This document shows, piece by piece, positions 1-64,000 of a stretch of DNA of 64,000 nucleotides. The stretch is from Mesotoga sp. Brook.08.105.5.1 (lineage in GTDB: Bacteria; Thermotogota; Thermotogae; Petrotogales; Kosmotogaceae), in contig NZ_AYTW01000061.1 in the NCBI RefSeq assembly GCF_002752635.1, forward strand, positions 27,652 through 91,651, in the 5' to 3' direction. Made by a program: the position numbers and the translations under genes. Numbering within the stretch: the first letter of the stretch is position 1; each line of letters opens with the position of its first letter. The notes beneath the pieces were generated by a model. The model saw only the letters and a program-made list of their open reading frames with translations, was not told the origin of the DNA and did not search any database.

Positions 1-548
1 CCAGAGGAGACGAATACAAGTGAACCGCCGTGAACGTGTCGTAACGACCTTTAGTGTCATCAAAACCGGGAGGACCAACTATCCCGGGATAAGTCTGGAG
101 GAAACCTGCTTACTGTCCAGATGGTGACCGGCATACAGGTGGCGTGACCCTGGTACAGGCTTCGATTAGGAACTTGGGAACCTGGATCTGGATGTTAAGG
201 GAAAAGCCGCAAGTGGAAGACCCACGAGGGTGAAAGTACCGATGCCAGATTCAGGGGCGGAACAGTCCGTAGTAGTGATGAAGCTCCTGTAATGGGAGTG
301 GAGCGAAGGGACTGTGTTATCCAGTTTTGTAGGTTAGTCAACCAACTCTGTGCAGACAACCGAAAGGGAGGAACTGTGAACAGAGGGAAGGGAAGTGCTA
401 ACAGACAAAATGAGGTCGTATGACATCTCCTTTGTACACTGGACAATGGGGATATTCTATATGGCTGGATAATGGGAGCCGGATGAATCGAGAGGTTCAA
501 GTCCGGTTCTGAGAGAGCCTGGGGGTGAAATCCCCCCGGGCTACTCAC
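1..548 (+). mobile_element. Group II intron, 3' portion, lacking its reverse transcriptase gene
   Basis: The 3' half of a group II ribozyme is recognisable. Domain V spans 476-511: an 8-bp lower stem (GAGCCGGA with UCCGGUUC), the AGC catalytic triad at 477-479, an upper stem capped by a GAGA tetraloop, and a two-base AG bulge. Domain VI spans about 512-546, a GC-rich hairpin with an unpaired A at 543 as the likely branch point, and the intron ends in AC at 547-548. Upstream text is typical of domains I-III. Where the intron-encoded protein should start (GTG near 376) there are only about 15 codons, reading NRGKGSANRQNEVV, before a stop. Domain IV has therefore lost the reverse transcriptase/maturase, and splicing would need a maturase in trans. 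The 5' splice site lies before the window. Confidence 0.85.
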
Positions 549-576
549 CAAGATCCTTGGACCTACCCCAAGAGAG

Positions 577-1094
577 TTAACGGTTCACCGTTGACCGTTC
601 TCCGAAGTGGAAGGAGCAAGTGATTTCGAAAGTTTCCAGAGCATGCGGTTAATGCGTTCGGCACTCTGTTCAATAGTTTCAAGAGTCTCTTTGTCGATAT
701 AGCCGAATTCGAACGAAAGTTCCAACTGAGAAACTGTTTCATTGAGAGAGCCTCTGGCCAGGTACAGGAAATGAACGAATTCCTTCCTGTATTGGCGGCC
801 GGCACCTTCAGCAATGTTAGACATAACGGAGACTGCGGCTCTGCGAAGTTGAGAAACCAAAGCGTATCTCTCTTCCTCCGGAAAAGTTGAGGTAACTGAG
901 TAGATATCCCTTGCGAAGTCCTTGCTCAACTTCCAAACCTCGAGGTCCTTGAATCTGAAAGCCATCATCACACCTCCCGATGATGATGATAGCAGAAGAA
1001 CCTTTAGCAGTCCAAGTTAAGCGGTTTATCGAGAGGAAAAAGAGCGGTTAGGCCATTGACCTGGCTCTTTCGGAGAACGGCGAACCGTTGACTG
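577..1094. repeat. Inverted repeat pair flanking the first S23 gene
   Basis: The text at 577-606 (an ACGGTTCACCGTTGACCGT core followed by TCTCCGAA) reappears as an imperfect reverse complement at 1069-1094 (TTCGGAGAACGGCGAACC). The two copies bracket the S23 gene closely. The same ACCGT/ACGGT plus TCTCCG vocabulary recurs at about 7610, 9058, 11670, 11980 and 16195, so this is a dispersed family of which two copies happen to, or are selected to, flank this gene. Confidence 0.5.
585..965 (-). CDS. Four-helix bundle protein, 23S rRNA-IVP (S23) family
   Basis: This 126-residue protein belongs to the S23/IVP family, small all-helical proteins first seen encoded in intervening sequences of 23S rRNA genes (Leptospira, Coxiella) but widespread as free genes. 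Family hallmarks are the FKDLEVWKLSKDF start, LVSQLRRAAVSVMSNIAEGAGR in the middle (residues about 38-60), and the FLYLARGSLNET segment. The molecular function is unknown. The ATG at 965 is chosen because it sits 7 bases after GGGAGG; an ATG and a GTG just upstream are possible but too close to that site. No rRNA gene is nearby. The gene lies between the group II intron and a replication module, flanked by inverted repeats. A paralogue sits at 3256-3621. Confidence 0.85.
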   Translation of the reverse strand: MAFRFKDLEVWKLSKDFARDIYSVTSTFPEEERYALVSQLRRAAVSVMSNIAEGAGRQYRKEFVHFLYLARGSLNETVSQLELSFEFGYIDKETLETIEQSAERINRMLWKLSKSLAPSTSENGQR

Positions 1095-1120
1095 ACAACT
1101 ATTTCTATGGAGGTTTTCGT

Positions 1121-2326
1121 ATGAATTACATAGAACTTATAAACAACTTCTGGATAGCGAACAAGATACACAAGTTCAACTCTCTCGAGACGTCTCTTTA
1201 TTTCTTCATACTCGACTATGCGAACAACGCGAGATGGCCCGAGAGTTTCATAGTTCCAAACGGGATAGTTCAGAGTGTGTTCGGCTGCACCAGGGACCAG
1301 CTCATAAGGGCGAGGAGAAAACTGTGTAAATTCGGTCTGTTGGCGTATGAAACGGGTGACCGACATAACCCGGGAAAATACACAGTAATTGCGCACCCGA
1401 CACCTACCCGTGACCTACCCGAGGCCGACACAAGACCTACTCAAGACACACCACCCTGCGCGGTTGCGAAAGCGTCTGTTCATGAACAAGAGAACAGCGT
1501 CATTAGAGATGAGACCATACCCGAGACCTACTCTAGGCCTACTGGAGACCTACCGGAGGCCTACCCGACGCCTGCTAGTAATATAAACAAAACTAAACTA
1601 AAGAAAAGTAAAGTAAACAAAACAAGAGAAAAAAACATTCTTTCTCCTTACGGAGAAACGAAAGCTTTGCTTTCGCAATCAACGGAAAAAGGGGTTAAGA
1701 ATGAAGAGAAAGAAGAGATTTCTGAAGTCGCAAAGAAAGTCTCTCTTGTGCAAACAGAGTTGGATAATGATTCGCAAGAGCTCATTTCCGGAGACACTCC
1801 TCCCGGCGAAATGGCCGTTTCCGGAATCAAATCGAACGGGAATGAACAATTGCGTCAAGGCGAAGGCGGACCTCCGGAAGAAGTGCAGGCGGAAGGTTGT
1901 CTGATTGTTCCGCTGTTCGAGAAGAATGATCCGGACAGGGAAGATGGAGAGCAAGAGGATCTCTCCTATCTCGACTCCTGTTCGAGGTACGAGAGAGACG
2001 TTATGGAAACATGGGAGGCGATAATAGGGCCCTTCGAGAGGGAGTGGATTCCTCTCCTGAGAGAAGCCCTCAATAAATGCTATCCCTCCCAGATAAAGAC
2101 TGCGATCATAGCTATAGACAGATCGAAACACGAAGTACTCGAAGAGATAGGCTTCGAATATCTTATGCAGCCTCTTCTAAGGGGCGCATTCGGAAGGAGA
2201 GCGAATAGAAATGGAAGAAAAGATTGGAGCGATTCTGGATCGTTTAGAGATCCTATCGAAAAGTTCAAGAATCCCGCAAGAGAAAGACCCAAAACACTCG
2301 AAGAACTCCTCAAATACACGGTATAG
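1121..2326 (+). CDS. Winged-helix replication initiator-like protein (phage/plasmid type)
   Basis: The 401-residue product has an N-terminal winged helix (about residues 1-90: ELINNFWIANKIHKF, then SLYFFILDYANNARW and FGCTRDQLIRARRKL). This layout is typical of replication-organiser proteins in phages and integrative elements. Residues about 95-155 are degenerate Pro-rich repeats of RPTxDLPEAY type, visible as DNA repeats at 1398-1575. The middle is low-complexity and acidic. The C-terminus (YERDVMETWEAIIGPFEREW ... IDRSKHEVLEEIGFEYLMQPL) resembles a DnaD-like helical domain. The ATG at 1121 is preceded by GGAGG at 1109-1113. The gene overlaps the next, a DnaC-like loader, by 116 bases. Inferred role: origin recognition and helicase loading for a mobile element. 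The winged helix is the firmest part. Confidence 0.65.
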   Translation: MNYIELINNFWIANKIHKFNSLETSLYFFILDYANNARWPESFIVPNGIVQSVFGCTRDQLIRARRKLCKFGLLAYETGDRHNPGKYTVIAHPTPTRDLPEADTRPTQDTPPCAVAKASVHEQENSVIRDETIPETYSRPTGDLPEAYPTPASNINKTKLKKSKVNKTREKNILSPYGETKALLSQSTEKGVKNEEKEEISEVAKKVSLVQTELDNDSQELISGDTPPGEMAVSGIKSNGNEQLRQGEGGPPEEVQAEGCLIVPLFEKNDPDREDGEQEDLSYLDSCSRYERDVMETWEAIIGPFEREWIPLLREALNKCYPSQIKTAIIAIDRSKHEVLEEIGFEYLMQPLLRGAFGRRANRNGRKDWSDSGSFRDPIEKFKNPARERPKTLEELLKYTV

Positions 2327-3086
2327 CAAAGACGAGGCGATAGAAGAGTGCATGAGGAACTGTTCCGGTCCGGAGAAGTGCCCTTACGGGGGATATATCA
2401 TTTACGCGAGCGAAGACCCACAGTACAGCGACCTCATGTACGAGTGCTCGATATACAGGGAATTCAGAAGGGTAAAGGAGAACATGGAGAGGCTGATAAA
2501 AGTTCTTCCCAAGGGACTTTGGGAGAGAAGACTGGACAACTTCATCGCTGAAGATGAAGTGACTGAAAGGGCGCTCGACCTCTCGAAGAAGTACGTGAGA
2601 CACAGGGCGTGGAAGATAGGATCGAACTTCGTCCTTTTGGGAGGCTACGGAACCGGAAAGACTCACCTCGCGGCGGGCATAGCGATAGAAGCGGTGAATA
2701 TGGGAGATACGGTAGCCTTCATAACGGCTCCGTCTCTGAAGATCGGAGACTTCAAGACGATCTCCGAGAAGATACAGGAGTGTTCGGGGGTTGACCTTCT
2801 CGTTATTGACGACCTCAGCAACGAGACGGAAAACAAGATGACCACAGACAAGATATTCGAACTGATAAACCACAGGTATGAACAGGGAGCGGGAACTATA
2901 ATAACCTCCAACCTGAACTTAACTGATTTCGATGGAACCGTTGGAGCCAGGATCTTCAGCAGACTGGGCGAGAGGACCGCGATCATGCGGCTAGAAGGAG
3001 TCAAGTCCTACCGCGAGAAGAAGAGGGAGAGGTATGTGGCATGGACGAGAGATCCGCTGGAAGACCAAAGACCCGCTGATCGCTGA
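2211..3086 (+). CDS. DnaC/DnaI-like helicase-loader AAA+ ATPase
   Basis: The 291-residue protein has a Walker A GGYGTGKTHLA (about residue 143), a Walker B LLVIDDLSNE (about 197), a sensor-1 segment AGTIITSNLNL and an arginine-finger region GARIFSRLGERT. These make it a DnaC/DnaI/IstB-class ATPase that places replicative helicase on DNA. A cysteine cluster CMRNCSGPEKC ... YEC at residues about 48-79 is a likely zinc site, as in DnaI. The ATG at 2211 lies inside the 3' end of the initiator gene, with GGAGAG upstream; the long overlap implies translational coupling. No transposase is adjacent, so an IstB role is unlikely. The pair looks like the replication core of a degraded plasmid or prophage. 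Confidence 0.8.
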   Translation: MEEKIGAILDRLEILSKSSRIPQEKDPKHSKNSSNTRYSKDEAIEECMRNCSGPEKCPYGGYIIYASEDPQYSDLMYECSIYREFRRVKENMERLIKVLPKGLWERRLDNFIAEDEVTERALDLSKKYVRHRAWKIGSNFVLLGGYGTGKTHLAAGIAIEAVNMGDTVAFITAPSLKIGDFKTISEKIQECSGVDLLVIDDLSNETENKMTTDKIFELINHRYEQGAGTIITSNLNLTDFDGTVGARIFSRLGERTAIMRLEGVKSYREKKRERYVAWTRDPLEDQRPADR

Positions 3087-3246
3087 ACGCTGGGTAGAGC
3101 ATGGACCCGCTGGGAAGATCAAGGATCCGCTTGTCGCTGAACGCTAGGTAGAGCATGGACCCGCTGGGAAGATCAAGGATCCGCTGAGCGCTGAACGCTG
3201 GGTAGAGCATGGACCCGCTGGGAAGAGCCAAGAGCGAAGAGCTTGG
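3081..3246. repeat. Tandem repeat, 54-bp period, about three copies
   Basis: A 54-bp unit (core GAACGCTGGGTAGAGCATGG, then ACCCGCTGGGAAGATCAAGG) repeats three times with few mismatches just after the DnaC-like gene. Single or partial units of the same family occur at about 7868-7915, 9316-9340 and 11920-11950. The inverted motif GCGATCAGCGGGTT appears at about 3745 and 9797. There are no unique spacers of CRISPR type. The array may be iterons or simply a local expansion of a dispersed intergenic repeat. Confidence 0.8.
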
Positions 3247-3255
3247 GAACACTTC

Positions 3256-3621
3256 TCAGTCGGGCGAGACTTTGAGACTTGAGATTAGCCTGTTGAGCAT
3301 TCTGTGAAGTCGATCAGCAGTTTCACGGAGTTCTTCATGAGTCTCTTGATTTATGTAACCGAGCATCTTTGACAATTCAAGCTGGGTTATGACCTCTCTG
3401 AGAGAGCCTTTGGAGAGAAAGAGGAATTGTGCATATTCCTTTTTGTGCTGTCTCCCTGAGCCTTCAGCAATATTGGAAGGAACGGATATTACGGCTCTCC
3501 TAAGTTGGGAAGATAGGCCAAATTTCTCATATTCAGGGAACGAAGAGACTGTCTGATAGACATCAAATGCAAAGGCCATGCTGAGTTTGTAGACGTCGAG
3601 TTTTTCGTAAGAATAGGTCAT
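3256..3621 (-). CDS. Four-helix bundle protein, 23S rRNA-IVP (S23) family, second copy
   Basis: This 121-residue paralogue of the gene at 585-965 has the same organisation: MTYSYEKLDVYKLSMAFAF, SSQLRRAVISVPSNIAEGSG at about residues 38-57, and FLFLSKGSLREVITQLELSK. The ATG at 3621 is preceded by GGAGGTGAGCTT, an excellent ribosome site, so the longer upstream frame is discarded. Together the two S23 genes bracket the replication pair, both on the opposite strand to it. Function is unknown; the family is helical and may form pentamers. Sequence divergence between the two copies suggests they are not a recent duplication. Confidence 0.85.
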   Translation of the reverse strand: MTYSYEKLDVYKLSMAFAFDVYQTVSSFPEYEKFGLSSQLRRAVISVPSNIAEGSGRQHKKEYAQFLFLSKGSLREVITQLELSKMLGYINQETHEELRETADRLHRMLNRLISSLKVSPD

Positions 3622-3837
3622 AAGCTCACCTCCAGGATTATGGTAACACCGACTAGCTAAGGAAAACGAACAGCATATTGTTGAATGTCTTTGTTCTGAA
3701 TCTTTGACATAATGCACATTTTTCGTTCTCAGCGGTCTTTCCAGCGATCAGCGGGTTTTCCGCTTTCAAGCGTGCAGCGGATTTTAAGCAACTTGCAACT
3801 CAGAACTTGCAACTATTTCGACGAAAGGAGAAATATC

Positions 3838-4620
3838 ATGGAAGACAGAATAACCAAGACGATGGCTCTGCTTCTGGATGGAAGTTGGAAAGAAGCGGGC
3901 AAGCTTTATCGCGAGATAATAAACGATCTCTCAAAGAAGGAGAGTGTTTCAGAAACAGTTCTAAATGGAGAAAGTAGTCAATGCGCTTCTGAGGCTGAGA
4001 AAGGCGTATCAGTTGCGAGCGAGTTCGAAAGGTGGGTAACTCTGAACGAAGAAGAGCTGTGGGATCTGGGGCATATCGCTTATCTCTTCGATGACACAGA
4101 GACTGCAGAGTCTCTCATTGAAGAGCATTATTCCAGGAAACCGAATGACATAGAAGGAATGGTCTTCCTCGGAAAGATCTACAAGAAGCGAAAGAAGCCT
4201 TACAAATCCGAACTTATGTTCAGGGCTGCACTCTCGGAAGACAAAGACAACATGAAAGCTGTGGAAGAGCTTGTTTATCTCTATCTCGATACTGACAGGC
4301 CTCTCGATGCCCTCGCATGGGCTCAGAAGCTGCTGAGGCTCGATCCCCGGACTCCGAAAAGCTACTTTCTTGCAGGCAAGGCACTCGAGAACCTTGACAA
4401 GCCAGAGCAAAGCAGAAGATACATCATAGCAGGTATGATCCTCGATCTCTCCAGCTCCAGAGGAGGAAGCTTACAGAACTTCTACGAAGACAAACTCGGC
4501 GAATCGATCACCATTGCTGATCTATTCGAGGGGAAGGAGATTATTGAGGAATGGGTGGGAAAAAATCAGCACACCATTGCAGGTACGCAGCAGGTGACCG
4601 AAGCAAACCCTATTCAGTAG
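3838..4620 (+). CDS. TPR-repeat protein
   Basis: The 260-residue soluble protein has helical pairs typical of tetratricopeptide repeats, clearest at residues about 85-195: EEELWDLGHIAYLFDDTETA, GMVFLGKIYKKRKKPYKSELMFRAAL, EELVYLYLDTDRPLDALAWAQKLL and SYFLAGKALENLDKPEQSRR. The ATG at 3838 follows GGAGAAATATC. No catalytic domain is visible, and the last 60 residues are outside the repeats. TPRs mediate protein contacts; the partner is unknown. A dispersed repeat copy (about 3731-3785) lies just upstream and a strong hairpin downstream, so it is probably a single-gene unit. Confidence 0.7.
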   Translation: MEDRITKTMALLLDGSWKEAGKLYREIINDLSKKESVSETVLNGESSQCASEAEKGVSVASEFERWVTLNEEELWDLGHIAYLFDDTETAESLIEEHYSRKPNDIEGMVFLGKIYKKRKKPYKSELMFRAALSEDKDNMKAVEELVYLYLDTDRPLDALAWAQKLLRLDPRTPKSYFLAGKALENLDKPEQSRRYIIAGMILDLSSSRGGSLQNFYEDKLGESITIADLFEGKEIIEEWVGKNQHTIAGTQQVTEANPIQ

Positions 4621-5200
4621 ATGCTTTCCGGAGAATAGCAAACAGTCAAAGGGTAACATGTTCGTTTTGCCATTGCATATTCACATAGCTGAACCGAAGC
4701 CGGGCGCCCGCCCGGCTACTTCAATTATCTATCATTGGGACAAACGTCTTCAGTTCAGAACGATCTCTTCTTGGTAAAGAAATTCGACAACAGTTTATGA
4801 AATGTATATCTGACATCGTTGGGATTTATTCCGTAAGTCGTAGGCAGGTTTTGGTTCTGCTGATGAATTCTCATGTGAACTGAGGCGAACTATGCCCGTC
4901 TGCTTAAACAACTTTCGATACTAAGAGAAAGTAGATCAACTGGCCCGGCTACAGATATTAACTTGCGAATATCTCGCAATAAGAAAGTGCTTTGTGCTTG
5001 TTGCAATCAATGGAACTTAGTGAATATTCAAGGTTTCTCGCGAAGAGAAAACCAGTTGCAGAGGAAATGTTGAAGTCCAACTAACCAATTATTCTACATC
5101 CAGAGATCAACTCAAGAGGATTACTTAAACCATCCCGAAAGCTCATGGAAATCATTTGATATCGCGAGCAATGCCTTATTAATTGACCCAAGATGGTTGT
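4621..5200. other. Intergenic stretch without a recognisable gene
   Basis: No frame here reads as a convincing protein on either strand. A strong hairpin sits at about 4697-4717; the rest is AT-richer than its surroundings with scattered stops. It could be eroded coding DNA, but no family is recognisable. Confidence 0.6.
4697..4717 (+). terminator. GC-rich hairpin after the TPR gene
   Basis: AGCCGGGCG pairs perfectly with CGCCCGGCT across a 2-3 base loop, followed by ACTTCAATTAT. The stem is strong but the U-tract is weak. It is best read as the terminator of the TPR gene. Confidence 0.5.
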
Positions 5201-5267
5201 AACGAGTAATAATCGTTACGGATCGTTCTTACAATAATACAACTTATAAGTTATAAATAGAGGTAAG
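5201..5267 (+). promoter_or_regulatory. Operator/promoter region of the toxin-antitoxin-chaperone operon
   Basis: Two palindromes precede the first gene: AACGA-N7-TCGTT at 5201-5217 and the perfect 12-mer AACTTATAAGTT at 5241-5252, which overlaps AT-rich -10-like sequence. Toxin-antitoxin operons with an HTH antitoxin are normally autorepressed through such palindromes, so these are operator candidates. GAGGTAAG directly precedes the start codon of the toxin gene. Confidence 0.55.
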
Positions 5268-5693
5268 ATGGAGAGAAAGATCGATGTCTTATCCGACGAA
5301 AGAATGCAGAGGGAATTTGACAAGTACGTAGGAAAGAATCCCTCCAGAAAGAAGGATCTGATAAAGAATAGGTTTTTGCTCACCGAGCTGCTGGAGAAGG
5401 CGGGGGAGAATTATGTGAAAACGGAACTTGCAAAACCGCGAAGATCTTCCCGCCTGGAGGTTTTCAGACGTACGGAGACCAGTTATTCAATATACTCTCT
5501 TCATCTTACAGAGACGAAGAGGAATGATCCAGAAAACGCAAGGATTCTTTTCTGCTTCTTCAATGATAAGAAGGTTATCGTTTATCTTGTCTTCTTTGAT
5601 GAGTCCGATGAAAAGTATGAGAAGGCGATCGAGAGACTGAAGTCGCGGATTTGTGAATGGACCGGTCGGGGATTCAATGTATGCAAGTTTTAG
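5268..5693 (+). CDS. RelE/HigB-like toxin, first gene of a TAC operon
   Basis: The 141-residue basic protein has a C-terminal half, ARILFCFFNDKKVIVYLVFF followed by DESDEKYEKAIERLKSR, which matches the beta-sheet plus terminal helix of RelE/HigB/Gp49-type ribosome-dependent mRNA interferases. The N-terminal 60 residues are helical and unassigned. The gene order toxin, then HTH antitoxin 16 bp later, then a SecB-like gene is that of toxin-antitoxin-chaperone operons such as M. tuberculosis HigB1-HigA1-Rv1957. The toxin call rests jointly on the fold pattern and this context. Likely action: cleavage of mRNA on the ribosome when the antitoxin is degraded. Confidence 0.65.
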   Translation: MERKIDVLSDERMQREFDKYVGKNPSRKKDLIKNRFLLTELLEKAGENYVKTELAKPRRSSRLEVFRRTETSYSIYSLHLTETKRNDPENARILFCFFNDKKVIVYLVFFDESDEKYEKAIERLKSRICEWTGRGFNVCKF

Positions 5694-5708
5694 GAGGTGT
5701 AGTTTTTT

Positions 5709-6140
5709 ATGTTTTCATGGGGTGAAGGCGATAGAAAGAGAAGAATGAATACTGAAAATCCAGAGCCTGTGTTCAAGAGAGACAGCGAACTGTTGTTAGA
5801 GTCGGCAGACGATGACACGAGATTTGAGTTGAACTTGATTGGAGTCATGACGGATATTTCTGCAGCTCTCATTAACTATCGGGCGGATAAATCCCTTTCA
5901 CAAAAGGAGCTGGCAGAAAAACTAGAGTGCAGCCAGGCAATGATCTCGAAGATCGAAAGTGGCGACTATAACTTTACAATAAGAAAGCTTTTTGACGTTG
6001 TCAACAAACTCGGAGGTCGTGTATCTCTTGAGATTGACTTCAAAGATGATACTTCGATTCCAGATTCTTCTGAAGAGCGAGTCTCAATATGGGAGTACGT
6101 TGGCAATCAAAGCATCAAAGGGATGAAGAATAGTGCCTGA
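5709..6140 (+). CDS. HTH (XRE) antitoxin, HigA-like
   Basis: The 143-residue protein has an XRE helix-turn-helix at about residues 55-110 (INYRADKSLSQKELAEKL, ECSQAMISKIESGDYNFT, IRKLFDVVNKLGGRVSLEIDF). It starts at ATG 5709, nine bases after AGGAGGTG. After the HTH there is a short tail, SSEERVSIWEYVGNQSIKGM, with exposed aromatic residues. In HigA1 of the tuberculosis TAC system a C-terminal chaperone-addiction segment after the HTH makes the antitoxin depend on its SecB-like partner; this tail is in the same place. It should neutralise the upstream toxin and repress the operon through the palindromes at 5201-5252. Confidence 0.8.
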   Translation: MFSWGEGDRKRRMNTENPEPVFKRDSELLLESADDDTRFELNLIGVMTDISAALINYRADKSLSQKELAEKLECSQAMISKIESGDYNFTIRKLFDVVNKLGGRVSLEIDFKDDTSIPDSSEERVSIWEYVGNQSIKGMKNSA

Positions 6141-6585
6141 GCCAGTGAATGCCGAGTTCCGTTTCTTGGCGCACAGAATTTCTGATTTTTCGTTTACTCT
6201 CCAGGAGGGGGTCAAAAACATGTCAATTTCGCTGGACCTGCATGATCCAGAGCTTGAATATGGGCGTGCCGATAACGGTTGCCTCCTCGGCTTGTTGTCT
6301 CTCTCAGTCAAAGTCAGGGGTCGAAGCGGAAGAAAGATGGCTTTGAAGCTCGATGCAACAATCAAGGGTAGGTTTGAAGCTCCCGAGAATATGGAAGACA
6401 AAACATTCGAAGACTTTTGCATGATTAGCGGGACCGCAACTCTGATCCCTCTTCTTAGGGCCGCTATTATCTCTTTCACTTCGCAGGCTGGAATGAATCC
6501 CCCTATAAGAATACCTTTGATCAATGTGCCTCAGTCACTCTCAAAAAACACCTTGTCAGAGAAAAAAGAAAAGAATAGGGAATAA
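6133..6585 (+). CDS. SecB-like chaperone of a toxin-antitoxin-chaperone (TAC) system
   Basis: This 150-residue protein starts at GTG 6133 and overlaps the antitoxin stop by 8 bases. It shows the SecB layout: beta strands (VNAEFRFLAHRISDFSFTL, LLSLSVKVRGRSGRKMALKL), a central segment ending in GTATLIPLLRAAIISFTSQA, and a terminal G-x-NPPIRIPLINV. The last part matches the conserved SecB end (helix, then G-x-PP-x-x-x-PP-x-N). Housekeeping SecB is not typical of Thermotogota, and coupling to an HTH antitoxin makes a dedicated TAC chaperone the best reading: it would fold and protect the antitoxin from proteases. Standalone SecB is the alternative. Confidence 0.7.
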   Translation: MPEPVNAEFRFLAHRISDFSFTLQEGVKNMSISLDLHDPELEYGRADNGCLLGLLSLSVKVRGRSGRKMALKLDATIKGRFEAPENMEDKTFEDFCMISGTATLIPLLRAAIISFTSQAGMNPPIRIPLINVPQSLSKNTLSEKKEKNRE

Positions 6586-7060
6586 TCTGATCAGTATTCT
6601 TCTGTGGTCATATCAGCTAGCTCGCCTTCATCGAACATCTAGATTGATCATATGATATAGCCAGAGGATATTTGTATTGAAGAAAGCAGCTGCTAGCGCG
6701 AGGCTTCCCGGAGAAAACCGCTCGAAATCAGCGTGGAATCCTATGATAATTACTGCTGATTAGGGACTCGTCTACTTGAGACCGTCTTTCGCCAGAATAT
6801 GGCGACACTGAAAATCAAACCCCGCTGTACAGGGCAGCCGCCAGTAGAGGCCCTTCTTTCAGAAGGATTTCATTTTTCTCATGAGACAATAAACAGAACC
6901 CACAAAAGAACACTCCAAATCGAGTGTGGGGCCATTGAGATACTTAACGAATCAAGCACGTGGTGATTTGAAAATGCGGTGGTACGTCCTCCCTTCTTTT
7001 CCATTTAACACTTCTTCAGCGTCTTTCAGAATTTGTGCTGTCAAACTCGATTGTATTCAT
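6586..7060. other. Intergenic stretch, no gene recognised
   Basis: The text is AT-rich and has no good ribosome site or family signal. A short inverted repeat (ACACTCC-AAATCG-GAGTGT-like) lies near 6908-6925. It separates the TAC operon from the repeat field. Confidence 0.5.
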
Positions 7061-7063
7061 TAC

Positions 7064-7090
7064 AAGAACAAGGGCCCTTTCGGGCCCTTG
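7064..7090 (-). terminator. Terminator of secreted peptide gene, copy 1
   Basis: A perfect 9-bp stem CAAGGGCCC/GGGCCCTTG (7069-7090) is followed, on the minus strand, by TTCTTGT. It sits 27 bp past the stop of the peptide gene and is repeated unchanged after copies 2 and 3. Confidence 0.85.
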
Positions 7091-7116
7091 ACTAGATTGG
7101 GTAGGGGTTTTATCTT

Positions 7117-7392
7117 TTAGAGCTGTGCTGCTTTTCCAAATCCTCTGCCGAGTCCCGGTCCCTTTTCGCCAGAGGCGCCGTGCCTGTAGCCTGTTCCGTC
7201 CTGGGCATTCTTCAGTTCTCTTACTCCGTCATTCGGGCAGTTGTCATTTATTCCGTCGCCGTCTGCATCCACAAAGTTCTCACAGGTTGTGGGATCCTGA
7301 ACTCTCTGCATCGCTTTCGTTCCGTAACCTACTGCCAATGACATTCCACCGATCAGAAGAACTGCAATCGTAATTAACATTATCTTTTTCAT
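7117..7392 (-). CDS. Secreted 91-residue peptide with DADGDGIND calcium-loop motif, copy 1
   Basis: The product has a signal peptide (MKKIMLITIAVLLIGGMSLAVG, with likely cleavage near residue 20-25). A short mature part follows with CENFVDADGDGINDNCPN at about residues 37-54 and a Gly-rich tail (GEKGPGLGRGFGKAAQL). The D-x-D-x-D-G-I-x-D pattern flanked by two cysteines resembles a calcium-binding EF-hand or thrombospondin type-3 loop. GGAGGTGTAAG precedes the ATG. Copies 2 and 3 at 8569 and 11163 are nearly identical. The protein is clearly expressed by design (promoter region, SD and terminator are all conserved), but its role is unknown; an exported calcium-binding or envelope peptide is plausible. 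Confidence 0.8.
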   Translation of the reverse strand: MKKIMLITIAVLLIGGMSLAVGYGTKAMQRVQDPTTCENFVDADGDGINDNCPNDGVRELKNAQDGTGYRHGASGEKGPGLGRGFGKAAQL

Positions 7393-7875
7393 CTCTTACA
7401 CCTCCATTTGATTTTTGGTACATTCTCAGTCTACGGCCAGTTTCTTAGAGCCCGCTTAACGGCCGCTTAGAGGTTGCTTAGAGAACGTGGTTGCGGATAG
7501 GGGTAGGGGGTCCGAAAGACCCAAAGATCAGTTGCAAGAAAAAAGTGAGAGGCGAGGCCGACTTCGTCGGGAAGTGATGCTGCTTCGCACGAAGCCTCTC
7601 AGGTCAACCGCCATCGGTCCACCGTCCTCCGAGGAAAACTCGTTCTTCGTTCCAGAGCGAGGACCTGTTATTCGTGAAGAACGGTTCTTCGTTCCGACGC
7701 TACGCGTCCAGGTTCTTGGTTCTTCGTCTAGGATTCCGTCATTCTCGTGAATTGTCATAAGAGAGAAAGTAGAGAGTATAGAATGAGGGTAGAGGGAGTA
7801 GCCAGTCGTCATTCCAAAATGATTCAGAATCCTGCTCCTAAAAATCGCAGTACGCTTAGGAGCAAGGACCCGCTG
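7393..7875. repeat. Upstream region and repeat block of peptide copy 1 (partial duplication unit)
   Basis: The leader (7393-7480) and the following 400 bp are repeated almost exactly at 8845-9327 and 11439-11932. They contain a structured piece at about 7546-7600, in which GAGAGGC pairs with GCCTCTC around a CCGACTTCGTCGG hairpin, then ACCGTC/TCCTCCGAGG elements and a GCTCCTAAAAATCGCAGTAC-type end. Open frames here mirror one another and lack real start sites, so this is repeat DNA rather than genes. Confidence 0.75.
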
Positions 7876-8069
7876 AAGGCTGTACGCTGGGTAGAGCATG
7901 GACCCGCTGGGAAGACAAAAAAGAGCCGCTGAAGGCTGCGCGCTGATGAAAACCACGTTGACCGTCATCGGTTCTCCGTTCTCCGAAATAGATCAGTTGC
8001 AAGTGCCAAGATGAAAGTTGCAGCTATAGAGCAAAAAAACTCAAGTTCCGTCTGAACTTCTTTCAGCAG
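7876..8069. repeat. Dispersed repeat mosaic between duplication units
   Basis: Copies of the CCGCTGAAGGCTG / GTAGAGCATGGACCCGCTGG family (7868-7945) are followed by an ACCGTCATCGGTTCTCCG element. Nothing codes for protein. Confidence 0.6.
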
Positions 8070-8520
8070 CACGTTTCTTCGATATTAACAGTCGGGAAAG
8101 AACATTCTCAAGAGCGTTGCTTCGAGGAAAAAAAGAGAATTCAATAACAACTGTGTTATCGCGTGCAATGCACAGACTGCCACATTTGAGATACATGTTA
8201 TCGATACGGGGTCGAGCTCGGAACTTGTTTCAGAACAAACACTTCCCACCGCAAGCGGGGATTCAAGATCAAGAGCAAAAGAGAGGTTCATCGTTCCCAC
8301 GCTTCGCGTCCAGGTCCATGTTGAAGGGGGCAAAAGACGTAAGAGACCGGAGGGAAGAGGTAGAAGAGCAAGTAGATCTTGCCTTTCTAACCTCTAACCT
8401 CATTCATGTCATCTCTACGGCGTTTAGTTTCGCAATCAGATTCGAAATGAAAGCCCAAGGCGGAAATGTAGACCGACGAATTTCTGACGTCTATTGTCTT
8501 CGATTTTGTTATCATAAGAA

Positions 8521-8542
8521 CAAGGGCCCTTTCGGGCCCTTG
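8521..8542 (-). terminator. Terminator of secreted peptide gene, copy 2
   Basis: Same CAAGGGCCC/GGGCCCTTG hairpin as at copy 1, followed on the minus strand by TTCTTATG. Confidence 0.85.
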
Positions 8543-8568
8543 ACTAGATTGGGTAGGGGTTTTATCTT

Positions 8569-8844
8569 TTAGAGCTGTGCTGCTTTTCCGAATCCTCTGC
8601 CGAGTCCCGGTCCCTTTTCGCCAGAGGCGCCGTGCCTGTAGCCTGTTCCGTCCTGGGCGTTCTTCAGTTCTCTTACTCCGCCATTCGGGCAGTTGTCATT
8701 TATTCCGTCGCCGTCTGCATCCACAAAGTTCTCACAGGTTGTGGGATCCTGAACTCTCTGCATCGCTTTCGTTCCGTAACCTACTGCCAATGTCATTCCA
8801 CCGATCAGAAGAACTGCAATCGTAATTAACATTATCTTTTTCAT
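8569..8844 (-). CDS. Secreted 91-residue peptide with DADGDGIND motif, copy 2
   Basis: The product differs from copy 1 at two residues (SLAVG to TLAVG; CPNDGV to CPNGGV). Signal peptide, paired cysteines, D-x-D-x-D-G loop and Gly-rich tail are intact. The ribosome site GGAGGTG and upstream leader are also kept. The near absence of change in coding sequence, leader and terminator indicates either recent duplication or gene conversion. Function unknown. Confidence 0.8.
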   Translation of the reverse strand: MKKIMLITIAVLLIGGMTLAVGYGTKAMQRVQDPTTCENFVDADGDGINDNCPNGGVRELKNAQDGTGYRHGASGEKGPGLGRGFGKAAQL

Positions 8845-9327
8845 CTCTTACACCTCCATTTGATTTTTGGTACATTCTCAGTCTACGGCCAGTTTCTTAG
8901 AGCCCGCTTAACGGCCGCTTAGAGGTTGCTTAGAGAACGTGGTTGCGGATAGGGGTAGGGGGTCCGAAAGACCCAAAGATCAGTTGCAAGAAAAAAGTGA
9001 GAGGCGAGGCCGACTTCGTCGGGAAGTGATGCTGCTTCGCACGAAGCCTCTCAGGTCAACCGTCAACGGTCCACCGTCCTCCGAGGAAAACTCGTTCTTC
9101 GTTCCAGAGCGAGGACCTGTTATTCGTGAAGAACGGTTCTTCGTTCCGACGCTACGCGTCCAGGTTCATGGTTCTTCGTCTAGGATTCCGTCATTCTCGT
9201 GTATTGTCATAAGAGAGAAAGTAGAGAGTATAGAATGAGGGTAGAGGGAGTAGCCAGTCGTCATTCCAAAATGATTCAGAATTCTGCTCCTAAAAATCGC
9301 AGTACGCTTAGGAGCAAGGACCCGCTG

Positions 9328-10160
9328 AAGGCTGTACGCTGATGATCAGTTGCAGGTTCTCAGTTCCGAGTTGCAAGCTAAAGACCCGAAAGCAAAAACG
9401 TCACAGTCGTCATCCGAAATTGATTCAAAATCTCGTTCCTAGGAAGCGTACAGCTGTTCTTAGATGCGAGATCCCGTGCAGACCCCCCAAACAGGAGCAT
9501 TTTGGGGCAGGCTCTACGGGATGACAAAGTAAGGGATTGACATAAGGAGTACTCGGGATGACGGCCTTAGGTTATTTGGAGAACAACGCATCCCGTCATG
9601 CTGAACTTGTTTCAAAATACTGCTCTCAAGGTTTTTGGAACCTGCAACCTCGGTACTTCAAGACCAGATCCCGTGCAGACCCATCACGGGAAGACAGTCC
9701 TTCACGTCATCCTGAAGTGCTCCTGTTCAGGATCTGGGCTTGGGTCTGAGCGAAGGACGGGTCCATGATCTGGGACGAGTCACGAAGGACGGTTCTCCAC
9801 AGCGATCAGCGGGTTCCCCGCTTTTAAGCGCACAGCGGTTCTTACATTCGAGATCCCGATCAGTTTCATATCGGGATGACAAAGTAAGGGATTGACATAA
9901 GGAGTACTCGGGATGCAGGCCTTAGGTTATTTGGAGAACATCGCATCCCGTCATGCTGAACTTGTTCGAAAATACTGCTCTCAAGGTTTGTCGAACCTGC
10001 AACCTCGGTACTTCAAGACCAGATCCCGTGCAGAAGCATCACGGGATGACCCTGAACAGGAGCATTTCAGGGCAGGCTCATTGGGGCAGGCTTTCTGGGC
10101 AGGCTTACGGGTGATGAAGTAAGGAGTTTGTACGAGTGACATGGGGTGATAGTCTTCTTT
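9328..10160. repeat. Dispersed intergenic repeats (CATCCCGTCATGCTGAACTTG family) without genes
   Basis: Two long copies lie at about 9558-9700 and 9913-10055; a third is at 12110-12245. Each has ATTTGGAGAACA, then CATCCCGTCATGCTGAACTTG, CTGCAACCTCGGTACTTCAA and a closing CATCACGGGATGAC that pairs back with ATCCCGT. Other pieces are GGGATTGACATAAGGAGTAC (9533, 9889) and CAGCGATCAGCGGGTT (9797). Frames reading through this are repeat shadows. Terminal complementarity (CATCCCGT against ACGGGATG) suggests folded, REP/MITE-like units. Confidence 0.7.
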
Positions 10161-10166
10161 TGCATC

Positions 10167-10214
10167 GCGTCATTCTGAGATGATCCTGCTCAGAATCTCG
10201 CTCTTCTTGTGAGT
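10167..10214. repeat. Dispersed repeat, GCGTCATTCTGAGATGATCC type
   Basis: GCGTCATTCTGAGATGATCC followed by TGCTCAGAATCTCGCTCTTC recurs unchanged at 12407-12454. ATTCTGAG and CTCAGAAT form an internal stem. This copy truncates the second gene of the MNT operon. Confidence 0.75.
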
Positions 10215-10266
10215 GAGCGGTTCTTAGGATCTCTTCGATATGTTTCTCAGCGTCATCTGGTCTCAT
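10215..10266 (-). pseudogene. Start of a HEPN-type partner gene, cut off by a repeat
   Basis: An ATG at 10266 overlaps the stop of the nucleotidyltransferase gene (ATGA), the usual layout of MNT-HEPN pairs. It encodes MRPDDAEKHIEEILRTA, similar to the first helix of HEPN proteins. After about 17 codons the sequence runs into the dispersed repeat at 10167-10214 and no HEPN core (R-x4-6-H) follows. The toxin half is therefore lost. Assignment as HEPN rests on operon position and this short helix. Confidence 0.5.
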
Positions 10267-10559
10267 GATATGTATTTGACCTCGCATAAGACCCGATCTT
10301 CATAGTCTTTTCTTAGTGCTTTGCGAGTTACCAGATCGACACGCTTTTCAAGCAATGATGCGAGATCGTTCTTAAGCCTTATGAACTCGAAGAGATCAGG
10401 AGTCTGCTCGAAATCGACAAGAATGTCGACGTCGCTGCTTTCAGTCTGTAAATTTCTCGCGTAGGAACCAAAGACTCCTATGGTTTTCACCTTGTACTCC
10501 AATTTAAGCTCTGATAGCTTTCCGGAGAGCTTTGAAAGAATATCTTCCAGAGTGTTCAT
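10263..10559 (-). CDS. MNT-type minimal nucleotidyltransferase
   Basis: The 98-residue protein has the polymerase-beta superfamily signature GVFGSYARN (about residues 28-36) followed by SDVDILVDF (about 42-50), with both catalytic aspartates present, and a third Asp in KRVDLVTRKAL. Such small enzymes are the antitoxin half of MNT-HEPN systems and act by adding AMP to the HEPN toxin, as shown for MntA-HepT. GGAGGAACAGT precedes the ATG. The expected partner gene is truncated immediately downstream, so this copy is an orphan antitoxin. Confidence 0.85.
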   Translation of the reverse strand: MNTLEDILSKLSGKLSELKLEYKVKTIGVFGSYARNLQTESSDVDILVDFEQTPDLFEFIRLKNDLASLLEKRVDLVTRKALRKDYEDRVLCEVKYIS

Positions 10560-11115
10560 ACTGTTCCTCCACGATTAACATTGTTCTAGGCCAATTATAG
10601 CATTGGCGGACTTAAGTCCCGCTTCGCGGGGGAAGAGCCGCTGAAGGCTGTGCGCTGATGAAAACCACGTTTCTTCGATACTAACAGTCGGGAAAGAACA
10701 TTATCGAGAGCGTCGCTTCGAGGAAAAAAGAGAATTCAATAACAAGCGTGTTATCGCGTGCAATGCACAGACTGCCACATTTGAGATACATGTTATCGAT
10801 ACGGGGTCGAGCTCGGAACTTGTTTCAGAACAAACACTTCCCACCGCAAGCGGGGATTCAAGATCAAGAGCAAAAGAGAGGTTCATCGTTCCGACGCTTC
10901 GCGTCCAGGTCCTTGTTGAAGGTGGCAAAAGACGTAAGAGACCAGAGGGAAGAGGTAGAAGAGCAAGTAGATCTTGCCTTTCTAACCTCTAACCTCATTC
11001 ATGTCATCTCTACAGCGTTTAGTTTCGCAATCAGATTCGAAATGACAGCCCAAGCCAGAAACGTAGACCGACGGATTCCTGACGTCTATTGTCTTCGATT
11101 TTGTTATCATAAGAA

Positions 11116-11137
11116 CAAGGGCCCTTTCGGGCCCTTG
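11116..11137 (-). terminator. Terminator of secreted peptide gene, copy 3
   Basis: Third copy of the CAAGGGCCC/GGGCCCTTG hairpin, followed on the minus strand by TTCTTATG. Confidence 0.85.
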
Positions 11138-11162
11138 ATAGATTGGGTAGGGGTTTTATCTT

Positions 11163-11438
11163 TTAGAGCTGTGCTGCTTTTCCGAATCCTCTGCCGAGTC
11201 CCGGTCCCTTTTCGCCAGAGGCGCCGTGCCTGTAGCCTGTTCCGTCCTGGGCATTCTTCAGTTCTCTTACTCCGTCATTCGGGCAGTTGTCATTTATTCC
11301 GTCGCCGTCTGCATCCACAAAGTTCTCACAGGTTGTGGGATCCTGAACTCTCTGCATCGCTTTCGTTCCGTAACCTACTGCCAATGTCATTCCACCGATC
11401 AGAAGAACCGCTATCGTAATCAACACTATCTTTTTCAT
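11163..11438 (-). CDS. Secreted 91-residue peptide with DADGDGIND motif, copy 3
   Basis: The product equals copy 1 except MKKIV for MKKIM and TLAVG for SLAVG. The signal peptide, CENFVDADGDGINDNCPN and Gly-rich tail are unchanged. The leader is slightly more diverged (ATATGATTTTTGG; TTAACAAACGC). A third intact copy within 4.3 kb argues for dosage selection or ongoing conversion. Function unknown. Confidence 0.8.
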   Translation of the reverse strand: MKKIVLITIAVLLIGGMTLAVGYGTKAMQRVQDPTTCENFVDADGDGINDNCPNDGVRELKNAQDGTGYRHGASGEKGPGLGRGFGKAAQL

Positions 11439-11932
11439 CTCTTACACCTCCATATGATTTTTGGTATATTCTCAGTCTACGGCCCGTTTCTTAGAGCCCG
11501 CTTAACAAACGCTTAGAGATTGCTTAGAGATTTGAAGAGCCGTGGCTGCGGGTAGAGCAGATTGGGGGTGGAAAGAGCCAAAGATCAGTGGCAAGAAAAA
11601 AGTGAGAGGCGAGGCCGACTTTGTCGGGAAGTGATGCTGCTTCGCACGAAGCCTCTCAGGTCAACCGTCAACGGTCCACCGTTCTCCGAGGAAAACTCGT
11701 TCTTCGTTCCAGAGCGAGGACCTGTTATTCGTGAAGAACGGTTCTTCGTTCCGACGCTACGCGTCCAGGTTCTAGGTTCTTCGTCTAGGATTCCGTCATT
11801 CTCGTGTATTGTCACAAGAGAGAAAGCAGAGAGTATAGAATGAGGGTAGAAGGAGTAGCCAGTCGTCATTCCAAAATGATTCAGAATCCTGCTCCTAAAA
11901 AACGCAGTACGCTTAGGAGCAAGGACCCGCTG

Positions 11933-12406
11933 GGAAGATCAGAGAGCCGCTGAAGGCTGCGCGCTGATGAAAACCACGTTGACCGTCATCGGTCCACCGT
12001 CCTCCGAGGAAAACTCGTTCTTCGTTCCAGAGCGAGGACCTGTTCTTCGTTCTTGGTTAAGCCAAGAAGAAGATCGAAAACTAGATTCAGGATCCGACTC
12101 TGAAATGATTGCCTTAGGTTATTTGGAGAACATCGCATCCCGTCATGGTGAACTTGTTTCAAAATACTGCTCACAAGGTTTTTCGAACCTGCAACCTCGG
12201 TACTTCAAGACCAGATCCCGTGCAGACCCATCACGGGATGACGGTGTGGGGATATTACGGCATGATACTGAACAGAGCCCCCAAACAGGAGCCCTGAACA
12301 GGAAATTTTCAGGGCAGGCTTTCTGGGCAGGCACCACGGGATGCCCGCAGAGTAAATCGTTTTTTCACCACACCCGAGACCCTAGACTCCAGACCCTAAT
12401 CTAAGC
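11933..12406. repeat. Dispersed repeat mosaic, no gene
   Basis: Contains a second TCGGTCCACCGTCCTCCGAG/GTTCTTCG element (11988-12050) and the third copy of the CATCCCGTCATGCTGAACTTG family (12110-12245). The open frames crossing it repeat those seen at 9.5-10 kb and are not genes. Confidence 0.65.
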
Positions 12407-12454
12407 GCGTCATTCTGAGATGATCCTGCTCAGAATCTCGCTCTTCTTGTGAGC
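12407..12454. repeat. Dispersed repeat, GCGTCATTCTGAGATGATCC type, second copy
   Basis: Identical over about 45 bases to 10167-10214. Confidence 0.75.
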
Positions 12455-12548
12455 GAGCGACCGTCTCTATCAGCTCTTTATCGATGCTTCTTATTGGTCT
12501 CGCAAAGCCGAAACTGGTCTGTGTCAACAAACAGGCTCAAAATCGCCT

Positions 12549-12648
12549 CCTGCCGAAGGCAGCCTTGCGTCCCCGGATGCTTTCCCGGGCATTGCGACCT
12601 GGCGAAGCCAGCCTTGCGTCCGCCGATGTTCTTTCGGCGCTTGCGTCT
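12549..12648. repeat. Tandem array of four covarying hairpins with a conserved CTTGCGTC linker
   Basis: Four hairpins follow each other: CTGCC-GAA-GGCAG (12550-12562), CCCGG-loop-CCGGG (about 12572-12588), CTGGC-GAA-GCCAG (12599-12611) and CGCCGA-loop-TCGGCG (12621-12639). Each is followed by a TTGCGTC or TTGCGAC linker. Hairpins 1 and 3 share the GAA loop, and 2 and 4 share a GATG-(C/T)T(C)TTC-like loop, so the array is two copies of a 49-bp dimer. Stem bases differ between copies yet stay paired, which indicates selection on structure. Confidence 0.7.
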
Positions 12649-12818
12649 AATTTCAGCAGTGACTGAGACTTTTCACCTGCCTTCTCGTGAGCGCAGCGAA
12701 CGTCTCTATCAGCTCTTTCTCGAATGATCTTTTCGGAGGACGGGTCCTGGCTCTTGGACAGCCGACGGAGAACCGTATTTCACAGCACTTGGCGCTCAAG
12801 TGAAGATTAAGGTACCAG
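12649..12818. other. Repeat remnants before the tRNA terminator
   Basis: Fragments of GTGAGCGCAGCGA / GTCTCTATCAGCTCTTT, seen also at 12460, and a GACGGGTCCTGG piece. No gene recognised. Confidence 0.5.
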
Positions 12819-12850
12819 CATTAAAAAACGAAAGATCTCCCTATCGGGAG
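12819..12850 (-). terminator. Terminator of tRNA-Glu
   Basis: On the minus strand GTCTCCC-GATA-GGGAGATC is followed by TTTCGTTTTTT. A textbook intrinsic terminator 40 bases after the tRNA. Confidence 0.85.
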
Positions 12851-12891
12851 ACCCTTCAACGTACTTTAGGTATCACTTGAGGAACTTAGGG

Positions 12892-12966
12892 TGGCAGCCC
12901 CACGGGGAATCGAACCCCGACCTTCGGACTGAGAATCCGGTGGACTAGCCGTTATCCTATGGGGCC
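12892..12966 (-). tRNA. tRNA-Glu (anticodon CTC)
   Basis: The minus strand folds as a 75-base cloverleaf: acceptor GGCCCCA with TGGGGCT (G1-U72), D arm GGATAACGGCTAGTCC, anticodon loop TTCTCAG giving CTC, T arm GGGGTTCGATTCCCC, discriminator G73 and encoded CCA. The C27-A43 position of the anticodon stem is mismatched, the other four pairs are good. It reads GAG codons. Confidence 0.9.
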
Positions 12967-12977
12967 GAACAGAAATA

Positions 12978-13006
12978 ATATTATCATGGTCTCCGGCTTT
13001 TGTAAA
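12978..13006 (-). promoter_or_regulatory. Promoter of tRNA-Glu
   Basis: On the minus strand TTTACA is followed after 17 bases by TAATAT, with the tRNA starting about 12 bases later. Confidence 0.6.
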
Positions 13007-13029
13007 CACCCCTGCTTAAGAGATATAAT
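13000..13029 (+). promoter_or_regulatory. Promoter of the alpha/beta hydrolase gene
   Basis: TTGTAA, an 18-base spacer and a consensus TATAAT at 13024-13029 lie just before the GAGGAGGTG ribosome site at 13036-13044. It is back to back with the tRNA promoter. Confidence 0.6.
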
Positions 13030-13049
13030 CATTTTGAGGAGGTGTTTCG

Positions 13050-13841
13050 GTGTTTATCAGACGGTGGTTTTCTCCAGGGGCTAAGGCGAACGTTGTGTTA
13101 TGTCATGGAATAGGTGAGCATAGCGGAAGATATGATGGTTTTGCTTCTTATCTAAGCGAAAAGGGATTTGGTGTCTTTGCGACGGACTTTGCCGGCCACG
13201 GAATGCAGGCCGGAACACGCGGCTTCATAAAGTCTTTTACAGATTTCATTTCGGCGGTCAGGCAGCTTACTGAAGGAGTGAAAAGGATCCAGCCGGATCT
13301 CCCGGTCTTTCTTTTTGGCCATAGTATGGGAGGGCTTATTGCTACCAGGGTTGCCGAGGAGTATCCAAATTCTTACAGAGCTCTGGCTATAAGCGCACCC
13401 CATCTCTTTTCAGCGAAGGACTCCGTGAAGAAGTTGCTGCCGTTGATTTCGGTTGTCAGAAGAGTCGCGCCGAAAACGACGTTCAGTAGTTCGTCGCGTT
13501 TTACTCCATCGGATCTTTCGCATAATCAAAGGGCCGTGAAGAGATATGTAGATGATCCGTATGTTCATGACAGGGTATCGCCGAATCTCTTCTTTGGGCT
13601 TGAAGATAGTATCGATCTGGCAATGGCCAATGCGAACAAAATCAAAATCCCTACTCTGATAGTATATGGTTCTGCAGACAGGGTTGTCGATCCCGCTGGG
13701 GCACAGGAGCTCTACAAGAAGATAGAGTCAGAGAAGAGAATAATAGAGATAGCCGGTGGAAAGCACGAGATGTTTGCAGATGAAGAGAGGAAGCCTCAGT
13801 TCTTCGAGGCAATCTCATCGTTCTTCTCAGAGCATATCTGA
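13050..13841 (+). CDS. Alpha/beta hydrolase, monoacylglycerol lipase-like
   Basis: The 263-residue enzyme has the serine-hydrolase elbow GHSMGG (about residue 95), the oxyanion region LCHGIGEHSGRY near residue 20, and a late catalytic Asp (VYGSADRVVDP) and His (IAGGKHEMFADE). This matches the hydrolase_4 / monoacylglycerol lipase (lysophospholipase) group acting on lipid esters in the cytosol. It starts at GTG 13050, 5 bases after GAGGAGGTG. There is no signal peptide. It is convergent with ribF and overlaps its end by 15 bases. The precise substrate is not readable from sequence. Confidence 0.85.
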   Translation: MFIRRWFSPGAKANVVLCHGIGEHSGRYDGFASYLSEKGFGVFATDFAGHGMQAGTRGFIKSFTDFISAVRQLTEGVKRIQPDLPVFLFGHSMGGLIATRVAEEYPNSYRALAISAPHLFSAKDSVKKLLPLISVVRRVAPKTTFSSSSRFTPSDLSHNQRAVKRYVDDPYVHDRVSPNLFFGLEDSIDLAMANANKIKIPTLIVYGSADRVVDPAGAQELYKKIESEKRIIEIAGGKHEMFADEERKPQFFEAISSFFSEHI

Positions 13842-14714
13842 GTGAATTTCGAGCCAGCGCTTTGAGACTTTTACATCATGTCTGATCTGTTCTATCAGGT
13901 CGTCGAGGGATTCGAATTTAAGCTCGGGCCTTATGAATTCGAGGAGCTCCAGCTCTAGATTTCTGTCATAGAGGCTGCCCGAGTAATCAAAGAAGTAGAT
14001 CTCGTACTTCACCTCTTCGGAAGTGTTTATTGTCGGTCTGAATCCAATGTTTAGCAGGCCGAAGTAGTCTCTTGAGTTGATCTGCGACTTGACAATGTAA
14101 ACTCCCGACTTCGGTGTTACCAGCTTCTCGTCTCCCCTGCTTATGTTTGCTGTGGGAAAACCTATTTTCGAACCGAGCTGTTTGTCCTTGTACACTTTTC
14201 CCCGTATAGAGTACTTCTTCCCCAGGAGAGTGTTAGCCAATCCGATATCACCTTTGACAAGGCTCTCCCTTATCCAGCTACTGCTGACTCTTCTTTCGTT
14301 ATGAAGTGTATCGTGAACTACTACAACGCCGAAATCCATCTCTTTGGAAAGTCTCTCCAAAAGATCGACGTTTCCCTTTGCACCGCTTCCGAATGTGAAG
14401 TCTTTACCTACTACAAAGGCTTTTACGCCCTGCTTCACAAGGCCCGAGATGTACTTCTCCGGCTCAAGGTATCTTATATCGGCCATGTTGGCAGTAATTA
14501 CTCTCTCTATACCTGTTGCCAGGATAAGCTCCAAACGCTGGGCAACAGGATAGATGATGCCGGGAAAATTGGGGAAGTAGTATCCCCAGGGATAGACGAT
14601 TGATATAGCTGTGCTCTGCATCTTAAGGCTTTCTGAAACATCTACCGTTGTTTTCATGATCGCTCTATGCCCAAGATGTACGCCATCGAAGTTACCTATA
14701 CAGGCTACATACAT
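13827..14714 (-). CDS. ribF: Bifunctional riboflavin kinase/FAD synthetase
   Basis: This 295-residue enzyme converts riboflavin to FMN and FMN to FAD. The N-terminal adenylyltransferase domain shows CIGNFDGVHLGHRAI at the start and SSSWIRESL near residue 145. The C-terminal flavokinase domain has GKKYSIRGKVYKDKQLGSKIGFPTAN at about 165-190. Length fits the family. The ATG at 14714 is preferred because it places CIGNFDGVHLGH at the usual position; a GTG at 14723 would add three residues and overlap truB. It is the third gene of rbfA-truB-ribF, a common bacterial arrangement. Confidence 0.95.
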   Translation of the reverse strand: MYVACIGNFDGVHLGHRAIMKTTVDVSESLKMQSTAISIVYPWGYYFPNFPGIIYPVAQRLELILATGIERVITANMADIRYLEPEKYISGLVKQGVKAFVVGKDFTFGSGAKGNVDLLERLSKEMDFGVVVVHDTLHNERRVSSSWIRESLVKGDIGLANTLLGKKYSIRGKVYKDKQLGSKIGFPTANISRGDEKLVTPKSGVYIVKSQINSRDYFGLLNIGFRPTINTSEEVKYEIYFFDYSGSLYDRNLELELLEFIRPELKFESLDDLIEQIRHDVKVSKRWLEIHSDML

Positions 14715-14715
14715 T

Positions 14716-15636
14716 TCATGCACCGAGAACCTTCACGAGTTTGGCCACTCTTTCTTTGGAGTCTTTCGCGATAAGCGTCTTCAAGAATGAGGAGGTGCGC
14801 TCGGATTTGGCCACTGCGATAAGCCGCTCGTCGCTTCCAATTATCCTGATAATCTCGTCTTTCTCGAAGTGCCCTAAGATGCCGGCAACTCCGTTAGCAT
14901 GGATCTGATTACCTAGTAACACCTTGCTGCTTTCGGACTCGCTGAGGAGAAGACCGGGCAAAAAATCCACTGCTTCCTCCATTGGGATTACGGAGATCTG
15001 CGAAACATCATCTATACTGTATGAGTTGTCTACCGAAAATCTGCCCTGCGAAATTCGTCGGAGGTTAGTGGTTGTCGCTCCACAGCCAAGCTTGTAGCCA
15101 ATGTCCATGACTAGCGATCTTATATAAGTCCCCTTCGAGACCCTTGCGGTGAAGGTGACCTTGTTCTGTGAGAGAGTTATGTGTTCTATTGAGTGAACCT
15201 TCACAGATTTCGGTGGAAGGTTTATGATCTTCCCCTCTCTAGCTAGTTTGTACAGTCTTTCTCCGTTGTGCTTTTTTGCAGAGTATGCAGGCGGCACCTG
15301 CAAATACTCTCCTTCGAACGACTTCAAAACCGAAGTTATGTCGTCAATCGAGATCTCGGGAACTTCTCTCTCTTCAACTGTCTTTCCTGTGATATCGAAG
15401 GTGTCGGTTATCCTCCCCAGTTCAAGCTCCGCTCTATATGTCTTATCCATTTCAAGGAAATACTCGAGCAATCTGGTTCCCTTTTTGATTCCGGCAATCA
15501 GAAGTCCGCTTGCAAAAGGGTCAAGTGTTCCCGCATGACCGATCTTCTTTGTATTCAGTTTCCTGCGAAGAAGGTTGACAACATCGTGAGAGGTTACACC
15601 AACGGGCTTGTCAACGAGTATTATTCCGTCACTCAT
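14716..15636 (-). CDS. truB: tRNA pseudouridine(55) synthase
   Basis: TruB makes pseudouridine 55 in the T loop of tRNAs. The 306-residue protein starts with the family-typical MSDGIILVDKPVGVTSHDVV, has the catalytic Asp in GHAGTLDPFASGLL (about residue 38) and YRAELELGRITDTFD, and a C-terminal PUA-like region. The ATG at 15636 overlaps the end of rbfA by 8 bases; a longer frame from 15672 lies inside rbfA and is discarded. Co-transcribed with rbfA and ribF. Confidence 0.95.
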   Translation of the reverse strand: MSDGIILVDKPVGVTSHDVVNLLRRKLNTKKIGHAGTLDPFASGLLIAGIKKGTRLLEYFLEMDKTYRAELELGRITDTFDITGKTVEEREVPEISIDDITSVLKSFEGEYLQVPPAYSAKKHNGERLYKLAREGKIINLPPKSVKVHSIEHITLSQNKVTFTARVSKGTYIRSLVMDIGYKLGCGATTTNLRRISQGRFSVDNSYSIDDVSQISVIPMEEAVDFLPGLLLSESESSKVLLGNQIHANGVAGILGHFEKDEIIRIIGSDERLIAVAKSERTSSFLKTLIAKDSKERVAKLVKVLGA

Positions 15637-16000
15637 TATTCGACTCTTTTTTCTCCTTTTCGATCTGTTCAAGCAACTGTGCTACCCTGAGGCTTGCCTC
15701 AATTCCAATATCTTCCTTGAAGCGTATTTCGGGAGCTTTGAATAACCTGATATTCTTTGCAATAGCCGTTCTGAAGATCCCCTTGTCTTCATTCAGCTTC
15801 TCAACGAGTTTCTTCTTTCTATCGTCAGGACCCATCAAGCTGACGAATATCGTTGCGAATCTCTTGTCCTTGCTGAGTTCTACCCTAACAATGGAAGTCA
15901 TTCCAAGCGAGTCGTTGTGGCCTGTGTAAGATGATAGAGCTACTGTGAGAACCTTCATTATCTCTGACTCCAGCATCTCTTTTCTGTAAGTGCTTGCCAT
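15629..16000 (-). CDS. rbfA: Ribosome-binding factor A
   Basis: The 123-residue KH-fold protein binds the 30S subunit and aids 16S rRNA 5'-end maturation. Family features are the basic start ASTYRKEMLESEIMKVL, the central LSKDKRFATIFVSLMG and the RIRFxDxG-type end APEIRFKEDIGIEASLRV. The ATG at 16000 follows AAGGAGGTGAGAGCT; a GTG at 16009 lies inside that site. It heads the truB-ribF operon. Confidence 0.92.
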   Translation of the reverse strand: MASTYRKEMLESEIMKVLTVALSSYTGHNDSLGMTSIVRVELSKDKRFATIFVSLMGPDDRKKKLVEKLNEDKGIFRTAIAKNIRLFKAPEIRFKEDIGIEASLRVAQLLEQIEKEKKESNNE

Positions 16001-16315
16001 AGCTCTCACCTCCTTGATAATTATAACCTAGAAAGCGAGTTCGGGAAGATGCCGGATTGAAATGAAAGCATTGCTAAGTTCCCCAGGGACGGAGGCCCGG
16101 AGGATCGTCCGGGGAAGTGATGCTCGCTGCACGACGAAGTAAGGCCGACTTCGACAGGAGGAGAGGCCGACACGTCTGGAAGCGTATGACAGTTCACCGT
16201 CAATGGGTCTCCGTTTCCGAGTGGACCGTGAATGTAACTACAAGTTTTGAGGTTTAACCTTGTCGATTCGTAAAGAAGTTATAATCTTTATTGACTAATA
16301 ATTAGGAGTGGTTCC
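16001..16315. repeat. Intergenic repeat DNA and amidase promoter
   Basis: About 16077-16190 is a diverged member of the structured repeat seen at 7546, 8998 and 11602 (GGGAAGTGATGCT, GCACGA, GGCCGACTTCG). It is followed by an ACCGTCAATGGGTCTCCG element. A -10 box TATAAT at 16280-16285 lies 35 bases before the amidase start, with no clear -35. Confidence 0.55.
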
Positions 16316-17008
16316 ATGCATTCAAAGAACAGAATAGTACTTCTAATAGTTGTAATGTTGTTAGCCGCTCTTGGTTTCTCGCTAACTATCTGTATCGACC
16401 CCGGTCATCAGAAGGAGGCCGATCTGACTCATGAGCCGATCGCTCCCGGTTCCGAGACAACAAAGGCGAAGGTTTCCACGGGGACTCGCGGCGTATCTAC
16501 GGGAATCCCCGAGTATGTTTTCAATCTGGAATTGTCGTTCATGCTGAGGGACAGGCTTCTTGAGGAAGGGTTCGACGTCGTGATGACAAGAGAGAGCCAT
16601 GATGTCAATTTGAGCAATATTGAAAGAGCGAAGATCGCAAATGAGGCTAATGCGGACTTATGCATTCGTGTTCATGCAGATTATAGCTCTGATAATACTC
16701 TGAAGGGGTTCATGGTGATTATTCCTTCTTCATCGTCCAAATACACTGCACCGATCTACGAAGAGAGCAGGAAGGCCGCCGAGAAGATCCATGCGAGCTT
16801 GCTTCAAATAAGCGGGATCAAGTCTCTCGGAATCAGAGTTCGTGACGACATGACGGGGTTCAACTGGTCTGAAGTTCCCGTGCTGATTTTCGAAGCGGGG
16901 TTCATGTCAAATCCCGAAGAAGATGTCCTTCTCTCTACCAGTGATTACAGAGAAAAGCTTGTTGAGGCCCTGGTTACGGGAATCGCAGATTATTTCCTCA
17001 CCAAGTAA
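16316..17008 (+). CDS. N-acetylmuramoyl-L-alanine amidase (Amidase_3), exported
   Basis: The 230-residue zinc hydrolase cuts the bond between MurNAc and L-Ala in peptidoglycan. A signal peptide or anchor (residues 1-22) is followed by ICIDPGHQ with the first zinc His, VFNLELSFMLRDRL with the zinc Glu about residue 65, CIRVHADYS with the second His about residue 118, and VPVLIFEAGFMSNPEED with the catalytic Glu about residue 190. The complete motif set predicts an active enzyme. The ATG at 16316 follows TTAGGAG. It stands alone, so it likely serves general cell-wall turnover or daughter-cell separation. Confidence 0.9.
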   Translation: MHSKNRIVLLIVVMLLAALGFSLTICIDPGHQKEADLTHEPIAPGSETTKAKVSTGTRGVSTGIPEYVFNLELSFMLRDRLLEEGFDVVMTRESHDVNLSNIERAKIANEANADLCIRVHADYSSDNTLKGFMVIIPSSSSKYTAPIYEESRKAAEKIHASLLQISGIKSLGIRVRDDMTGFNWSEVPVLIFEAGFMSNPEEDVLLSTSDYREKLVEALVTGIADYFLTK

Positions 17009-17084
17009 GTATCGTTCCTAAAATCGAGGCACTTCGAGCAAGCCCAAAGAAGAAATCTATGCAAATAACCATTATAAATAAAAA

Positions 17085-17108
17085 TTGCTGCCCTTTTCGA
17101 GGGCAGCG
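17085..17108 (-). terminator. Terminator of the MFS transporter unit
   Basis: GCTGCCCT-TTTCG-AGGGCAGC forms an 8-bp stem followed on the minus strand by AATTTTTATTT. It ends the minus-strand transcript coming from era and the MFS gene and may also stop the convergent amidase transcript. Confidence 0.75.
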
Positions 17109-17211
17109 AAGCGGTCTGAGGGTTACTTCAGCAATTAGATTATACAACTTTCTTTTCGATATTCCAAGTCAAAGGCAGTCCTGTAATCAATTTCGACCCC
17201 TTGACAAGCCT

Positions 17212-18519
17212 CTATTTTCCCCTCCCCATAGTGAGAGCAGTCTCTTTCATCTTTCTGTGAAGGGAGTCGATGTCTCTAGGGAAAGCCAGTACTGCAGTAA
17301 GAAGCACCAGTCCGCAAGGAAGCCAGAAGAGCGCGGAAACGTTCATTGCGACTCCCAGCGAGCCTACTGCCGTGGCCAGGGTTCCTGCAAAGAACTGCCC
17401 AAATCCCGTTCCGAGAGAATCTGTCAAGTTGAAAACCGAGAATATCCTTCCCCTGTTTTCCGGGGGATTGACATTCATCAGCATGGTCTTCATGTTTGGT
17501 CCGGTCATAGACGCTGAAGCGGCAGCAACCATTCCAAGCGCTCCCAGCATTATGAAGCTGCCGGCTCCCTCAACTGGTGGGAAGTTCAGGGCCAGGAGAG
17601 CCACGAAAGTGCCGATTATTGTCGTTATTCCACTGAAGAGAGGCATGTATGACGGCTTCTTCTTATACAATAGACCACCGACAAGACCTCCGAAGAATAT
17701 TCCAAGCACGTTTCCGACTCCAAAGAAAATGAAAATCAAGGTGGCCGATTCCTTTGAGAGGTTTTTCGAGGTTTCGAAGTAGTTCACAAGATAGTACGGT
17801 ATTGCTCCCCAGGGAATCGTTCCCAAAATACCCTGTATGAAGAGAATCAGATTCGTCTTCACTTTGAAGAGTTCCTTGTAGTCGGACAGTCTAACTTTTC
17901 CGATGTAATTTATCCCCTGATCCACGAGTTCGCCGACAGCCACTTCGGCGGCTCCTCTCTTTGGTTCTTCAGCGAACAGGAAGAATAGGAACGCGAGGAC
18001 AATGTTCGGAAGAGATACGATGATGAAGGGCGTTCTCCAGCCAAGAGATGTGCCGGTGAAGCCGGCAATTACCATCCCTACAATGGCTCCCAAAGATATT
18101 GCCGTAGAGAGGAAGGAATTGACCTTTGCTCTCTGAGACTCTTTGAAAGCATCTCCGGCGTACGAAAAGACGACTGGAAAGAGAGCTCCTACCCCGATCC
18201 CCGTCAAAGCCCGTGTAATGAAGAGCTGAGGGAAAGTCTGGACGAAGGCAGACAGGAAGCATGGGATCTCGCCCACCAAAACGCTGAATAGCAGAAGGTG
18301 TTTTCTACTGTACTTGTCTGCCAGGAAGCCCCATAGAAGTGAAATGAGGGCGCCGACGATAGTGAATGAACCCTGGATGAGGCCAATGTCTGCTTTTGTT
18401 ATTCCAAATTCGGTCTCGATTTCCCCGATGTTCGGAGACATGACCATCTGGTCCGCGTTTAGAAGGACCATCATGAAGAGCATAAGAAAGAGAACGAAAG
18501 TCGCCTTTCCCTTTTTCAT
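17212..18519 (-). CDS. Major facilitator superfamily transporter
   Basis: The 435-residue membrane protein has about 12 hydrophobic segments. The MFS signature between helices 2 and 3 (WGFLADKYSRKHLLL, about residues 63-78) is clear, and a second-half equivalent GGLVGGLLYKKKPSY lies near residue 275. The early DQMVMSPNIGEIETEFGI and RALTGIGVGALFPVVFSY resemble the Spinster-like group. GGGGGGATGTAA precedes the ATG at 18519. The gene follows era by 15 bases and shares its terminator. The substrate cannot be told from sequence. Confidence 0.85.
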   Translation of the reverse strand: MKKGKATFVLFLMLFMMVLLNADQMVMSPNIGEIETEFGITKADIGLIQGSFTIVGALISLLWGFLADKYSRKHLLLFSVLVGEIPCFLSAFVQTFPQLFITRALTGIGVGALFPVVFSYAGDAFKESQRAKVNSFLSTAISLGAIVGMVIAGFTGTSLGWRTPFIIVSLPNIVLAFLFFLFAEEPKRGAAEVAVGELVDQGINYIGKVRLSDYKELFKVKTNLILFIQGILGTIPWGAIPYYLVNYFETSKNLSKESATLIFIFFGVGNVLGIFFGGLVGGLLYKKKPSYMPLFSGITTIIGTFVALLALNFPPVEGAGSFIMLGALGMVAAASASMTGPNMKTMLMNVNPPENRGRIFSVFNLTDSLGTGFGQFFAGTLATAVGSLGVAMNVSALFWLPCGLVLLTAVLAFPRDIDSLHRKMKETALTMGRGK

Positions 18520-18534
18520 TTACATCCCCCCGGT

Positions 18535-19431
18535 CTACTGAAGTTCGTCTCTTAGGTTTGTGAACTCCTGTATAAAGGAATCTTTATCTCTCCACTTTTC
18601 TCTTACCTTGACAAAGAGATCGAGGAAGACTTTCTGGTCGAATATGTATTCGAGATCCGTCCTCGCTTCAGTGCCGATGGTCTTGATCATCGAGCCGCCC
18701 TTGCCGAGAATTATCGGTTTCTGACTGCTCCTCTCTACGATTACATCGGCTCTTATTTTCAGTATACTACCTTCGTCTTTGAACTCCCGAACAACAACTC
18801 CCACCGAGTGGGGGATCTCCTGTCTGGTGTTCTGCAGAACCTTTTCTCGAATTACTTCCGATGCCATGAATCTGGAAGAACGATCAGTTATCAGGTCTTC
18901 GGGGAAAAGCATCTTTCCCTCTGGAAGAAAGTCGAAGACATCTTCAATTATCTCTTTAACACCATCTCCGCTCTTAGCAGAGATCAGGAAAGTCTTTCGA
19001 ACGTTTTCGAAAAGCTCTTCGGCCTTTGCTTTGAAGTCCTGAATAAGCCTTTCGTTTTTGTATTCATCAATCTTGTTGATGGCGAGAAAGACAGGAATTC
19101 GGCTTTGATTAACATGATTGGCAACGAGCCTGTCCGACTCGCGAAGCCCGTCCGTCGGGTCGACTATAACCAGCAGAAGATCCGATCCGGCCAGCGATGA
19201 AGTCGCGACTTTTAGAATGTATTGCCCGAGTCTGTGAAGAGGTTTGTGAATTCCGGGCGTGTCGTAGAAGACGATCTGGCCCTCCTCAGTCGTTAGTATT
19301 CCGCCGATCCGGTTTCTCGTTGTCTGCGGTTTATCGGAGACGATAGCAATCTTCTCTCCGATAATGGTGTTTATCAATGTGGACTTTCCCACATTGGGCT
19401 TTCCCACTAAAGCAACAGTCCCGGACTTCAC
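18535..19431 (-). CDS. era: GTPase Era
   Basis: Era binds the 3' end of 16S rRNA and checks 30S assembly. The 298-residue protein has G1 GKPNVGKST (about 10), G2 PQTTRNRIGG, G3 DTPGIHKP, G4 NKID (about 119), and a C-terminal KH domain with the ILGKGGSMIKTIGTEARTDL signature (about 240). The start is GTG 19431, 7 bases after the glyS stop; the ribosome site is weak, suggesting coupling to glyS. Confidence 0.95.
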   Translation of the reverse strand: MKSGTVALVGKPNVGKSTLINTIIGEKIAIVSDKPQTTRNRIGGILTTEEGQIVFYDTPGIHKPLHRLGQYILKVATSSLAGSDLLLVIVDPTDGLRESDRLVANHVNQSRIPVFLAINKIDEYKNERLIQDFKAKAEELFENVRKTFLISAKSGDGVKEIIEDVFDFLPEGKMLFPEDLITDRSSRFMASEVIREKVLQNTRQEIPHSVGVVVREFKDEGSILKIRADVIVERSSQKPIILGKGGSMIKTIGTEARTDLEYIFDQKVFLDLFVKVREKWRDKDSFIQEFTNLRDELQ

Positions 19432-19438
19432 CGACGCT

Positions 19439-21475
19439 TCACGCTCTCTCTTCTTCGAGAAGCAGCGAGAGATCGCCTATCTTCAAGAAGAGCTGATCTA
19501 GAGATTTGAGGAAGCCTAGTCTGTTGAGGCGGATATCTTCCTGTTCGGCCATAACAAAGACATCGTCGAAGTATCTGTCTATGTGAGGCTTAAGAGATGT
19601 CAGTAACAGGAGCGATTTCTCGAAATCGTCGCGCTCGAGCGCTTCCATTACATCGTCGAAGCATTTCAAATAGTTGTTCAGTAAGTCACGTTCGGCCTGC
19701 TCGACGAACTTAGAACCGTCAAAAAAGTTGCTCGAATGACCTCTGCTTATATTGTGGACCCTTTGATAAGCTACTAGAAGATCTGTAAAATCCTCCTTCT
19801 TTACATACTCTGAGATCGCTTCGGCCGCGCGAACTCCGAGATACGGGAACCTCCACCACACCTTCACCGATCGTGCTATGTTCATCGAGAAGCCCTTCTC
19901 AAGAAGGAACGCTTCGAATCTGTTAGAGAAGAAGTCGGTGATGGCATCAAGTGTTTCACTATTCACCCCGGCAAGGGCACTGGAAGCTTCTTCAATCAGA
20001 CCGAGAAGATCGAGTTTCCATCCGAGATGATGCATTGTCTTGAATATGAAAGAAGTCTTTCTCCTCAGAGCGTACGGATCCTTCGATGCAGAGGGTATGT
20101 TCCCTATCATGAAATTACCGACCAAAGTATCTATACGATCGGATATTCCGGTTACGGCACCGGCCAGAGTTGCCGGAACCACATTGTCACGGTAGTGCTC
20201 CTCTATTCCAGTACAGACGTCGGGATTCTCGCCGGACAGTTCAGCGTAGATTCTTCCCATTATCCCCTGAAGCTCCGGAAACTCCTGCACGACTCTTGTG
20301 GTTTGATCTGCTTTCGCAAGAAGAGAGGTTCTCTTAACCTCCAGCAGTTCTTCTCTCTTGGCTCCGAGTTTCTTAGAGATCGCCTCTGAAAGTGCTATCG
20401 TTCTGTCGGTTTTGTCTTTCAGAGTGCCAAGCCCCCGCTGAAAGAGGATTCCTTCCAATCCGTCTACGTAGTTCTCGATCGGTTTCTCTTTGTCTTTCTC
20501 GAAGTAGAAGAAGGCGTCTTCGAGCCTTGCGTTTATAACTTCCTCGTACCCTAATCGAATGTTTCCCAGCGGATCATCTGGTCCGTCTTGAAAGGCAACA
20601 AAGCCGTTAGTCAGCTTGCCTTCTTTGTAGACCGGGAAAGTTCTCTGATGGTGCTTTATAGTTACGATGATTACTTCAGGCGGGAGTGAGAGGTACTTCT
20701 CCATGAAGTTTCCCAGAACTGCCGTTGGGTATTCTGTCAAAGAAACGACTTCGGCAAGCAGTTCTTCATCAACAGGAATCTGGCTATTAATATCCGACTC
20801 AATTCTTCTGATTTCAGAGAGAGTTCTTTCTTCTCTGTCGCTCTCTCGAGCGATCACCAGAGCATCTCTCAAATTCTGAAAGTAATTCTCAGGCGATACT
20901 TCAACTTCATCGAAGAAGAAACGGTGTCCCCTGGACTTGTTTGACGATCTCTTTCCGAAGAGCTCCATATCGAGGATTTCGGAGTCAAGCATAGCAACTA
21001 TCCACTTGACCGGCCTCACAAATCTATAAGTTCCGTCTCCCCAACGCATCGGCTTCTTGAAATCCAGCGATCGCAACATATCTGAGAAGATCTGAGGCAA
21101 GAGTTCTCTGGCAGTCTTTCCCCTTATATGTCTCTCTACGTATACATATCCGTCTTCAATACTCACTTCGTCAAGCTGAGAGTTACTTCCCCTAAGGAAT
21201 CCAAGGAGCGCCTTGGTCGGTTCGCCGTCCCTATAGGCGATCTTCTCTGACGGGCCTTTTCTCTTTTCCACAAAGTCCGCCTGACTGGATTCTATGTCTC
21301 GAATTAACACTCCGAATCGCCTGCTGGCAACGAAGATCTCGATTCCTCCATAACCCAAACGATTACTCTCGAGAGACTTCTCTATTCTCTCTAAGAGCTG
21401 TTTTCTCATTCCTTGAACCTCACTTGAAGGAAGCTCTTCAATTCCGACTTCAAGCAGTGCCTTATGATCATTCAT
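19439..21475 (-). CDS. glyS: Glycyl-tRNA synthetase beta subunit
   Basis: The 678-residue beta chain of the tetrameric alpha2beta2 glycyl-tRNA synthetase begins with the typical [14 protein letters not shown] and contains FxKxMRWG-type [20 protein letters not shown] near residue 140, the HD-like region [20 protein letters not shown] and the C-terminal anticodon-binding DALR-like domain. Its length fits the family. It overlaps glyQ by 8 bases (21468-21475), which suits the 1:1 subunit ratio. Confidence 0.95.
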
Positions 21476-22322
21476 CTGAATTGGCCTCCTTGGCTACATA
21501 TGCTTCGGCAACTGTTTTTGCCATCTCTCTTATAGATTTGATGTAGCTCTGACGCTGAGATACGCTGATGGCATTCCTGGCGTCAAGAAGATTGAAGGCG
21601 TGAGAGCACTTGATCATATAGTCGTAAGAAGGTCTTACAAGTCCGTTTTTCATGCATAGATCGAATTCTTCGCGATAGAATCTGTAGAGATCGAAGAGCC
21701 TGGAAGTATTTGCCACATCGAAATTGTAGGCCGAGAACTCTTTCTCGTTCTCCAGGAATACATCTCCATACTTGAACTCTTCATTCCAGTCTATATCGAA
21801 TATGTTCGCTTTCTTTTGAAGATACATTGTGATTCTTTCGAGTCCATAGGTGATCTCGAGAGAAACGAGGTCTACGTCGATTCCGCCAACCTGCTGGAAA
21901 TACGTAAACTGACTGACCTCCATTCCATCTAACCAGACCTCCCAGCCCACTCCCCAGGCCCCGAGAGTCGGAGATTCCCAGTTGTCTTCCACGAATCGAA
22001 TATCATGTTCCACGGGGTTTATTCCGAGGGCTTCAAGAGAACCAAGATAGAGTTCTTGGGAATTCTCAGGGTTGGGCTTGATAATCACCTGATACTGGAA
22101 ATACCTCTGAACCCTCATCGGGTTTTCGCCGTATCTACCGTCTGTGGGTCTTCTGCTTGGTTGGATGAAGGCGACTTTCCAGGGCTTCTTGCCCAGCGAT
22201 CTTAGGAATGTCGAGGGATGAAATGTTCCCGCACCCATTTCCAGGTCATACGGCTGGTCGATTATACACCCCTGACCGGACCAGTATGAGTTAAGTTTTA
22301 CTACTACGTCCTGTAAGTACAT
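21468..22322 (-). CDS. glyQ: Glycyl-tRNA synthetase alpha subunit
   Basis: The 284-residue class II synthetase subunit makes glycyl-adenylate. It starts [19 protein letters not shown], followed by the highly conserved [19 protein letters not shown] and [17 protein letters not shown]-like text at about residues 60-75, and [10 protein letters not shown] (motif 3). The ATG at 22322 is preceded by AGGAGGGAACG, so the longer frame is dropped. Separate alpha and beta genes are the bacterial form of this enzyme. Confidence 0.97.
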
Positions 22323-22344
22323 CGTTCCCTCCTGAAATGGTAAT

Positions 22345-24009
22345 CTATTCAATTGAAATCAGGTAGTAATAGTATGGCTGTCCACCGCTGTGGATTTCGA
22401 ATTCAAGATCCGAGAAGTTTCCTGAAAGAGATTCAAGGAGCTTCCCGGCAGTTTCCTCGGAGACTTCCGATCCGTAAAAAATTGTGACCACTTCCTTGTC
22501 GGTGTCTTTGCCAAGAGCGATCTTAATCGAGTCATGGACAAGCTTCTCGAGCTTCCTGCCCGAGCTTATCAAGCCTTCTCTTCCTATCGCGATGTATTCA
22601 CCCTTCTTTATCTTCTTTCCTTTCATGCTTGAGTCACGCACGGCATATGTAATAGAGATCGGAAAAACTGCTTCGGCCGATTCTTTCATCTCGGCAATCA
22701 ACGACTCGGTTTCCATCTCGTCGTTATAGACGGTCATAGCCGCTATCCCTTCCTGAACGGTGCGTGTAGGGATGATGTAAACCTGCTTTTCGGGGTTGTC
22801 GTCGTGAATTGCATTCGCCGCCTCTTTTGCGGTAAGAATTATGTTTGGATTGTTCGGAAGCACTATTACCTTGTTGGCCGTAACTCGGCTGATAGCTTCG
22901 TAAAGATCCTTCAAACTCGGATTCATGGTCTGGCCGCCCTTTACTGCAAAATCAACTCCAAGACTCTTAAGAACATCTGCGAGACCGTCTCCAGGCGAGA
23001 CCACAATGACTCCGTGATGTTTTCCGTTGCCGTACATCTCGGGCCCTCTAGACTGAATGTCAACTATATGTTCATGCTGGACCCTCATGTTATCTATCTT
23101 CACCTTCTGAAGAAAACCGATTCCCAGAAACTTCTCGATTACATCTCCGGGATGATCTGTGTGTACGTGAATCTTTATCAATTCATCCTGGTGAACCATG
23201 ACGATTGAATCGCCCATCTCTTCAAGGTATGCCTTCATTACTTCCGAAGTTTCTTCGGGGTTCTCGGAGTCGTTAAGGTTGACTATCAGTTCTGTACAGT
23301 AAGTGAACTTGAGTTCTTCCCTTACGATCTCGACGATTCGTTCAGTTGAAGAACCCATTGCCTGCGGCATTTGCTGAATAGGTCCTTCGAGTTCCAACTC
23401 GCCCTTTATTGCCAGCAGGAATCCTTCGAATATGTGAGCCAATCCCTTTGCTCCAGAATCTACTACTCCAGCTTCCTTTAGTTTAGGCAGGAGGGTCGGT
23501 GTCTTCTCCACCGTGTCAAAAGCCACTTTGATAAGATTCTCGAAATACTCTTCGAAATCTTCAATGTCTCCGTAATGCTCGTTGGCAGTCTCTGCGGTAA
23601 CCTTCACAACTGTAAGCATCGTACCTTCAACCGGTTTCATTACGGATCTATAAGCGACTTCTTTTGCTTTTTGCAGGCCCTCGGTAAAGGCCTTTGTGCC
23701 AACAAACTTTCTGTTTCCGATTCCCTCGGCGAATCCTCTGAATATTTGAGATAGAATAACACCGGAGTTCCCACGGGCACCCATCAACATGCCGGTCTTG
23801 ACCGCTTCCAGAACGCTCACCAAATCATCTTTCTTCAATCTATCGAGATACTCGCATGCGTCTATCATAGCGGCCGCCATATTCGATCCAGTATCTCCGT
23901 CTGGAACAGGAAAGACATTAAGCGCGTTGATCTCATCTTTATTTGCCAGAAGTCGTTCAGCGGCTTTCTGGAAGGCGGCGACAAAAAACTTGCCGTTGAT
24001 CCGTTTCAT
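22345..24009 (-). CDS. DAK-domain protein, fatty-acid kinase FakA-like (YloV family)
   Basis: The 554-residue protein has an N-terminal DhaL-type ATP-binding domain (residues about 5-200) with [14 protein letters not shown] (magnesium-binding Asp residues) and [15 protein letters not shown] middle Cys/acyl-carrier-interaction domain and a C-terminal DAK1-like region follow ([26 protein letters not shown]). In Firmicutes this architecture is FakA, which phosphorylates fatty acids held by a DegV-fold FakB protein. No fakB gene lies in the window. It sits between glyQ and a short Asp23-family gene, an arrangement also seen in Firmicutes (asp23 then yloV). Substrate by family analogy only. Confidence 0.85.
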
Positions 24010-24024
24010 CTCTTTTGCCTCCCA

Positions 24025-24372
24025 TCAATCCTGCAAGCCGACAACGTGAATATTCACCTTTATATTGGTTGCTTCAGTAAGCTCCTTCAGCTTGTGAAAT
24101 ACATTTTCCTGGATGTTTTCAACGACTGTGGGAATTCTTACCCCGTACTCGAGAATCAAATCGATGTCTATCTCAAGCGTGCCGTCGATCTCCTCGGTTA
24201 CTTTGATTCCCTTTCTGGAATCCTCTCCCGTGCCGAAAAGCTTTGTCAAAAAGCCCGTTTGGGGCGATCCGACGTTCACCGGTCCGTAAGACTCAGATAC
24301 AACCTTTTTGACTATCGAAGATATCGCCTGAAGAGAAATATCGATCTTACCGAATTCTGTAGTTACTTGCAT
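24025..24372 (-). CDS. Asp23/Gls24 family protein, short
   Basis: The 115-residue protein starts MQVTTEFGKIDISLQAISSIV and has the family pattern of a beta-alpha fold ending in IDIDLILEYGVRIPTVVENIQENVFHKLKELT and VNIHVVGL. Asp23 proteins are associated with envelope stress in Firmicutes; the gene next to a fakA-like gene matches the B. subtilis yloU-yloV pair. The ATG at 24372 follows GAGAGGTGAAAAGA and lies 26 bases inside the dxs end, indicating coupling. A longer paralogue is at 29192. Confidence 0.82.
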   Translation of the reverse strand: MQVTTEFGKIDISLQAISSIVKKVVSESYGPVNVGSPQTGFLTKLFGTGEDSRKGIKVTEEIDGTLEIDIDLILEYGVRIPTVVENIQENVFHKLKELTEATNIKVNIHVVGLQD

Positions 24373-26227
24373 TCTTTTCACCTCTCAGTTTAGAGATTCT
24401 ATTCTCTATTCCCCTGGCATCTAGCCCCAGCTCATTCAATACCTCTTCCCTTGTGCCGTGAGAAGAGAAACGGTCCTCAATTGCAATAATATCGATTCTA
24501 CCATTGTAATTCTGCCTAATAGCTTCAAGTGCTACGTTGGAGCCGAAGCCCCCGCTCATAATTCCCTCTTCAACCGTCACAATCAGGTCGTAATCGGCAA
24601 AGATTTGTCCTAGAGCCGCTTTGTCGAACGGCTTTATTGATCGGCAGTTATAGAGTGCATATCCGTTCAAGAGAGCGGCCTCCCTGCTCCTGGAAACCAT
24701 TGCTCCTGTTGCAAGAATGGCGGCTTCCTTTCCGTCGATCACCTTTTCCCACTTGAACAGCTCTATCTTCCTCAGGTTCGAGAGAATCTCGTCGATGCTC
24801 TGGAGTTCCGTCTCTCTCGGATATCTAATCGCAGTGGGATGGTCGATCCATTTCTCAGCGAAGAGAGTGAAGATCATGTTCGCCAGTTCCTTCAGGCTCG
24901 AAGGTGCAAGAATTTGCATATTTGGAATCATCGAAAGGAAAGCAATATCGAAGATTCCGTTATGGGTCGGTCCGTCCTGCCCAACTATTCCTGCCCTGTC
25001 TACTGCGAATAGTACCGGCAGATCCTGAAGGGCCACATCATGGATCAACTGATCCAAGGCTCTTTGCAAGAAAGTCGAATATACTGCAAAGACCGGCTTC
25101 GTCTTCGCTGCTGCCATCCCTGCGGCGAAAGTGGTGCAAAGCTGCTCCGTTATGCCAAGGTCGAACAATCTGGCAGGATATTTCTTCGCAAACTCTGCCA
25201 GTCCCGTTCCGTCTGGCATTGCGGCGGTTATTGCCGATATGGAAGGATCTTCCTCCGCAAGCTCTGTCAGGACCTTTCCAAAGACCTCGCTGTAAGAAAG
25301 TTCGCCGCTGTTCGAGATCTTCTCTCCACTATCCGGGTCGATCTTGCTGACACTGTGGAACCTGGTAGGGTTGCATTCTGCATACTCAAGACCTTTGCCT
25401 TTTTTTGTGACAACATGTACCAGGAAGGGTTCCCTGAGCTGCTTGACTGCCGAAAACACGGCCTCCATCTCCTGGAAGTCGTGGCCTTTAACCGGACCAA
25501 TGTAGTTTAGCCCCATGTCTTCGAACAAGTTTCCGCCTAGAATTGAGGCCTTCAGGCCGCTCTTGATTTTCGACAGGAACTGCTCCAGGCTTACCAGTTT
25601 CATCGCTTCAAGCGTGTTCTTGAGATCGCCCTTCATTTCTCTGTACACAGGATTGAGTCTCAGTTCGGCAAGAGAAGACGAAAGACTCCCCACATTCTTT
25701 CCGATACTCATTCCGTTATCGTTAACGATCACCTTTATCTTCGAGCCTATGTCCTTCATCTGATTCAAAGCTTCCAGTGCCATTCCCGAAGTCAAGGCCC
25801 CATCTCCGGCAACAACAACGACATTCCTTGAGCTTCGGAATATGTTATCTGCCTGCTCTATACCCATTGCGGCAGGAAGAGCCGTGCCTACATGGCCGGC
25901 ACCGAAGAAGTCATACGGACTCTCAATCCTGTTAAGGAAACCGCTAACTCCACCCTTCTTCCTCAAGGAGCCAAAGGAACCGTATCTCCCCGTAAGCAGC
26001 TTGTGAGTATATGCCTGGTGTCCCGTATCCCATATTAAAACGTCTTCATCGGGATCGAACACTCTATATAACGCAATTGTCAGCTCGACGGTACCCAGGT
26101 TGGAAGCCAGATGACCTGTGTTAGAGGAAACTACTCTCGTTATCGTGTCGCGAATTTCGCTGGCAAGAACCTCCAGCTGGGCATAGGAGTAGTCTTTTAG
26201 TCGCCTGAATAGTGGCTGTTCATTCAT
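24347..26227 (-). CDS. dxs: 1-deoxy-D-xylulose-5-phosphate synthase
   Basis: DXS joins pyruvate and glyceraldehyde-3-phosphate with thiamine diphosphate, the first step of the MEP isoprenoid pathway. The 626-residue protein has GHQAYTHKLLTGR near residue 70, the thiamine-diphosphate motif GDGALTSGMALEALN-x-N (about 147-180), the pyrimidine domain with GITEQLCTTFAAGMA (about 355), and the transketolase C domain. Length is standard. It follows folD by 3 bases. No other MEP gene is in the window. Confidence 0.96.
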   Translation of the reverse strand: MNEQPLFRRLKDYSYAQLEVLASEIRDTITRVVSSNTGHLASNLGTVELTIALYRVFDPDEDVLIWDTGHQAYTHKLLTGRYGSFGSLRKKGGVSGFLNRIESPYDFFGAGHVGTALPAAMGIEQADNIFRSSRNVVVVAGDGALTSGMALEALNQMKDIGSKIKVIVNDNGMSIGKNVGSLSSSLAELRLNPVYREMKGDLKNTLEAMKLVSLEQFLSKIKSGLKASILGGNLFEDMGLNYIGPVKGHDFQEMEAVFSAVKQLREPFLVHVVTKKGKGLEYAECNPTRFHSVSKIDPDSGEKISNSGELSYSEVFGKVLTELAEEDPSISAITAAMPDGTGLAEFAKKYPARLFDLGITEQLCTTFAAGMAAAKTKPVFAVYSTFLQRALDQLIHDVALQDLPVLFAVDRAGIVGQDGPTHNGIFDIAFLSMIPNMQILAPSSLKELANMIFTLFAEKWIDHPTAIRYPRETELQSIDEILSNLRKIELFKWEKVIDGKEAAILATGAMVSRSREAALLNGYALYNCRSIKPFDKAALGQIFADYDLIVTVEEGIMSGGFGSNVALEAIRQNYNGRIDIIAIEDRFSSHGTREEVLNELGLDARGIENRISKLRGEKNASNYRIR

Positions 26228-26230
26228 CTG

Positions 26231-27052
26231 CTAAGACTCCAATCTTTCAAGGGATTTTGTGTAGTGCCTGAACAAGAGCGCCGTCGTTACGCTGCCCACT
26301 CCTCCGGGAACAGGGGTTATCGCTGCAGCTATCTGGCTGACTTCATCGAAGTCAACGTCTCCAACCAGCTTGCCGTCAACAAAATTGATTCCCACATCTA
26401 TTACAATGCTCCCTGGCTTGATCATCTCTCGATGCACGAATTTCGCTATTCCAACGGCACTAACCACTATATCGGCGTTGAAAGTCTTTTCGGAGATGTC
26501 CCTGCTCCTCGAGTGGCAAACGGTAACCGTACCGTCTACACCTTTTTTGAGAAGCAGCAGTGCCAGAGGCTTTCCGACCGTGTTTGATCTTCCAACAATA
26601 GTTATGTCCCTGCCTTTGACTTCGATTCCGTAGTAACTCAGAATCTCCATCACGGCCTCGGCAGTTGGAGGAGCGAAAAACTCCTCGTCGTTGATTATTC
26701 CGCCGAGGTTCGATACCGTCCGACCCTCCAGATCCTTTCCCGGATCGAGAGCGGCCAGAACCGCCTTTTCATCGGCGTTTTTAAGAGGATGCATAACCAT
26801 TATTCCCGCAACGCTTTTGTCGTTGTTCATCTTCGAGATCTCTTCGATGGGATTGATCCCGCTGTCGTGAACAATGACCTCTATGCCGAGTTTTTCCCCC
26901 TGCTTCTTTATTGATCTCATATACGACTTGTTAGAAGCATCGGGCTCATCGCAGAAGAGAACGAGCGAAGGAAGATTTCCCGCTCTCTCTTTGATCTTCT
27001 CTTTGACATCAGAATAAATACTCTCTGAAACGATCTTTCCATCAAGTATCAT
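26231..27052 (-). CDS. folD: Methylenetetrahydrofolate dehydrogenase/cyclohydrolase
   Basis: FolD interconverts methylene-, methenyl- and 10-formyl-THF with NADP. The 273-residue protein has SNKSYMRSIKKQGEKLGIE (Lys of the active site), the dinucleotide motif VGRSNTVGKPLALLLL at about residue 158, and the closing TPVPGGVGSVTTALL (about 250). The third in-frame ATG (27052) is chosen because it is 6 bases after GAGGTG; the two earlier ones sit in the ribosome site. It is adjacent to fhs, the next enzyme of the same one-carbon route. Confidence 0.95.
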   Translation of the reverse strand: MILDGKIVSESIYSDVKEKIKERAGNLPSLVLFCDEPDASNKSYMRSIKKQGEKLGIEVIVHDSGINPIEEISKMNNDKSVAGIMVMHPLKNADEKAVLAALDPGKDLEGRTVSNLGGIINDEEFFAPPTAEAVMEILSYYGIEVKGRDITIVGRSNTVGKPLALLLLKKGVDGTVTVCHSRSRDISEKTFNADIVVSAVGIAKFVHREMIKPGSIVIDVGINFVDGKLVGDVDFDEVSQIAAAITPVPGGVGSVTTALLFRHYTKSLERLES

Positions 27053-27062
27053 CTTCATCACC

Positions 27063-28730
27063 TCAAAAGAGCCCGCTGATCTTTCCGTCTGCGTCGATAT
27101 CTATGTGCTTCGCGTTGGGATCCTTTCCGAGTCCGGGCATCAGCATTATCTTGCCGGCAACCACAACTATGAATCCGGCACCTGCCGATAGATTGAGATC
27201 TCGTACTTTGAAAGTGTAGCCTTCCGGCGCTCCAAGCTTTTTATCATCGTCAGAAATTGAGTACTGGGTCTTGGCGACGATTATCGGAAGACGGTCGAGA
27301 CCCTTCTTCTTAAAGAGCCTGAGTTTGCTCTTAGCCGCTGGTTCAAGATCTACTCTTCCGGCTCTGTAGATTTCCTTTGCAAGTTTTTCCAGCCTTTCCT
27401 CAAACGGAGCTTCCATTGGTATCAGGGGCTTGTAGCTATTGGGCTGATCAATGACCTCAAGTAGCTTCTTTGCGAGATCGATTCCACCTGCACCGCCCTC
27501 GGCCCACACTTTCGACAATTCGTAAGGTATAGAGTCAGCCTTGCATAGAGCGTCAAACGTTTCCCTTTCCTTCGCCGTATCTGTTGGGAATTCGTTTAGA
27601 GCCACAACTACAGGGATCCCATACTTTCTGAGGTTCTCAAAATGAACCTTGAGATTCTTGAACCCATAGTTCAGGCTCTCGATATCTTCTTCCTGGATTT
27701 CGTTCTTGGAAGCACCTCCGTTTAGCTTCAGCGCTCTGATCGAAGCAACGAGAACCACTGCGCTTGGATTCAGGTCGCCGACCTGACAGACAAAGTCAAG
27801 AAATTTCTGTGCGCCTAGATCCGCTCCAAAGCCTGCCTCGGTAATTACGCAATCGGAAAGCTTGAGAGCCATCTTTGTGGCAGTCAGGGTGTTTGTTCCG
27901 TGGGCGATGTTCGCGAACGGGCCTCCGTGAACGAAAGCCGGAGTTCCTTCAAGAGTCTGAACTAGGTTCGGATCAAGAACGTCTTTGAGTAGAGTTGCCA
28001 TCGCGCCCTGGACGTCCAAATCCTCAACTGTTATGAACTCTCCGTCGTAACTTCTAGCCACAATGATTTTCGAGAGGCGCTCTTTCAGGTCAACGAGGTT
28101 CTTCGAAAGGCAAATGATAGCCATGATCTCAGATGCGGCGGTTATTACAAATGAATCTTCTCTGGGATAGCCGTTTGCCGAACCGCCTAGCCCCACGATG
28201 ATCTGTCTGAGAGCCCGATCGTTCATGTCCATTGTTCTCGGCCAGTATATCTGCGTCGGATCTATTTTCAATTCATTCTTGAAGTTAATATGTGCATCAA
28301 TAACAGCCGAAAGAAGATTATGTGCCATCGATACCGCGTGAAAATCTCCTGTGAAGTGCAGATTGATTTCTTCCATCGGAAGCACCTGAGAGTAGCCGCC
28401 TCCGGCAGCCCCTCCCTTGATTCCCATTATCGGTCCAACGGATGGTTCTCTGAGAGTTACGAAGGTCTTCTTCCCGATCTTGTTTAGTGCCATTGCCAGA
28501 CCCACAGAAGTTGTCGTCTTTCCTTCACCTGCGCTTGTTGGACTTATGGCCGTAACAAGAACCAGCTTTCCATCGGGTCTATCCTGCAGCTCATTGAGGT
28601 ATAGGTGAGATATTTTCGCTACGTACTTTCCAAATCTCCTCAAGTGTTTGTCGGGAATCGAAATCGATGAGGCAACTTCGTCAATCTCCCTCAGCTCTGC
28701 TTTTTGTGCTATCTCCAGATCGGTCAGCAT
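27063..28730 (-). CDS. fhs: Formate--tetrahydrofolate ligase
   Basis: The 555-residue ATP-dependent ligase makes 10-formyl-THF from formate. Hallmarks are [21 protein letters not shown] (P-loop, about residue 60), [22 protein letters not shown], and [17 protein letters not shown]. The ATG at 28730 follows GGAGGAGACC. Together with folD it allows formate carbon to enter the folate pool for purine and methionine synthesis, or the reverse. The start used drops 17 residues of a longer frame lacking a ribosome site. Confidence 0.97.
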
Positions 28731-28740
28731 GGTCTCCTCC

Positions 28741-29187
28741 TCATAAATGCTTTTTCTCTGTTGATGCGCACTCCCGAGCAATTCTGTCGAGAACGCCGTT
28801 TACGAATTTCCCGCCCTGCTCCGAACCGTACTTCTTGGCGATGTCGATCGATTCGTTAAGTGTCACCTCAATTGGTATCTGGGGTTCATAAATGATCTCA
28901 TACGCTCCAAGCCTAAGGACGTTCTTATCGATCGAGGCAAGTCTCTCGAATGTCCAGTTCATAAGGTGTTTTCGTATCACTTCGTCAATATCGCTTCGAT
29001 ACTTCAAGATGCTCTCGAAGTACTTACGTGTTCTCAACTTCATTTCGTCTTCCATCGAGAAGAAGCTCAACTCCCTTTCAAGGTAATCAGATGAAGTCTC
29101 CACGTCTTCGTTGAAGTCATACTGATAGATCGCACTGAAAACAATTTCCCTCATTCTTCGTCTGCTTCTGTTTAGACCTGCCTTCAC
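28741..29187 (-). CDS. nusB: Transcription antitermination factor NusB
   Basis: NusB acts with NusE (S10) at boxA in rRNA transcription. The 148-residue helical protein shows [20 protein letters not shown] at the start, a central helical region, and the family end [44 protein letters not shown]. The start is GTG 29187, just 5 bases after the Asp23 gene, or ATG 29154 if the basic leader is not translated. It sits in the common order efp-asp23-nusB. Confidence 0.93.
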
Positions 29188-29191
29188 CTCT

Positions 29192-29656
29192 TCAAACCTC
29201 TTTCTCTTTTTCTTCGTCTTCAGGCTCTTCCGCTTCAGTCGCTTCTGGTTTCATCTCTTCCGGTTCAGGTTTTGCTTCGCTCTTTTCGAGCTCTTCTTCC
29301 TCAATAATCACTGGTTTTTGGGCCTCTTCAAAGACATCTTCGATAGTGATGGAAACGTCTTCAACCTTTATGCCGCTGAAGCTTTCAACATCGTTTTTCA
29401 GCTTCTCCTGCATCTTTCTGGCATATGAGGGTATAGAGACACCATACTTGATCTTTGTGTTTACCGATATCTTGACAGTCTTCGTACCGTCGACCTTTTC
29501 GTCGAGGTCGATATCTACCGTAGACTTGGCTTCTTTTCGTGCTTTGGCTTCCTTAGGATCGAATTTCAGAAATTCAATGTAGGAGTGAATAGCGATATCC
29601 CGGATCACTGCCTCCGAGATCTCGATTCTGCCGAGATCAGTCTCTTCAAAATCCAT
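29192..29656 (-). CDS. Asp23/Gls24 family protein with acidic tail
   Basis: The 154-residue protein has the Asp23 fold over residues 1-105 (GRIEISEAVIRDIAIHSYIE, KISVNTKIKYGVSIPSYARKMQEKLKNDVE, VEDVSITIEDVFEE). A strongly charged tail of E/K repeats then covers the last 45 residues (KPEPEEMKPEATEAEEPEDE). The tail is unusual beside the short paralogue at 24025. In Firmicutes a gene of this family sits between efp and nusB, as here. Its biochemical role is unknown; envelope stress is the family association. Confidence 0.85.
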   Translation of the reverse strand: MDFEETDLGRIEISEAVIRDIAIHSYIEFLKFDPKEAKARKEAKSTVDIDLDEKVDGTKTVKISVNTKIKYGVSIPSYARKMQEKLKNDVESFSGIKVEDVSITIEDVFEEAQKPVIIEEEELEKSEAKPEPEEMKPEATEAEEPEDEEKEKEV

Positions 29657-29675
29657 AATTCTCCCTCCTTTCTCC

Positions 29676-30233
29676 TTATGCTCTCTCGATGTATTCGCCG
29701 GTTCTTGTGTCTACTCGAATCAACTCACCGTTTTCGACAAAGAATGGAACCGTCACCTTGAGCCCCGTCTCCAGAACGGCCGGTTTGCCGCTTCCCGAAA
29801 CCGTGTCGCCTTTGTAAGCGGGAGCGGTGTCTTTCACCTCCAGAACCACAGTGTTCGGAAGAACAATACCTATCGGCCTATCTTCATGGAACTGAAGATC
29901 CACCACTTCATTCTCCTTTATGTAGTCCAGGGCATCTCCCATCTCGTCTAAACCGATTGTATACTGCTCAAATGTTTCGAGGTCCATGAAGTGGAACATC
30001 TCATCCTCCGAGTAAAGGTACTGCACATGTCTGAATGAAAGCGCCGCTTCCTCCACTTTCTCACTTGCCTGGAACGTGAATTGCCTAACGAGGCCGGTCT
30101 TGATGTTCTTCATCCTCGTCCGAATTATCCCGTCTCCTCTTCCCATTGAGTGCTTATTTGCTTCAGTCACGATGTAAATATCTCCATCAATGATAAGAGG
30201 CGTTCCCTTTCTAATCTTTCCAACTTCTATCAT
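29676..30233 (-). CDS. efp: Elongation factor P
   Basis: EF-P rescues ribosomes stalled at polyproline. The 185-residue protein has three beta-barrel domains and ends with the typical TRTGEYIERA. The loop tip reads HSMGRGDG, placing Arg32 where many bacteria have a modified lysine. Arg-type EF-P is rhamnosylated in some proteobacteria; whether this one is modified cannot be told, and no modification gene is in the window. It lies directly downstream of the aminopeptidase gene. Confidence 0.95.
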   Translation of the reverse strand: MIEVGKIRKGTPLIIDGDIYIVTEANKHSMGRGDGIIRTRMKNIKTGLVRQFTFQASEKVEEAALSFRHVQYLYSEDEMFHFMDLETFEQYTIGLDEMGDALDYIKENEVVDLQFHEDRPIGIVLPNTVVLEVKDTAPAYKGDTVSGSGKPAVLETGLKVTVPFFVENGELIRVDTRTGEYIERA

Positions 30234-30254
30234 CTAGAAGCCACCTCCGGATCT

Positions 30255-31331
30255 CTAAAGAATCTTCAACTCTCTATCTAGATTTGTCAGAACTTCTACT
30301 CCGCTTTCACAAAAATAACAATCGTCTTCTATTCTAACCCCAAATTTGCCGGGAAGATAGATGCCCGGCTCTATCGTAATGACCGCTCCGGCCGGGATAG
30401 GATTACAGTTCTTAGGAGAAAGCCCCTGGCCATCGTGAGTGTCCATTCCCAGACTGTGGCCCAGGCCGTGACCGAAGTAGTCGCCATAACCCGCCTCTCT
30501 AATTATACTTGCTGCAACTTCGTGTATCTGGCTTCCTATAACCCCTGCCTTTGAGGCGTTCTTAGCTTCTGTTTGCGCTTTGAGAACCACTTCATAAACC
30601 TTCACCATTTCGTCAGACGGTTCCCCTATACTGTAAGTTCTTGTAATATCCGAGTTGTAGCCGTCTACCCTTGCCCCGTAGTCGATCAAGAGAAAATCGC
30701 CTTCCTGGAGTGTTCTATTGGACGGTCTGCCGTGAACTATTGCGCTTCTCGGTCCGCTGCCCACTATCGTCTCGAAGGCAAGGTAGCCTCCTCTCTTCCT
30801 GATCTCATATTCGAGTGCCGCACATACTTCTTCCTCAGTCCTTCCCGGACGAATGAAGTTGAAAGTCTCTGTAAGCGCATCTTCGGCGATCTTGACTGCC
30901 AGTCTCATCTTCTCGACTTCCTCCGGAGACTTTACCATCCTAAGATCCTTGAGAATACTGTCTACGGGTTCAAGTTCGACGCCTAGCTGGGAGAAGACTC
31001 GCTTGTAAAGACCATAGCTGATCGTCTCTTCCTCAAATCCCACACGGCTGGCTCCATCTTTGGCCAGCGTCGCCTGAATTACGTCTTTGAGTTCGTCGCC
31101 ATTGTTGAAAGGGATCAGCTTGAAGTGCGTTTCAATTTCGGCTTGAGTGAAGTACCTCGAATCAGTCACTATGTACTCGCCCTTCGGGGTCACAATAAGA
31201 ACTGAGAAAGAGCCGGAAAACCCGGATAGATACCAGGAATTGGAGCGATTGCTGGACTCCATGTTGTAAAGAACAAACCCGTCAAGCTTGCTTTCTCTAA
31301 GCTTTTCTCGAAACCTTTCGATTCTCGACAT
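30255..31331 (-). CDS. Xaa-Pro aminopeptidase (M24 family)
   Basis: The 358-residue metallopeptidase removes N-terminal residues before proline. A creatinase-like N-domain (residues 1-125) is followed by the pita-bread catalytic domain with metal ligands in LIDYGARVDGYNSDITRT (two Asp), GHGLGHSLGMDTHDG (His), TIEPGIYLPG (Glu) and VRIEDD (Glu). The ATG at 31331 follows GGAGGTTGGGC, so the longer frame reaching into mutS is dropped. It neighbours efp, as in many bacteria. Confidence 0.92.
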   Translation of the reverse strand: MSRIERFREKLRESKLDGFVLYNMESSNRSNSWYLSGFSGSFSVLIVTPKGEYIVTDSRYFTQAEIETHFKLIPFNNGDELKDVIQATLAKDGASRVGFEEETISYGLYKRVFSQLGVELEPVDSILKDLRMVKSPEEVEKMRLAVKIAEDALTETFNFIRPGRTEEEVCAALEYEIRKRGGYLAFETIVGSGPRSAIVHGRPSNRTLQEGDFLLIDYGARVDGYNSDITRTYSIGEPSDEMVKVYEVVLKAQTEAKNASKAGVIGSQIHEVAASIIREAGYGDYFGHGLGHSLGMDTHDGQGLSPKNCNPIPAGAVITIEPGIYLPGKFGVRIEDDCYFCESGVEVLTNLDRELKIL

Positions 31332-31366
31332 GCCCAACCTCCGGAATGCAGAATGTCTTATCAGCA

Positions 31367-33838
31367 TCAAAATAGAGTGATCTGATTTCTGTTCATCTTT
31401 CCTTTCTTTGATTGCCTTATCTCCTTGAGATCTTCGGCTGTCAATACCCTGACCGCTTTGTCCAGGGCAGACTGCTTGGAGATCACCTTCAAAATCTCTT
31501 TTGCCCTGGAAAGAACTGCCTCGGGTACTCCTGCAAGCTTGGCAACCTCTATTCCGTGGGATCTGTTTGCAACTCCGTCCACAACTTTGTGGAGAAATAC
31601 TATTCCTTCTTCGGTTTCAACTATGCGGACAGTCTTGTTCTTGATGCCCGTGTACATATTAGAGAGTTCGGTTAGCTCCGTGAAATGAGTGGCGAATATA
31701 GTGTGACATCCCACCGCCTCGTATATGAACTCCGAAACCGCCCATGCTATTGAAATACCGTCAAAGGTGCTTGTTCCCCTGCCCACTTCGTCCAGGATCA
31801 CCAGGCTGTCTTCCGTCGCCTTGGAGAGGATCGTTGCCGTCTCCATCATCTCTACTAGAAAAGTCGATTTTCCGCTTGCCAGTTCGTCCCTTGCACCGAT
31901 TCTTGTGAAGACCCTGTCATAGATTGATAGCATCGCATCATCTGCAGGCACAAAGGAGCCGATCTGAGCCATGATCGAGAGCAAGGCAATCTGCCGTATG
32001 AAAGTGGATTTTCCGCTCATGTTCGGTCCTGTTACAATGAAGAAATTCTCTGTACGGCTCATGGATATGTCATTAGGCGTGAAGTCAGCCACAAATTTCT
32101 CTACAATAGGATGTCTCGAGCTAGAAACCTTCACCTTTCCCTGCTCTGAAAAACGGGGGCGAGAATAGTTGTTTCTTCTTGCTACAGATGCCAGCGACTG
32201 AGAAGCGTCGATTTCAGATAATACCAGCGCTACACTCTTGAATCTCTCCAGTGAACTAGCAAGCTGTAAACAGACACTCGAAAAGAGAGTTTTTTCGAGT
32301 GTCTCTATCTTTTCGTTTGCGCTCAGTATCTTGTCTTCAAACGACTTGAGCTCCTGTGTAATATATCTCTCGGAGTTCACAAGAGTCTGCTTCCTGGTAT
32401 AGCTCTCGGGGACCTTGTTAGTCTGACTCTTCGGGACCTCGAGAAAGTAACCGAAGACTTTGTTGAACTTGACCTTCAGAGAAGAGATTCCCGTTGCTTT
32501 TCTTTCACTAGCTTCGATCGCCTTCATCCTCTCAACCGAGTTGTCAAGGAGATCTCGAAGGACGTCCAGTTCTTCGTTGAACCCCATTCTGATTACATTT
32601 CCTTCTCCAGCTGTTGAGGAGGGTTCATCCATGATGCTGCGCTGAAGAAGATCGAGCTCTTCAGGAAAGAGTTCGACCCGGTCGCTCAGTCTTTCAAGAG
32701 CCGGTTCGCCCGAGAGTAGCTCCTTGATAAAGGGTAGCACCGAGAGGGAGGTTCTAAGTGACTGCAGGTCTCTTGGTGCGGCCTTCTCTATTGAAAGTCT
32801 GGTGCTTATTCTCTCGATATCGAATACATGCTGCAGATATTCTCTGAGTTCATTTAAAAGCCGGCGATCCGAATTTAGCGCTTGAACAGTGTCCAGCCTT
32901 TCCTCGATTCTATTCTTGTCGACAAGGGGCGAAAACAGCCACCGTCTCAGCCTTCTTCTTCCCATTGCAGTAACAGTTTCATCAAGTATCTCGAAGAGCG
33001 AACCCTTTCTTTCGAGCTTGAAGAGATTCAGGTTTTCGATAGTGGAAGAATCGAGTTGCATAGAGTCGGACTTTCTGATAACCCTTGGAAGCGAAAGATG
33101 TCTCATGGGACCGAGATTGATCGACTCAAGGTACTTGAACAGAGCTCCGAGAACCTCGATCTGAGTATCATCCAGTTCGAGATGATCGATAGCGACTATC
33201 GAATAGAACTCTTTGATGTAATTAATGCTCGAAGAAAGTGCAAAATGCCAGTCTTCGACTATCTCTACCATTGCAAACGATGCCGACGAAATCTCCTTCT
33301 TCAGGTTCTTCAGACTTTCCTTCAGTAGTATTTGTGACGGCCCGATAGCTGCGATAGAGTCCTTCAACGAGACGATGTCGTCGGCGCTTGACAGGAGTAC
33401 CTCACCGGTAGATACGTCTGCCGTTGCCAGAACGAAGTTCTCTTCGGCTTTTCCAATAGAGACAATGTAGTTGTTTGCATTTTCGGGTAGTAACTCGTCT
33501 TCTACAAGAGTTCCAGGAGTAACTACCCTGGTAACCTCTCTCTTCACGAGTCCCTTCGCAAGCGCGGGATCCTCTGTCTGCTCGCAAATCGCAACCTTGT
33601 AACCCGCTTCGACAAGCTTCTTGAGATAGCCGTTAACTGAGTGGTAGGGGACGCCCGCCATCGGCACCCCGTTTCTTGAAGTTAGAACTATCTGCAGTTC
33701 ATTTGAAACTAGCTTAGCATCATCGAGAAAAGTCTCGTAGAAGTCACCAAGCCTAAAAAGAACCAGACAATCCTTGTAATTCCTCTTGACTTCAAGGTAT
33801 TGTTTCATCATCGGTGTCATTTCGGCCACTTTATCCAC
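31367..33838 (-). CDS. mutS: DNA mismatch repair protein MutS
   Basis: MutS recognises mispaired bases. The 823-residue protein has the mismatch wedge FYETF (domain I, about residue 32; the Phe-x-Glu pair is present), connector and lever domains, the ATPase Walker A TGPNMSGKSTFIRQ (about 608), Walker B VILDEVGRGTSTFDG (about 685) and a C-terminal HTH. This is the MutS1 type. The start at 33838 gives the usual N-terminus MTPMMKQYLEVKRNY a few residues in. A terminator separates it from clpP upstream. Confidence 0.96.
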   Translation of the reverse strand: MDKVAEMTPMMKQYLEVKRNYKDCLVLFRLGDFYETFLDDAKLVSNELQIVLTSRNGVPMAGVPYHSVNGYLKKLVEAGYKVAICEQTEDPALAKGLVKREVTRVVTPGTLVEDELLPENANNYIVSIGKAEENFVLATADVSTGEVLLSSADDIVSLKDSIAAIGPSQILLKESLKNLKKEISSASFAMVEIVEDWHFALSSSINYIKEFYSIVAIDHLELDDTQIEVLGALFKYLESINLGPMRHLSLPRVIRKSDSMQLDSSTIENLNLFKLERKGSLFEILDETVTAMGRRRLRRWLFSPLVDKNRIEERLDTVQALNSDRRLLNELREYLQHVFDIERISTRLSIEKAAPRDLQSLRTSLSVLPFIKELLSGEPALERLSDRVELFPEELDLLQRSIMDEPSSTAGEGNVIRMGFNEELDVLRDLLDNSVERMKAIEASERKATGISSLKVKFNKVFGYFLEVPKSQTNKVPESYTRKQTLVNSERYITQELKSFEDKILSANEKIETLEKTLFSSVCLQLASSLERFKSVALVLSEIDASQSLASVARRNNYSRPRFSEQGKVKVSSSRHPIVEKFVADFTPNDISMSRTENFFIVTGPNMSGKSTFIRQIALLSIMAQIGSFVPADDAMLSIYDRVFTRIGARDELASGKSTFLVEMMETATILSKATEDSLVILDEVGRGTSTFDGISIAWAVSEFIYEAVGCHTIFATHFTELTELSNMYTGIKNKTVRIVETEEGIVFLHKVVDGVANRSHGIEVAKLAGVPEAVLSRAKEILKVISKQSALDKAVRVLTAEDLKEIRQSKKGKMNRNQITLF

Positions 33839-33850
33839 TCCGGATACATC

Positions 33851-33873
33851 AAAAGCCGGCGCTCAGCGCCGGC
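33851..33873 (-). terminator. Hairpin between clpP and mutS
   Basis: GCCGGCGC-TGA-GCGCCGGC is followed on the minus strand by TTTTGATG. It probably ends most clpP transcription while allowing some read-through into mutS. Confidence 0.65.
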
Positions 33874-33890
33874 CGGTTAATCTCTCTCTA

Positions 33891-34508
33891 TCATTCTTCT
33901 GCTTTTTCTTTCGTCTTTTGTTCGATTACCTTGTCTATCATCCCATACTCGACAGCTTCGGCAGAACTCATGAAGAAGTCTCTGTCGGCATCTTTCTCTA
34001 TCTTCTTTATTGATTGTCCAGTGTGTTTGGCAAGGATTTTATTCAGTTCGTCCCTCAGGTAAAGAATCTCCTTCGCCCGGATTTCGATGTCTTTGGCTAC
34101 TCCCTCTGCACCACCGAAAGGCTGGTGAATCATTACCCTTGAGTTAGGTAGCGCAAATCTCTTTCCCTTTGTTCCTCCGGCAAGCAATATCGCGCCCATC
34201 GAGGCTGCCATCCCAATGCAAATCGTAGAGATGTCGGGCTTTACATACTGCATTGTGTCGTATATCGCCAATCCGGAAGTTATCGAACCACCCGGGGTGT
34301 TTATGTATAGACTTATGTCCTTTTCGGGGTCTTGAGATTCAAGGAAGAGGAGTTGAGCCACGACTATATTTGAAACTTCATCATCGATGGGCCACCCGAG
34401 AAAGACTATTCTTTCTGAAAGCAGTTTAGTGTAAATATCAAAGATTCTTTCACCCCTCCCTCTGTCTTCAACTACGTAAGGGACGAAAGGTGCCATGTTT
34501 ATGTCCAT
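33891..34508 (-). CDS. clpP: ATP-dependent Clp protease proteolytic subunit
   Basis: The 205-residue serine protease forms a double heptamer fed by Clp ATPases. The catalytic Ser is in [12 protein letters not shown] (about residue 100), the His in [12 protein letters not shown] (about 125) and the Asp in [18 protein letters not shown] (about 175). The start [16 protein letters not shown] is typical. It follows the RemA-like gene by 8 bases. The protease that degrades the TAC antitoxin could be this one, but that is inference. Confidence 0.96.
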
Positions 34509-34516
34509 AAAGCCTC

Positions 34517-34756
34517 CTAATTATTGAAGAGTTTTTCTATAATTCTCTTTGGCGGAAGAAAGGAGAAAATTACGTGACCGCTGTCTGTTATCAATACGGC
34601 CTTCGTTCTCTTTCCGAAAGTCAGGTTGACGATCTTGCCTGTCTCCATGCCGAGCTGCTTAAGACGCCGAACAGCTGAGCTTTCGATAGGAAGAACGGCG
34701 AGAATCCTATCCCTTACAACAAAGGACTCGAAACCGACGTTGACAACGTGATCCAC
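34517..34756 (-). CDS. RemA-family (DUF370) regulatory protein
   Basis: The 79-residue protein matches the DUF370 pattern [31 protein letters not shown], and [16 protein letters not shown]. In B. subtilis the family member RemA is a DNA-binding activator of biofilm matrix genes; other members sit next to gmk/rpoZ. Here it heads the clpP unit and is divergent from obg, so the role may differ. The GTG start at 34756 follows AGGAGG by 9 bases. Confidence 0.75.
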
Positions 34757-34822
34757 TTCTACTTTCCTCCTTTCAATAACAATGTTATTATAACATAATG
34801 GAGATACGGCGGAGGTGTTCCA
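34757..34822. promoter_or_regulatory. Divergent promoter region remA-like / obg
   Basis: The AT-rich centre AACAATGTTATTATAACATA has dyad symmetry (TGTTAT / ATAACA) and holds a TATAAT on the minus strand and CATAAT on the plus strand. Both genes would start within about 40 bases. The palindrome could be a shared operator. Confidence 0.45.
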
Positions 34823-36142
34823 GTGCTAGCTAACGATCAGGAAAGTCTCGTTGACACGGGGCGCATATACGTTAAGGCAGGAGATGGAGGAAATGGTTCA
34901 GTTTCCTTCAGAAGAGAGAAGTACATACCCTTTGGAGGTCCTGACGGCGGCGATGGCGGCAGGGGTGGCCATGTCTTTCTCAGATCGACCAATTCAATAA
35001 ACACGCTCTATGAATTCAAACGCAAGAAGAAATTCATCGCTCAAAGCGGGGAGAGCGGTCACGGTTCAAATATGGCCGGAAAGAAGGGAAAGGATCTGGT
35101 TATAAGAGTGCCCGTTGGGACGATTGCATATGACGCGGAGAGTGGAGAGATCATTGCCGACCTTTGCAATCCCGGTCAAATCGTTGCGATTGCCAGAGGC
35201 GGAAAGGGTGGAAGGGGCAATGCGAGGTTCGTCTCTTCAACGAATCAGGCGCCCAAGGCAGCAGAAAATGGAGAGCCCGGCGAGGAACTCTTTGTTCGGC
35301 TGGAGCTGAAGATTCTGGCCGATGTTGCACTGGTCGGGTTCCCAAACGTCGGAAAATCGACGCTCATTTCCGTTATGTCGAATGCTAGACCGAAGATAGC
35401 AAATTATCACTTCACAACCCTCTCGCCCAATCTCGGAGTTGTTATGGCGAATGACGAACAGGGATACATAGTGGCAGACGTTCCGGGTTTAATCAAAGGA
35501 GCACATCAGGGTGTCGGTCTCGGCCACAGCTTTTTGAGGCACATAGAGAGATGCAAGACTATAGTTCATCTCCTGGACATCTCTGAGAGCGAGGGAAGAG
35601 ACTTCCTTCAGGATTATGACGATATTCGTTACGAGCTTGAATTCTACAAGAAGGAGCTGGCCGATAAGCCCGAGATAGTAGTTGCAAACAAGTGCGATCT
35701 TCTTCCTCAAGAAGAACGTGAAAACAAGCTGGAGATATTCAGGAAGAAGATCGGCAAAGATATTATTCCAATCTCGGCTGCTACTCGCGAGGGAGTCAAT
35801 GCGTTGAAAGAGACGATCTGGAAAAACGTTGAAAGCGATCATTCCTACTTGTCGTCGATGAAGGTTGAAGAAGAGCTTCCTTTGCCCCAGGTCGAACCGG
35901 TTGTGCTTACCGCTCCCTATCCGGAAGACTTCAGAGTTGAGAAAGATTCTGAAGGCAGATATGTTGTTCTTGGACCGGCCGTTGATTTCTACACGAGAAA
36001 AATCAGAGCTTTCAAATACAGGGACCGTTTCATAATGGACAAGCTGGAAAAGGGAGGACTCTCTTCAAAACTTAGGAATGCGGGGATTGAGGAAGGAGAC
36101 ACTGTAGTTATTGATGACAAAGAATATGTGTTCAAAGATTAA
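34823..36142 (+). CDS. obg: GTPase Obg/CgtA
   Basis: Obg binds the 50S subunit and links ribosome assembly to stress. The 439-residue protein has the Gly-rich Obg fold (GDGGNGSVSFRREKY, GGPDGGDGGRGGHV) up to residue about 165, the G domain (GFPNVGKST at about 170, DVPG, NKCD) and a C-terminal OCT domain (residues about 350-439, ending EEGDTVVIDDKEYVF). It starts at GTG 34823, after GGAGGTGTTCCA. Its end overlaps nadD. Confidence 0.96.
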   Translation: MLANDQESLVDTGRIYVKAGDGGNGSVSFRREKYIPFGGPDGGDGGRGGHVFLRSTNSINTLYEFKRKKKFIAQSGESGHGSNMAGKKGKDLVIRVPVGTIAYDAESGEIIADLCNPGQIVAIARGGKGGRGNARFVSSTNQAPKAAENGEPGEELFVRLELKILADVALVGFPNVGKSTLISVMSNARPKIANYHFTTLSPNLGVVMANDEQGYIVADVPGLIKGAHQGVGLGHSFLRHIERCKTIVHLLDISESEGRDFLQDYDDIRYELEFYKKELADKPEIVVANKCDLLPQEERENKLEIFRKKIGKDIIPISAATREGVNALKETIWKNVESDHSYLSSMKVEEELPLPQVEPVVLTAPYPEDFRVEKDSEGRYVVLGPAVDFYTRKIRAFKYRDRFIMDKLEKGGLSSKLRNAGIEEGDTVVIDDKEYVFKD

Positions 36143-36698
36143 GATAGGCATCTTCGGAGGTTCTTTCGACCCGGTTCATATGGGACATGTGGCTGTAGCG
36201 ACCCGGGCGATCGAGAAACTACGGCTTGAGAAGCTTTATGTTATTCCAGCGTACATTCCTCCTCACAAAGTTTCCAGTACGGTTGCACCATACGACCTGA
36301 GAAGATCTTGGCTCAAGAAGGTTTTCTGTGAAGTCGAGCAAGCGTGTGTGTCTGATTATGAAAGAGAAAGGGGAGGAATCTCTTATTCACTCTTCACGGT
36401 CAGGCACTTCGCAGAGGTTCACGGCTGCAAACCGTTTCTCGTTATCGGCGAGGACAGCTTAGTTACTCTGGAGAGTTGGTATGAATACAAAGCTCTACTG
36501 AACGAAGCGACAATAGTGGTTTATCCGAGAAGTGAAGGCAGTGTGGACTTGCCCTCCGTCGAGAAAGTTGTCTGGCTGGACGCACCTCGTTTCGACTTAT
36601 CGTCGACTGAGATTCGGAAGAAGATTGTGGAAGGCAAGTCGATTGAAGGGTTGGTTCCCGATTCAATACTGGACGAGGTAACGACTTACTATGGATAA
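36111..36698 (+). CDS. nadD: Nicotinate-nucleotide adenylyltransferase
   Basis: NadD converts nicotinate mononucleotide to deamido-NAD. The 195-residue protein has KIGIFGGSFDPVHMGHVAV (nucleotide-binding HxGH) near the start and the closing DLSSTEIRKKI of the ISSTxIR motif. Three starts are possible inside the obg end (36111, 36114, 36126); none has a good ribosome site, so translation is probably coupled to obg. The shortest puts KIGIFGGSFDP nearest the usual position. The obg-nadD order is shared with Firmicutes (obg, then nadD nearby). Confidence 0.92.
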   Translation: MMTKNMCSKIKIGIFGGSFDPVHMGHVAVATRAIEKLRLEKLYVIPAYIPPHKVSSTVAPYDLRRSWLKKVFCEVEQACVSDYERERGGISYSLFTVRHFAEVHGCKPFLVIGEDSLVTLESWYEYKALLNEATIVVYPRSEGSVDLPSVEKVVWLDAPRFDLSSTEIRKKIVEGKSIEGLVPDSILDEVTTYYG

Positions 36699-37632
36699 GC
36701 AAATCGGGCTCTCTCCCATGGCTGGATATACAGATGAGGTAATGAGGCAGCTTTCGCTCGAATGTGGAGCGGATTTTGTTTTCAGTGAGATGATTAGCGT
36801 AGAAGGTGTCCTAAGGGGATCGGGAAAAACAGACGAGATAATCCCGTCAGCCCCTACGAGAATACAGCTCTTTGGTTCATGCGTATCGAGAATGGCGAAG
36901 GCAGCCGCCCGGCTTAACGGCATAGCGACCTGGATCGATATTAACGCCGGCTGTCCTGTAAGAAAAGTAACGAGAAGAGGGGCAGGGAGCGCCTTGCTAA
37001 GAACACCTGAAAAAATCGCTGAGATGATTGTCGCCCTGAAAGAGACGGTCGATATTCCTGTTTCAGTCAAGATAAGACTCGGCATCGAAAACATCGAAAC
37101 GGAAGAGATCATCTACCCGATATTGAAAGCAAAACCCAAAGCGGTCTTCATTCACGGCAGAACCGTATCGCAAGGCTATTCGGGGGCAGCGAATTGGGAA
37201 GAGATCGAGCGTATCACCCAGATTCTTCATTCGGAAGGCATTCTCTCTTACGGTTCTGGCGATATGTATAGCCCTGAGGCGATCGCAAGGGCTTTGAGAC
37301 AGTATTCGGTAGATGGCGTTGTCGTTGCGAGAGGAGCGATCGGCAATCCCTGGATCTTCAGACAGGCGAGAGACCTCATTGAGTTTGGCTCATACGATAA
37401 TCTCACGCTTCCCGAAAGACTCAATTACTTTCTTATACACTTCGGAAGGCTTGCCGAGGCGGTTGGTGAAGAACAAGCCGTCAGAGATCTTAGGAAATCA
37501 TTTGCCGGTTACACACGGAACATAAGGCATGCATCGAATCTCAGAAGTGAATACATGAAGTGCAACTCTCTCTCAGAAGTCAAGGAACTTTTCAGAAATT
37601 ACATTCCAGAGCGGCAACTTTCCAAATATTGA
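36691..37632 (+). CDS. tRNA-dihydrouridine synthase
   Basis: The 313-residue FMN enzyme reduces uridines in the D loop of tRNA. Signature parts are SPMAGYTDEVMRQL at the start, DINAGCPVRKVTRRGAGSALL with the catalytic Cys (about residue 92), VKIRLG, FIHGRTVSQGYSGAANW (about 150), and DGVVVARGAIGNPWIF (about 207). Closest in pattern to the DusB group. It overlaps nadD by 8 bases, completing the obg-nadD-dus unit. Confidence 0.9.
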   Translation: MDKQIGLSPMAGYTDEVMRQLSLECGADFVFSEMISVEGVLRGSGKTDEIIPSAPTRIQLFGSCVSRMAKAAARLNGIATWIDINAGCPVRKVTRRGAGSALLRTPEKIAEMIVALKETVDIPVSVKIRLGIENIETEEIIYPILKAKPKAVFIHGRTVSQGYSGAANWEEIERITQILHSEGILSYGSGDMYSPEAIARALRQYSVDGVVVARGAIGNPWIFRQARDLIEFGSYDNLTLPERLNYFLIHFGRLAEAVGEEQAVRDLRKSFAGYTRNIRHASNLRSEYMKCNSLSEVKELFRNYIPERQLSKY

Positions 37633-38090
37633 CTCCTTATTCAAGAAATTCAAATGCTTATTGTGTTTCAAGATCCGCTTAGCACGGCAGGCTTCCCGCT
37701 TGCAAAGTCGGGATAAGGAGAATTTCACGAGGCAGTGAAGGTTTTCGCCTATGATGCGGCCAGTTGCCCGGGAAGATGAATTCAAGGCATTGATGTTGCG
37801 TTGAGTTCTAGAAATGGCGATACTCACTTACTGTCCGTTTTGAGAAAGCGAGAAGAGCTCGGCGGTGAATACGGGTTGGCTGGAATGCGGCCCAAAGTCA
37901 TCTGTGCTCTGTATGCGATCTCCTGATAAAGGACTCCCTTGTTCTTAAGCAGCTGTTGTTAGTTTCTCGCTTCTAAACTTCAGCTCGGCTACTAGCATTT
38001 CGTTTCCTCGGGTTATCTAATCGATCTCTCACAGCTGATCGTATGCCGAACATCTTCCGAAAGAGTGTTAGTTGTCGAACACAAGCTTTA
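37633..38090. other. Intergenic stretch without a recognised gene
   Basis: It separates the plus-strand obg unit from the minus-strand liv operon. Both units should end here, but no strong terminator hairpin stands out. Short open frames have no ribosome sites or family signals. A GTGTTAGTTGTCGAACAC imperfect dyad at about 38066-38082 might serve livF termination. Confidence 0.5.
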
Positions 38091-38795
38091 CTAACCTCCA
38101 AGGTATGATTTTTTCACAAGGTCGTTGTTAAGCAGTTCCTCTCCTTTCCCTTCAAGGACGACCCGCCCCGTTTCAAGTACGTAGGCATAATCGGCCAGCT
38201 TCAGTGCACCGAGGGCATTCTGCTCGATCAGGAGAATCGTCTTACCCTCTTCGTGAACTTTTCGAATTACCTTGAATACTTCGCCGACTATTACTGGAGC
38301 GAGTCCAAGCGATGGCTCATCGAGCATAAGAAGATCCGGTCTAGACATCAGCGCCCTGCCTATGGCAAGCATCTGCTGCTCACCACCCGAGAGAGTTCCG
38401 CCCTTTTGATCCTTTCTCTCTCTCAGTATTGGAAAGAGAGTGTTCACCCATTCAAGATCCCTTTCGATTCCTTCAGAGTCTTTTCTTAGAAATGCCCCAA
38501 GCATAAGGTTCTCGATCACCGTGAGGTTCGGAAAGATTCTTCTTCCCTCAGGGACCAGAGTCATTCCTGCCCTCACGATTTCATTTGTGGACTTGTTTGT
38601 AATACTCCTTGACTTGAAGACTATCTCGCCATCTTTCACTTTCTTGAGGCCGCAGATGCTTCTCAGAGTTGTCGATTTTCCGGCCCCGTTCGCACCGATA
38701 AGCGCGACGATCTTCCCTTCCTCAACGTTGAAAGAGATTCCCTTCAGAGCATGGATGCCTCCGTAATACACGTTTAAGTTCTCTACCCTAAGCAT
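38091..38795 (-). CDS. livF: Branched-chain amino-acid ABC transporter ATPase LivF
   Basis: The 234-residue ATPase has Walker A GANGAGKST (about residue 36), signature LSGGEQQML (about 133) and Walker B LLMLDEPSLGLAP (about 156), with the LivF-typical VYYGGIHALKGISF start. The ATG at 38795 overlaps the end of livG. It energises uptake of Leu/Ile/Val or related amino acids together with LivG. Confidence 0.92.
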   Translation of the reverse strand: MLRVENLNVYYGGIHALKGISFNVEEGKIVALIGANGAGKSTTLRSICGLKKVKDGEIVFKSRSITNKSTNEIVRAGMTLVPEGRRIFPNLTVIENLMLGAFLRKDSEGIERDLEWVNTLFPILRERKDQKGGTLSGGEQQMLAIGRALMSRPDLLMLDEPSLGLAPVIVGEVFKVIRKVHEEGKTILLIEQNALGALKLADYAYVLETGRVVLEGKGEELLNNDLVKKSYLGG

Positions 38796-39561
38796 ACAAA
38801 TCACCCGTTCCGAGATAGGCGGTTATTACATCAGGATTGTTCTGAATTTCCTCTGGAAGTCCCTTTGCGATTGTGACGCCGTGATCAAGGACGATAATCC
38901 GCTCGCATATGGTCATGACAAGGCTCATGTCGTGTTCAATCAACAGAATCGTCTGCTGAAAGTCCTTTCGAATTCTAAGGATCAGAGCCGCCAGGGCAAG
39001 CGTCTCTTCCGGGTTCATCCCCGCGGCCGGCTCGTCCAGCAATAACACTCTCGGTTGCGTCGCTAGAGCTCTGGCAATTTCGAGTTTTCTCTGAAGGCCG
39101 TAGGGAAGAGATCCGGCCAGGTCTCGCTCATACTTGTCTAGGCCAAGTGTCTTGAGCAGGGCTCTTGCCTTGCCGCGCATCTGCACTTCTTCACTCCTGT
39201 ATCCCGGCAGCCCAAAGACGGCAGAAATAACAGAGGACTTCAGGCGCAGGTGGCAGGCCGTAAGCACATTCTCCAGAACTGTCAGCTCTCCGAAGAGGCG
39301 GATGTTTTGGAATGTTCTAGCGATACCGGCTGCGGTGATTCTATCTGTCTTCATTCCGGTGATGTCTTTTCCGTCGAGGAGAATCCTGCCTTCGCTTACG
39401 TAATATGTATTTGTTATTAGATTGAACACAGTTGTCTTGCCGGCTCCATTAGGTCCTATAAGTCCTACCAGCTCTCCCTCCTGAAGATCGAGATTGAAAT
39501 CCGAGACCGCAGTGAGTCCGCCGAATCTCTTAGTTACTTGTTCAAGTTTAAGCAGACTCAT
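38788..39561 (-). CDS. livG: Branched-chain amino-acid ABC transporter ATPase LivG
   Basis: The 257-residue ATPase has LEQVTKRFGGLTAVSDF at the start, Walker A GPNGAGKTTVF, the LivG hallmark AGIARTFQNIRLF, signature LPYGLQRKLEIARALA and Walker B VLLLDEPAAGMNPEE. The ATG at 39561 is 7 bases after GGGAGG and lies 14 bases inside the livM end, so the longer frame is dropped. Confidence 0.93.
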   Translation of the reverse strand: MSLLKLEQVTKRFGGLTAVSDFNLDLQEGELVGLIGPNGAGKTTVFNLITNTYYVSEGRILLDGKDITGMKTDRITAAGIARTFQNIRLFGELTVLENVLTACHLRLKSSVISAVFGLPGYRSEEVQMRGKARALLKTLGLDKYERDLAGSLPYGLQRKLEIARALATQPRVLLLDEPAAGMNPEETLALAALILRIRKDFQQTILLIEHDMSLVMTICERIIVLDHGVTIAKGLPEEIQNNPDVITAYLGTGDLYA

Positions 39562-40603
39562 CTGCATTCCTCCCTCTTGATCTGAATATCCATTCCCATG
39601 TGAACTCTTTGTGGCCAAAAAGGCCTCTTCTGAAGAAGATCACAGTAATTACGAGGATCAGAGCAAAGATCAGCATCCTCATGCCGGAAATCCCGGGTAT
39701 CGTGAAGCCAAATATCGTCATGGGCGATTCCACGAACCTGAGCAGTTCCATCAAGAAGGCAACCGAAATGCCCATCACAACACTTCCGGTTATGCTTCCA
39801 AGCCCTCCTAGAAGGACAATCATAACAATTTGAAAGGTCAAGGAGATGTTGAAAGAATTCGGATCGATTGTCATCAGCAGACTGCCGAGTAGTCCGCCTC
39901 CAATTCCAGCGAAGAAAGCGCCGATGACAAAGGCCATAGTTTTGTGTTTGAAGAGATTCACTCCCATTGCTTCCGCCGCAACTTCATCCTCTCTTATTGA
40001 CTTCAGCGCTCGACCGTAGCTACTGTCCACCAGCTTCTTTATGAAGAAGATCGTGAACAATGCCCAACCCCAGCTCCAGTAAAGATTTGTATAGGTGGGA
40101 AGTCCTTTCAGGCCCAGTGGTCCGTTAGTAACACTCTGGAGGTTGTTGAGTATTACGCGAATTATCTCTGCAAAGCCATAGGTTACTATGGCAAGATAAT
40201 CTCCTCCGACTCGAAGGCACGGAGCTCCAACAGCGAAGCCCGCAATGGCCGCAACAGCACCGCCAACAAGTAGTGCAAAGAAGAAGGGAATCTCTATTTC
40301 GCTTAACGGCCATATTATCGGTTGTATGAAGAAGTTCATTGCCTTTAGAGATGGCGACATGTACAGTAATGCCGAGGCGTATGCGCCAAGAGCCATGAAA
40401 CCCGCGTGGCCCAAAGAGAACTGACCGGTAAAGCCGTTTATAAGGTTGAGACTGACTCCCAGTATCACGTAGATAGCCGCAACATTCAAGATTCTCTTGA
40501 TGAAAGCATCGATATAGTTCTCGGCAAGCCAGAGCAACATAATGAAGATCAGAAGACTAACTATGGTTAAGACCAACTTCATTCTGCGATCCATATAACT
40601 CAC
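39548..40603 (-). CDS. livM: Branched-chain amino-acid ABC transporter permease LivM
   Basis: The 351-residue permease has about 8-9 hydrophobic segments and the LivM signature SLNLINGFTGQFSLGHAGFMALGAY (about residue 50-75) and GRALKSIREDEVAAEAMGVN (about 205), the coupling loop for the ATPases. It overlaps livH by 4 bases and livG by 14. Confidence 0.92.
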   Translation of the reverse strand: MSYMDRRMKLVLTIVSLLIFIMLLWLAENYIDAFIKRILNVAAIYVILGVSLNLINGFTGQFSLGHAGFMALGAYASALLYMSPSLKAMNFFIQPIIWPLSEIEIPFFFALLVGGAVAAIAGFAVGAPCLRVGGDYLAIVTYGFAEIIRVILNNLQSVTNGPLGLKGLPTYTNLYWSWGWALFTIFFIKKLVDSSYGRALKSIREDEVAAEAMGVNLFKHKTMAFVIGAFFAGIGGGLLGSLLMTIDPNSFNISLTFQIVMIVLLGGLGSITGSVVMGISVAFLMELLRFVESPMTIFGFTIPGISGMRMLIFALILVITVIFFRRGLFGHKEFTWEWIFRSRGRNADESA

Positions 40604-41487
40604 CTACTTGTCTTCTCGCCGAACAAACCCGTTGGCTTCACAAGAAGAATCATGACGAGAAGAACGAAGATTATAGCGTCTCTGTAACCTGCCGCCTCGG
40701 GGAAAAAGGCGACCAGCAGAATCGTAACCATGCCAAGCATTAATCCACCGACAAGAGCACCCACAATACTTCCAATTCCTCCGATTATCGCTGCAGTGAA
40801 GGCCCTCCAGCCAGGGAAGACTCCCATGAAAGGCCATATCTGTGGGTATCTGAGAGCCCAGAGAATTGCACTAAGTGCCGCGAGTGCCGAACCTATCGCA
40901 AATGTGAATGCGATTGTTCTGTCTACGTTTATTCCCATTAGCTTGGCTGTCTCGAAGTCTACAGATAGGGCTCTCATAGCCAATCCCATTTTCGTACGCT
41001 TGACCAGAAATGTTAGCAGAAGGAGTACTACTATTGAAACCACAATAGTAGTTATGGTTATCGCCTGAATTCTGACTCCACCAATAATGAATGTCCTGGT
41101 CAGTGATGGAGGCACATAGAAGGCCTTCTGCCTTCCGCCGAAGACAACCGTGGCAATGTTCTGGAGAAGAAAGGACATACCTATTGCAGCACAGAGCGAT
41201 GAGATTCTTGGTGCGTCTCTCAATGGTCTATATGCAACACGCTCTATCCCGACTCCCAGCAAGATAGTCGCGATTATACCGAACAGAACCGCCAGCCACC
41301 AGGGCATCATGAACAAAGTGAAGCCGTAGAAGACAAAGAAGGTAGCCATCATGAATACATCTCCGTGAGCAAAGTTAACGAGCTTGACTACTCCATAGAC
41401 GAGAGTGTAGCCGATAGCTATAAGTCCGAATATGAAACCCAATGAGATTCCGTTAACAAGGTGCTGCAAAAAAACGCTAGAGCTCAT
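40600..41487 (-). CDS. livH: Branched-chain amino-acid ABC transporter permease LivH
   Basis: The 295-residue permease shows the LivH start LQHLVNGISLGFIFGLIAIGYTLVYGVVKLVNFAHGDV, the coupling loop TKMGLAMRALSVDFETAKLMGINVDRT and about eight membrane segments. It follows livJ after a hairpin at 41526-41549. It forms the pore with LivM. Confidence 0.92.
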   Translation of the reverse strand: MSSSVFLQHLVNGISLGFIFGLIAIGYTLVYGVVKLVNFAHGDVFMMATFFVFYGFTLFMMPWWLAVLFGIIATILLGVGIERVAYRPLRDAPRISSLCAAIGMSFLLQNIATVVFGGRQKAFYVPPSLTRTFIIGGVRIQAITITTIVVSIVVLLLLTFLVKRTKMGLAMRALSVDFETAKLMGINVDRTIAFTFAIGSALAALSAILWALRYPQIWPFMGVFPGWRAFTAAIIGGIGSIVGALVGGLMLGMVTILLVAFFPEAAGYRDAIIFVLLVMILLVKPTGLFGEKTSR

Positions 41488-41525
41488 CCTGCCACCACCT
41501 TTAGCTTAGCTGCCGCCCTTAGTAA

Positions 41526-41549
41526 GGACGCAGGCATTGGCCTGCGTCC
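41526..41549 (-). terminator. Attenuating hairpin between livJ and livH
   Basis: GGACGCAGGC and GCCTGCGTCC form a perfect 10-bp stem around a 4-base loop, with only a short U run after it on the minus strand. Placed between the binding-protein gene and the membrane genes, it likely lowers downstream expression or protects the livJ transcript end. Confidence 0.65.
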
Positions 41550-41589
41550 GATACCTCCGATACCTGGAAAATCAATGTCTTGGCCTCAT

Positions 41590-42717
41590 CTATTGGACTG
41601 GTTTTACAACACTTACAAACTTGAAGACTCCATCCTCGACTTTTCTAACAATCGCATCCTTAACCGCGTCGCCGTTCTCGTCTATTGTTATGTACCCCGT
41701 CACTCCTTCGAAATTCACAGTTGCGCTCAGAGCGTTCTTAATATCCTCAGGAACAGCCGAATTCGCCCTGATAATAGCGTCTACAGCCAGCATGAACGCA
41801 TCGTATCCCAGAGCGGAAAAGGCGCTCGGTTCGACTCCGTACTTGGCCTTGAAAGCTTCTATGAACTCGGCGGCTTTTGGCGTCGGTGCTACTGCTACGT
41901 CGAAGTGTGTGCTGAAGTAGCTGCCTTCGACGGCTGCACCGCCGACCTGCAGGAATTCGGGGACTTCCCAAGTATCGCCGCCCAAGAACTGAGACTCAAT
42001 TCCCAGTTCACGAGCCTGCTTAATGATGAGCGCCGCCTCTCCATAAGAAGCAGCAGGTATGAAGATTACATCTGGGTTTTTACCCTGGGCGTATGCCAGT
42101 TGAGCAGTGAAGTCCTGGTCACCCGTCTGATAAGAGATGACACCGCTGATCGATTTGTTGTCTCCAGTAAGTGCCTTGAAGGAATTCTGGAAGTAGTGCG
42201 AGAGTCCAACCGAATAGTCTGAAGCGATGTCCTGAATGATCACAGCCGTCTTCGCGTTGAGTTCATCAACAGCGAATTTCGCCATTACGCTTCCCTGGAA
42301 TGGGTCAATGAAACAGACCCTAAAAACATAAGGCTTCCCTAAAGTTACCAGCGGGTTGGTCGGTGAACATCCTATCATCGGTACCTTTGCAGCATTTGCC
42401 ACTTCACTGCCGGGTATTGCAACGGCACTTCCGTAGCTCCCGATGATAACCGATGCCTTGTTGAACTGGATCAGCCTTGAGACGGCGTTTGATGCTTCTA
42501 CCTTTTCACTCTTGTTGTCGACAAGAACCAGCTCGATCGGTCGGCCAAGAACTTCTTTTACCTGCTCGGCGGCGAGAGTAACGCCTTCCATGGTAAGCTG
42601 GCCTCCGGCCGCGTAAGGCCCGGTCATAGGTTCGAAGACGCCAATAACGATCGGGTCAACTGCAAACAAAACAAATCCCAGAAGCAGAACTACGGCTAGA
42701 ACGAGAATTTTCTTCAC
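41590..42717 (-). CDS. livJ: Branched-chain amino-acid ABC transporter substrate-binding protein
   Basis: The exported 375-residue binding protein (signal peptide VKKILVLAVVLLLGFVLFAV) has the type-I periplasmic fold of Leu/Ile/Val-binding proteins: IVIGVFEPMTGPYAAGGQLTMEG, VSRLIQFNKASVIIGSYGSA and DFTAQLAYAQGKNPDVIFIPA. The GTG at 42717 is 6-7 bases after GGAGGTGAG; the frame's first codon lies in that ribosome site. It heads livJHMGF. Substrate could be another aliphatic amino acid. Confidence 0.9.
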   Translation of the reverse strand: MKKILVLAVVLLLGFVLFAVDPIVIGVFEPMTGPYAAGGQLTMEGVTLAAEQVKEVLGRPIELVLVDNKSEKVEASNAVSRLIQFNKASVIIGSYGSAVAIPGSEVANAAKVPMIGCSPTNPLVTLGKPYVFRVCFIDPFQGSVMAKFAVDELNAKTAVIIQDIASDYSVGLSHYFQNSFKALTGDNKSISGVISYQTGDQDFTAQLAYAQGKNPDVIFIPAASYGEAALIIKQARELGIESQFLGGDTWEVPEFLQVGGAAVEGSYFSTHFDVAVAPTPKAAEFIEAFKAKYGVEPSAFSALGYDAFMLAVDAIIRANSAVPEDIKNALSATVNFEGVTGYITIDENGDAVKDAIVRKVEDGVFKFVSVVKPVQ

Positions 42718-43432
42718 TTGCCTCACCTCCACAATTATGATCGTCTATAGCCGAAGCTACCCCAGAATAATCGATAGTTACTCAAAGCACAGCTTAAGCA
42801 TTAACATATTAGACTTGTCAACTATGCAGAATGAGAGCAACAAATGGGTGCGAATCAAGACTGCAGCAGTGGGCTTCATCACAAACCGGTACCCGATCAC
42901 TAACTCAGGACAGAGTAGGGCATGTAATACTCATTAAGATTAAAATAAAACATAACACTGCACTACTCGAAATGATAATACCATGTGAAGTAATAATGGC
43001 CTCTTCTCAAAAAACGCCATTATTGGTCAATTGGAGCGAAGAAACCTGATAATCGGTTTCTATCTATCTGGAAACCAAAGACAAGCAGTCACAGATCACT
43101 AACGTTTTTGTTATGAATCGAGTAAGATAAAGAATTGGGAGAGATTGTTCCGTACTCTTTTTTTGAAGACTGCCGGCAAATAGTTTCAACAGTCCCTGAA
43201 CAGAGTTCACTATGATAATGATCGGTCTATTGTCCTTTGTGTTTTTGTCCGGCCTCTTCATCTGGAAGCCATGTTCTCTCATGTTTTCTATTCGGTACGC
43301 TATAAGAAGGATTAAACAAGTCGAGCGCCGTCAACATCATCAATTGGTTATAGATGACCGGCGGTGAGTTTTCTGAAACCCAAACCTTAACTTACAATTG
43401 GAATGTAGAGTAATAAATGAAAGGGGGGAATT
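42718..43432. other. Intergenic stretch between livJ and tdh
   Basis: A 9-bp inverted repeat AATAATGGC/GCCATTATT lies at about 42992-43025. A 51-codon plus-strand frame at 43212-43367 (MIMIGLLSFVFLSGLFIWKP, hydrophobic start, basic end) lacks a ribosome site and is not called a gene. Promoters for livJ and tdh must be here, but no good -35/-10 pair stands out. Confidence 0.5.
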
Positions 43433-44482
43433 TTGTTGGAATCGGATACTATGGTTGCAATATTGAAGGAAAGGCGGGAGCCGGGCCTGACGCTGAAAAG
43501 GGTTCCGGTCCCGCGTGAACTCGGTCCGCACGACGTACTTGTGAAGGTCAAGCGAGCTTCCATTTGCGGGACCGATCTTCATATTTACGACTGGGACAAA
43601 TGGTCGCAGGAGAGAATCAGGCCGCCTCAGATAGGAGGTCATGAATTTACCGGAGAGGTCGTAGACATTGGCGGAGAGGTCTCATCAGTTTCTGTCGGGG
43701 ATTCTGTAGTCTCGGAAACCCATATTCCTTGCCAGAAATGTCTTCAGTGCAAGACCGGGAAGATGCATATCTGTAAAGACATGGAGATCCTCGGTGTTCA
43801 TAGAGATGGGGTATTCGCAGAATATGTTAGGGTACCGGAAGTGGTTTTGTGGAAAGTCGATCCTTCGATTCCTCTGGAGTATGCATCGATTATGGAACCA
43901 TTTGGAAACGCAATCCACACTGCGCTGGTAACGGATCTCACTGGAAAGAATGTCTTGATCACCGGTGCCGGACCGATAGGCGTTATGGCAGTTGCAGTGG
44001 CGAAAGTTTCCGGAGCGGCACAGGTTATTGTGACGGAGATAAAAGAGTTTAGAAAGGGCCTGGCAAGAAAGATGGGAGCGGACACAATCATCGATCCCAC
44101 AAAGGAAGACGTCCCTTCGAGAGTCAGGACGATAACCGAAGAAAACGGAGCAGATGTTTTTCTGGAGATGTCCGGCAATTCAACCGCCTTTGAGCAGGGA
44201 CTTCGAAGTCTTACGAACGGAGGCGTTGTCTCGCTGCTAGGGGTCTTTCCAGGTGATGTGTCATTTGATATAAACGGCCTGTTCACTTTCAAGGGCTTAA
44301 CTATGTACGGCATAACAGGAAGAAAGATGTTTGAGACCTGGCAGGTGGCGACTCAATTGCTCAAGAACAAGAGGATCGACCTTTCTCCGGTTGTCACACA
44401 TATTCTTCCGGCCGAGAGATTCGAAGAGGGATTCGACGCGATGAAGAAGGGAGTTTCTGGAAAAGTTGTCCTCGAATTCTGA
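43433..44482 (+). CDS. tdh: L-threonine 3-dehydrogenase
   Basis: The 349-residue zinc alcohol-dehydrogenase-family enzyme oxidises L-threonine to 2-amino-3-ketobutyrate with NAD. Motifs: catalytic zinc ASICGTDLHIYDWDKW (about residue 40) and GGHEFTGEV, structural zinc CQKCLQCKTGKMHIC (about 98-112), TDH-typical EPFGNAIHTAL, and Rossmann GAGPIGVMAV (about 175). It starts at TTG, 43433 or 43436, with AGGGGGG seven bases before the latter. It is 22 bases upstream of kbl, which uses its product. Confidence 0.95.
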   Translation: MLESDTMVAILKERREPGLTLKRVPVPRELGPHDVLVKVKRASICGTDLHIYDWDKWSQERIRPPQIGGHEFTGEVVDIGGEVSSVSVGDSVVSETHIPCQKCLQCKTGKMHICKDMEILGVHRDGVFAEYVRVPEVVLWKVDPSIPLEYASIMEPFGNAIHTALVTDLTGKNVLITGAGPIGVMAVAVAKVSGAAQVIVTEIKEFRKGLARKMGADTIIDPTKEDVPSRVRTITEENGADVFLEMSGNSTAFEQGLRSLTNGGVVSLLGVFPGDVSFDINGLFTFKGLTMYGITGRKMFETWQVATQLLKNKRIDLSPVVTHILPAERFEEGFDAMKKGVSGKVVLEF

Positions 44483-44504
44483 TTGGTTTTACGGAGGTGT
44501 TTAG

Positions 44505-45689
44505 ATGTTTGACTTTAATGTACTCAAGCAGGAGATGGAAGAGCTAGAAGAAAAGGGTTTGCTGGTGAAGATCAGAACACTGGAATCTCCCCAGGGCGCC
44601 TGGCTGAATATCGAGGGGAAAAAGGTCCTCAACATGTGCTCAAACAACTATCTCGGGCTATGTTTTGATGAAGAGCTTAAGGAAGCCGCGATCGACGGTG
44701 TCAGAAAATGGGGTGTCGGGCCTGGAGCTGTAAGGTCGATCGCCGGGACACTTCAATTGCACAATGTCCTTGAAAAGGAGCTTGCGGCTTTCAAGAGAGT
44801 TGAATCTACACTAGTCGTCCAATCCGGTTTCAATGCAAACCAGGCGGTGATTGCCCCGATCGTATCCGAAGAAGATGCGATTCTCTCTGACGAACTTAAC
44901 CACGCCAGCATAATCGATGGAGTAAGGCTTGCAAAGGCCAAAAGATATGTATGGAAACATAAAGATGTAAATGATCTGGAGACTCAACTGAAAAAGGCCG
45001 AGTCCGATGGGGCAAGGAGAAAGCTAGTAATAACTGACGGCGTCTTTTCGATGGACGGTGATCTTGCTCCGCTGCCTGCAATCGTCGAAAAGACGAACAA
45101 ATACGGTGCGATTCTGATGGTTGACGATGCTCACGGCGAAGGCGTCCTTGGGAGCCACGGGAGAGGAATAGTCGACCACTTCGGATTGCATGAAAGCGTG
45201 GATATTGAAGTCGGAACTCTTTCTAAGGCCTTTGGTATAGTCGGAGGATTCGTTGCTGGCAAGAAGACTCTGATCGATTACCTGAAGCAGAAGGCGCGCC
45301 CGTTTCTCTTCAGTTCATCCCTCTCTCCGGCCGAAACCGCTGCGGCAATAGCGGCCGTCAGGAAACTCTCTTCATCCGATGAGTTGGTCAGGACTCTCTG
45401 GAATAACGCGGATTACTTCAAGGACCAGCTGAAAGCGTTGGGGTTTGATACGGGTCATACCGAGACACCCATAACTCCTGTGATGCTCTACGATGCGAAG
45501 CTTTCCGCAGCGTTTTCCAGGAGGCTCTTTGAAGAAGGGATATTCGCAAGTTCTATCGGTTTTCCTACTGTCCCGAAAGGAAAGGCAAGAATAAGAGTCA
45601 TGATAAGTGCCGCTCACTCAAGAAAGGATCTCGATTTTGCGGTTTCAAAGTTCGAGATGATCGGGAAGGAACTCGCTGTCATAAAGTAA
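44505..45689 (+). CDS. kbl: Glycine C-acetyltransferase (2-amino-3-ketobutyrate CoA ligase)
   Basis: The 394-residue PLP enzyme splits 2-amino-3-ketobutyrate with CoA into glycine and acetyl-CoA. Motifs of the alpha-oxoamine synthase family: [34 protein letters not shown] (about 70), [11 protein letters not shown] (about 205) and the PLP lysine in [13 protein letters not shown] (about 243). GGAGGTG precedes the ATG. With tdh it forms a threonine-to-glycine route that yields acetyl-CoA and NADH and can feed one-carbon metabolism. Confidence 0.95.
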
Positions 45690-45728
45690 GAACCTTTCCT
45701 TCACCGAAACTGAATATAATGGTCTTGT

Positions 45729-45756
45729 TGCGGCGGCGGATGCCGCTGCTTTTCGT
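45729..45756 (+). terminator. Terminator after tdh-kbl
   Basis: GCGGCGGC-GGAT-GCCGCTGC forms an 8-bp stem followed by TTTTCG. It lies directly before the antiporter ribosome site, so it may also limit antiporter expression. Confidence 0.6.
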
Positions 45757-45769
45757 GGAGGTGTGGCCG

Positions 45770-46729
45770 TTGTTTATAGCCCTACTGATGCTAGCCGCAG
45801 GTTTTATTCTGCTGATCAAGGGAGCCGATTTTCTTATAGATGGATCTGTGGCGATTGCCAAGAATCTCGGGATTTCTGAATTGCTTATCGGACTGACCAT
45901 TGTCGCTCTAGGAACTTCCGCACCGGAGCTTGCGGTGAGCGTTCAGGCAGCCGTCAAGGGCTCCGGAATCGCTCTCGGTAACGTTCTCGGATCTAATATC
46001 GCCAACATGGCGCTGATCCTCGGAGTCGCGGCTTTCTTGACGCCTCTTGGCGTAAGCAAGACAACTATGAGCTATGAAATACCATTTGTGATATTGATCA
46101 CTGTTGCAAGCGGAGCATTGATACTTGGAAATGGCAACGGTCTTCAGCGAAGCGACGGAATAGTGTTGACTACTTTCTTTGTCATCTTTATGATGTATGT
46201 GTTCGCAATGGCGAAGAGAGACAGAAAGATCTCCGACATTGTTGAAGTAGAAGGAAAGAGAGACATAGAGCTCTTTGAGAAGTATCCGGTACTTGCCTGG
46301 CTGGCAACTATCGGGGGAACGGCCGGTGTAATTATCGGAGGTAATCTTGTGGTTAACGGGGGATCGTCGATAGCTCGCGTTTTCGGAGTCAGCGATATGG
46401 TTATAGGAACGACTATTGTTGCCTTTGGGACGTCTCTTCCGGAGCTTGTAACCACTGTTGCGGCGGGGAAGAAGAACCGCAGTGATCTCGCCATAGGAAA
46501 TGTGGTGGGATCGAATATCTTCAACTTGCTTCTTGTTCTGGGAGTTTCGGCAACGATATCGCCTATATTGGCCCACAGGTCTCTCGTTGTCGAAATCTCT
46601 TTTGCACTGGGACTCTCCATAGTTCTGCCGTTGCTTCTGCTCAGAACAAAAAGACTTGACAGGCCAAAAGGTGTTCTGCTGATGATTATCTACTGTGCAT
46701 TCATCGTATCGACAATAATTAGCGGCTGA
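45770..46729 (+). CDS. Sodium/calcium exchanger family antiporter (YrbG-like)
   Basis: The 319-residue membrane protein has ten hydrophobic segments in two inverted halves. Each half carries an alpha-repeat motif: TIVALGTSAPELAVSVQA with LGSNIANMALILG in the first (about residues 45-90), and TIVAFGTSLPELVTTVAA with VGSNIFNLLLVLG in the second (about 210-260). The acidic Glu residues of both repeats are present, so cation exchange should work. The start is TTG 45770, 6 bases after GGAGGTG at 45757-45763; the upstream frame crosses the terminator stem and is not used. Confidence 0.88.
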   Translation: MFIALLMLAAGFILLIKGADFLIDGSVAIAKNLGISELLIGLTIVALGTSAPELAVSVQAAVKGSGIALGNVLGSNIANMALILGVAAFLTPLGVSKTTMSYEIPFVILITVASGALILGNGNGLQRSDGIVLTTFFVIFMMYVFAMAKRDRKISDIVEVEGKRDIELFEKYPVLAWLATIGGTAGVIIGGNLVVNGGSSIARVFGVSDMVIGTTIVAFGTSLPELVTTVAAGKKNRSDLAIGNVVGSNIFNLLLVLGVSATISPILAHRSLVVEISFALGLSIVLPLLLLRTKRLDRPKGVLLMIIYCAFIVSTIISG

Positions 46730-46830
46730 TGAAGGGCTGCTGAGAGGTTTACATAAATGATGCTAGGTGGTACGAATCCCGACAATTGCAGACAAGACCA
46801 GAAGCGAGAAGATCCTCTAGGACGCGCGCC

Positions 46831-47316
46831 CTATCTAAAGAAGATAGTGGAATTCCATGCTGAACTCTGGTTATCGATATCTCTATTTGTGTAGCAGGCA
46901 GTGTCGAACCCGTTCAGCTCGAATCCATACTTGAGGTAGAAAGAGATCGCGGGAAAGTTGCTGCTTTGAGTTTCCAGTACTAGACGTCTCAATCCCTTTT
47001 CTTCTTTTTTGCGGTATTCATAAGTTCCGTGCCAACGCCTGTTCGTCTATACTCCTTCCAGACAAGGACGTCCCAGATACGGAGAGAGTCGTTCCATTCT
47101 CTCTCTAAGAGCAAAAGCCCCAGCTCCTTACCGTTTTCGTGAGCGCCTAAACAATGGGCGACGACTTGAATGGTTCTTTTATACTGTGGGCAAAGCCTTT
47201 AATGTATTGGGCTGAAAACCTCTTAACGGAGATTTGAATCGTCCATATGCCGCTGTACGTTCTATTGAAAGGTCAAAGTATCTATCACTTGAATACTCAT
47301 ACCTTACAACTCTCAC
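46831..47316 (-). pseudogene. Broken GNAT-family N-acetyltransferase
   Basis: Read with two frame changes, the minus strand gives one GNAT protein: a start MRVVRYEYSSDRYFDLSIER (GTG 47316), then AHENGKELGLLLLEREW and WDVLVWKEYRRTGVGTELM with the acetyl-CoA-binding R-x-x-G-V-G loop, then after another shift RRLVLETQSSNFPAISFYLKYGFEL ending at 46831. Frame breaks fall near 47205 and, after GTGVGTELMNTAKKKKRD, near 47000. The gene is decayed. The usual function is acetyl transfer to an amine. Confidence 0.8.
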
Positions 47317-47440
47317 GGAGAGTGATTAGGGATTGACTTATCTTATCTCCATCTCTCCGCACTCCTCCCCATTTGCAAAATCTCGGGTCGAACAAAACGG
47401 AATTCATTTGACCATTAAGGACTTGCCAATCGTCGAAAGG

Positions 47441-48184
47441 TCAGTAGGGGAATACTCTTCTTCTATCCGTCGGCAGCGGCGGGTCTTCGATAGTGGCCTT
47501 TGCCAGTTCTGCAAAGTTCTTTATGAGCTTCCAGCCTGGCGGGTTACCGAGGAAACCTGCCTGGGTTTCCGGATGAAATTGAACGCTGTAGATCTCCTTT
47601 TCTTTGTGTTTGATCATTTGAATAGGGGTTACGTTCCCCCTGGCAAAGAGTTCGAATTGATCTGGAATCGAGGCGACGGCGTAGGCATGATTCTCCCATA
47701 CGAGAAGGCTTCCGTCAAACCCCTCGAGAACCCTGTCCTCTTTCACAAAACTTACTTCGTGCCAGCGGCGCTCCTCACTGTAATATAGAACGGAACCGTA
47801 CACTCTCGAGACTATCTGATGACCCAGACAAATACCAAGTATCGGGACTTCGCCCCTCAGTATTATTTCTCCGCCCTGATAGACCTTATTGTTCCAGTCG
47901 ATGTAGTTCCTCATTGAATCGCCGCCTGCAATAATAACGCCTGCGTATTCGTTTTCATCTTCGGGAAGCTCATCGTTGAATATCTTGAAGATCCTGTACC
48001 TGATACCCTGTTCCGCAAGCGAACGCTCTATCGGTGATAGCTTGGCTTCATATGCCGGGTCGTTCAGAAAGAGGGCAACGACTCCTCTATTATCGTACGA
48101 AGCAGTAAGCATAGTTGGAAAGGAACATGCAAAGATAACCAGTGCAAACAAACGTATAATTGACTGTGCAGTCTCTTCCTTCAT
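47441..48184 (-). CDS. Class I glutamine amidotransferase-like protein with signal peptide
   Basis: The 247-residue protein begins with a hydrophobic segment SIIRLFALVIFACSFPTMLTAS (residues 8-29) that reads as a signal peptide. It then has a complete type-1 GATase fold: GVIIAGGDSMRNY, the nucleophile elbow GICLGHQIVSRVYG (Cys about residue 117), and SVQFHPETQAG with His and Glu (about 199-201). Cytosolic GATases feed ammonia to synthetases, which makes export odd. Alternatives are an exported peptidase-like or gamma-glutamyl hydrolase-type enzyme of the same fold. It is divergent from tRNA-Leu, whose promoter overlaps its upstream region. Confidence 0.75.
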   Translation of the reverse strand: MKEETAQSIIRLFALVIFACSFPTMLTASYDNRGVVALFLNDPAYEAKLSPIERSLAEQGIRYRIFKIFNDELPEDENEYAGVIIAGGDSMRNYIDWNNKVYQGGEIILRGEVPILGICLGHQIVSRVYGSVLYYSEERRWHEVSFVKEDRVLEGFDGSLLVWENHAYAVASIPDQFELFARGNVTPIQMIKHKEKEIYSVQFHPETQAGFLGNPPGWKLIKNFAELAKATIEDPPLPTDRRRVFPY

Positions 48185-48190
48185 TGACTC

Positions 48191-48219
48191 TTGACACCTC
48201 TCACAGCGAATGATAAACT
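48191..48219 (+). promoter_or_regulatory. Promoter of tRNA-Leu
   Basis: A perfect TTGACA -35 (48191-48196), a 17-base spacer and TAAACT (48214-48219) lie 14 bases before the tRNA. Confidence 0.8.
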
Positions 48220-48233
48220 ACTATTTGTGCGAT

Positions 48234-48321
48234 GCCGGGGTGGTGAAATTGGCAGACACGCATGATTCAGGTTCATGTGGGCATACCGCCTGTGCGGGTT
48301 CAAGTCCCGCCCCCGGCACCA
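48234..48321 (+). tRNA. tRNA-Leu (anticodon CAG)
   Basis: The 88-base class II tRNA has acceptor GCCGGGG/CCCCGGC, a D arm with GGTGAAATTGGCAGAC, anticodon stem CATGA/TCATG around TTCAGGT (anticodon CAG), a long variable arm, T loop GGGTTCAAGTCCC and encoded CCA. It reads CUG codons. Confidence 0.95.
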
Positions 48322-48332
48322 AGAATTCCACG

Positions 48333-48360
48333 AGAGGACGAATAATCGTCCTCTTTTTTC
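48333..48360 (+). terminator. Terminator of tRNA-Leu
   Basis: AGAGGACGA-ATAA-TCGTCCTCT is followed by TTTTTC, an intrinsic terminator starting about 12 bases after the tRNA. Confidence 0.88.
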
Positions 48361-48420
48361 TGGAATTAGAGTGCAATTAAAACTTTTCATCGATAGTTCC
48401 TTCTATGAAAACCAATCTAC

Positions 48421-49905
48421 TTATAGACCGGCCCTCTTAAATAGAAGTTCTCTTACACTTGAAAACTCCGTTCCAAAATAACGATCCTCTCTGTGATCGG
48501 GAACGATGCCTGCAATCTCTTCAAACAGCTGCTCTATAACAGAACCGGACTTCTTGGGATGTCGAAACGACAGAGCTCTGAATGCGAGAAGCGCCTCAAT
48601 AGAGATAAGGGTCGCAACGTTGTCCAGTATCGACCAGAGTTTTCTTGCTCCCCAGGCTCCCATGCTCACATGGTCTTCCTGAAACCCGGATGTGGGAATC
48701 GAGTCGGCAGAGGCCGGATGCGCAAGGGTCTTGTTCTCTGAAGCCAGTGCGGCAGCCGTGTACTGCCAGATCATGTATCCGGAATTGAGACCTTCTTCTC
48801 CGTTTGTCAGAAAGGCGGGCAGATCATTTAGCTTTGGATTTACGAGTCTGTCTATTCTTCTCTCAATCATATTACCGAGGTCTGTAAGAGCTATTGAGAG
48901 GAAGTCTGCCACTAGAGCTACGGGCTCCCCGTGGAAGTTGCCTCCGGAAATCGCGTCCCCGTTTTCGAATATCAAAGGATTATCGGTCGCCGAGTTGATC
49001 TCGGTCTCAAGGACGGTTTCTGCGTATTCGATGGTATCCTTCACCGCTCCGTAAACCTGAGGGATAGTCCTGAGCGTGTATGCGTCCTGAACTCTATCGC
49101 AATCGAGATGAGAAGTCCTTATCTCACTTCCCTCGAGAGACTCTCTAAGCTTTTTCGCAACATATGTCTGACCGCGATGAGGTCTTGCTTTGTGAACTCT
49201 CTCGTCAAATGGAGAGGTACTGCCCATCAGCGCATCGACGGACATCGCAGCTACAAGGATAGCTTGATCGAGTAGCCTCGACGCAGTATAGGTTGAGCAC
49301 CCGGCCAATCCGGCCATCAGGGCGGTTCCATTCAGAAGGCTGAGGCCTTCTTTGGCCTTCAAAACAAGCGGTTCAAGGCATTTGCTGGCAAGAGCCTGTG
49401 AGGAAGAAACGAGCTTTCCGTCAACGAGGCAGTCCCCCTCACCAATAAGCGTCATCGCTATATGTGCCAAAGGGGCAAGATCGCCGCTCGCTCCAACGGA
49501 ACCCTTTGCCGGGACAATCGGTACGATTCCATTGTTCAGGAGATCGAGAATTCTCTGAACCACACACTTTCTAACTCCTGAATAGCCCTTCAGGAGTGAA
49601 TTGGCTCTAACCAACATTACCGCTCTGACATGTTCTTCTTTCAGTGGTTCGCCCACTCCGGCCGCGTGAGAGAGAACGATATTTCTCTGCAGTGCGTCCA
49701 GGTCTTTCGGGGAGATCCGATGATCGGCCATAACTCCAAATCCCGTATTCACGCCGTAAATCGTCTTCTTCATGCTATTCGTTTCCAGAGACTCTCTTCT
49801 TTCATCGAGGAGTTTGGCAGAGAGTTCATTGATTGAGCAGAACTCATTTCCAAATGCTACATTGTAGAGACCAGAGAGTGTCAAATGTTCTCCATCGATT
49901 TGCAC
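48421..49905 (-). CDS. hutH: Histidine ammonia-lyase
   Basis: The 494-residue lyase converts histidine to urocanate. The MIO prosthetic group forms from the Ala-Ser-Gly of SVGASGDLAPLAHIAMTLIG (about residue 140). Other family text is YGVNTGFGVMADHRI (about 50), LNGTALMAGL, ETEINSATDNPLIF (about 305) and GNFHGEPVALVADFL. Length fits. No other hut gene (hutU, hutI) is in the window. Directly upstream on the same strand are four genes for a polar amino-acid importer, suggesting histidine uptake and use; phenylalanine/tyrosine specificity is less likely from the ASGDLAPLAH context. Confidence 0.9.
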   Translation of the reverse strand: MQIDGEHLTLSGLYNVAFGNEFCSINELSAKLLDERRESLETNSMKKTIYGVNTGFGVMADHRISPKDLDALQRNIVLSHAAGVGEPLKEEHVRAVMLVRANSLLKGYSGVRKCVVQRILDLLNNGIVPIVPAKGSVGASGDLAPLAHIAMTLIGEGDCLVDGKLVSSSQALASKCLEPLVLKAKEGLSLLNGTALMAGLAGCSTYTASRLLDQAILVAAMSVDALMGSTSPFDERVHKARPHRGQTYVAKKLRESLEGSEIRTSHLDCDRVQDAYTLRTIPQVYGAVKDTIEYAETVLETEINSATDNPLIFENGDAISGGNFHGEPVALVADFLSIALTDLGNMIERRIDRLVNPKLNDLPAFLTNGEEGLNSGYMIWQYTAAALASENKTLAHPASADSIPTSGFQEDHVSMGAWGARKLWSILDNVATLISIEALLAFRALSFRHPKKSGSVIEQLFEEIAGIVPDHREDRYFGTEFSSVRELLFKRAGL

Positions 49906-50001
49906 CTACCCACCTCCAGAGAGAGTTATCAAAATTGAAGAGTATGTTCGATCTTTCATCATCAGGCAGTCTCCATCAGAAAAAGACTTACCACAATCGC
50001 T

Positions 50002-50682
50002 CTATCTAACCCACTCAAGGCCCGGAATCTCGACCTTCTTCTCGAGTATGCTGAAAAGCTTTGTGAAGAAGAGAACCACAACGAGATAAATAACGCCAAC
50101 CACGAGATAGACTTCGAAAAACTGGAAGTTTCTAGAAGCTATGAACTTTGCCTGGGCCATAAGTTCCGGTGCTCCAACTATATAGGCTAGAGAGGTGTAT
50201 TTCAGGAGGTATATGAACTCATTTGTCCACGCCGGGATAACTCTTCTAAACGCTTGGGGCATAATAATCTGCATTATCGCCTGCCACTTTGTCATTCCAA
50301 GGGATCTTGCGGCTTTCATCTGGTTCCCCGCAATGGACTGAATAGAGCCTCGCAAATACTCTGCTTGATAACATCCGCTGTTTATTGCGAAACCGATTAT
50401 CGCCGCGGTGAAAGGCGTTAGGTTCATTCCAAGGGGCGGAAGGCCGTAGTACAGAATAAACAGCTGAACAAGCAGCGGAGTTCCCCTGATCACTTCAATA
50501 ATCGCCGTAGAAATAGCATAGAAGAACTTGTTTCCATATACTCTTGCGATTGCAAGAATCACCCCAATTACAAAGCCTATGACCACGGCTATAAGAGTCA
50601 TTTCCAGCGTTACGCCGAGCCCTTCAAGGAGTTTTGGCCAGTGGTTGACAACGATCTTCCAGATTCTCTCCAATTCATTCAC
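50002..50682 (-). CDS. Polar amino-acid ABC transporter permease (HisM/GlnP type), gene 2
   Basis: The 226-residue permease has about five membrane segments, the family start [22 protein letters not shown] and the coupling motif [38 protein letters not shown] region. It overlaps the ATPase gene by 4 bases. With the permease at 51428 it should form the heterodimeric channel of a HisQM-like importer. Specificity is not readable; the neighbour hutH hints at histidine. Confidence 0.88.
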
Positions 50683-51431
50683 TCCCCGTACAGCTCGTTG
50701 AGCTTAAAGAGGAATTCCTTTGTGCGAGGGTTCTTGGGGTTCTTGAACATCTCTTCCGGAGAACTCTGCTCGACTATGTGACCGTGCTCCATGAAGATGA
50801 TCTCGTCCGAAACGGTTCTGGCAAATCCCATTTCGTGAGTGACTACCAGCATCGTCATGCCGCTTTCAGCCAGATTCTTCATGACTGAGAGGACCTCGCC
50901 GATCAGTTCTGGATCAAGTGCAGAAGTCGGTTCGTCGAAGAGGATAATCTTCGGTTGCATGGCAAGCGCACGTGCTATCCCGACTCTCTGCTTCTGACCG
51001 CCAGAGAGCTGAGCAGGATACAACTTCGCTTCCTTCTCGAGCCCAACTCTTTTCAGCTCCTCCATTGCAAGGTCCTTTGCTGCGCTCTTTTCCATCTTCT
51101 TGACTTTTGTCAGGCCGACCATAACATTTCTGAGAGCTGTAAGATGATTGAACAAGCCGAAATCCTGGAACACAAACCCTATCTCCTGACGAATCTTGTT
51201 TATGTTCTTTGCAGAAGTGATCTCTTCATTTTCAAGCCAAATTCTGCCGTCGTTTGGAGAGACTAGCATGTTGATACAGGCCAGGAGAGTGCTCTTTCCG
51301 GTTCCGCTCGGGCCGATTATCACTTTGGTCTCTCCCTCTTTCATTTCGAAAGATACACCCTTAAGGACTTCATTATCGCCAAAGGATTTCTTCAGGTTCT
51401 CGACTCTTAGCACGACTTTATCGTTGGTCAT
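50679..51431 (-). CDS. Polar amino-acid ABC transporter ATPase (HisP/GlnQ type)
   Basis: The 250-residue ATPase has Walker [10 protein letters not shown] (about residue 40), Q-loop [17 protein letters not shown], signature [17 protein letters not shown] (about 145), Walker [15 protein letters not shown] (about 167) and the switch His in VVTHEMGFA. It sits between the two permease genes and overlaps both by 4 bases (ATGA type), so expression is tightly coupled. Confidence 0.92.
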
Positions 51432-52105
51432 CTTACCGTCTCCTTTATATCGAATCCGGGTACTGCAAGGCGTTTTTCCACGCTTCCCAAACTCTTGTTA
51501 ATGACGATCGTAACGACGAAGTACATTGCGGCCACTGTGAGGTAGATCAACATGGGCTCATACTTCGTGGCAATAATGTATCCTCCCTGACGGAGAAGCT
51601 CTGTAACTCCTAGAGCGTATGCCAGCGAGGAGTCCTTCAGTACGATGGTGAACTCGTTTGTCCAGGGTGGAAGAGCGATCCTCACAGCCTGGGGAAGTAC
51701 GACATTGATGAATCCATTAAAATTGGTCATTCCCAATGATCTCGCAGCTCTCATCTGAGTAGAACTTACGGAGTTTATAGCTCCCCTGAAGATCTGGGAC
51801 TGATAGGCAGATGATCGGAAGCCAAGCCCGATTACGACCGCGGCAAAGGGAGAGAATCTTATTCCAATTCTAGGAAATCCGTAGAATATGAGAAAGAGGA
51901 TCACAAGTTCAGGAATGCTCCGCAGAACTTTTTCGTAGACCGCGATGAATACCTTAAGCCATTTATTGCCGTACACTTGACCAAAAGAAATGGGGAGGGC
52001 CAGAATCAGGCCCAACCCCAGAGTTAGAAACGTTATTTGAAGTGTTACCCACAATCCTCTCAGAAGTGCGGGCAAAGAATCGACTATTAATCCGAGTTTA
52101 TCTAT
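51428..52105 (-). CDS. Polar amino-acid ABC transporter permease, gene 1, apparent AUA start
   Basis: The product has the family region [23 protein letters not shown] near its start, about five membrane segments and [35 protein letters not shown] as coupling loop. The first standard start in frame is TTG 52075, which has no ribosome site and would trim the usual N-terminus. Ten codons upstream is ATA at 52105, 5 bases after GGAGG, giving (M)[16 protein letters not shown], which fits the normal family start (about ten residues before the LLRG motif). Either AUA initiates or an ATG was recently mutated. It overlaps the ATPase gene by 4 bases. Confidence 0.8.
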
Positions 52106-52124
52106 GGCTACCTCCGCCCTTCAA

Positions 52125-52847
52125 TCAGAAGTGCTTTAGATTAAGTTCGTTCAGTTTTCCGGATTCTTCGAGCCTGGAAATCCCTTCGTTGATAAGCTCA
52201 AGAAGCTCCTTGTTAGCCTTGTTTACTGCTATTCCGTAATCCTCGTAAGTCTTGATTATAGCCACGATTTTCACTGGTCTGACCTCAGCGAAGCTTTCAG
52301 CAACCGGTGCGTCCAGGACTATCGCATCTACATTCCTGTTTACAAGGTCAGTCATGGCGAGAACGTAAGTGTCGTACCTCTTGAAATCGCCTGTGAGGAT
52401 CTTCGTTTCAACAAGATTTTCCTCTACCCAGATGTCTCCGGTCGTACCTGTCTGTACCCCTATGTTGTGTTTGCCAAACAACACAGTGACGCTCATTTCG
52501 CTGTCTTCTCGAACGACTACGCTCTGATCTGCCGTCCAGTATGGCTTCGAGAAAGAGACAACCTCTTCTCTTTCATCTGTAATAGTCATTCCGGAGATAA
52601 CGATATCGAGGTTTCCCGACACGAGCGCGGCAATAAGTGAATCAAAGCTCATATCTCTGATCTCGACTTCAAAGCCCATCTCTTCTGCAATAGCTTTGAT
52701 TAGGTCGATGTCGAAGCCTACAAACACCCCGTTTTCCACAGACTCGAAAGGCGGAAAGTCAGCGCTCGTTCCGACAACGTATTTTGCTCCAAAGGCAAAG
52801 CCTCCCAAAATCACCAGAGCAAGCATTACTAGCAATGTTTTCTTCAT
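52125..52847 (-). CDS. Polar amino-acid ABC transporter substrate-binding protein
   Basis: The exported 240-residue binding protein (signal peptide MKKTLLVMLALVILGGFAFG) has the SBP_bac_3 pattern: VVGTSADFPPFESVENGVFVGFDIDL, LDIVISGMTITDEREEVVSFSKPY (about residues 80-100), GVQTGTTGDIW (about 135) and DAIVLDAPVAESF (about 170) with the family Asp that contacts the substrate amine. AAGGAGGGGTATC precedes the ATG. It heads the four-gene importer operon upstream of hutH. Confidence 0.92.
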   Translation of the reverse strand: MKKTLLVMLALVILGGFAFGAKYVVGTSADFPPFESVENGVFVGFDIDLIKAIAEEMGFEVEIRDMSFDSLIAALVSGNLDIVISGMTITDEREEVVSFSKPYWTADQSVVVREDSEMSVTVLFGKHNIGVQTGTTGDIWVEENLVETKILTGDFKRYDTYVLAMTDLVNRNVDAIVLDAPVAESFAEVRPVKIVAIIKTYEDYGIAVNKANKELLELINEGISRLEESGKLNELNLKHF

Positions 52848-53133
52848 GATACCCCTCCTTAAACTGAAGATGAATTGATTGTATATCCATTAGCTTTCAA
52901 TACTGAGAACCTGACTTTCTTCTTGCGCTATGGGTTCAATACGAAATAGAACCACCGCAGTTGAAAATCGATCGCCCGGGCTTTCAAAATCCGTTTTCGA
53001 GTTCGACTGTTGTCATCAACGGGTGCCGAAACGGTGCCGAAAATCAGAGTGCGCCGCGGATCGCCCATTGATATTATACTCTTTAGCAACACTTGAGCCA
53101 AAAACAGCTGTTAACATAGAGATGGTGATTATC

Positions 53134-54189
53134 ATGAAATTAGGTATAGCATTGAGTGGGGGTGTCGACAGTGCCGTCGCGGCCGCTCGATTAATTAGAC
53201 AGGGAAACGATGTAATTGGTTATCACATGATCGTTATTCCGGGCAGTTCACTCGATAACCCGGCTGTACAAGAGGCAAAAGGCGTTGCCGAACACCTCGG
53301 AATAGAGCTGGTGATCGTGGATCTAAGAGAAGAATTCGAATCGATTCTCGAATACTTTGTTTGTTCGTATATGAGCGGAGAGACGCCCAATCCGTGCGTG
53401 GTTTGCAACGATTCGATAAAATTCGGGTTGCTGCTGGAGAAAATGAGCTCGTTTGGAGTTGAAAAGATAGCGACCGGCCATTACGCGAGATTGGCCGCGC
53501 ATGATAATGAGTTATTCATTTCGAGAGCTCTTGATAATTCAAAGGATCAGTCGTATTTCCTCTCGCGAATCAGGAAGAGCAAGCTTGGGAGAATCCTCTT
53601 CCCTCTAGGCGACACGACAAAAGAGGAAGTGAGGCAAGAAGCCAGTCGGCTTTCTCTTCCCGTTCATTCAAAGAAGGACTCTCAGGAGATTTGTTTCATA
53701 CCTCACGGGGATTACAGAAGCTTTCTCAAGTCTCGTGGCGTGAAGGATGAACCGGGGCCTATTGAGGATGAAATGGGTAATCTTCTGGGAAGACACACCG
53801 GGCTTTTCGGCTATACGATTGGGCAGCGCAAGGGGATCGGCATTTCGAGCGAGGGACGCTATTACGTGAAGAGGCTCGATACTGATAAGAACAGGCTTGT
53901 CCTCTCACAGAGGGAGAGATTAGTGTCCTACTCTCTCATCGGAAGAGATCTTAATTGGTTTGTTGATCCGGCTGAAGCGTTTGATTGCGAGTGCAAGATT
54001 CGGAGCTCGATGAGGTCCGTTTCTGCAAGAGTATTCTTAATCGGTGACGATAGAGTCAGGGTAGACTTCCCCGAAGGAGTTTGGGCGGTTACACCGGGAC
54101 AGCTTGCGGTATTCTATGTTGATGATTTAGTAGCCGGCAGCGCCTTTATCGAGGGAAATAGCGTTCTTGAAAGTGAAGACGACACGTGA
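53134..54189 (+). CDS. mnmA: tRNA-specific 2-thiouridylase MnmA
   Basis: MnmA places sulphur on wobble U34 of Lys, Glu and Gln tRNAs. The 351-residue enzyme has the PP-loop SGGVDSAVAA (about residue 8), the first catalytic Cys in TPNPCVVCNDSIKF (about 91), GHYARL, and the second in SQEICFIPHGDYRSFL (about 189), plus GYTIGQRKGIGI. The ATG at 53134 gives the standard MKLGIALSGGVDS start; the much longer frame upstream lacks a ribosome site. Its last codons hold the promoter of tRNA-Pro. Confidence 0.95.
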   Translation: MKLGIALSGGVDSAVAAARLIRQGNDVIGYHMIVIPGSSLDNPAVQEAKGVAEHLGIELVIVDLREEFESILEYFVCSYMSGETPNPCVVCNDSIKFGLLLEKMSSFGVEKIATGHYARLAAHDNELFISRALDNSKDQSYFLSRIRKSKLGRILFPLGDTTKEEVRQEASRLSLPVHSKKDSQEICFIPHGDYRSFLKSRGVKDEPGPIEDEMGNLLGRHTGLFGYTIGQRKGIGISSEGRYYVKRLDTDKNRLVLSQRERLVSYSLIGRDLNWFVDPAEAFDCECKIRSSMRSVSARVFLIGDDRVRVDFPEGVWAVTPGQLAVFYVDDLVAGSAFIEGNSVLESEDDT

Positions 54190-54195
54190 TAGAAT
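54167..54195 (+). promoter_or_regulatory. Promoter of tRNA-Pro
   Basis: TTGAAA (54167-54172), 17 bases, TAGAAT (54190-54195), then tRNA-Pro 8 bases later. The -35 lies inside the mnmA end. Confidence 0.8.
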
Positions 54196-54203
54196 TCTCG
54201 AGA

Positions 54204-54279
54204 CAGGAAGTAGTTCAGTTGGTAGAACGCTGGTTTCGGGAACCAGAGGTCCGGGGTTCAAGTCCCCGCTTCCTGACCA
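54204..54279 (+). tRNA. tRNA-Pro (anticodon CGG), integration site
   Basis: The 76-base cloverleaf has acceptor CAGGAAG/CTTCCTG, anticodon stem CTGGT/ACCAG around TTCGGGA (anticodon CGG), T loop GGGGTTCAAGTCCCC, A73 and encoded CCA. Its last 12 bases form part of the 13-bp attL core of the element that follows. No terminator follows it directly; the one it once had is now at 61941-61970. Confidence 0.95.
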
Positions 54280-54280
54280 G
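54268..54280 (+). repeat. attL core of tRNA-Pro element
   Basis: GCTTCCTGACCAG occurs here at the tRNA 3' end and again at 61927-61939. Five bases inside the element starts the arm ACACCACGGAT (54286-54296), inverted relative to 61904-61914. Confidence 0.85.
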
Positions 54281-54464
54281 TCACGACACCACGGATTCGA
54301 TCCGATAACGTTATTGCCACCCGATTCCAGAAACGCAAATGAAAATATGTTAACAGCCGGACTTATATCAAAATGTGGGCGAAAACCGGTGCATATTCGC
54401 AAGTTTTTCCTTAAATAGTGTAAAAATTCATACTGACGGACGAAAACTTTTGAATATGACGCGA

Positions 54465-54907
54465 TTAAACGTGAAAAAATGAACCTCCCTTTCGGGAGGC
54501 CCTTTCTTGTTTGACTTTCTTAATGATCAATCCTCTTCTTACACAGGCATTTCTGATTGATCTAATCTCGTCGGCTTCGAAATTCTTTGTAAGGTACGAG
54601 AAAAGGTCTTTCTCATTCTTGATGGATCCGTCGTAATTCTTGTAGATCGTTACTCCCTTGTCGCCTTCCAGCGGCAGGGGGATTTCCTCATATCTTTCGG
54701 CTTCTCAGTTGTTATCTCGAAACGTTCGCAAAGGTTTTCGAGAGTCTCGACTCCCCAAACGAGAGCGAATGCGAGACTTCTAGCGGTCCCGCACGCCTCT
54801 CTTATAAAGTCGTTTAGGTGCCTTTGCCTTGAAAGCCCGTTTTGAATCAGCCAGATCTTATACGCTTTTGCGGTGCGGTCATCTACCCAAACACAGATAT
54901 TTTTCAT
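54465..54907 (-). pseudogene. Broken small protein gene of the element (unknown family)
   Basis: ATG 54907 follows AAGGAGATGAAAAG and opens a protein MKNICVWVDDRTAKAYKIWL, LIQNGLSRQRHLNDFIREAC and ETLENLCERFEITTEK. At about 54700-54715 the frame is lost, and another frame continues EAERYEEIPLPLEGDKGVTI, YKNYDGSIKNEKDLFSYLTK and NFEADEIRSIRNACVRRGLI to TAA at 54465. One base gained or lost would rejoin them. The reading runs through the hairpin at 54484-54500. Family not recognised; the first part resembles small DNA-binding or replication accessory proteins in no specific way. Confidence 0.6.
54476..54500 (-). terminator. Terminator of the left gene cluster
   Basis: CCTCCC-GAAA-GGGAGG is followed on the minus strand by TTCATTTTTT. 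It ends the minus-strand early genes of the element. Confidence 0.75.
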
Positions 54908-55905
54908 CTTTTCATCTCCTTTTATACCATCACAGGTGCGTTGAAGAACTTCCGGCATCTCCAAGTCCTGAGGTATTGTGGAAGATATATTGATATATTC
55001 CGGGTTGGTTTCCACGAGCCACCTCATCAACCTCAGTTCATTCTCTTTCTTCTCTTCCTTCTTACCGGCCACGTCTATCTTCACCGTTTCAACCTGTCCG
55101 TAAGCCGTCTCTTCACTCAACTGAATGGGCTCCCCTGTTTTCTTTACGATCTCTCTTGCCTCTGCCCTAACCTCCTTAGCTGCCTCACTCTTCAAGAAAG
55201 CGTTCTTGATCTTCGCCTCGAAGTCGTCTCCGTTGTCAAAACACATCTTTCTGAAAGGGCAGTACCCGCAGGACGTGAAGTTCTGAGGAAAGTCATCTTC
55301 GGTTTCCTTCTGGTCAAGCTCGTTATAGACCATGAATAGAATCCGGGCTGGGCCTCCAACTCGTCCTCGCCGATAAAGAAATCAATCACCTCGAGGGAGG
55401 CGAGCAGGATAAAGCCGGCTTTGTTTACGTCTTTATCAAACCTATTGAGAGCCATTGAATAGGCGAAGATCTGTCTAGGATCGGGTCTCGACCAGCCAGA
55501 CTTGTAGTCATACACTTCAAAGCCGGAATCGTTCTTGCAGACTAAATCGATGATCCCACGGAAGAAGCAGTCCTCTGAGTCGAAGCCGGTAGGATTAAGC
55601 TCTTTCGTAAGACCGAATTTCAATTCCAGAGCCCTCGGGTTAAAACCCTTGAGAAGGCTCTTTCCTGAAGTGAATCTCCTGAAGGCGGTTTCGTAGTCAT
55701 CAATGAAATCAATCTTTTCGAGAGCTTTCTCGTTGTCCCCTGTCTTCACCCAAATTTCTAAAGCCTCGTGAACAGCCTTTCCTAAAATCATCGCCGGGGT
55801 CTCTGGCGCTTTCTCTCCCAAAACCCTATCGATATAGAACCGTCTGGGGCAGCGGAGATATGTATCAATTCGACTCCCACTTAAAGGAAGCAAGTGGTCT
55901 AGCAC
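54908..55905 (-). pseudogene. PD-(D/E)XK (RecB/Cas4/AddB-like) nuclease, frameshifted
   Basis: The first frame (55905 down to about 55345) gives SGSRIDTYLRCPRRFYIDRV, a GKAVHEALE helix, FRGIIDLVCKN and VYDYKSGWSRPD, i.e. motif II Asp and motif III D-x-K, then QIFAYSMAL. The rest continues in another frame from about 55335 as MVYNELDQKETEDDFPQNFT then SCGYCPFRKMCFD. The single Cys near the start plus the C-x2-C-x5-C trio gives the four-Cys iron-sulphur staple of Cas4/AddB nucleases. One frameshift near 55340 breaks the gene between catalytic core and cysteine trio. The 3' part reads on without a stop into the next gene. In intact form it would be a recombination or element-processing exonuclease. 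Confidence 0.75.
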
Positions 55906-56153
55906 AACTCTCCCTCCAATCTTGCGATTTGCTCATTGTAGAATGCGATGATTCTTTTCTTGGCCGCCGGATGGTCAACGAGTTCGTGTTCCGGATATTC
56001 TGCCGTTCCGTTATTGAAATGAACCATATAGGTGTTTTGGGATTCACCAATTCGAGTCTCCACCACGTCTCCCGGTGTAAAAGAGCCCAGATCGAGCTCC
56101 CATTCAAGGTAAACCTTATCGCCCGGGAGAAACATCACGTCAACACTTTTCAT
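55899..56153 (-). CDS. Small element protein, unknown
   Basis: The 84-residue protein starts at ATG 56153, after AAGGAGGGTTCAAG, and overlaps the nuclease start by 7 bases. The first 55 residues look like a small beta barrel (MFLPGDKVYLEWELDLGSFT, PGDVVETRIGESQNTYMVHF, then NNGTAEYPEHELV) of KOW/SH3 or Tudor-like look; the last 25 are a helix (AAKKRIIAFYNEQIARLEGEL). Family unknown; a nucleic-acid or protein-binding accessory of the nuclease is possible. Confidence 0.65.
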   Translation of the reverse strand: MKSVDVMFLPGDKVYLEWELDLGSFTPGDVVETRIGESQNTYMVHFNNGTAEYPEHELVDHPAAKKRIIAFYNEQIARLEGELC

Positions 56154-56190
56154 CTTGAACCCTCCTTGTGGTATAATTTTTCAGCATGAA

Positions 56191-56238
56191 ACTCAAAGGG
56201 TCTCTCTTCGGAGAGGCCTTATCTATACCCTTTGAGTC
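56191..56238. terminator. Nested hairpin between small genes of the element
   Basis: ACTCAAAGGGT pairs with ACCCTTTGAGT around an inner stem GGTCTCTC-TTCG-GAGAGGCC. The inner stem with AAAATTATACC downstream on the minus strand resembles a terminator; the outer arms make it a larger cruciform. It overlaps the end of the 56219 frame. Confidence 0.55.
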
Positions 56239-56401
56239 GCCTAACCTCTCTGTCAAAATCCTTAAGCTCGATCCATTTCTCTTTAAGCAACTCCTCCAAT
56301 TCCATTCTTTTCTCCTGATCAGCCCCCTTCATTTCTGACAAGATATTTTCCATCTCGTCAATGAGATCTTGTCGCTCTCCCGCAATGCTCAAAACGCCCA
56401 C
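56219..56401 (-). CDS. Small coiled-coil protein, unknown
   Basis: Up to 60 residues, strongly charged and helical (DLIDEMENILSEMKGADQEK, RMELEELLKEKWIELKDFDR). The start is unclear: GTG 56401, or a TTG four codons later following ATGAGGTG. It belongs to the minus-strand early cluster. No family recognised. Confidence 0.45.
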   Translation of the reverse strand: MGVLSIAGERQDLIDEMENILSEMKGADQEKRMELEELLKEKWIELKDFDREVRRLKGYR

Positions 56402-56520
56402 CTCATAATTCTCTTGGAATAGCTAACCCTTTTTTCGAGATCCCTTAACCTGACTTTGGTCTTCACTCTCTTTCCTCCTCTTGAGATAGAGTTCCGCTGA
56501 CCTCTCGGCTACGCGATTCA
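56398..56520 (-). other. Two overlapping very short reading frames
   Basis: One frame gives MNRVAERSAELYLKRRKESE then DQSQVKGSRKKG (32 residues, start near 56520, directly after the HTH-like gene). Another, from a GTG after GAGGAGGAAAGAGA near 56470, gives MKTKVRLRDLEKRVSYSKRI MRWAF. Both are basic. They may be real micro-proteins of the cluster or chance. Confidence 0.3.
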
Positions 56521-56706
56521 TTTCATCACCCTCATTACGCTATCGACTTTGTTTACGAGCTCACGCAGTCTATCTGGTTGATAGAACTTCACCTTTTCAT
56601 GAACTGCGTCGGGCTCAATCCTGTATCTTTCGACCAGAGCATGAATGAGCCTCGGATTGATCTTATTCTTCCTTGCAAATGATGTAATAGTCTCCAATAC
56701 AGCCAT
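56518..56706 (-). CDS. Small basic helical protein, first early gene of the element
   Basis: The 62-residue protein (FARKNKINPRLIHALVERYR, IEPDAVHEKVKFYQPDRLRE) starts at ATG 56706 after AAGGAGGTATCAA. The pattern of two to three short helices with R/K surface fits a DNA-binding excisionase or Cro-like regulator. Its position directly opposite the CI-like repressor, across the shared control region, supports that. No family match is claimed. Confidence 0.55.
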   Translation of the reverse strand: MAVLETITSFARKNKINPRLIHALVERYRIEPDAVHEKVKFYQPDRLRELVNKVDSVMRVMK

Positions 56707-56746
56707 TTGATACCTCCTTGCGTTCGCATTAAGTATATGCCTGCAC

Positions 56747-56900
56747 TACGAGTTATTCCGAACCACATTATTTGCAATAAAACATGCACGGAGGAATAAC
56801 TACGATATACTACGAATCGTTACAGGTTTTGCACTGTAGCTAGCATTATCAGCACGCTTTGATGATGTTTGCATCGTCTCGTTGCTTTATGCTAGAATTC
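56747..56900. promoter_or_regulatory. Divergent control region of the element with operator-like repeats
   Basis: ACTACGA occurs three times (56747-56754, 56801-56807, 56811-56817), and AGTTATTCC (56753-56761) is inverted as GGAATAACT (56795-56803). A plus-strand promoter TTGCAT-18-TAGAAT (56869-56898) precedes the repressor. On the minus strand a TATACT -10 lies at about 56735-56742, next to the first operator. This is the layout of a lysogeny-type switch. Confidence 0.6.
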
Positions 56901-56936
56901 ATACGAATTAGTTGATTTCATTTTTAGGGGTGTTCT

Positions 56937-57482
56937 ATGATCATTTCAGGAGCTAAACTCGCGGAGTATTACCGGAATAAATATTACAGCAGGAACAGCT
57001 TTGCTGCTGCAATAGGAGTAACTGAAGGTGCAGTGAGGAGGTGGGAAGAGGGTGCGAACGTGAAGAAAGTGCACGTTGACAAAATCTGCGAAGTACTCCA
57101 GATAGTTCCTGCCGATCTCAAATTGAAAGAAGTCCTGTTAGTAGGAAAGGGGAGCAGAAAAATTCCTGTGATCGTACTGCCTGCCAAAAGAATGGAGGTA
57201 GTTGATTACATGGTCTACGATTTTGAGGGTGTTTCAGTTATCGTCGTTGCGGATTCCAGTATGGAGCCTCTAATTGGAAATGGTGAGCACGTTTTCATTT
57301 CGGAAGCGAAAGAACCGGAAAGCGGCATGATTGCGCTCATAGAAGTGGAGGGACAATTATATCTGAGAGAGTGCAGGCTGTTTGATGGCAAGTTCATATA
57401 TATTGCACTCAATCCTGAAAAAGAGAATTTCAAAGAAGCGAAGATTATTGGAGAAGCTATAAGTAGGACAGTAAGTCTTTAG
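56937..57482 (+). CDS. CI-like repressor: XRE HTH plus S24 peptidase-like domain
   Basis: The 181-residue protein has an XRE helix-turn-helix (residues about 5-60: NKYYSRNSFAAAIGVTEGAV, RRWEEGANVKK) and an S24/LexA-like C-domain with the nucleophile region VVADSSMEPLIGNGEHVFI (Ser about residue 106). Where the general-base Lys is expected (about residue 143) the text reads GQLYLRECRL, with Arg rather than Lys at the best-aligning place. No Ala-Gly cleavage site is obvious in the linker. It may therefore not self-cleave. GGGGTGTTCT precedes the ATG. Expected role: repress early genes of the element. Confidence 0.8.
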   Translation: MIISGAKLAEYYRNKYYSRNSFAAAIGVTEGAVRRWEEGANVKKVHVDKICEVLQIVPADLKLKEVLLVGKGSRKIPVIVLPAKRMEVVDYMVYDFEGVSVIVVADSSMEPLIGNGEHVFISEAKEPESGMIALIEVEGQLYLRECRLFDGKFIYIALNPEKENFKEAKIIGEAISRTVSL

Positions 57483-57529
57483 CGGTCATTTTGGGGAAGC
57501 TGCGTACGAGATAATATGGGAGGTACGTA

Positions 57530-57847
57530 ATGAAGAAGAAAAGGGCAAAGGAAAGCGGACTGCCTGAAGTCAAAATCATTACTTACGAACTCAAAGGCAC
57601 ATTCAAAAAACAGTACTACTTCAAGCGCAAGACGATCGAAGAACACATGGCAGTGATGATGGCAGATGGCTATGCCGTTCAATCTCAAGCAAATGATGGC
57701 GGAGAGATTCGAATGTTCAAGACTTTCGCAAAAGTTGTGGCCTTCGGTGGTCTGGGGCTTCTGGGGAATAACCGATCTGCAAAGAAGATTTCCGTTACAT
57801 ACGTTAAGTCACCCGAAGAAGAGATTTCAACCAATCCTAACGAATAG
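57530..57847 (+). CDS. Small element protein, unknown
   Basis: The 105-residue basic protein starts at ATG 57530 after GGGAGGTACGTA. Its core KIITYELKGTFKKQYYFKRK, TIEEHMAVMMADGYAVQSQA then GLGLLGNNRSAKKISVTYVK shows a two-layer alpha/beta look with a central Gly-rich stretch typical of DUF-type superinfection or membrane-associated proteins. No family recognised. Confidence 0.6.
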   Translation: MKKKRAKESGLPEVKIITYELKGTFKKQYYFKRKTIEEHMAVMMADGYAVQSQANDGGEIRMFKTFAKVVAFGGLGLLGNNRSAKKISVTYVKSPEEEISTNPNE

Positions 57848-58152
57848 ACCACTCGAAAGAGCTTGAGACCATTTCCCGTCCTAAGGAGCTATGAGCGAGG
57901 AAAAAGGAACCGGGATTCTGAGATCCCTTCGGGTTGGGGTTATCAAGCAATTCTATAAAAGTGGAGAATAAATGGCTTTGAAGTATTGAAACTCAGTGCA
58001 CAGACATCAATTCATACCGCCTCAAAAATGGATTAGGAATGCGCAGCAATAAGCGTTATTCTCTCATATAGGGAAGCATACCTTAGTTTGGAAATTGGCC
58101 TGTTGGGGGATGGGCTATGGAACGAGGCTATTTTGACAACGGAGGTTTGACA
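57848..58152. other. Intergenic gap in the element
   Basis: No reading frame with a ribosome site before 58153. A short hairpin (GGGATTCTGAGATCCC, then CTTCGGGTTGGGG) sits near 57910-57940. Confidence 0.45.
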
Positions 58153-58770
58153 ATGAAAAAGAGCACGCTTCTTCTTCTTACTGTAATTGCCGCCTTAGTT
58201 GCTGTCTTGTTTTTGGTTATGACGGGGGTACTAGATGTTAGTAATAAAGAACTTAGTCAAGGAGAGCCGGAACCACCGGGCAATAATGAGCCTTTAGTTT
58301 TTGAGGGAACTCAAGGCACATCCGCTGAAGGAGCGGGGCTTAGTATAGAAATCTTTTTCGCAAAGAAAGCATTGTTTGTCACTGATTCAGAACTTAGAAA
58401 CATCGCATACTGGCGAAGTATATCGAAGGAAATGGCGTACCTTGAGGAATTGAATTGCGAGTACATTCGTTTTGGGGTAAGCGTTAGAAGCAAGCTAAAT
58501 GAAACGCTGAGCTTTTCTTACAAAGACTTCAAGTTGCAGACATTATTGGGAGAGATTATTTATCCAGATCCTTTATATGGAAAGAAATACTCCGAAGAAA
58601 TGAGACGGGAAGGTGAGCTGGCTCCTGCCGAGCAATATACATCTAGTTATGCTTCTCTATTCATCGCTTTTAAGACTCAAGATACTCCGAGATATTTAAT
58701 CTGGGAACCGCAAACGGAAAGAAAAACGGTCTTCAAGTTAGAGATAACAGAAGTTGAAGAAAGAGAATAA
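58153..58770 (+). CDS. Membrane-anchored or exported element protein, unknown
   Basis: The 205-residue protein starts at ATG 58153 after GGAGGTTTGAC and has a signal anchor (KKSTLLLLTVIAALVAVLFLVM, residues 2-24). A Pro/Glu-rich linker follows, then a domain of about 150 residues rich in aromatic residues (NIAYWRSISKEMAYLEELNC, FKLQTLLGEIIYPDPLYGKK). The layout resembles DUF4352-type extracytoplasmic lipoproteins but without a lipobox Cys. It could alter the host surface. Function unknown. Confidence 0.6.
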   Translation: MKKSTLLLLTVIAALVAVLFLVMTGVLDVSNKELSQGEPEPPGNNEPLVFEGTQGTSAEGAGLSIEIFFAKKALFVTDSELRNIAYWRSISKEMAYLEELNCEYIRFGVSVRSKLNETLSFSYKDFKLQTLLGEIIYPDPLYGKKYSEEMRREGELAPAEQYTSSYASLFIAFKTQDTPRYLIWEPQTERKTVFKLEITEVEERE

Positions 58771-58792
58771 AAGAGTCAAAGGAAGTGATCTT

Positions 58793-58918
58793 ATGTGGCG
58801 TGGCGACCTGATGAGAAAGTACAGAGCGGGAAATGGCAATCTAGCATTCATCTCCAATGAGAGAAGCTATGGAGTCCCGAAGTTGATCAATCATTGGCAA
58901 ATCTCCGCCATAAAATGA
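58793..58918 (+). other. Possible 41-residue frame
   Basis: ATG 58793, 6 bases after GGAAGTGA, opens MWRGDLMRKYRAGNGNLAFI then SNERSYGVPKLINHW. It could be a micro-protein or a fragment of a larger lost gene. Confidence 0.3.
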
Positions 58919-58973
58919 TTCAGTTCCGCAATATTCGAAATACTCATGAAAAGGGAGTCCATATACTGGAAGT

Positions 58974-59489
58974 ATGAAGAGGTGGTTTTCTACAATGAAA
59001 GGGGCGATAAGATTCTATAGGATGGAGAAGTTTTGGAAAAAACTTTCCGCACATGAAAAGGAATCTCTTTTGCAACTAGCTGGTGAATGGCTAATCAATG
59101 GCGAATATACTCCTGGATATATATCGGATGATCAAGAGATGGAAAATGTGCAACAGAAAGCAATTGATGTCTTCTGGTGCGTTTTGTCGGATTTGATTTC
59201 TGTTGATGCGAACCTTTCAGTTAAACTATATGAGTATCTTATTGGCGAGAAGAAAGCAGCCACAGTATTTTCCCTTTATTATTTGCACATATCGGCAATG
59301 AATGCATATAAAAAGTTAGAAATGCCAGAAAAAGCAAAGAAGGCGGCAACCGAGAACTTGAAACTCGCCTATAAGTTGAGGAAAGAGATAAAGAAAATCG
59401 GGATTCAGATCAATCCGTGTTTTCACTATATTTGTAAGTCAAATCCCGGAGACCATTGGGTAGAAAAGACAAGAGAATTGTTTCAGTAG
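58974..59489 (+). CDS. Helical element protein, unknown
   Basis: The 171-residue frame is largely helical (YRMEKFWKKLSAHEKESLLQ, LAGEWLINGEYTPGY, KAIDVFWCVLSDLISVDANL, YKKLEMPEKAKKAATENLKL). The C-terminal part looks like a TPR-type helix pair. The start is uncertain (58974, 58995 or 59022; no strong ribosome site). No family recognised. Confidence 0.5.
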   Translation: MKRWFSTMKGAIRFYRMEKFWKKLSAHEKESLLQLAGEWLINGEYTPGYISDDQEMENVQQKAIDVFWCVLSDLISVDANLSVKLYEYLIGEKKAATVFSLYYLHISAMNAYKKLEMPEKAKKAATENLKLAYKLRKEIKKIGIQINPCFHYICKSNPGDHWVEKTRELFQ

Positions 59490-59521
59490 GGCAGTTTATC
59501 ACAAAAAAGTGGAGGTGTGAG

Positions 59522-59815
59522 ATGGAAGAGAAGAAACAAGCAGCAAGAAAAGAGGTTGGAGCACCGGAGGTTCCTTCAGAAAGAACATTTTACGCAAATT
59601 TCGCCGGATTCAAGGTGGGCTTATACGATTTCATTATTGATTTCGGTAGGAATGATTTTTCTGGAGGTGTTATTGAGGAAAGCGTTATCAGAGTCTATTT
59701 GAGTCCCCAACACGCAAAGTCTTTCTACATGATCCTGGGTAAGCAGATACAGAGATATGAGGAACGATTTGGACAAATTATATTAGATGAAAAGAAGAGC
59801 AAAAAAGAAGGTTAG
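59522..59815 (+). CDS. DUF3467-family protein
   Basis: The 97-residue protein starts at ATG 59522 after GGAGGTGTGAG. It reads RTFYANFAGFKVGLYDFIID then ESVIRVYLSPQHAKSFYMIL and IQRYEERFGQI, matching DUF3467 (YANF, D-F-x-x-x-F, R-V-x-LSPQHAK, YE-x-x-FG). The function of the family is unknown; members often sit in mobile or accessory regions. The longer upstream frame is dropped. Confidence 0.75.
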   Translation: MEEKKQAARKEVGAPEVPSERTFYANFAGFKVGLYDFIIDFGRNDFSGGVIEESVIRVYLSPQHAKSFYMILGKQIQRYEERFGQIILDEKKSKKEG

Positions 59816-59819
59816 GCTT

Positions 59820-60149
59820 ATGCGCCCCGAGAAATTCAAAGGAAGACAAATATACTGGAAGACAGGACCTCATAGCCACACAAGAAACGTTCCAGTCGTT
59901 CTGTTTTATGAAAGTTGGAACCATGCAATAAGTGGGCATGATGAAATGTATGGCAGAGAATACGAGATCATGGATGTTATTGATGATCCAGACAGAAAAG
60001 ATGAATCGTGGAATCCTACCGTGAATGTCTATATTAAAGTTAATCGAACAGATAACTTAGTGATTTCTGTTGTGGTAGACTTTGAACATGAGGATTTTGG
60101 CTATGTCAAGACCGCTTATGGAGATGAGTATTGTGAAAACGACGATTGA
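59820..60149 (+). CDS. Possible toxin-like partner of a DUF2283 protein
   Basis: The 109-residue protein (ATG 59820; upstream frame to 59787 overlaps the DUF3467 end) has VLFYESWNHAISGHDEMYGR then EYEIMDVIDDPDRKDES, VNVYIKVNRTDNLVISVVVD. The order His, R-E-Y-E-I-x-D-V-I-x-D-P-D, then a beta hairpin ending in a V-V-V-D strand recalls DUF4258/BrnT-like toxins, commonly found with DUF2283 antitoxins. Its end overlaps the DUF2283 gene by about 20 bases. Function is inferred from layout only. Confidence 0.5.
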   Translation: MRPEKFKGRQIYWKTGPHSHTRNVPVVLFYESWNHAISGHDEMYGREYEIMDVIDDPDRKDESWNPTVNVYIKVNRTDNLVISVVVDFEHEDFGYVKTAYGDEYCENDD

Positions 60150-60411
60150 TGGCTATAACATCATCTATGACGACTATTCTGACGTTCTTTATGTGAAAGA
60201 ACGCGGGAAAATCTCGGATCGTGGAAAACCATTTGAGGACGATTTCATAATTCTCAGGAGAAATTCGCAGACTGGTGAAACGGTTGGTCTTACTCTCATT
60301 GATTTCTGCAAGTTATACAGATCTAATTATTTCAATGACAAAAAACTGCCATCCCCTTTCAGCATAGCACTCATTGATAAGATCGCTTCAAGACTTGACC
60401 GAGGTAAATGA
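60133..60411 (+). CDS. DUF2283-family protein, antitoxin candidate
   Basis: The roughly 92-residue protein (GTG 60133, 9 bases after GGAG; ATG 60124 also possible) has the DUF2283 core NIIYDDYSDVLYVKERGK then FEDDFIILRRNSQTGETVGL and TLIDFCKLY. DUF2283 proteins are small and often next to DUF4258-type toxins. It overlaps the upstream gene, so the two are translationally coupled. Confidence 0.7.
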   Translation: MKTTIDGYNIIYDDYSDVLYVKERGKISDRGKPFEDDFIILRRNSQTGETVGLTLIDFCKLYRSNYFNDKKLPSPFSIALIDKIASRLDRGK

Positions 60412-61904
60412 ATTAAGGATTGCAGACTTCCCATTCAAAAAGAAGCGTGCCGCAATATACGCAAGATACTCGAGTCAGCATCAGACAGAGCTTTCAGTTG
60501 AAGGTCAAACTGAGCGAATACTCGAATATTGCAAGAAAAACGGTTTCGAGATCGTCAAGGAATATGCCGACCGGGGCGTTTCCGCATTTCTCATCGAAAA
60601 GAGGCTTGACTTTCAGAAACTCATCCAGGATGCTCTTGAATCAAAATTCGATTATATGTCATTGTCTGGAGCACAGCAGATTTGCCCGCTCGCACCTAGA
60701 TGCTCGGAAATACAAAGAGCTTTTAGCTGAATACGGAATCAAAGTCATATCTGTGTCCGAACCTTCAATTGAAGGCCCCGAAAACATTCTTCTGGAATCG
60801 AATCAAGAAATGCTGGCCGAGTATTTCGCTGCGAAACTTGCGAGAGACAGTATGAGGGGAATGATCACGAAGGCGAAGAAAGGCCAATACTTGGGAGGGA
60901 TCGTTCCTTTCGGCTATCGAAAAGTTAAGGTCTCTGAAAAGGACTGGAGCTTTGAAAAAGAGGAGAAAGAAGCTCAAGTGGTAAGAGAGATCTTTGAAAT
61001 GCGGGTGGAGGGCGTTCTTACGATGCAGATAGCCCGCTACGTAAATCAATCGGGGTGGAAAACCCGAAGGGGGAAGGCTTTTACAAACGCCTCTATCGAC
61101 TGGGTTATTTCGAATCAAAAACATAAAGGCGTTTACTCCTTCAACGATCGAAAAAAGAAGGGCCGGTTTAATTATTACAAAGGCGAGGTAGTCCGCGCGG
61201 ACTTACCCAAGCTGGCTATCGTGCCACCCGACCTCTGGCAAAGGGTTCAGAAAATGCCGGGCATTCAGAAAGAGTCGAGACTCCTCTATCTCCTGAAAGG
61301 CAAATTGATCTGCGGCGATTGCGGCTTCGCTCTCTCGGGTGGGTCTTACGGAGGCGCAAAAAACAAAGGTGGTTCCTACTACTGCTGGAACTGTCGTAAA
61401 CGCCATAATAAATACCATAAAATCGGCAGAGACAAGATAGCAAATGTAATCGTTCACTATCTCAGAGAACAGGTCTCGAATGTTGACGTTCGAGCCGTCA
61501 CGGATATGGCAAATGAGAAGATCGAATGTCAGTCACAAAAGGGAAGAGTGGAAGAGATTGCCAATGAAATCCAAACAATAGAAACGGCCATTCAAAACAT
61601 AACAAGAGCCGTCGAATCTGGAACTTATTCCCAGAGTCTCTTAAATCGTCTTTCAGAACTCGAAAGAGACAAAGAGAAGTTGCTTGAGGAAAGAACGAAG
61701 GTCAGACTTCAGCAGGTGCGCTTCTCAAAGGTCACTGTCGATGAAATGAAGGACTTCCTTGACACCTTTCTCGGCGACGATTCATTTGCCGCTCATAAAG
61801 ACCTCGTTGATTTTACCCTTTCAAGTGCAAAGATAATATGGAAAGACCCCCGAATCGTTGAAATGGCATCGATCTTCGGCACTCAGAAGATCCCGCTCCT
61901 TTGA
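60374..61904 (+). pseudogene. Large serine recombinase/integrase, frameshifted
   Basis: The N-terminal resolvase domain reads AAIYARYSSQHQTELSVEGQ (catalytic Ser in the YARYSS stretch) through YADRGVSAF to KFDY at about 60655. The frame then breaks; from about 60685 another frame continues RFARSHLDARKYKELLAEYG, IKVISVSEPSI, the recombinase domain PFGYRKVKVSEKDWSFEKEE ... TRRGKAFTNASIDWVISNQK, a zinc ribbon (CGDCGFALSGG ... YYCWNCRKRH) and a coiled coil, to TGA at 61904. Between the breaks the bases for IVWST are still visible in a third frame, so at least two small indels occurred. The intact enzyme would be about 500 residues and integrate the element. The first frame has no clear start codon with ribosome site. 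Confidence 0.85.
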
Positions 61905-61939
61905 TCCGTGGTGTTGAAGGTGCAGGGCTTCCTGACCAG
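61904..61939 (+). repeat. Right arm and attR core of tRNA-Pro element
   Basis: ATCCGTGGTGT (61904-61914) is the exact inverse of the left arm at 54286-54296; GCTTCCTGACCAG (61927-61939) is the second core copy. It overlaps the stop codon of the recombinase gene. Confidence 0.85.
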
Positions 61940-61940
61940 A

Positions 61941-61970
61941 GCAGGCCCTTCAGGGTCTGTTTCTTTTTTG
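61941..61970 (+). terminator. Original terminator of tRNA-Pro, now separated from it
   Basis: CAGGCCC-TTCA-GGGTCTG is followed by TTTCTTTTTT. It starts 2-3 bases after the attR core, which is where the terminator of the tRNA would be before insertion. Confidence 0.8.
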
Positions 61971-62097
61971 TGAGAACCAGGGGCAATCACCTGGCTCTCC
62001 AGATGATCGTTTGTTTGAGTTGATCTGCTAGAATGTTCTTACAGAGAGTAGTTCTCTTTGTCTTCTCCTCTGATCGATCGATCTGGAGGTGGAACAA

Positions 62098-64000
62098 ATG
62101 AAAAGGATAGGGTTCCTATTTCTGTTATTCTCTCTTCTCTTAACCCCAACTGCTTATTCGAGAACACTTGAATTCAAAAGCTGGCAAATATGGGATTTCA
62201 GCTACAACGGCATTCATCAGGTTTGTTGCTCTGTCAGCGCCAAAGACGGCGATGTTCCGGTTACGGGACTCTCAATCGAAGACTTCGCAATAACCGAGAC
62301 TCTCGTTGACGAGTTTGGGAATGTCTTGTCAAAGGCCGAAATTGCTCCGTATCAGAGAGAAGACCAGTTTGGTGGCATCGGATTCTGGGAAAGATCAGTA
62401 TCTTCCTCGAAAATCGACCTGGTCTTCCTGATCGATAAGACGGGCTCAATGGCGGGTCAAATCGAGTCGATCAAGTCAGAACTGAAGGAATTCGTGAATC
62501 GACTCGAAGACGATTCATGTGATTTCAGGGTGGCGGTTTTGCTCTTTGAAGCATCGTCACTGGAAGAGCCTGGAAGAAAATCACCGGACCATCCGTTCCA
62601 TGGAGTTATGGAAAGGGACGAACTCCTTCTCGCTATCGAGGAAATCGAAACGGCCGGCGAATGGCACATAAACACCTGGAGTTATGACGCAATACTCTTT
62701 GGCAGTCAGCTTGACTTCAGAGAAGACGCAAGGGCAGTTATCGTTGTGATTACTGATACTCTCCCAGAGACAGTTTACGGACCGTTCTGGTACTTTTCCG
62801 GAGGTAGTGTCGCCACGAAAAGGGCCGTAGAAATCGCGCTGGAGGAAAGGGGCATTGAGCTGGAATACTTCCAGCCCGAGGAGTCTGCTCTGGCTCACAT
62901 GGAGAATTATGACAGGCTCATAAATCCCGCGTTGAGCGAATCGAATTTCAACTATCTGGCAGGAGCCGTTTCTCTGGGCTGGCCATTCAAACAGGATCTC
63001 ATCGAAGTCGATGCGCTGCCCGTTTCTGAATCGATTTACTACCTCTCCTGGGAATCCGCTCTTGATGAGATCACAAAGTACTATCGGAAACAAGGGTTCG
63101 AAGTTGAAGTGAACGTGAGAAGGGGTGATGAGCAAGTCTCATTCAAGTACTCGCCGTTTTTCGATGAAGAAGGCTATCTGCAGAGTTCAGAGGACTACCA
63201 CCTTCCTGTTTTCGATGAAGAGGGTAGTGCGTTGCCCGACAAAGTCGTGGAAATGGACTTGCTGAGAGAGTTGGGTGATCTGAAAGCATTCAGCGATTCC
63301 AACTGGAACTATGTTGCGAGAGATGGAGTTCTGCAATTGCGGTCGGTTGATCCGGGAGAGTACCTCTATAGACTCTATGGATATGGAAGAAGCTCTTACA
63401 GCTATTCAACACTTCGACTGAGAGGCTCAGGAGAGATTTCATTCGTTCAGGGAGAAGTGTTTCCGGATTCCGTTGTTGCCCAGACTGGCGACGCATTTCT
63501 CGAATCAGTGAAGATTAGAGGCCTCATGGAGGAGTTTGTCGGCAATAAGATCGCTGTAAATGAATCCAAAGAGTTTGCCGAAAAGTCGTTGCATTGGATA
63601 GAGGGGATCGCTTCTGACGGATTGAACCTCAGGGAAATGGAAGCTATGAAGAGATTCTATGTATCGGTAGGGGCATTTCTCAATGGAACGGCCTATGCGG
63701 CAATTGAATCGGAGAGAGTAGAAAATGAGCTGCTGGAAATGGTCCGAGATACGAGAAGAATAGTAGAGCATGCCGAAGAAGTCGCTGACATGATTTCTTC
63801 TGCAAAGAACATAATACTCTCCACCGCTTCGATTATCGCCGACATTATCTCGGGTAACTGGAGCGGCGTGGCACAGCAGATATCAATCGAAGCACTACTG
63901 GATGAGTTCGTAAGTTATGTGAAGAACGACCTGCTCGACGATGTGCTTGAAGCTGTGAAGAATAAGCTTAGGGCCTATCTTTCCGATCCTTCAAAGGCCG
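62098..64000 (+). CDS. Secreted VWA-domain protein, 3' end outside the window
   Basis: At least 634 residues are encoded. A signal peptide (MKRIGFLFLLFSLLLTPTAYS) is followed by a short N-domain and a von Willebrand A domain with the metal site DLVFLIDKTGSMAGQIESIK (about residue 100; D-x-T-G-S form of the DxSxS motif) and AVIVVITDT later. After the VWA domain come a beta-rich region and a long helical C-part (from about residue 470: MRDTRR-like helices, IVEHAEEVADMISSAKNIIL). GGAGGTGGAACAA precedes the ATG. VWA proteins mediate metal-dependent adhesion or complex assembly; partner unknown. Confidence 0.85.
   Translation, partial: MKRIGFLFLLFSLLLTPTAYSRTLEFKSWQIWDFSYNGIHQVCCSVSAKDGDVPVTGLSIEDFAITETLVDEFGNVLSKAEIAPYQREDQFGGIGFWERSVSSSKIDLVFLIDKTGSMAGQIESIKSELKEFVNRLEDDSCDFRVAVLLFEASSLEEPGRKSPDHPFHGVMERDELLLAIEEIETAGEWHINTWSYDAILFGSQLDFREDARAVIVVITDTLPETVYGPFWYFSGGSVATKRAVEIALEERGIELEYFQPEESALAHMENYDRLINPALSESNFNYLAGAVSLGWPFKQDLIEVDALPVSESIYYLSWESALDEITKYYRKQGFEVEVNVRRGDEQVSFKYSPFFDEEGYLQSSEDYHLPVFDEEGSALPDKVVEMDLLRELGDLKAFSDSNWNYVARDGVLQLRSVDPGEYLYRLYGYGRSSYSYSTLRLRGSGEISFVQGEVFPDSVVAQTGDAFLESVKIRGLMEEFVGNKIAVNESKEFAEKSLHWIEGIASDGLNLREMEAMKRFYVSVGAFLNGTAYAAIESERVENELLEMVRDTRRIVEHAEEVADMISSAKNIILSTASIIADIISGNWSGVAQQISIEALLDEFVSYVKNDLLDDVLEAVKNKLRAYLSDPSKA

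Follow-up and report, generated by a model that had tools for sequence, protein, structure and literature searches.

The window, by which we mean the whole 64,000-nucleotide stretch of DNA analysed here, belongs to a Kosmotogaceae (Thermotogota) genome and carries three genes of a probable toxin-antitoxin-chaperone (TAC) operon at 5268–6585, all on the plus strand. The features of the locus, in the order in which they occur, are as follows.

5199–5219, no strand: inverted repeat GTAACGA-7-TCGTTAC, putative operator; such a repeat arises in 11% of dinucleotide shuffles of the region
5241–5252, no strand: putative operator, a perfect palindrome of 12 bp (AACTTATAAGTT); such a repeat arises in 15% of shuffles
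5268–5693, plus strand: putative toxin gene, 141 aa, Gp49/HigB-like (RelE superfamily)
5692–5697: AGGAGG, ribosome site of the antitoxin gene
5709–6140, plus strand: antitoxin gene, 143 aa, XRE/HTH_3
6039–6137, plus strand: C-terminal tail of the antitoxin (residues 111–143), candidate chaperone-addiction region
6133–6585, plus strand: SecB-like chaperone gene, 150 aa, GTG start

The toxin and antitoxin genes are separated by a gap of 15 nt, and the first 8 nt of the SecB-like gene are also the last 8 nt of the antitoxin gene. An earlier interpretation made from the DNA letters (the sequence-only reading) had described three genes that overlap or nearly touch, and the open reading frames indeed lie at or inside the positions where it had placed them. 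Comparison with the orthologous operons of G025 and G029, two genomes of the same genus, gave dN/dS values of 0.07–0.09 for the toxin (codons 39–141), 0.33–0.37 for the antitoxin and 0.12–0.15 for the SecB-like protein. Purifying selection acts on all three genes, and as they are conserved as coding sequence in both genomes (dN/dS 0.07–0.37) the three reading frames are not due to chance. Scans for relatives of the region among genome and viral contigs returned one Kosmotogaceae contig and nothing viral, and the plasmids gave none.

The two repeats upstream of the toxin gene had been proposed as palindromic operators. The repeats are real, but they are only marginally above chance, since both are found together in 5% of the shuffles of the region, and we therefore rejected them as strong evidence. 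In both sister genomes one arm of the 21-nt inverted repeat differs by a base, and the 12-bp palindrome is unchanged in G025 and G029. The 68-nt stretch holding both repeats has one change per sister genome, compared to a synonymous divergence of 0.15–0.23. A promoter scan in front of the toxin found no site. Autoregulation of the operon is plausible.

The product of the first gene had been read as a RelE/HigB-like toxin, and this can be upheld through its relatives. The window toxin itself aligns in register with Gp49, but the match (E = 0.052, 14 bits) is below the cut-off of 23.9. It is related to the toxin of the locus L104 (6e-15), and the TAC toxin of L059, with which it was aligned (alignment A5), matches Gp49 at 9.7e-11 (42 bits). 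From these relatives the window toxin is probably of the Gp49/HigB kind within the RelE superfamily, and we describe it only as Gp49-like. PADLOC gave no match for the toxin, and its structure predicted from the single sequence (pLDDT 40) was uninformative. The catalytic residues of the M. tuberculosis HigB-TAC are E66, R68, N73, R77, and K95 (PMC9098466), and the L059 toxin retains an E-x-R-x4-N-x3-R motif with the spacing of the first four. In the alignment, R92 of the window toxin corresponds to R77 of HigB-TAC, S77 and H79 stand where L059 carries E and R, and E112 stands at what is probably the K95 position, where all five aligned relatives, L059 included, have Lys. The reaction of the window toxin is uncertain because these usual active-site residues are replaced, despite the strongest selection of the three genes.

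Three replaced active-site residues would also fit a module in decay, whose toxin has lost or is losing its activity while the antitoxin and chaperone survive as a regulator. Frameshifts interrupt the toxin gene of both G025 and G029, with two different sites affected, where the antitoxin and chaperone are intact; the gene is broken in G090–G092 and G038 as well. Such frameshifts are the pattern that a burdensome toxin would show, but they may also be sequencing errors in the assemblies. Against decay, the toxin gene of the window is unbroken and its dN/dS is the lowest in the operon, and we regard this explanation as unlikely.

For the third gene product, which had been called SecB-like, the Pfam SecB profile gave 17.3 bits against a cut-off of 26, so that sequence alone leaves its identity unsettled. 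The structure is clearer. An AlphaFold model (pLDDT 78, pTM 0.69), built from a thin alignment of two rows (the window protein and one related contig), has a half rich in strands, after which comes a long helix. When this model was compared with the PDB by Foldseek, every one of the best 19 matches was a SecB (TM-score about 0.6–0.7, E from 3.6e-7 to 1.8e-5), among them SecB of E. coli and H. influenzae and the M. tuberculosis SecB-TA 5mtw, which contains the ChAD peptide. A structural comparison of 6133–6585 with SecB was one of the checks named in the sequence-only reading, and by this comparison the protein has the SecB fold. The CmdC profile PD-T4-9_C of PADLOC also matches it (E = 6.8e-6), as it does 10 of the 12 aligned proteins. 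The PDB was also searched by sequence, using the SecB-like protein, the SecB profile and the toxin profile, and gave nothing usable.

A SecB fold would equally be expected if the third gene were an ordinary export SecB serving SecA, placed behind the toxin-antitoxin pair incidentally, and the E-values for E. coli SecB and SecB-TA are similar. The weak Pfam score of the window protein and the distribution of its relatives do not fit this. Of 103 Thermotogota genomes searched with our SecB-like profile, 25 hold full-length genes (29 in total) and four more hold fragments, so most genomes of the phylum are without the gene. All 29 full-length genes are third in line behind a toxin and an antitoxin, a count that includes operons with a broken toxin frame (one each in G025, G029, G090, G092, and G038). 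SecB is said to be missing from most thermophiles (PMC7023208), and outside the alpha-, beta- and gamma-proteobacteria it is mostly linked to toxin-antitoxin systems (44 of 70; PMC4257090). The SecA of the window genome (822 residues) has no C-terminal zinc motif and no Cys within its last 60 residues, and no SEC-C motif was found anywhere in the genome by a search that was positive in both E. coli and T. maritima. Because this SecA is without the zinc tail on which SecB docks, an export role for the window chaperone through the usual docking is unlikely; the ordinary export SecB is a very improbable explanation of the gene. The Pfam SecB profile adds one solitary gene, above its cut-off, in G018 (L173:2188–2631, minus strand); no other SecB-like gene found in the phylum stands apart from a toxin-antitoxin pair.

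The antitoxin has an HTH_3 domain at residues 56–102 (E = 7.3e-10), in agreement with the XRE antitoxin proposed before. The aromatic tail proposed to follow the HTH is present too: 33 residues follow residue 110 and end in ...ERVSIWEYVGNQSIKGMKNSA, with the aromatic core SIWEYVGNQSIKG at residues 126–138 (window 6084–6122) and ERVSIWEYVGNQSIKG as the candidate chaperone-binding peptide. Between species (window compared to G025/G029) the last 21 residues of the tail have one change and the 12-residue linker before them three to four.

Tails of this kind follow the presence of the chaperone. Every XRE antitoxin with an intact SecB gene behind it carries a long tail and the SecB-less relatives do not; homologs that keep the chaperone and are without the tail, which would have spoken against the sequence-only reading, were not seen. 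We compared five TAC antitoxins with short HTH-only bodies to SecB-less antitoxins of the phylum, namely those of the pairs L104, L105, and L106 and those of L107, L108, L110, L116, L117, L120, and L121. The tail was 32–40 residues long in the former and 0–26 in the latter (Mann-Whitney p = 0.0013), the last 40 residues were richer in aromatics in TAC antitoxins than in SecB-less ones (p = 2e-4), and 12 of 17 TAC antitoxins but 1 of 18 SecB-less ones had Ala among their three final residues when one representative was taken per antitoxin group (p = 8e-5), all three p-values being indicative only because the representatives were picked by eye. In these counts of tails and C-termini, the antitoxins of L049 and L054 were assigned by hand. 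The trend is the same for XRE antitoxins whose C-terminal body is longer (71–94 residues with SecB, 45–51 in the L109 counterparts). A broken SecB gene goes with a shortened antitoxin tail in G091 (L060), where there is a net loss of 29 nt around the tail, and in G010 (L071), where a run of N adjoins the broken gene. We infer from these comparisons that the tail is the chaperone-binding segment. A plain two-gene pair of the HigBA type, in which the tail and the third protein would have no part in neutralisation, is the least likely of the explanations considered: relatives of the toxin and antitoxin do exist as SecB-less two-gene pairs (L104, L105, and L106), but it is exactly their antitoxins that are without the tail, while the SecB gene, itself under purifying selection, begins inside the antitoxin gene, and similar tails are found on other SecB-linked antitoxin groups.

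The enrichment of Ala at the ends of TAC antitoxins would be as expected for ClpXP tags; the NSA end of the window antitoxin resembles such a tag (e.g., LAA) only weakly. ClpP-dependent proteolysis removes the antitoxins of the M. tuberculosis TAC and of CmdTAC. A ClpP gene is present in the same window (33918–34457, minus strand).

Taken together we consider it highly probable that the operon is a complete type II TAC module. The sequence-only reading had claimed as much for this Thermotogota genome, and the gene order, the SecB fold and the tail agree with it; the dependence on the chaperone is the part that we infer. In the mechanism known from other TACs (PMC5105189, PMC6377645, PMC11618068), the Gp49/HigB-type toxin of the RelE superfamily would probably cut ribosome-bound mRNA, and the XRE antitoxin would repress the operon and mask the toxin. 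Because of its C-terminal tail, the antitoxin would depend on the SecB-like chaperone, the product of the next gene. As long as the chaperone holds the tail, the antitoxin would fold and persist. If the chaperone were drawn off by another client, the antitoxin would aggregate or be degraded and the toxin would be set free, with stress or phage as the presumed trigger.

The TACs of the Thermotogota comprise at least three types of operon. The first has a Gp49-like toxin and an XRE antitoxin. The second has a ParE-like toxin (PF15781) and an antitoxin of the MerR/HTH_17 type and is seen at L044, L045, L051, L052, L056, and L062–L068; no description of such a ParE-like (PF15781)/MerR-type TAC was found in the literature searched. 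The third is found in G038 (L054:2700–4311) with interrupted ADP-ribosyltransferase-like frames (CYHGTSKENAEKI), an antitoxin of 94 residues ending in GRAA, and SecB. It is possibly a relative of CmdTAC, its toxin being assigned by eye. The SecB tree places the chaperones that go with XRE antitoxins in G039 and G040 inside a clade of MerR-type chaperones, and its strongly supported branches imply at least two changes of antitoxin type. One chaperone lineage has thus switched antitoxin family at least twice. An operon with a ParE-like toxin, an HTH antitoxin and a SecB-like protein is also carried by the Marinitoga phage MCV1 (KP836355, UF08_53 to UF08_51; L073:3007–4441), where all the genes are annotated as ‘hypothetical proteins’. 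The same proteins are found in the genome G043.

A second, intact TAC (TAC2) is present in G025 (L042:2652–3882) and G029 (L043:5280–6510), at most 2.5 kb from the ortholog of the window operon (TAC1), upstream of it in one genome and downstream in the other. The window genome is without TAC2, and the site of the G025 TAC2 is an empty stretch of 60 nt near 4888–4948. About 350 nt downstream of TAC1 (window 6631–6975) recur downstream of TAC2, and this repeat is a likely substrate for the gain and loss of TACs. At L048 (G011) two TAC operons face each other about 2 kb apart, with a serine recombinase gene after one of them; a recombinase is also found after the TAC of G055 (L056). Beside the window TAC there is in addition a repeated unit (7117–7392, 8569–8844, and about 11095–11542) encoding a small signal-peptide protein (MKKIMLITIAVLLIGGM...), the first two copies being about 1.45 kb apart. 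This unit also adjoins the orthologous operons.

As a broader and rather doubtful idea, the SecB fold in Thermotogota might exist almost only as a movable subunit for addiction and sensing, separated from export because SecA has no docking tail. The chaperone and tail would then have been fitted as a pair to several antitoxin groups with exchange of partners, the client would be something other than Sec preproteins (e.g., a phage capsid protein, as for CmdTAC), and the active site of the window toxin might be of another type, based on histidine.

Systems of this kind are already known. TAC had been described as best known from M. tuberculosis, which needs widening, as TACs are known outside this species too (PMC4257090, PMC11618068). 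No description of TAC in Thermotogota was found in the literature searched, and the survey of Sala et al. (2013) may list some. The M. tuberculosis TAC (HigB1-HigA1-SecB-TA, Rv1955–Rv1957) has the same order of toxin, tailed XRE antitoxin and SecB-like protein as the window, its toxin is also of the Gp49 type (PMC9098466), and its SecB-TA (5mtw) is one of the structures that the window chaperone matches best in fold. Both tails have a Trp core, EVPTWHRLSSYRG in M. tuberculosis and ERVSIWEYVGNQS in the window. Within EVPTWHRLSSYRG, W108, R110, and Y114 contact the chaperone (PMC6377645); the Trp is common to both tails, but the spacing of Arg and Tyr is not. TAC tails are otherwise unlike one another, as reported earlier (PMC5105189). 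The two systems also differ in the active-site residues of the toxin, in the chaperones, whose identity over the fold alignment is only about 12%, and in the SecA of the window host, which has no zinc tail.

The anti-phage system CmdTAC (PD-T4-9) likewise has a SecB-like third subunit, whose profile the window chaperone matches, and a capsid protein acts as its trigger (PMC11618068). CmdT is an mRNA ADP-ribosyltransferase, whereas the window toxin is Gp49-like, and CmdA, which ends in LAA (PMC11618068), is described as two helices and a disordered tail, unlike the XRE antitoxin of the window. Having found a Gp49-like toxin, without a PADLOC match, in place of an ADP-ribosyltransferase, we rejected the assignment of the window operon to CmdTAC.

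The closest comparisons are found within the phylum, which carries many versions of the system, natural chaperone-free relatives included. How toxin-antitoxin systems became addicted to SecB is a named open question (PMC4257090), and the Thermotogota offer matched sets of related toxin-antitoxin pairs with and without chaperone and tail, as well as chaperone lineages that have switched antitoxin family. Because the SecA of the window genome has no docking tail, SecB can here be studied where a use in export is unlikely. TAC2 of G025/G029, from the same genus, has a toxin, an XRE antitoxin and a SecB-like gene as seen in the window, but its SecB is 35–38% identical and its antitoxin ends in FCWKPSEAA. 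The two-gene Gp49/HigB-XRE pairs of L104, L105, and L106 have a homologous toxin and antitoxin but neither SecB gene nor tail, and such chaperone-free relatives show what dependence on the chaperone adds.

Follow-up and report, generated by a model that had tools for sequence, protein, structure and literature searches.

Short palindromic repeats are common in bacteria and are mostly known as families defined by a consensus sequence. BIME and REPIN mosaics consist largely of inverted REP pairs and are linked to RAYTs. As described in enterobacteria and Pseudomonas, in the passages drawn on here, these mosaics resemble the arrays reported below in being built of intergenic palindromes (PMC3116915). 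The arrays differ from them in running one way, in having interchangeable stems and in not tracking Y1 transposases. A second family, the CGTC-3 REPs, was reported by Di Nocera et al. (2013, PMC3733652) from Mesotoga prima and Kosmotoga olearia. According to the passages of that report considered here, these elements carry an unpaired CGTC tag before a stem of 8-9 bp with an AT start, followed by a short tail; they occur mostly as head-to-head dimers, with clusters rare and head-to-tail arrangements negligible, and no associated transposase is reported. In M. prima, RepRanger counts 1,814 putative REPs, and it notes that Thermotogota REP motifs resemble no others (PMC12306157). The array hairpins described below may be among these M. 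prima REPs, although arrays, linkers and a stem vocabulary are not described in the passages of the RepRanger account used here.

Two further systems offer structural parallels. DNA mini-hairpins with G-C pairs are extra-stable when their loop is of the GNA or GNNA type (PMC4686876), and many short units of the arrays share these loops and their C-G closing pair; the relevant passages concern synthetic DNA and contain no repeats of the array kind. Mitochondrial hairpin and double-hairpin elements (PMC2800124; those of Allomyces through its text) place small hairpins in tandem between genes, singly, in pairs or in larger numbers, with rapid turnover between relatives and complementary substitutions between element types, but they belong to organelle DNA and a fixed 9-nt linker is absent from the passages at hand. 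This likeness is to be read as analogy, not kinship. To our knowledge, no sequence is common to the mitochondrial elements and the Mesotoga arrays.

The locus analysed here lies in a 64,000-bp stretch of Mesotoga DNA (the window), and the arrays to which it belongs differ from the consensus-sequence families in what they conserve: structure, loop class and spacer length, with stems that form a small exchangeable vocabulary and units that differ as wholes between sister species. A literature search, which was not exhaustive and had the 2012 M. prima genome paper outside its scope, returned no description of such arrays.

The window array and its surroundings

Four hairpins can be read directly from the sequence of an intergenic stretch at 12550-12639 (+), located between a repeat-rich stretch and a minus-strand tRNA-Glu gene. 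Mechanical repeat finding resolves two 49-nt copies (12542-12590 and 12591-12639) with 73% identity, each containing a GAA-loop hairpin (12550-12562 and 12599-12611) and a longer-loop hairpin (12572-12589 and 12621-12639), in agreement with the original prediction of tandem hairpins in 49-bp dimers. On the plus strand, the 5' boundary is a degenerate linker, AATCGCCTC (12541-12549), which is a variant of the counted linker CCTCGCCTC. It is followed by unit 1, the mini-hairpin CTGCC-GAA-GGCAG (12550-12562), recognised from the sequence, repeat finding, the DNA fold and the stem vocabulary, and by the linker CCTTGCGTC (12563-12571), recognised, like the later internal linkers, from the sequence and the linker counts. 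Unit 2 is an 18-nt long-loop hairpin with arms CCCGG and CCGGG (12572-12589; sequence and DNA fold), separated by the linker CATTGCGAC (12590-12598) from unit 3, the mini-hairpin CTGGC-GAA-GCCAG (12599-12611; sequence, repeat finding and DNA fold). A second occurrence of CCTTGCGTC (12612-12620) leads to unit 4, a 19-nt long-loop hairpin with arms CGCCGA and TCGGCG (12621-12639; sequence and DNA fold), and the array ends with the terminal linker CTTGCGTC (12640-12647), which in the window is one base under 9 nt; the copies L009 and L010 have it complete. The paired change of stem bases from CTGCC/GGCAG to CTGGC/GCCAG is present as had been claimed. The joining role given to the linkers also holds; their length, put at 7 nt, is 9 nt in unit terms.

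The array is not alone in the window. About 110 bases away, at 12408-12440 (+), a pattern match identifies a larger CGTC-tagged REP of the family described in PMC3733652, with a CGTC tag, the stem ATTCTGAG, the loop ATGATCCTG, the second arm CTCAGAAT and a CTCG tail, whose tag and loop type are those of the long-loop units. A second, decayed array is found upstream of rbfA (16096-16144, minus strand), at a site whose orthologs in other species carry other units, and a single linker-hairpin-linker unit is located at 11606-11636 (-), with similar singles at ~7549-7579 and ~9001-9031 (-). The region from 8.9 to 12.9 kb has largely the appearance of a repeat mosaic. Two near-alike ORFs at 8939-9238 and 11562-11843, probably spurious, mark a duplicated intergenic block, and a group II intron match above the Rfam gathering score occurs at 474-549 (+).

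Two conventional assignments were considered for the array and rejected. Coding sequence is incompatible with unit periods of 22, 27 and 28 bp, which keep no frame. Transcription terminators do not account for it either: the sole terminator-like site in 12400-13050 lies next to the tRNA on the minus strand, outside the array.

Folded by itself with RNA parameters, the window array did not differ significantly from shuffles (z of -0.38 and -0.45) and the minimum-energy fold of the plus strand is long-range and lacks the four hairpins; considered as local hairpins on the minus strand, the four have mean pair probabilities of 0.87-0.98, above those of the plus strand. With DNA parameters, the comparison with shuffles was again not significant (z of -1.12 and -1.11) and the plus-strand minimum-energy structure contains all four hairpins together with two short linker helices; at 37 C these parameters gave the two GAA units a preference for the plus strand and showed almost no strand difference for the two long-loop units. 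The standard folding parameters gave no clear answer on DNA versus RNA for the window array. The significance of the window hairpins comes from their copies and from the covariation of their arms, rather than from single-sequence folding.

A family of hairpin-linker units, probably related to CGTC-tagged REPs

A 131-bp query from the window array returned 64 BLAST matches at E <= 0.001 in its own genome. In 34 fetched stretches and the window, arrays carry differing stems on common linkers, and one cluster has 14 units. Each unit comprises a hairpin and a 9-nt linker (C-N-N-N-R-C-K-W-C). The hairpin of short units has 13 nt (sometimes 14) and mostly a GNA or GNNA loop, and that of long units has 18 or 19 nt and an RTGnTCyT-like loop. 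For counting, units were picked by the linker pattern on both sides (coded C[ACGT][ACT][ACT][AG]C[CGT][AT]C), ignoring pairing, in 36 merged pieces of four genomes and 19 further loci, with intervals of 11-24 nt. The search identified 386 linker-bounded intervals against 23 per mononucleotide-shuffled set, and none of the shuffled intervals had perfect arms. Among the 314 intervals of 13, 18 or 19 nt, 254 presented perfect 5-bp arms and 299 at least four of five pairs, figures that are inflated by near-identical copies. When only distinct units are counted, perfect 5-bp arms occur in 12 of 26 (13 nt), 45 of 72 (18 nt) and 31 of 42 (19 nt), compared to means of 2.1, 11.6 and 10.1 when right arms were permuted and to maxima of 7, 23 and 20 over 2000 permutations.

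The stem vocabulary is small, with 13 different 5-nt arms among 159 perfect units in the fetched pieces of the window's own genome, and neighbouring perfect units within 40 bp had the same orientation in 140 cases and opposite orientation in none. A CRISPR array, with near-identical repeats and unique spacers, was discarded as a description of the arrays given their 9-nt linkers and this recurrent vocabulary.

Covariation was assessed on two alignments, one of 40 long-loop units chosen from 93 distinct ones of 18 nt and one of 30 GAA units chosen from 41, both hand-picked after a filter of at least four of five pairs, so that the 95% of paired positions is partly built in. The covariation score was 0.595 for the long-loop units (0.133 shuffled) and 0.591 for the GAA units (0.200 shuffled), falling to 0.12 or less when the alignments were slid. 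Cells with double changes numbered 54 against 18 shuffled in the long-loop units and 34 against 11 in the GAA units; in both alignments, neither the count of pairs showing a double change nor that of pair types rose above the shuffles. The stems are near-invariant at their outer C-G pair and at the closing pair, and variable and covarying at pairs 2-4, with pairs 2 and 4 of the long-loop units showing all four Watson-Crick types. These results uphold compensatory changes associated with structure at the level of RNA or single-stranded DNA. They do not uphold the reading of covariation as proof of selection, because template-switch correction of imperfect palindromes would give the same pattern.

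The covariance model of the long-loop unit matched 8 of 103 Thermotogota genomes, corresponding to 7 of the 10 Mesotoga genomes and one genome of a sister genus, and the null of no further covarying copies hence fails. BLAST searches with the window array matched 9 of 41 genomes, its own included; the ninth, G007, had one weak match and none with the covariance model. A pattern scan of a collection of 84,980 species, from which records near the window were possibly left out, detected six stretches, of which four are contigs of Mesotoga sp. WOFB36, one is a 3183-bp Kosmotogaceae contig and one is an Acidimicrobiales contig that was taken for a chance match. A collection of viral contigs contained no match to the pattern. 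The hairpin-array observation is confirmed, and was understated in its first form. We consider it fairly likely that the window locus is one array of a modular palindromic-repeat family, so far found in Mesotoga and one relative, a judgement made jointly with the REP kinship and the single-stranded DNA turnover discussed below.

Nor does the array stand without a relative: the long-loop units share their loop type, and about half of them also the tag, with Mesotoga CGTC-tagged REPs. Elements fitting the CGTC-3 REP description occur in the Mesotoga genomes analysed, and strict-pattern full-size REPs were detected on both strands in 8 of the 10, including the array-free G006 (18) and G007 (86). 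The strict pattern had no match in G003, which lacks arrays, or in G008, which has them. The first eight positions of the 9-nt REP loops lie within two mismatches of RTGNTCCT in 51 of 54 cases, and so do 36 of 47 distinct loops of long array units, compared to ~2 of 47 when their letters were shuffled and to 27 of 122 untagged hairpins having the same stem start; the likeness between array and REP loops had been spotted by eye ahead of this counting. The families CGTC-1 to CGTC-4 are defined by an unpaired CGTC motif, or its variants TGTC and CCTC, at one end. When this tag was looked for, the last four linker bases before the 314 units were CGTC in 151, CTTC in 100, CGAC in 51, CCTC in 9 and CCAC or CTAC in 3.

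In addition to this loop, shared by the long-loop units, and to the tag preceding about half of the array units, the arrays and the CGTC-3 REPs (as far as the cited passages of PMC3733652 describe them) have in common a short palindrome, complementary stem variants, presence in the same genomes and the lack of a reported transposase. They differ in other respects. The published stems have 8-9 bp with A-T at positions 1 and 2, whereas array stems have 5-6 bp and nearly all start with C-G; head-to-head dimers predominate among the REPs, whereas array units are packed head to tail only, on a fixed 9-nt linker and with GNA triloops mixed in. Since the array units break the published rules for REPs in the length and the start of the stem and in geometry, we refer to them as REP-related and not as REPs. 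Judging by sequence, the long-loop units are probably miniature relatives of CGTC-tagged REPs, with 5-6 bp stems, head-to-tail arrangement and GNA mini-hairpins interspersed. This putative kinship covers the long-loop units; the GNA units have no REP loop and may fall outside it.

Proposed whole-unit turnover and competing explanations

Six arrays of the window's own genome have a common left flank and, at least in part, a common right flank. Two of them, L009 and L010, differ from the window array by small changes only. The others present gaps relative to it of 49 bp (27+22) and 23 bp in L021, of 27 and 23 bp, together with a 6-bp short-to-long swap, in L039, and of 23 bp, split 14+9 by the aligner, in L013, and in all three cases the gaps correspond to whole hairpin-linker units. 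Orthologous sites carry different hairpins in different genomes. At the site upstream of rbfA, G000, G001, G002 and G004 retain the gene-proximal end of the array with differing hairpins, G002 and G004 having ~91% identity over the aligned block, and no array was recognised at that site in G003, G006 and G007. At another site, G001 and G009 share the flank and the terminal unit and differ in the remaining units, and at a third site an array is present in G002 and absent from G004.

The explanation that fits best, and which we regard as moderately probable, is that of modular REP-related hairpin arrays that turn over whole via single-stranded DNA. The hairpins would form where DNA becomes single-stranded in the course of replication or repair. 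Whole units would be deleted, duplicated or imported when the polymerase slips or switches template from one short repeated linker to another, a shuffling mechanism that is inferred. Units with unpaired arms would be lost or corrected, and stems would in this manner stay complementary while their sequence drifts. Host function is not required, and the arrays may be neutral or selfish. It is a long shot, in our estimate, that they amount to a hairpin-cassette system, in which single hairpin-linker units are gained, exchanged and lost as single-stranded DNA, with in-place turnover akin to that of CRISPR arrays or integrons, an alphabet of structures (stable GNA and RTGnTCyT mini-hairpins) instead of sequences, and CRISPR repeats, themselves hairpins, among the places invaded. 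The arrays provide a natural experiment on the copying, correction and shuffling of hairpin DNA in the chromosome of a bacterium, and a means to test if the stability of single-strand hairpins is enough by itself to drive a family of repeats.

Loops and mismatches bear on the choice between DNA and RNA. Among 34 distinct linker-adjacent perfect-stem triloop hairpins, 17 have GNA loops (GAA 7, GCA 4, GGA 4 and GTA 2); AAA occurs on 3 stems, and each of the remaining 14 triloops is seen once, in several cases on a stem that is not part of the vocabulary, with 6 occurrences in the shuffled control. The CTCGC stem carries the tetraloops GCCA, GCAA, GCTA, GTCA and GCGA, all five GNNA and three of them not GNRA; distinct tetraloops overall number 12, about equal to the 11 occurrences of the control, and only those on the CTCGC stem recur. 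Distinct units with at most one mismatch include 16 with G.T and 20 with A.C, and these similar counts speak for DNA, because RNA made from one strand should favour one class. Around 67 arrays, upstream genes are co-oriented in 32 cases and opposite in 30, and downstream genes in 36 and 30, a count based on crude ORF calls that includes CRISPR-embedded arrays. At the window locus, an Rfam search gave no match, either at the gathering threshold or with the E-value limit relaxed to 1. The GNA and GNNA loops, the mismatch counts, the random gene orientation and the Rfam result favour single-stranded DNA over RNA, in a suggestive manner only.

ANTAR target RNAs consist of paired hairpins with hexaloops bearing A1 and G4. 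This type was rejected on its loop: read on the complementary strand, position 4 varies and is G in only 12 of 47 distinct loops. More generally, transcribed arrays whose tandem hairpins are bound by a protein or make transcripts more stable (in the manner of Rsm, ANTAR or 3'-end RNAs) could explain the strong covariation, the tandem hairpins on constant-length linkers and the RNA pair probabilities obtained on the minus strand, and many REPs of other genomes are believed to work at the RNA level (PMC3733652, in the passages used). We deem such a structural RNA rather unlikely in view of the Rfam result, the gene orientations and the failure of G.T to exceed A.C, and also because no promoter-like site was detected between 12400 and the tRNA (scanned stretch 12400-13050) and the tRNA's terminator-like site stands between the tRNA gene and the array. 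A somewhat better, if still low, chance may be granted to neutral palindromes, in which template switching inside a hairpin copies arm mutations to the other arm and structure is unselected. Arms that are mostly perfect with free inner pairs, similar numbers of G.T and A.C intermediates and whole-unit gaps, as slippage between short repeats would give, all agree with it; the near-fixed outer pair, closing pair and loop class do not, as pure correction would lead to drift at all pairs. Correction together with selection for hairpin stability is possible. The non-significant folding of the single sequence is what a chance local duplication of a GC-rich stretch would give, but the many dispersed copies with covarying stems rule this candidate out, and we assign it virtually no weight.

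Movement of the units as non-autonomous elements by a hairpin-recognising transposase of the Y1/RAYT type, as proposed for GTAG REPs, would account for dispersed copies and for those that look inserted into CRISPR repeats and have a 16-bp direct duplication, and Y1 transposases (Y1_Tnp) do occur in the genus, having been detected in 7 of 21 genomes tested. Nonetheless, the array-rich G001 and G002 (the latter a 420-contig draft) had no Y1_Tnp match, and Y1 therefore seems dispensable for keeping arrays; conversely, G006 and G007 have Y1 and lack a covariance-model match, and CGTC REPs are reported without a dedicated transposase in the cited passages of PMC3733652. We consider this explanation quite improbable. 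Membership in the GTAG REP/RAYT system itself was rejected: the tetramers preceding the 314 units never include GTAG, and G001 and G002 yielded no Y1_Tnp match.

Copies within CRISPR arrays and strand clustering

Hairpin-bearing elements of ~285 bp interrupt CRISPR repeats in G000, G001 and G009 (repeat GTTTCCATACCACTATGGTTCTCACGCAAC or close variants), and are mostly flanked on both sides by CATACCACTATGGTTC, the 16-bp direct duplication. The interrupted CRISPR arrays are L081 (G000:C59, from ~15380), L086 and L087 (G001) and L088 (G009), with left/right junction counts of 4/4, 2/2, 6/7 and 3/2, respectively. The four spacers that follow the element copies in L081 all differ, and all four stretches have their copies in the half of the array with the lower coordinates. 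A single mobile element was rejected as an explanation, the CRISPR element being itself a mosaic with parts found elsewhere; four loci carrying partial copies of it lack the CRISPR core. Either insertion with target duplication or recombination could have produced the CRISPR-embedded copies, which raise the question of how CRISPR arrays get invaded. In L086, as well as in L089 and at 937-1047 of L098 (G002), a second array style is observed, with GAA hairpins spaced by ACTGGC and not by 9-nt linkers.

The strands of the arrays are regionally clustered in G001:C1, with 2 plus and 11 minus in 0.88-1.34 Mb and 22 plus and 4 minus elsewhere (permutation p ~0.002; 39 loci, with matches within 3 kb merged and second copies of two duplications dropped). 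The sampled GC skew of G001 is too weak to place replichores, and the strand pattern misfits an origin at dnaA; this clustering lies outside what the model of whole-unit turnover via single-stranded DNA accounts for. Covariance-model matches at 1822233-1846527 of G001:C1 recur at 1898536-1922830, shifted by exactly 76,303 bp, and this shift points to a large duplication or to an artefact of the assembly; matches near 2.42 and 2.44 Mb in G001 recur at ~21.7 kb.

A further type of tandem occurs near hairpin arrays, with ACCCG mostly every 14 bases and variable bases in between. These tandems form runs of 6 to 10 with one 19-base step in each, all on the minus strand, and are located at 3400-3493, 4867-4946, 5526-5605 and 10053-10132 (-) of L089 in G001, and at 478-613, 7207-7299 and 8769-8848 (-) of L092 in G009.
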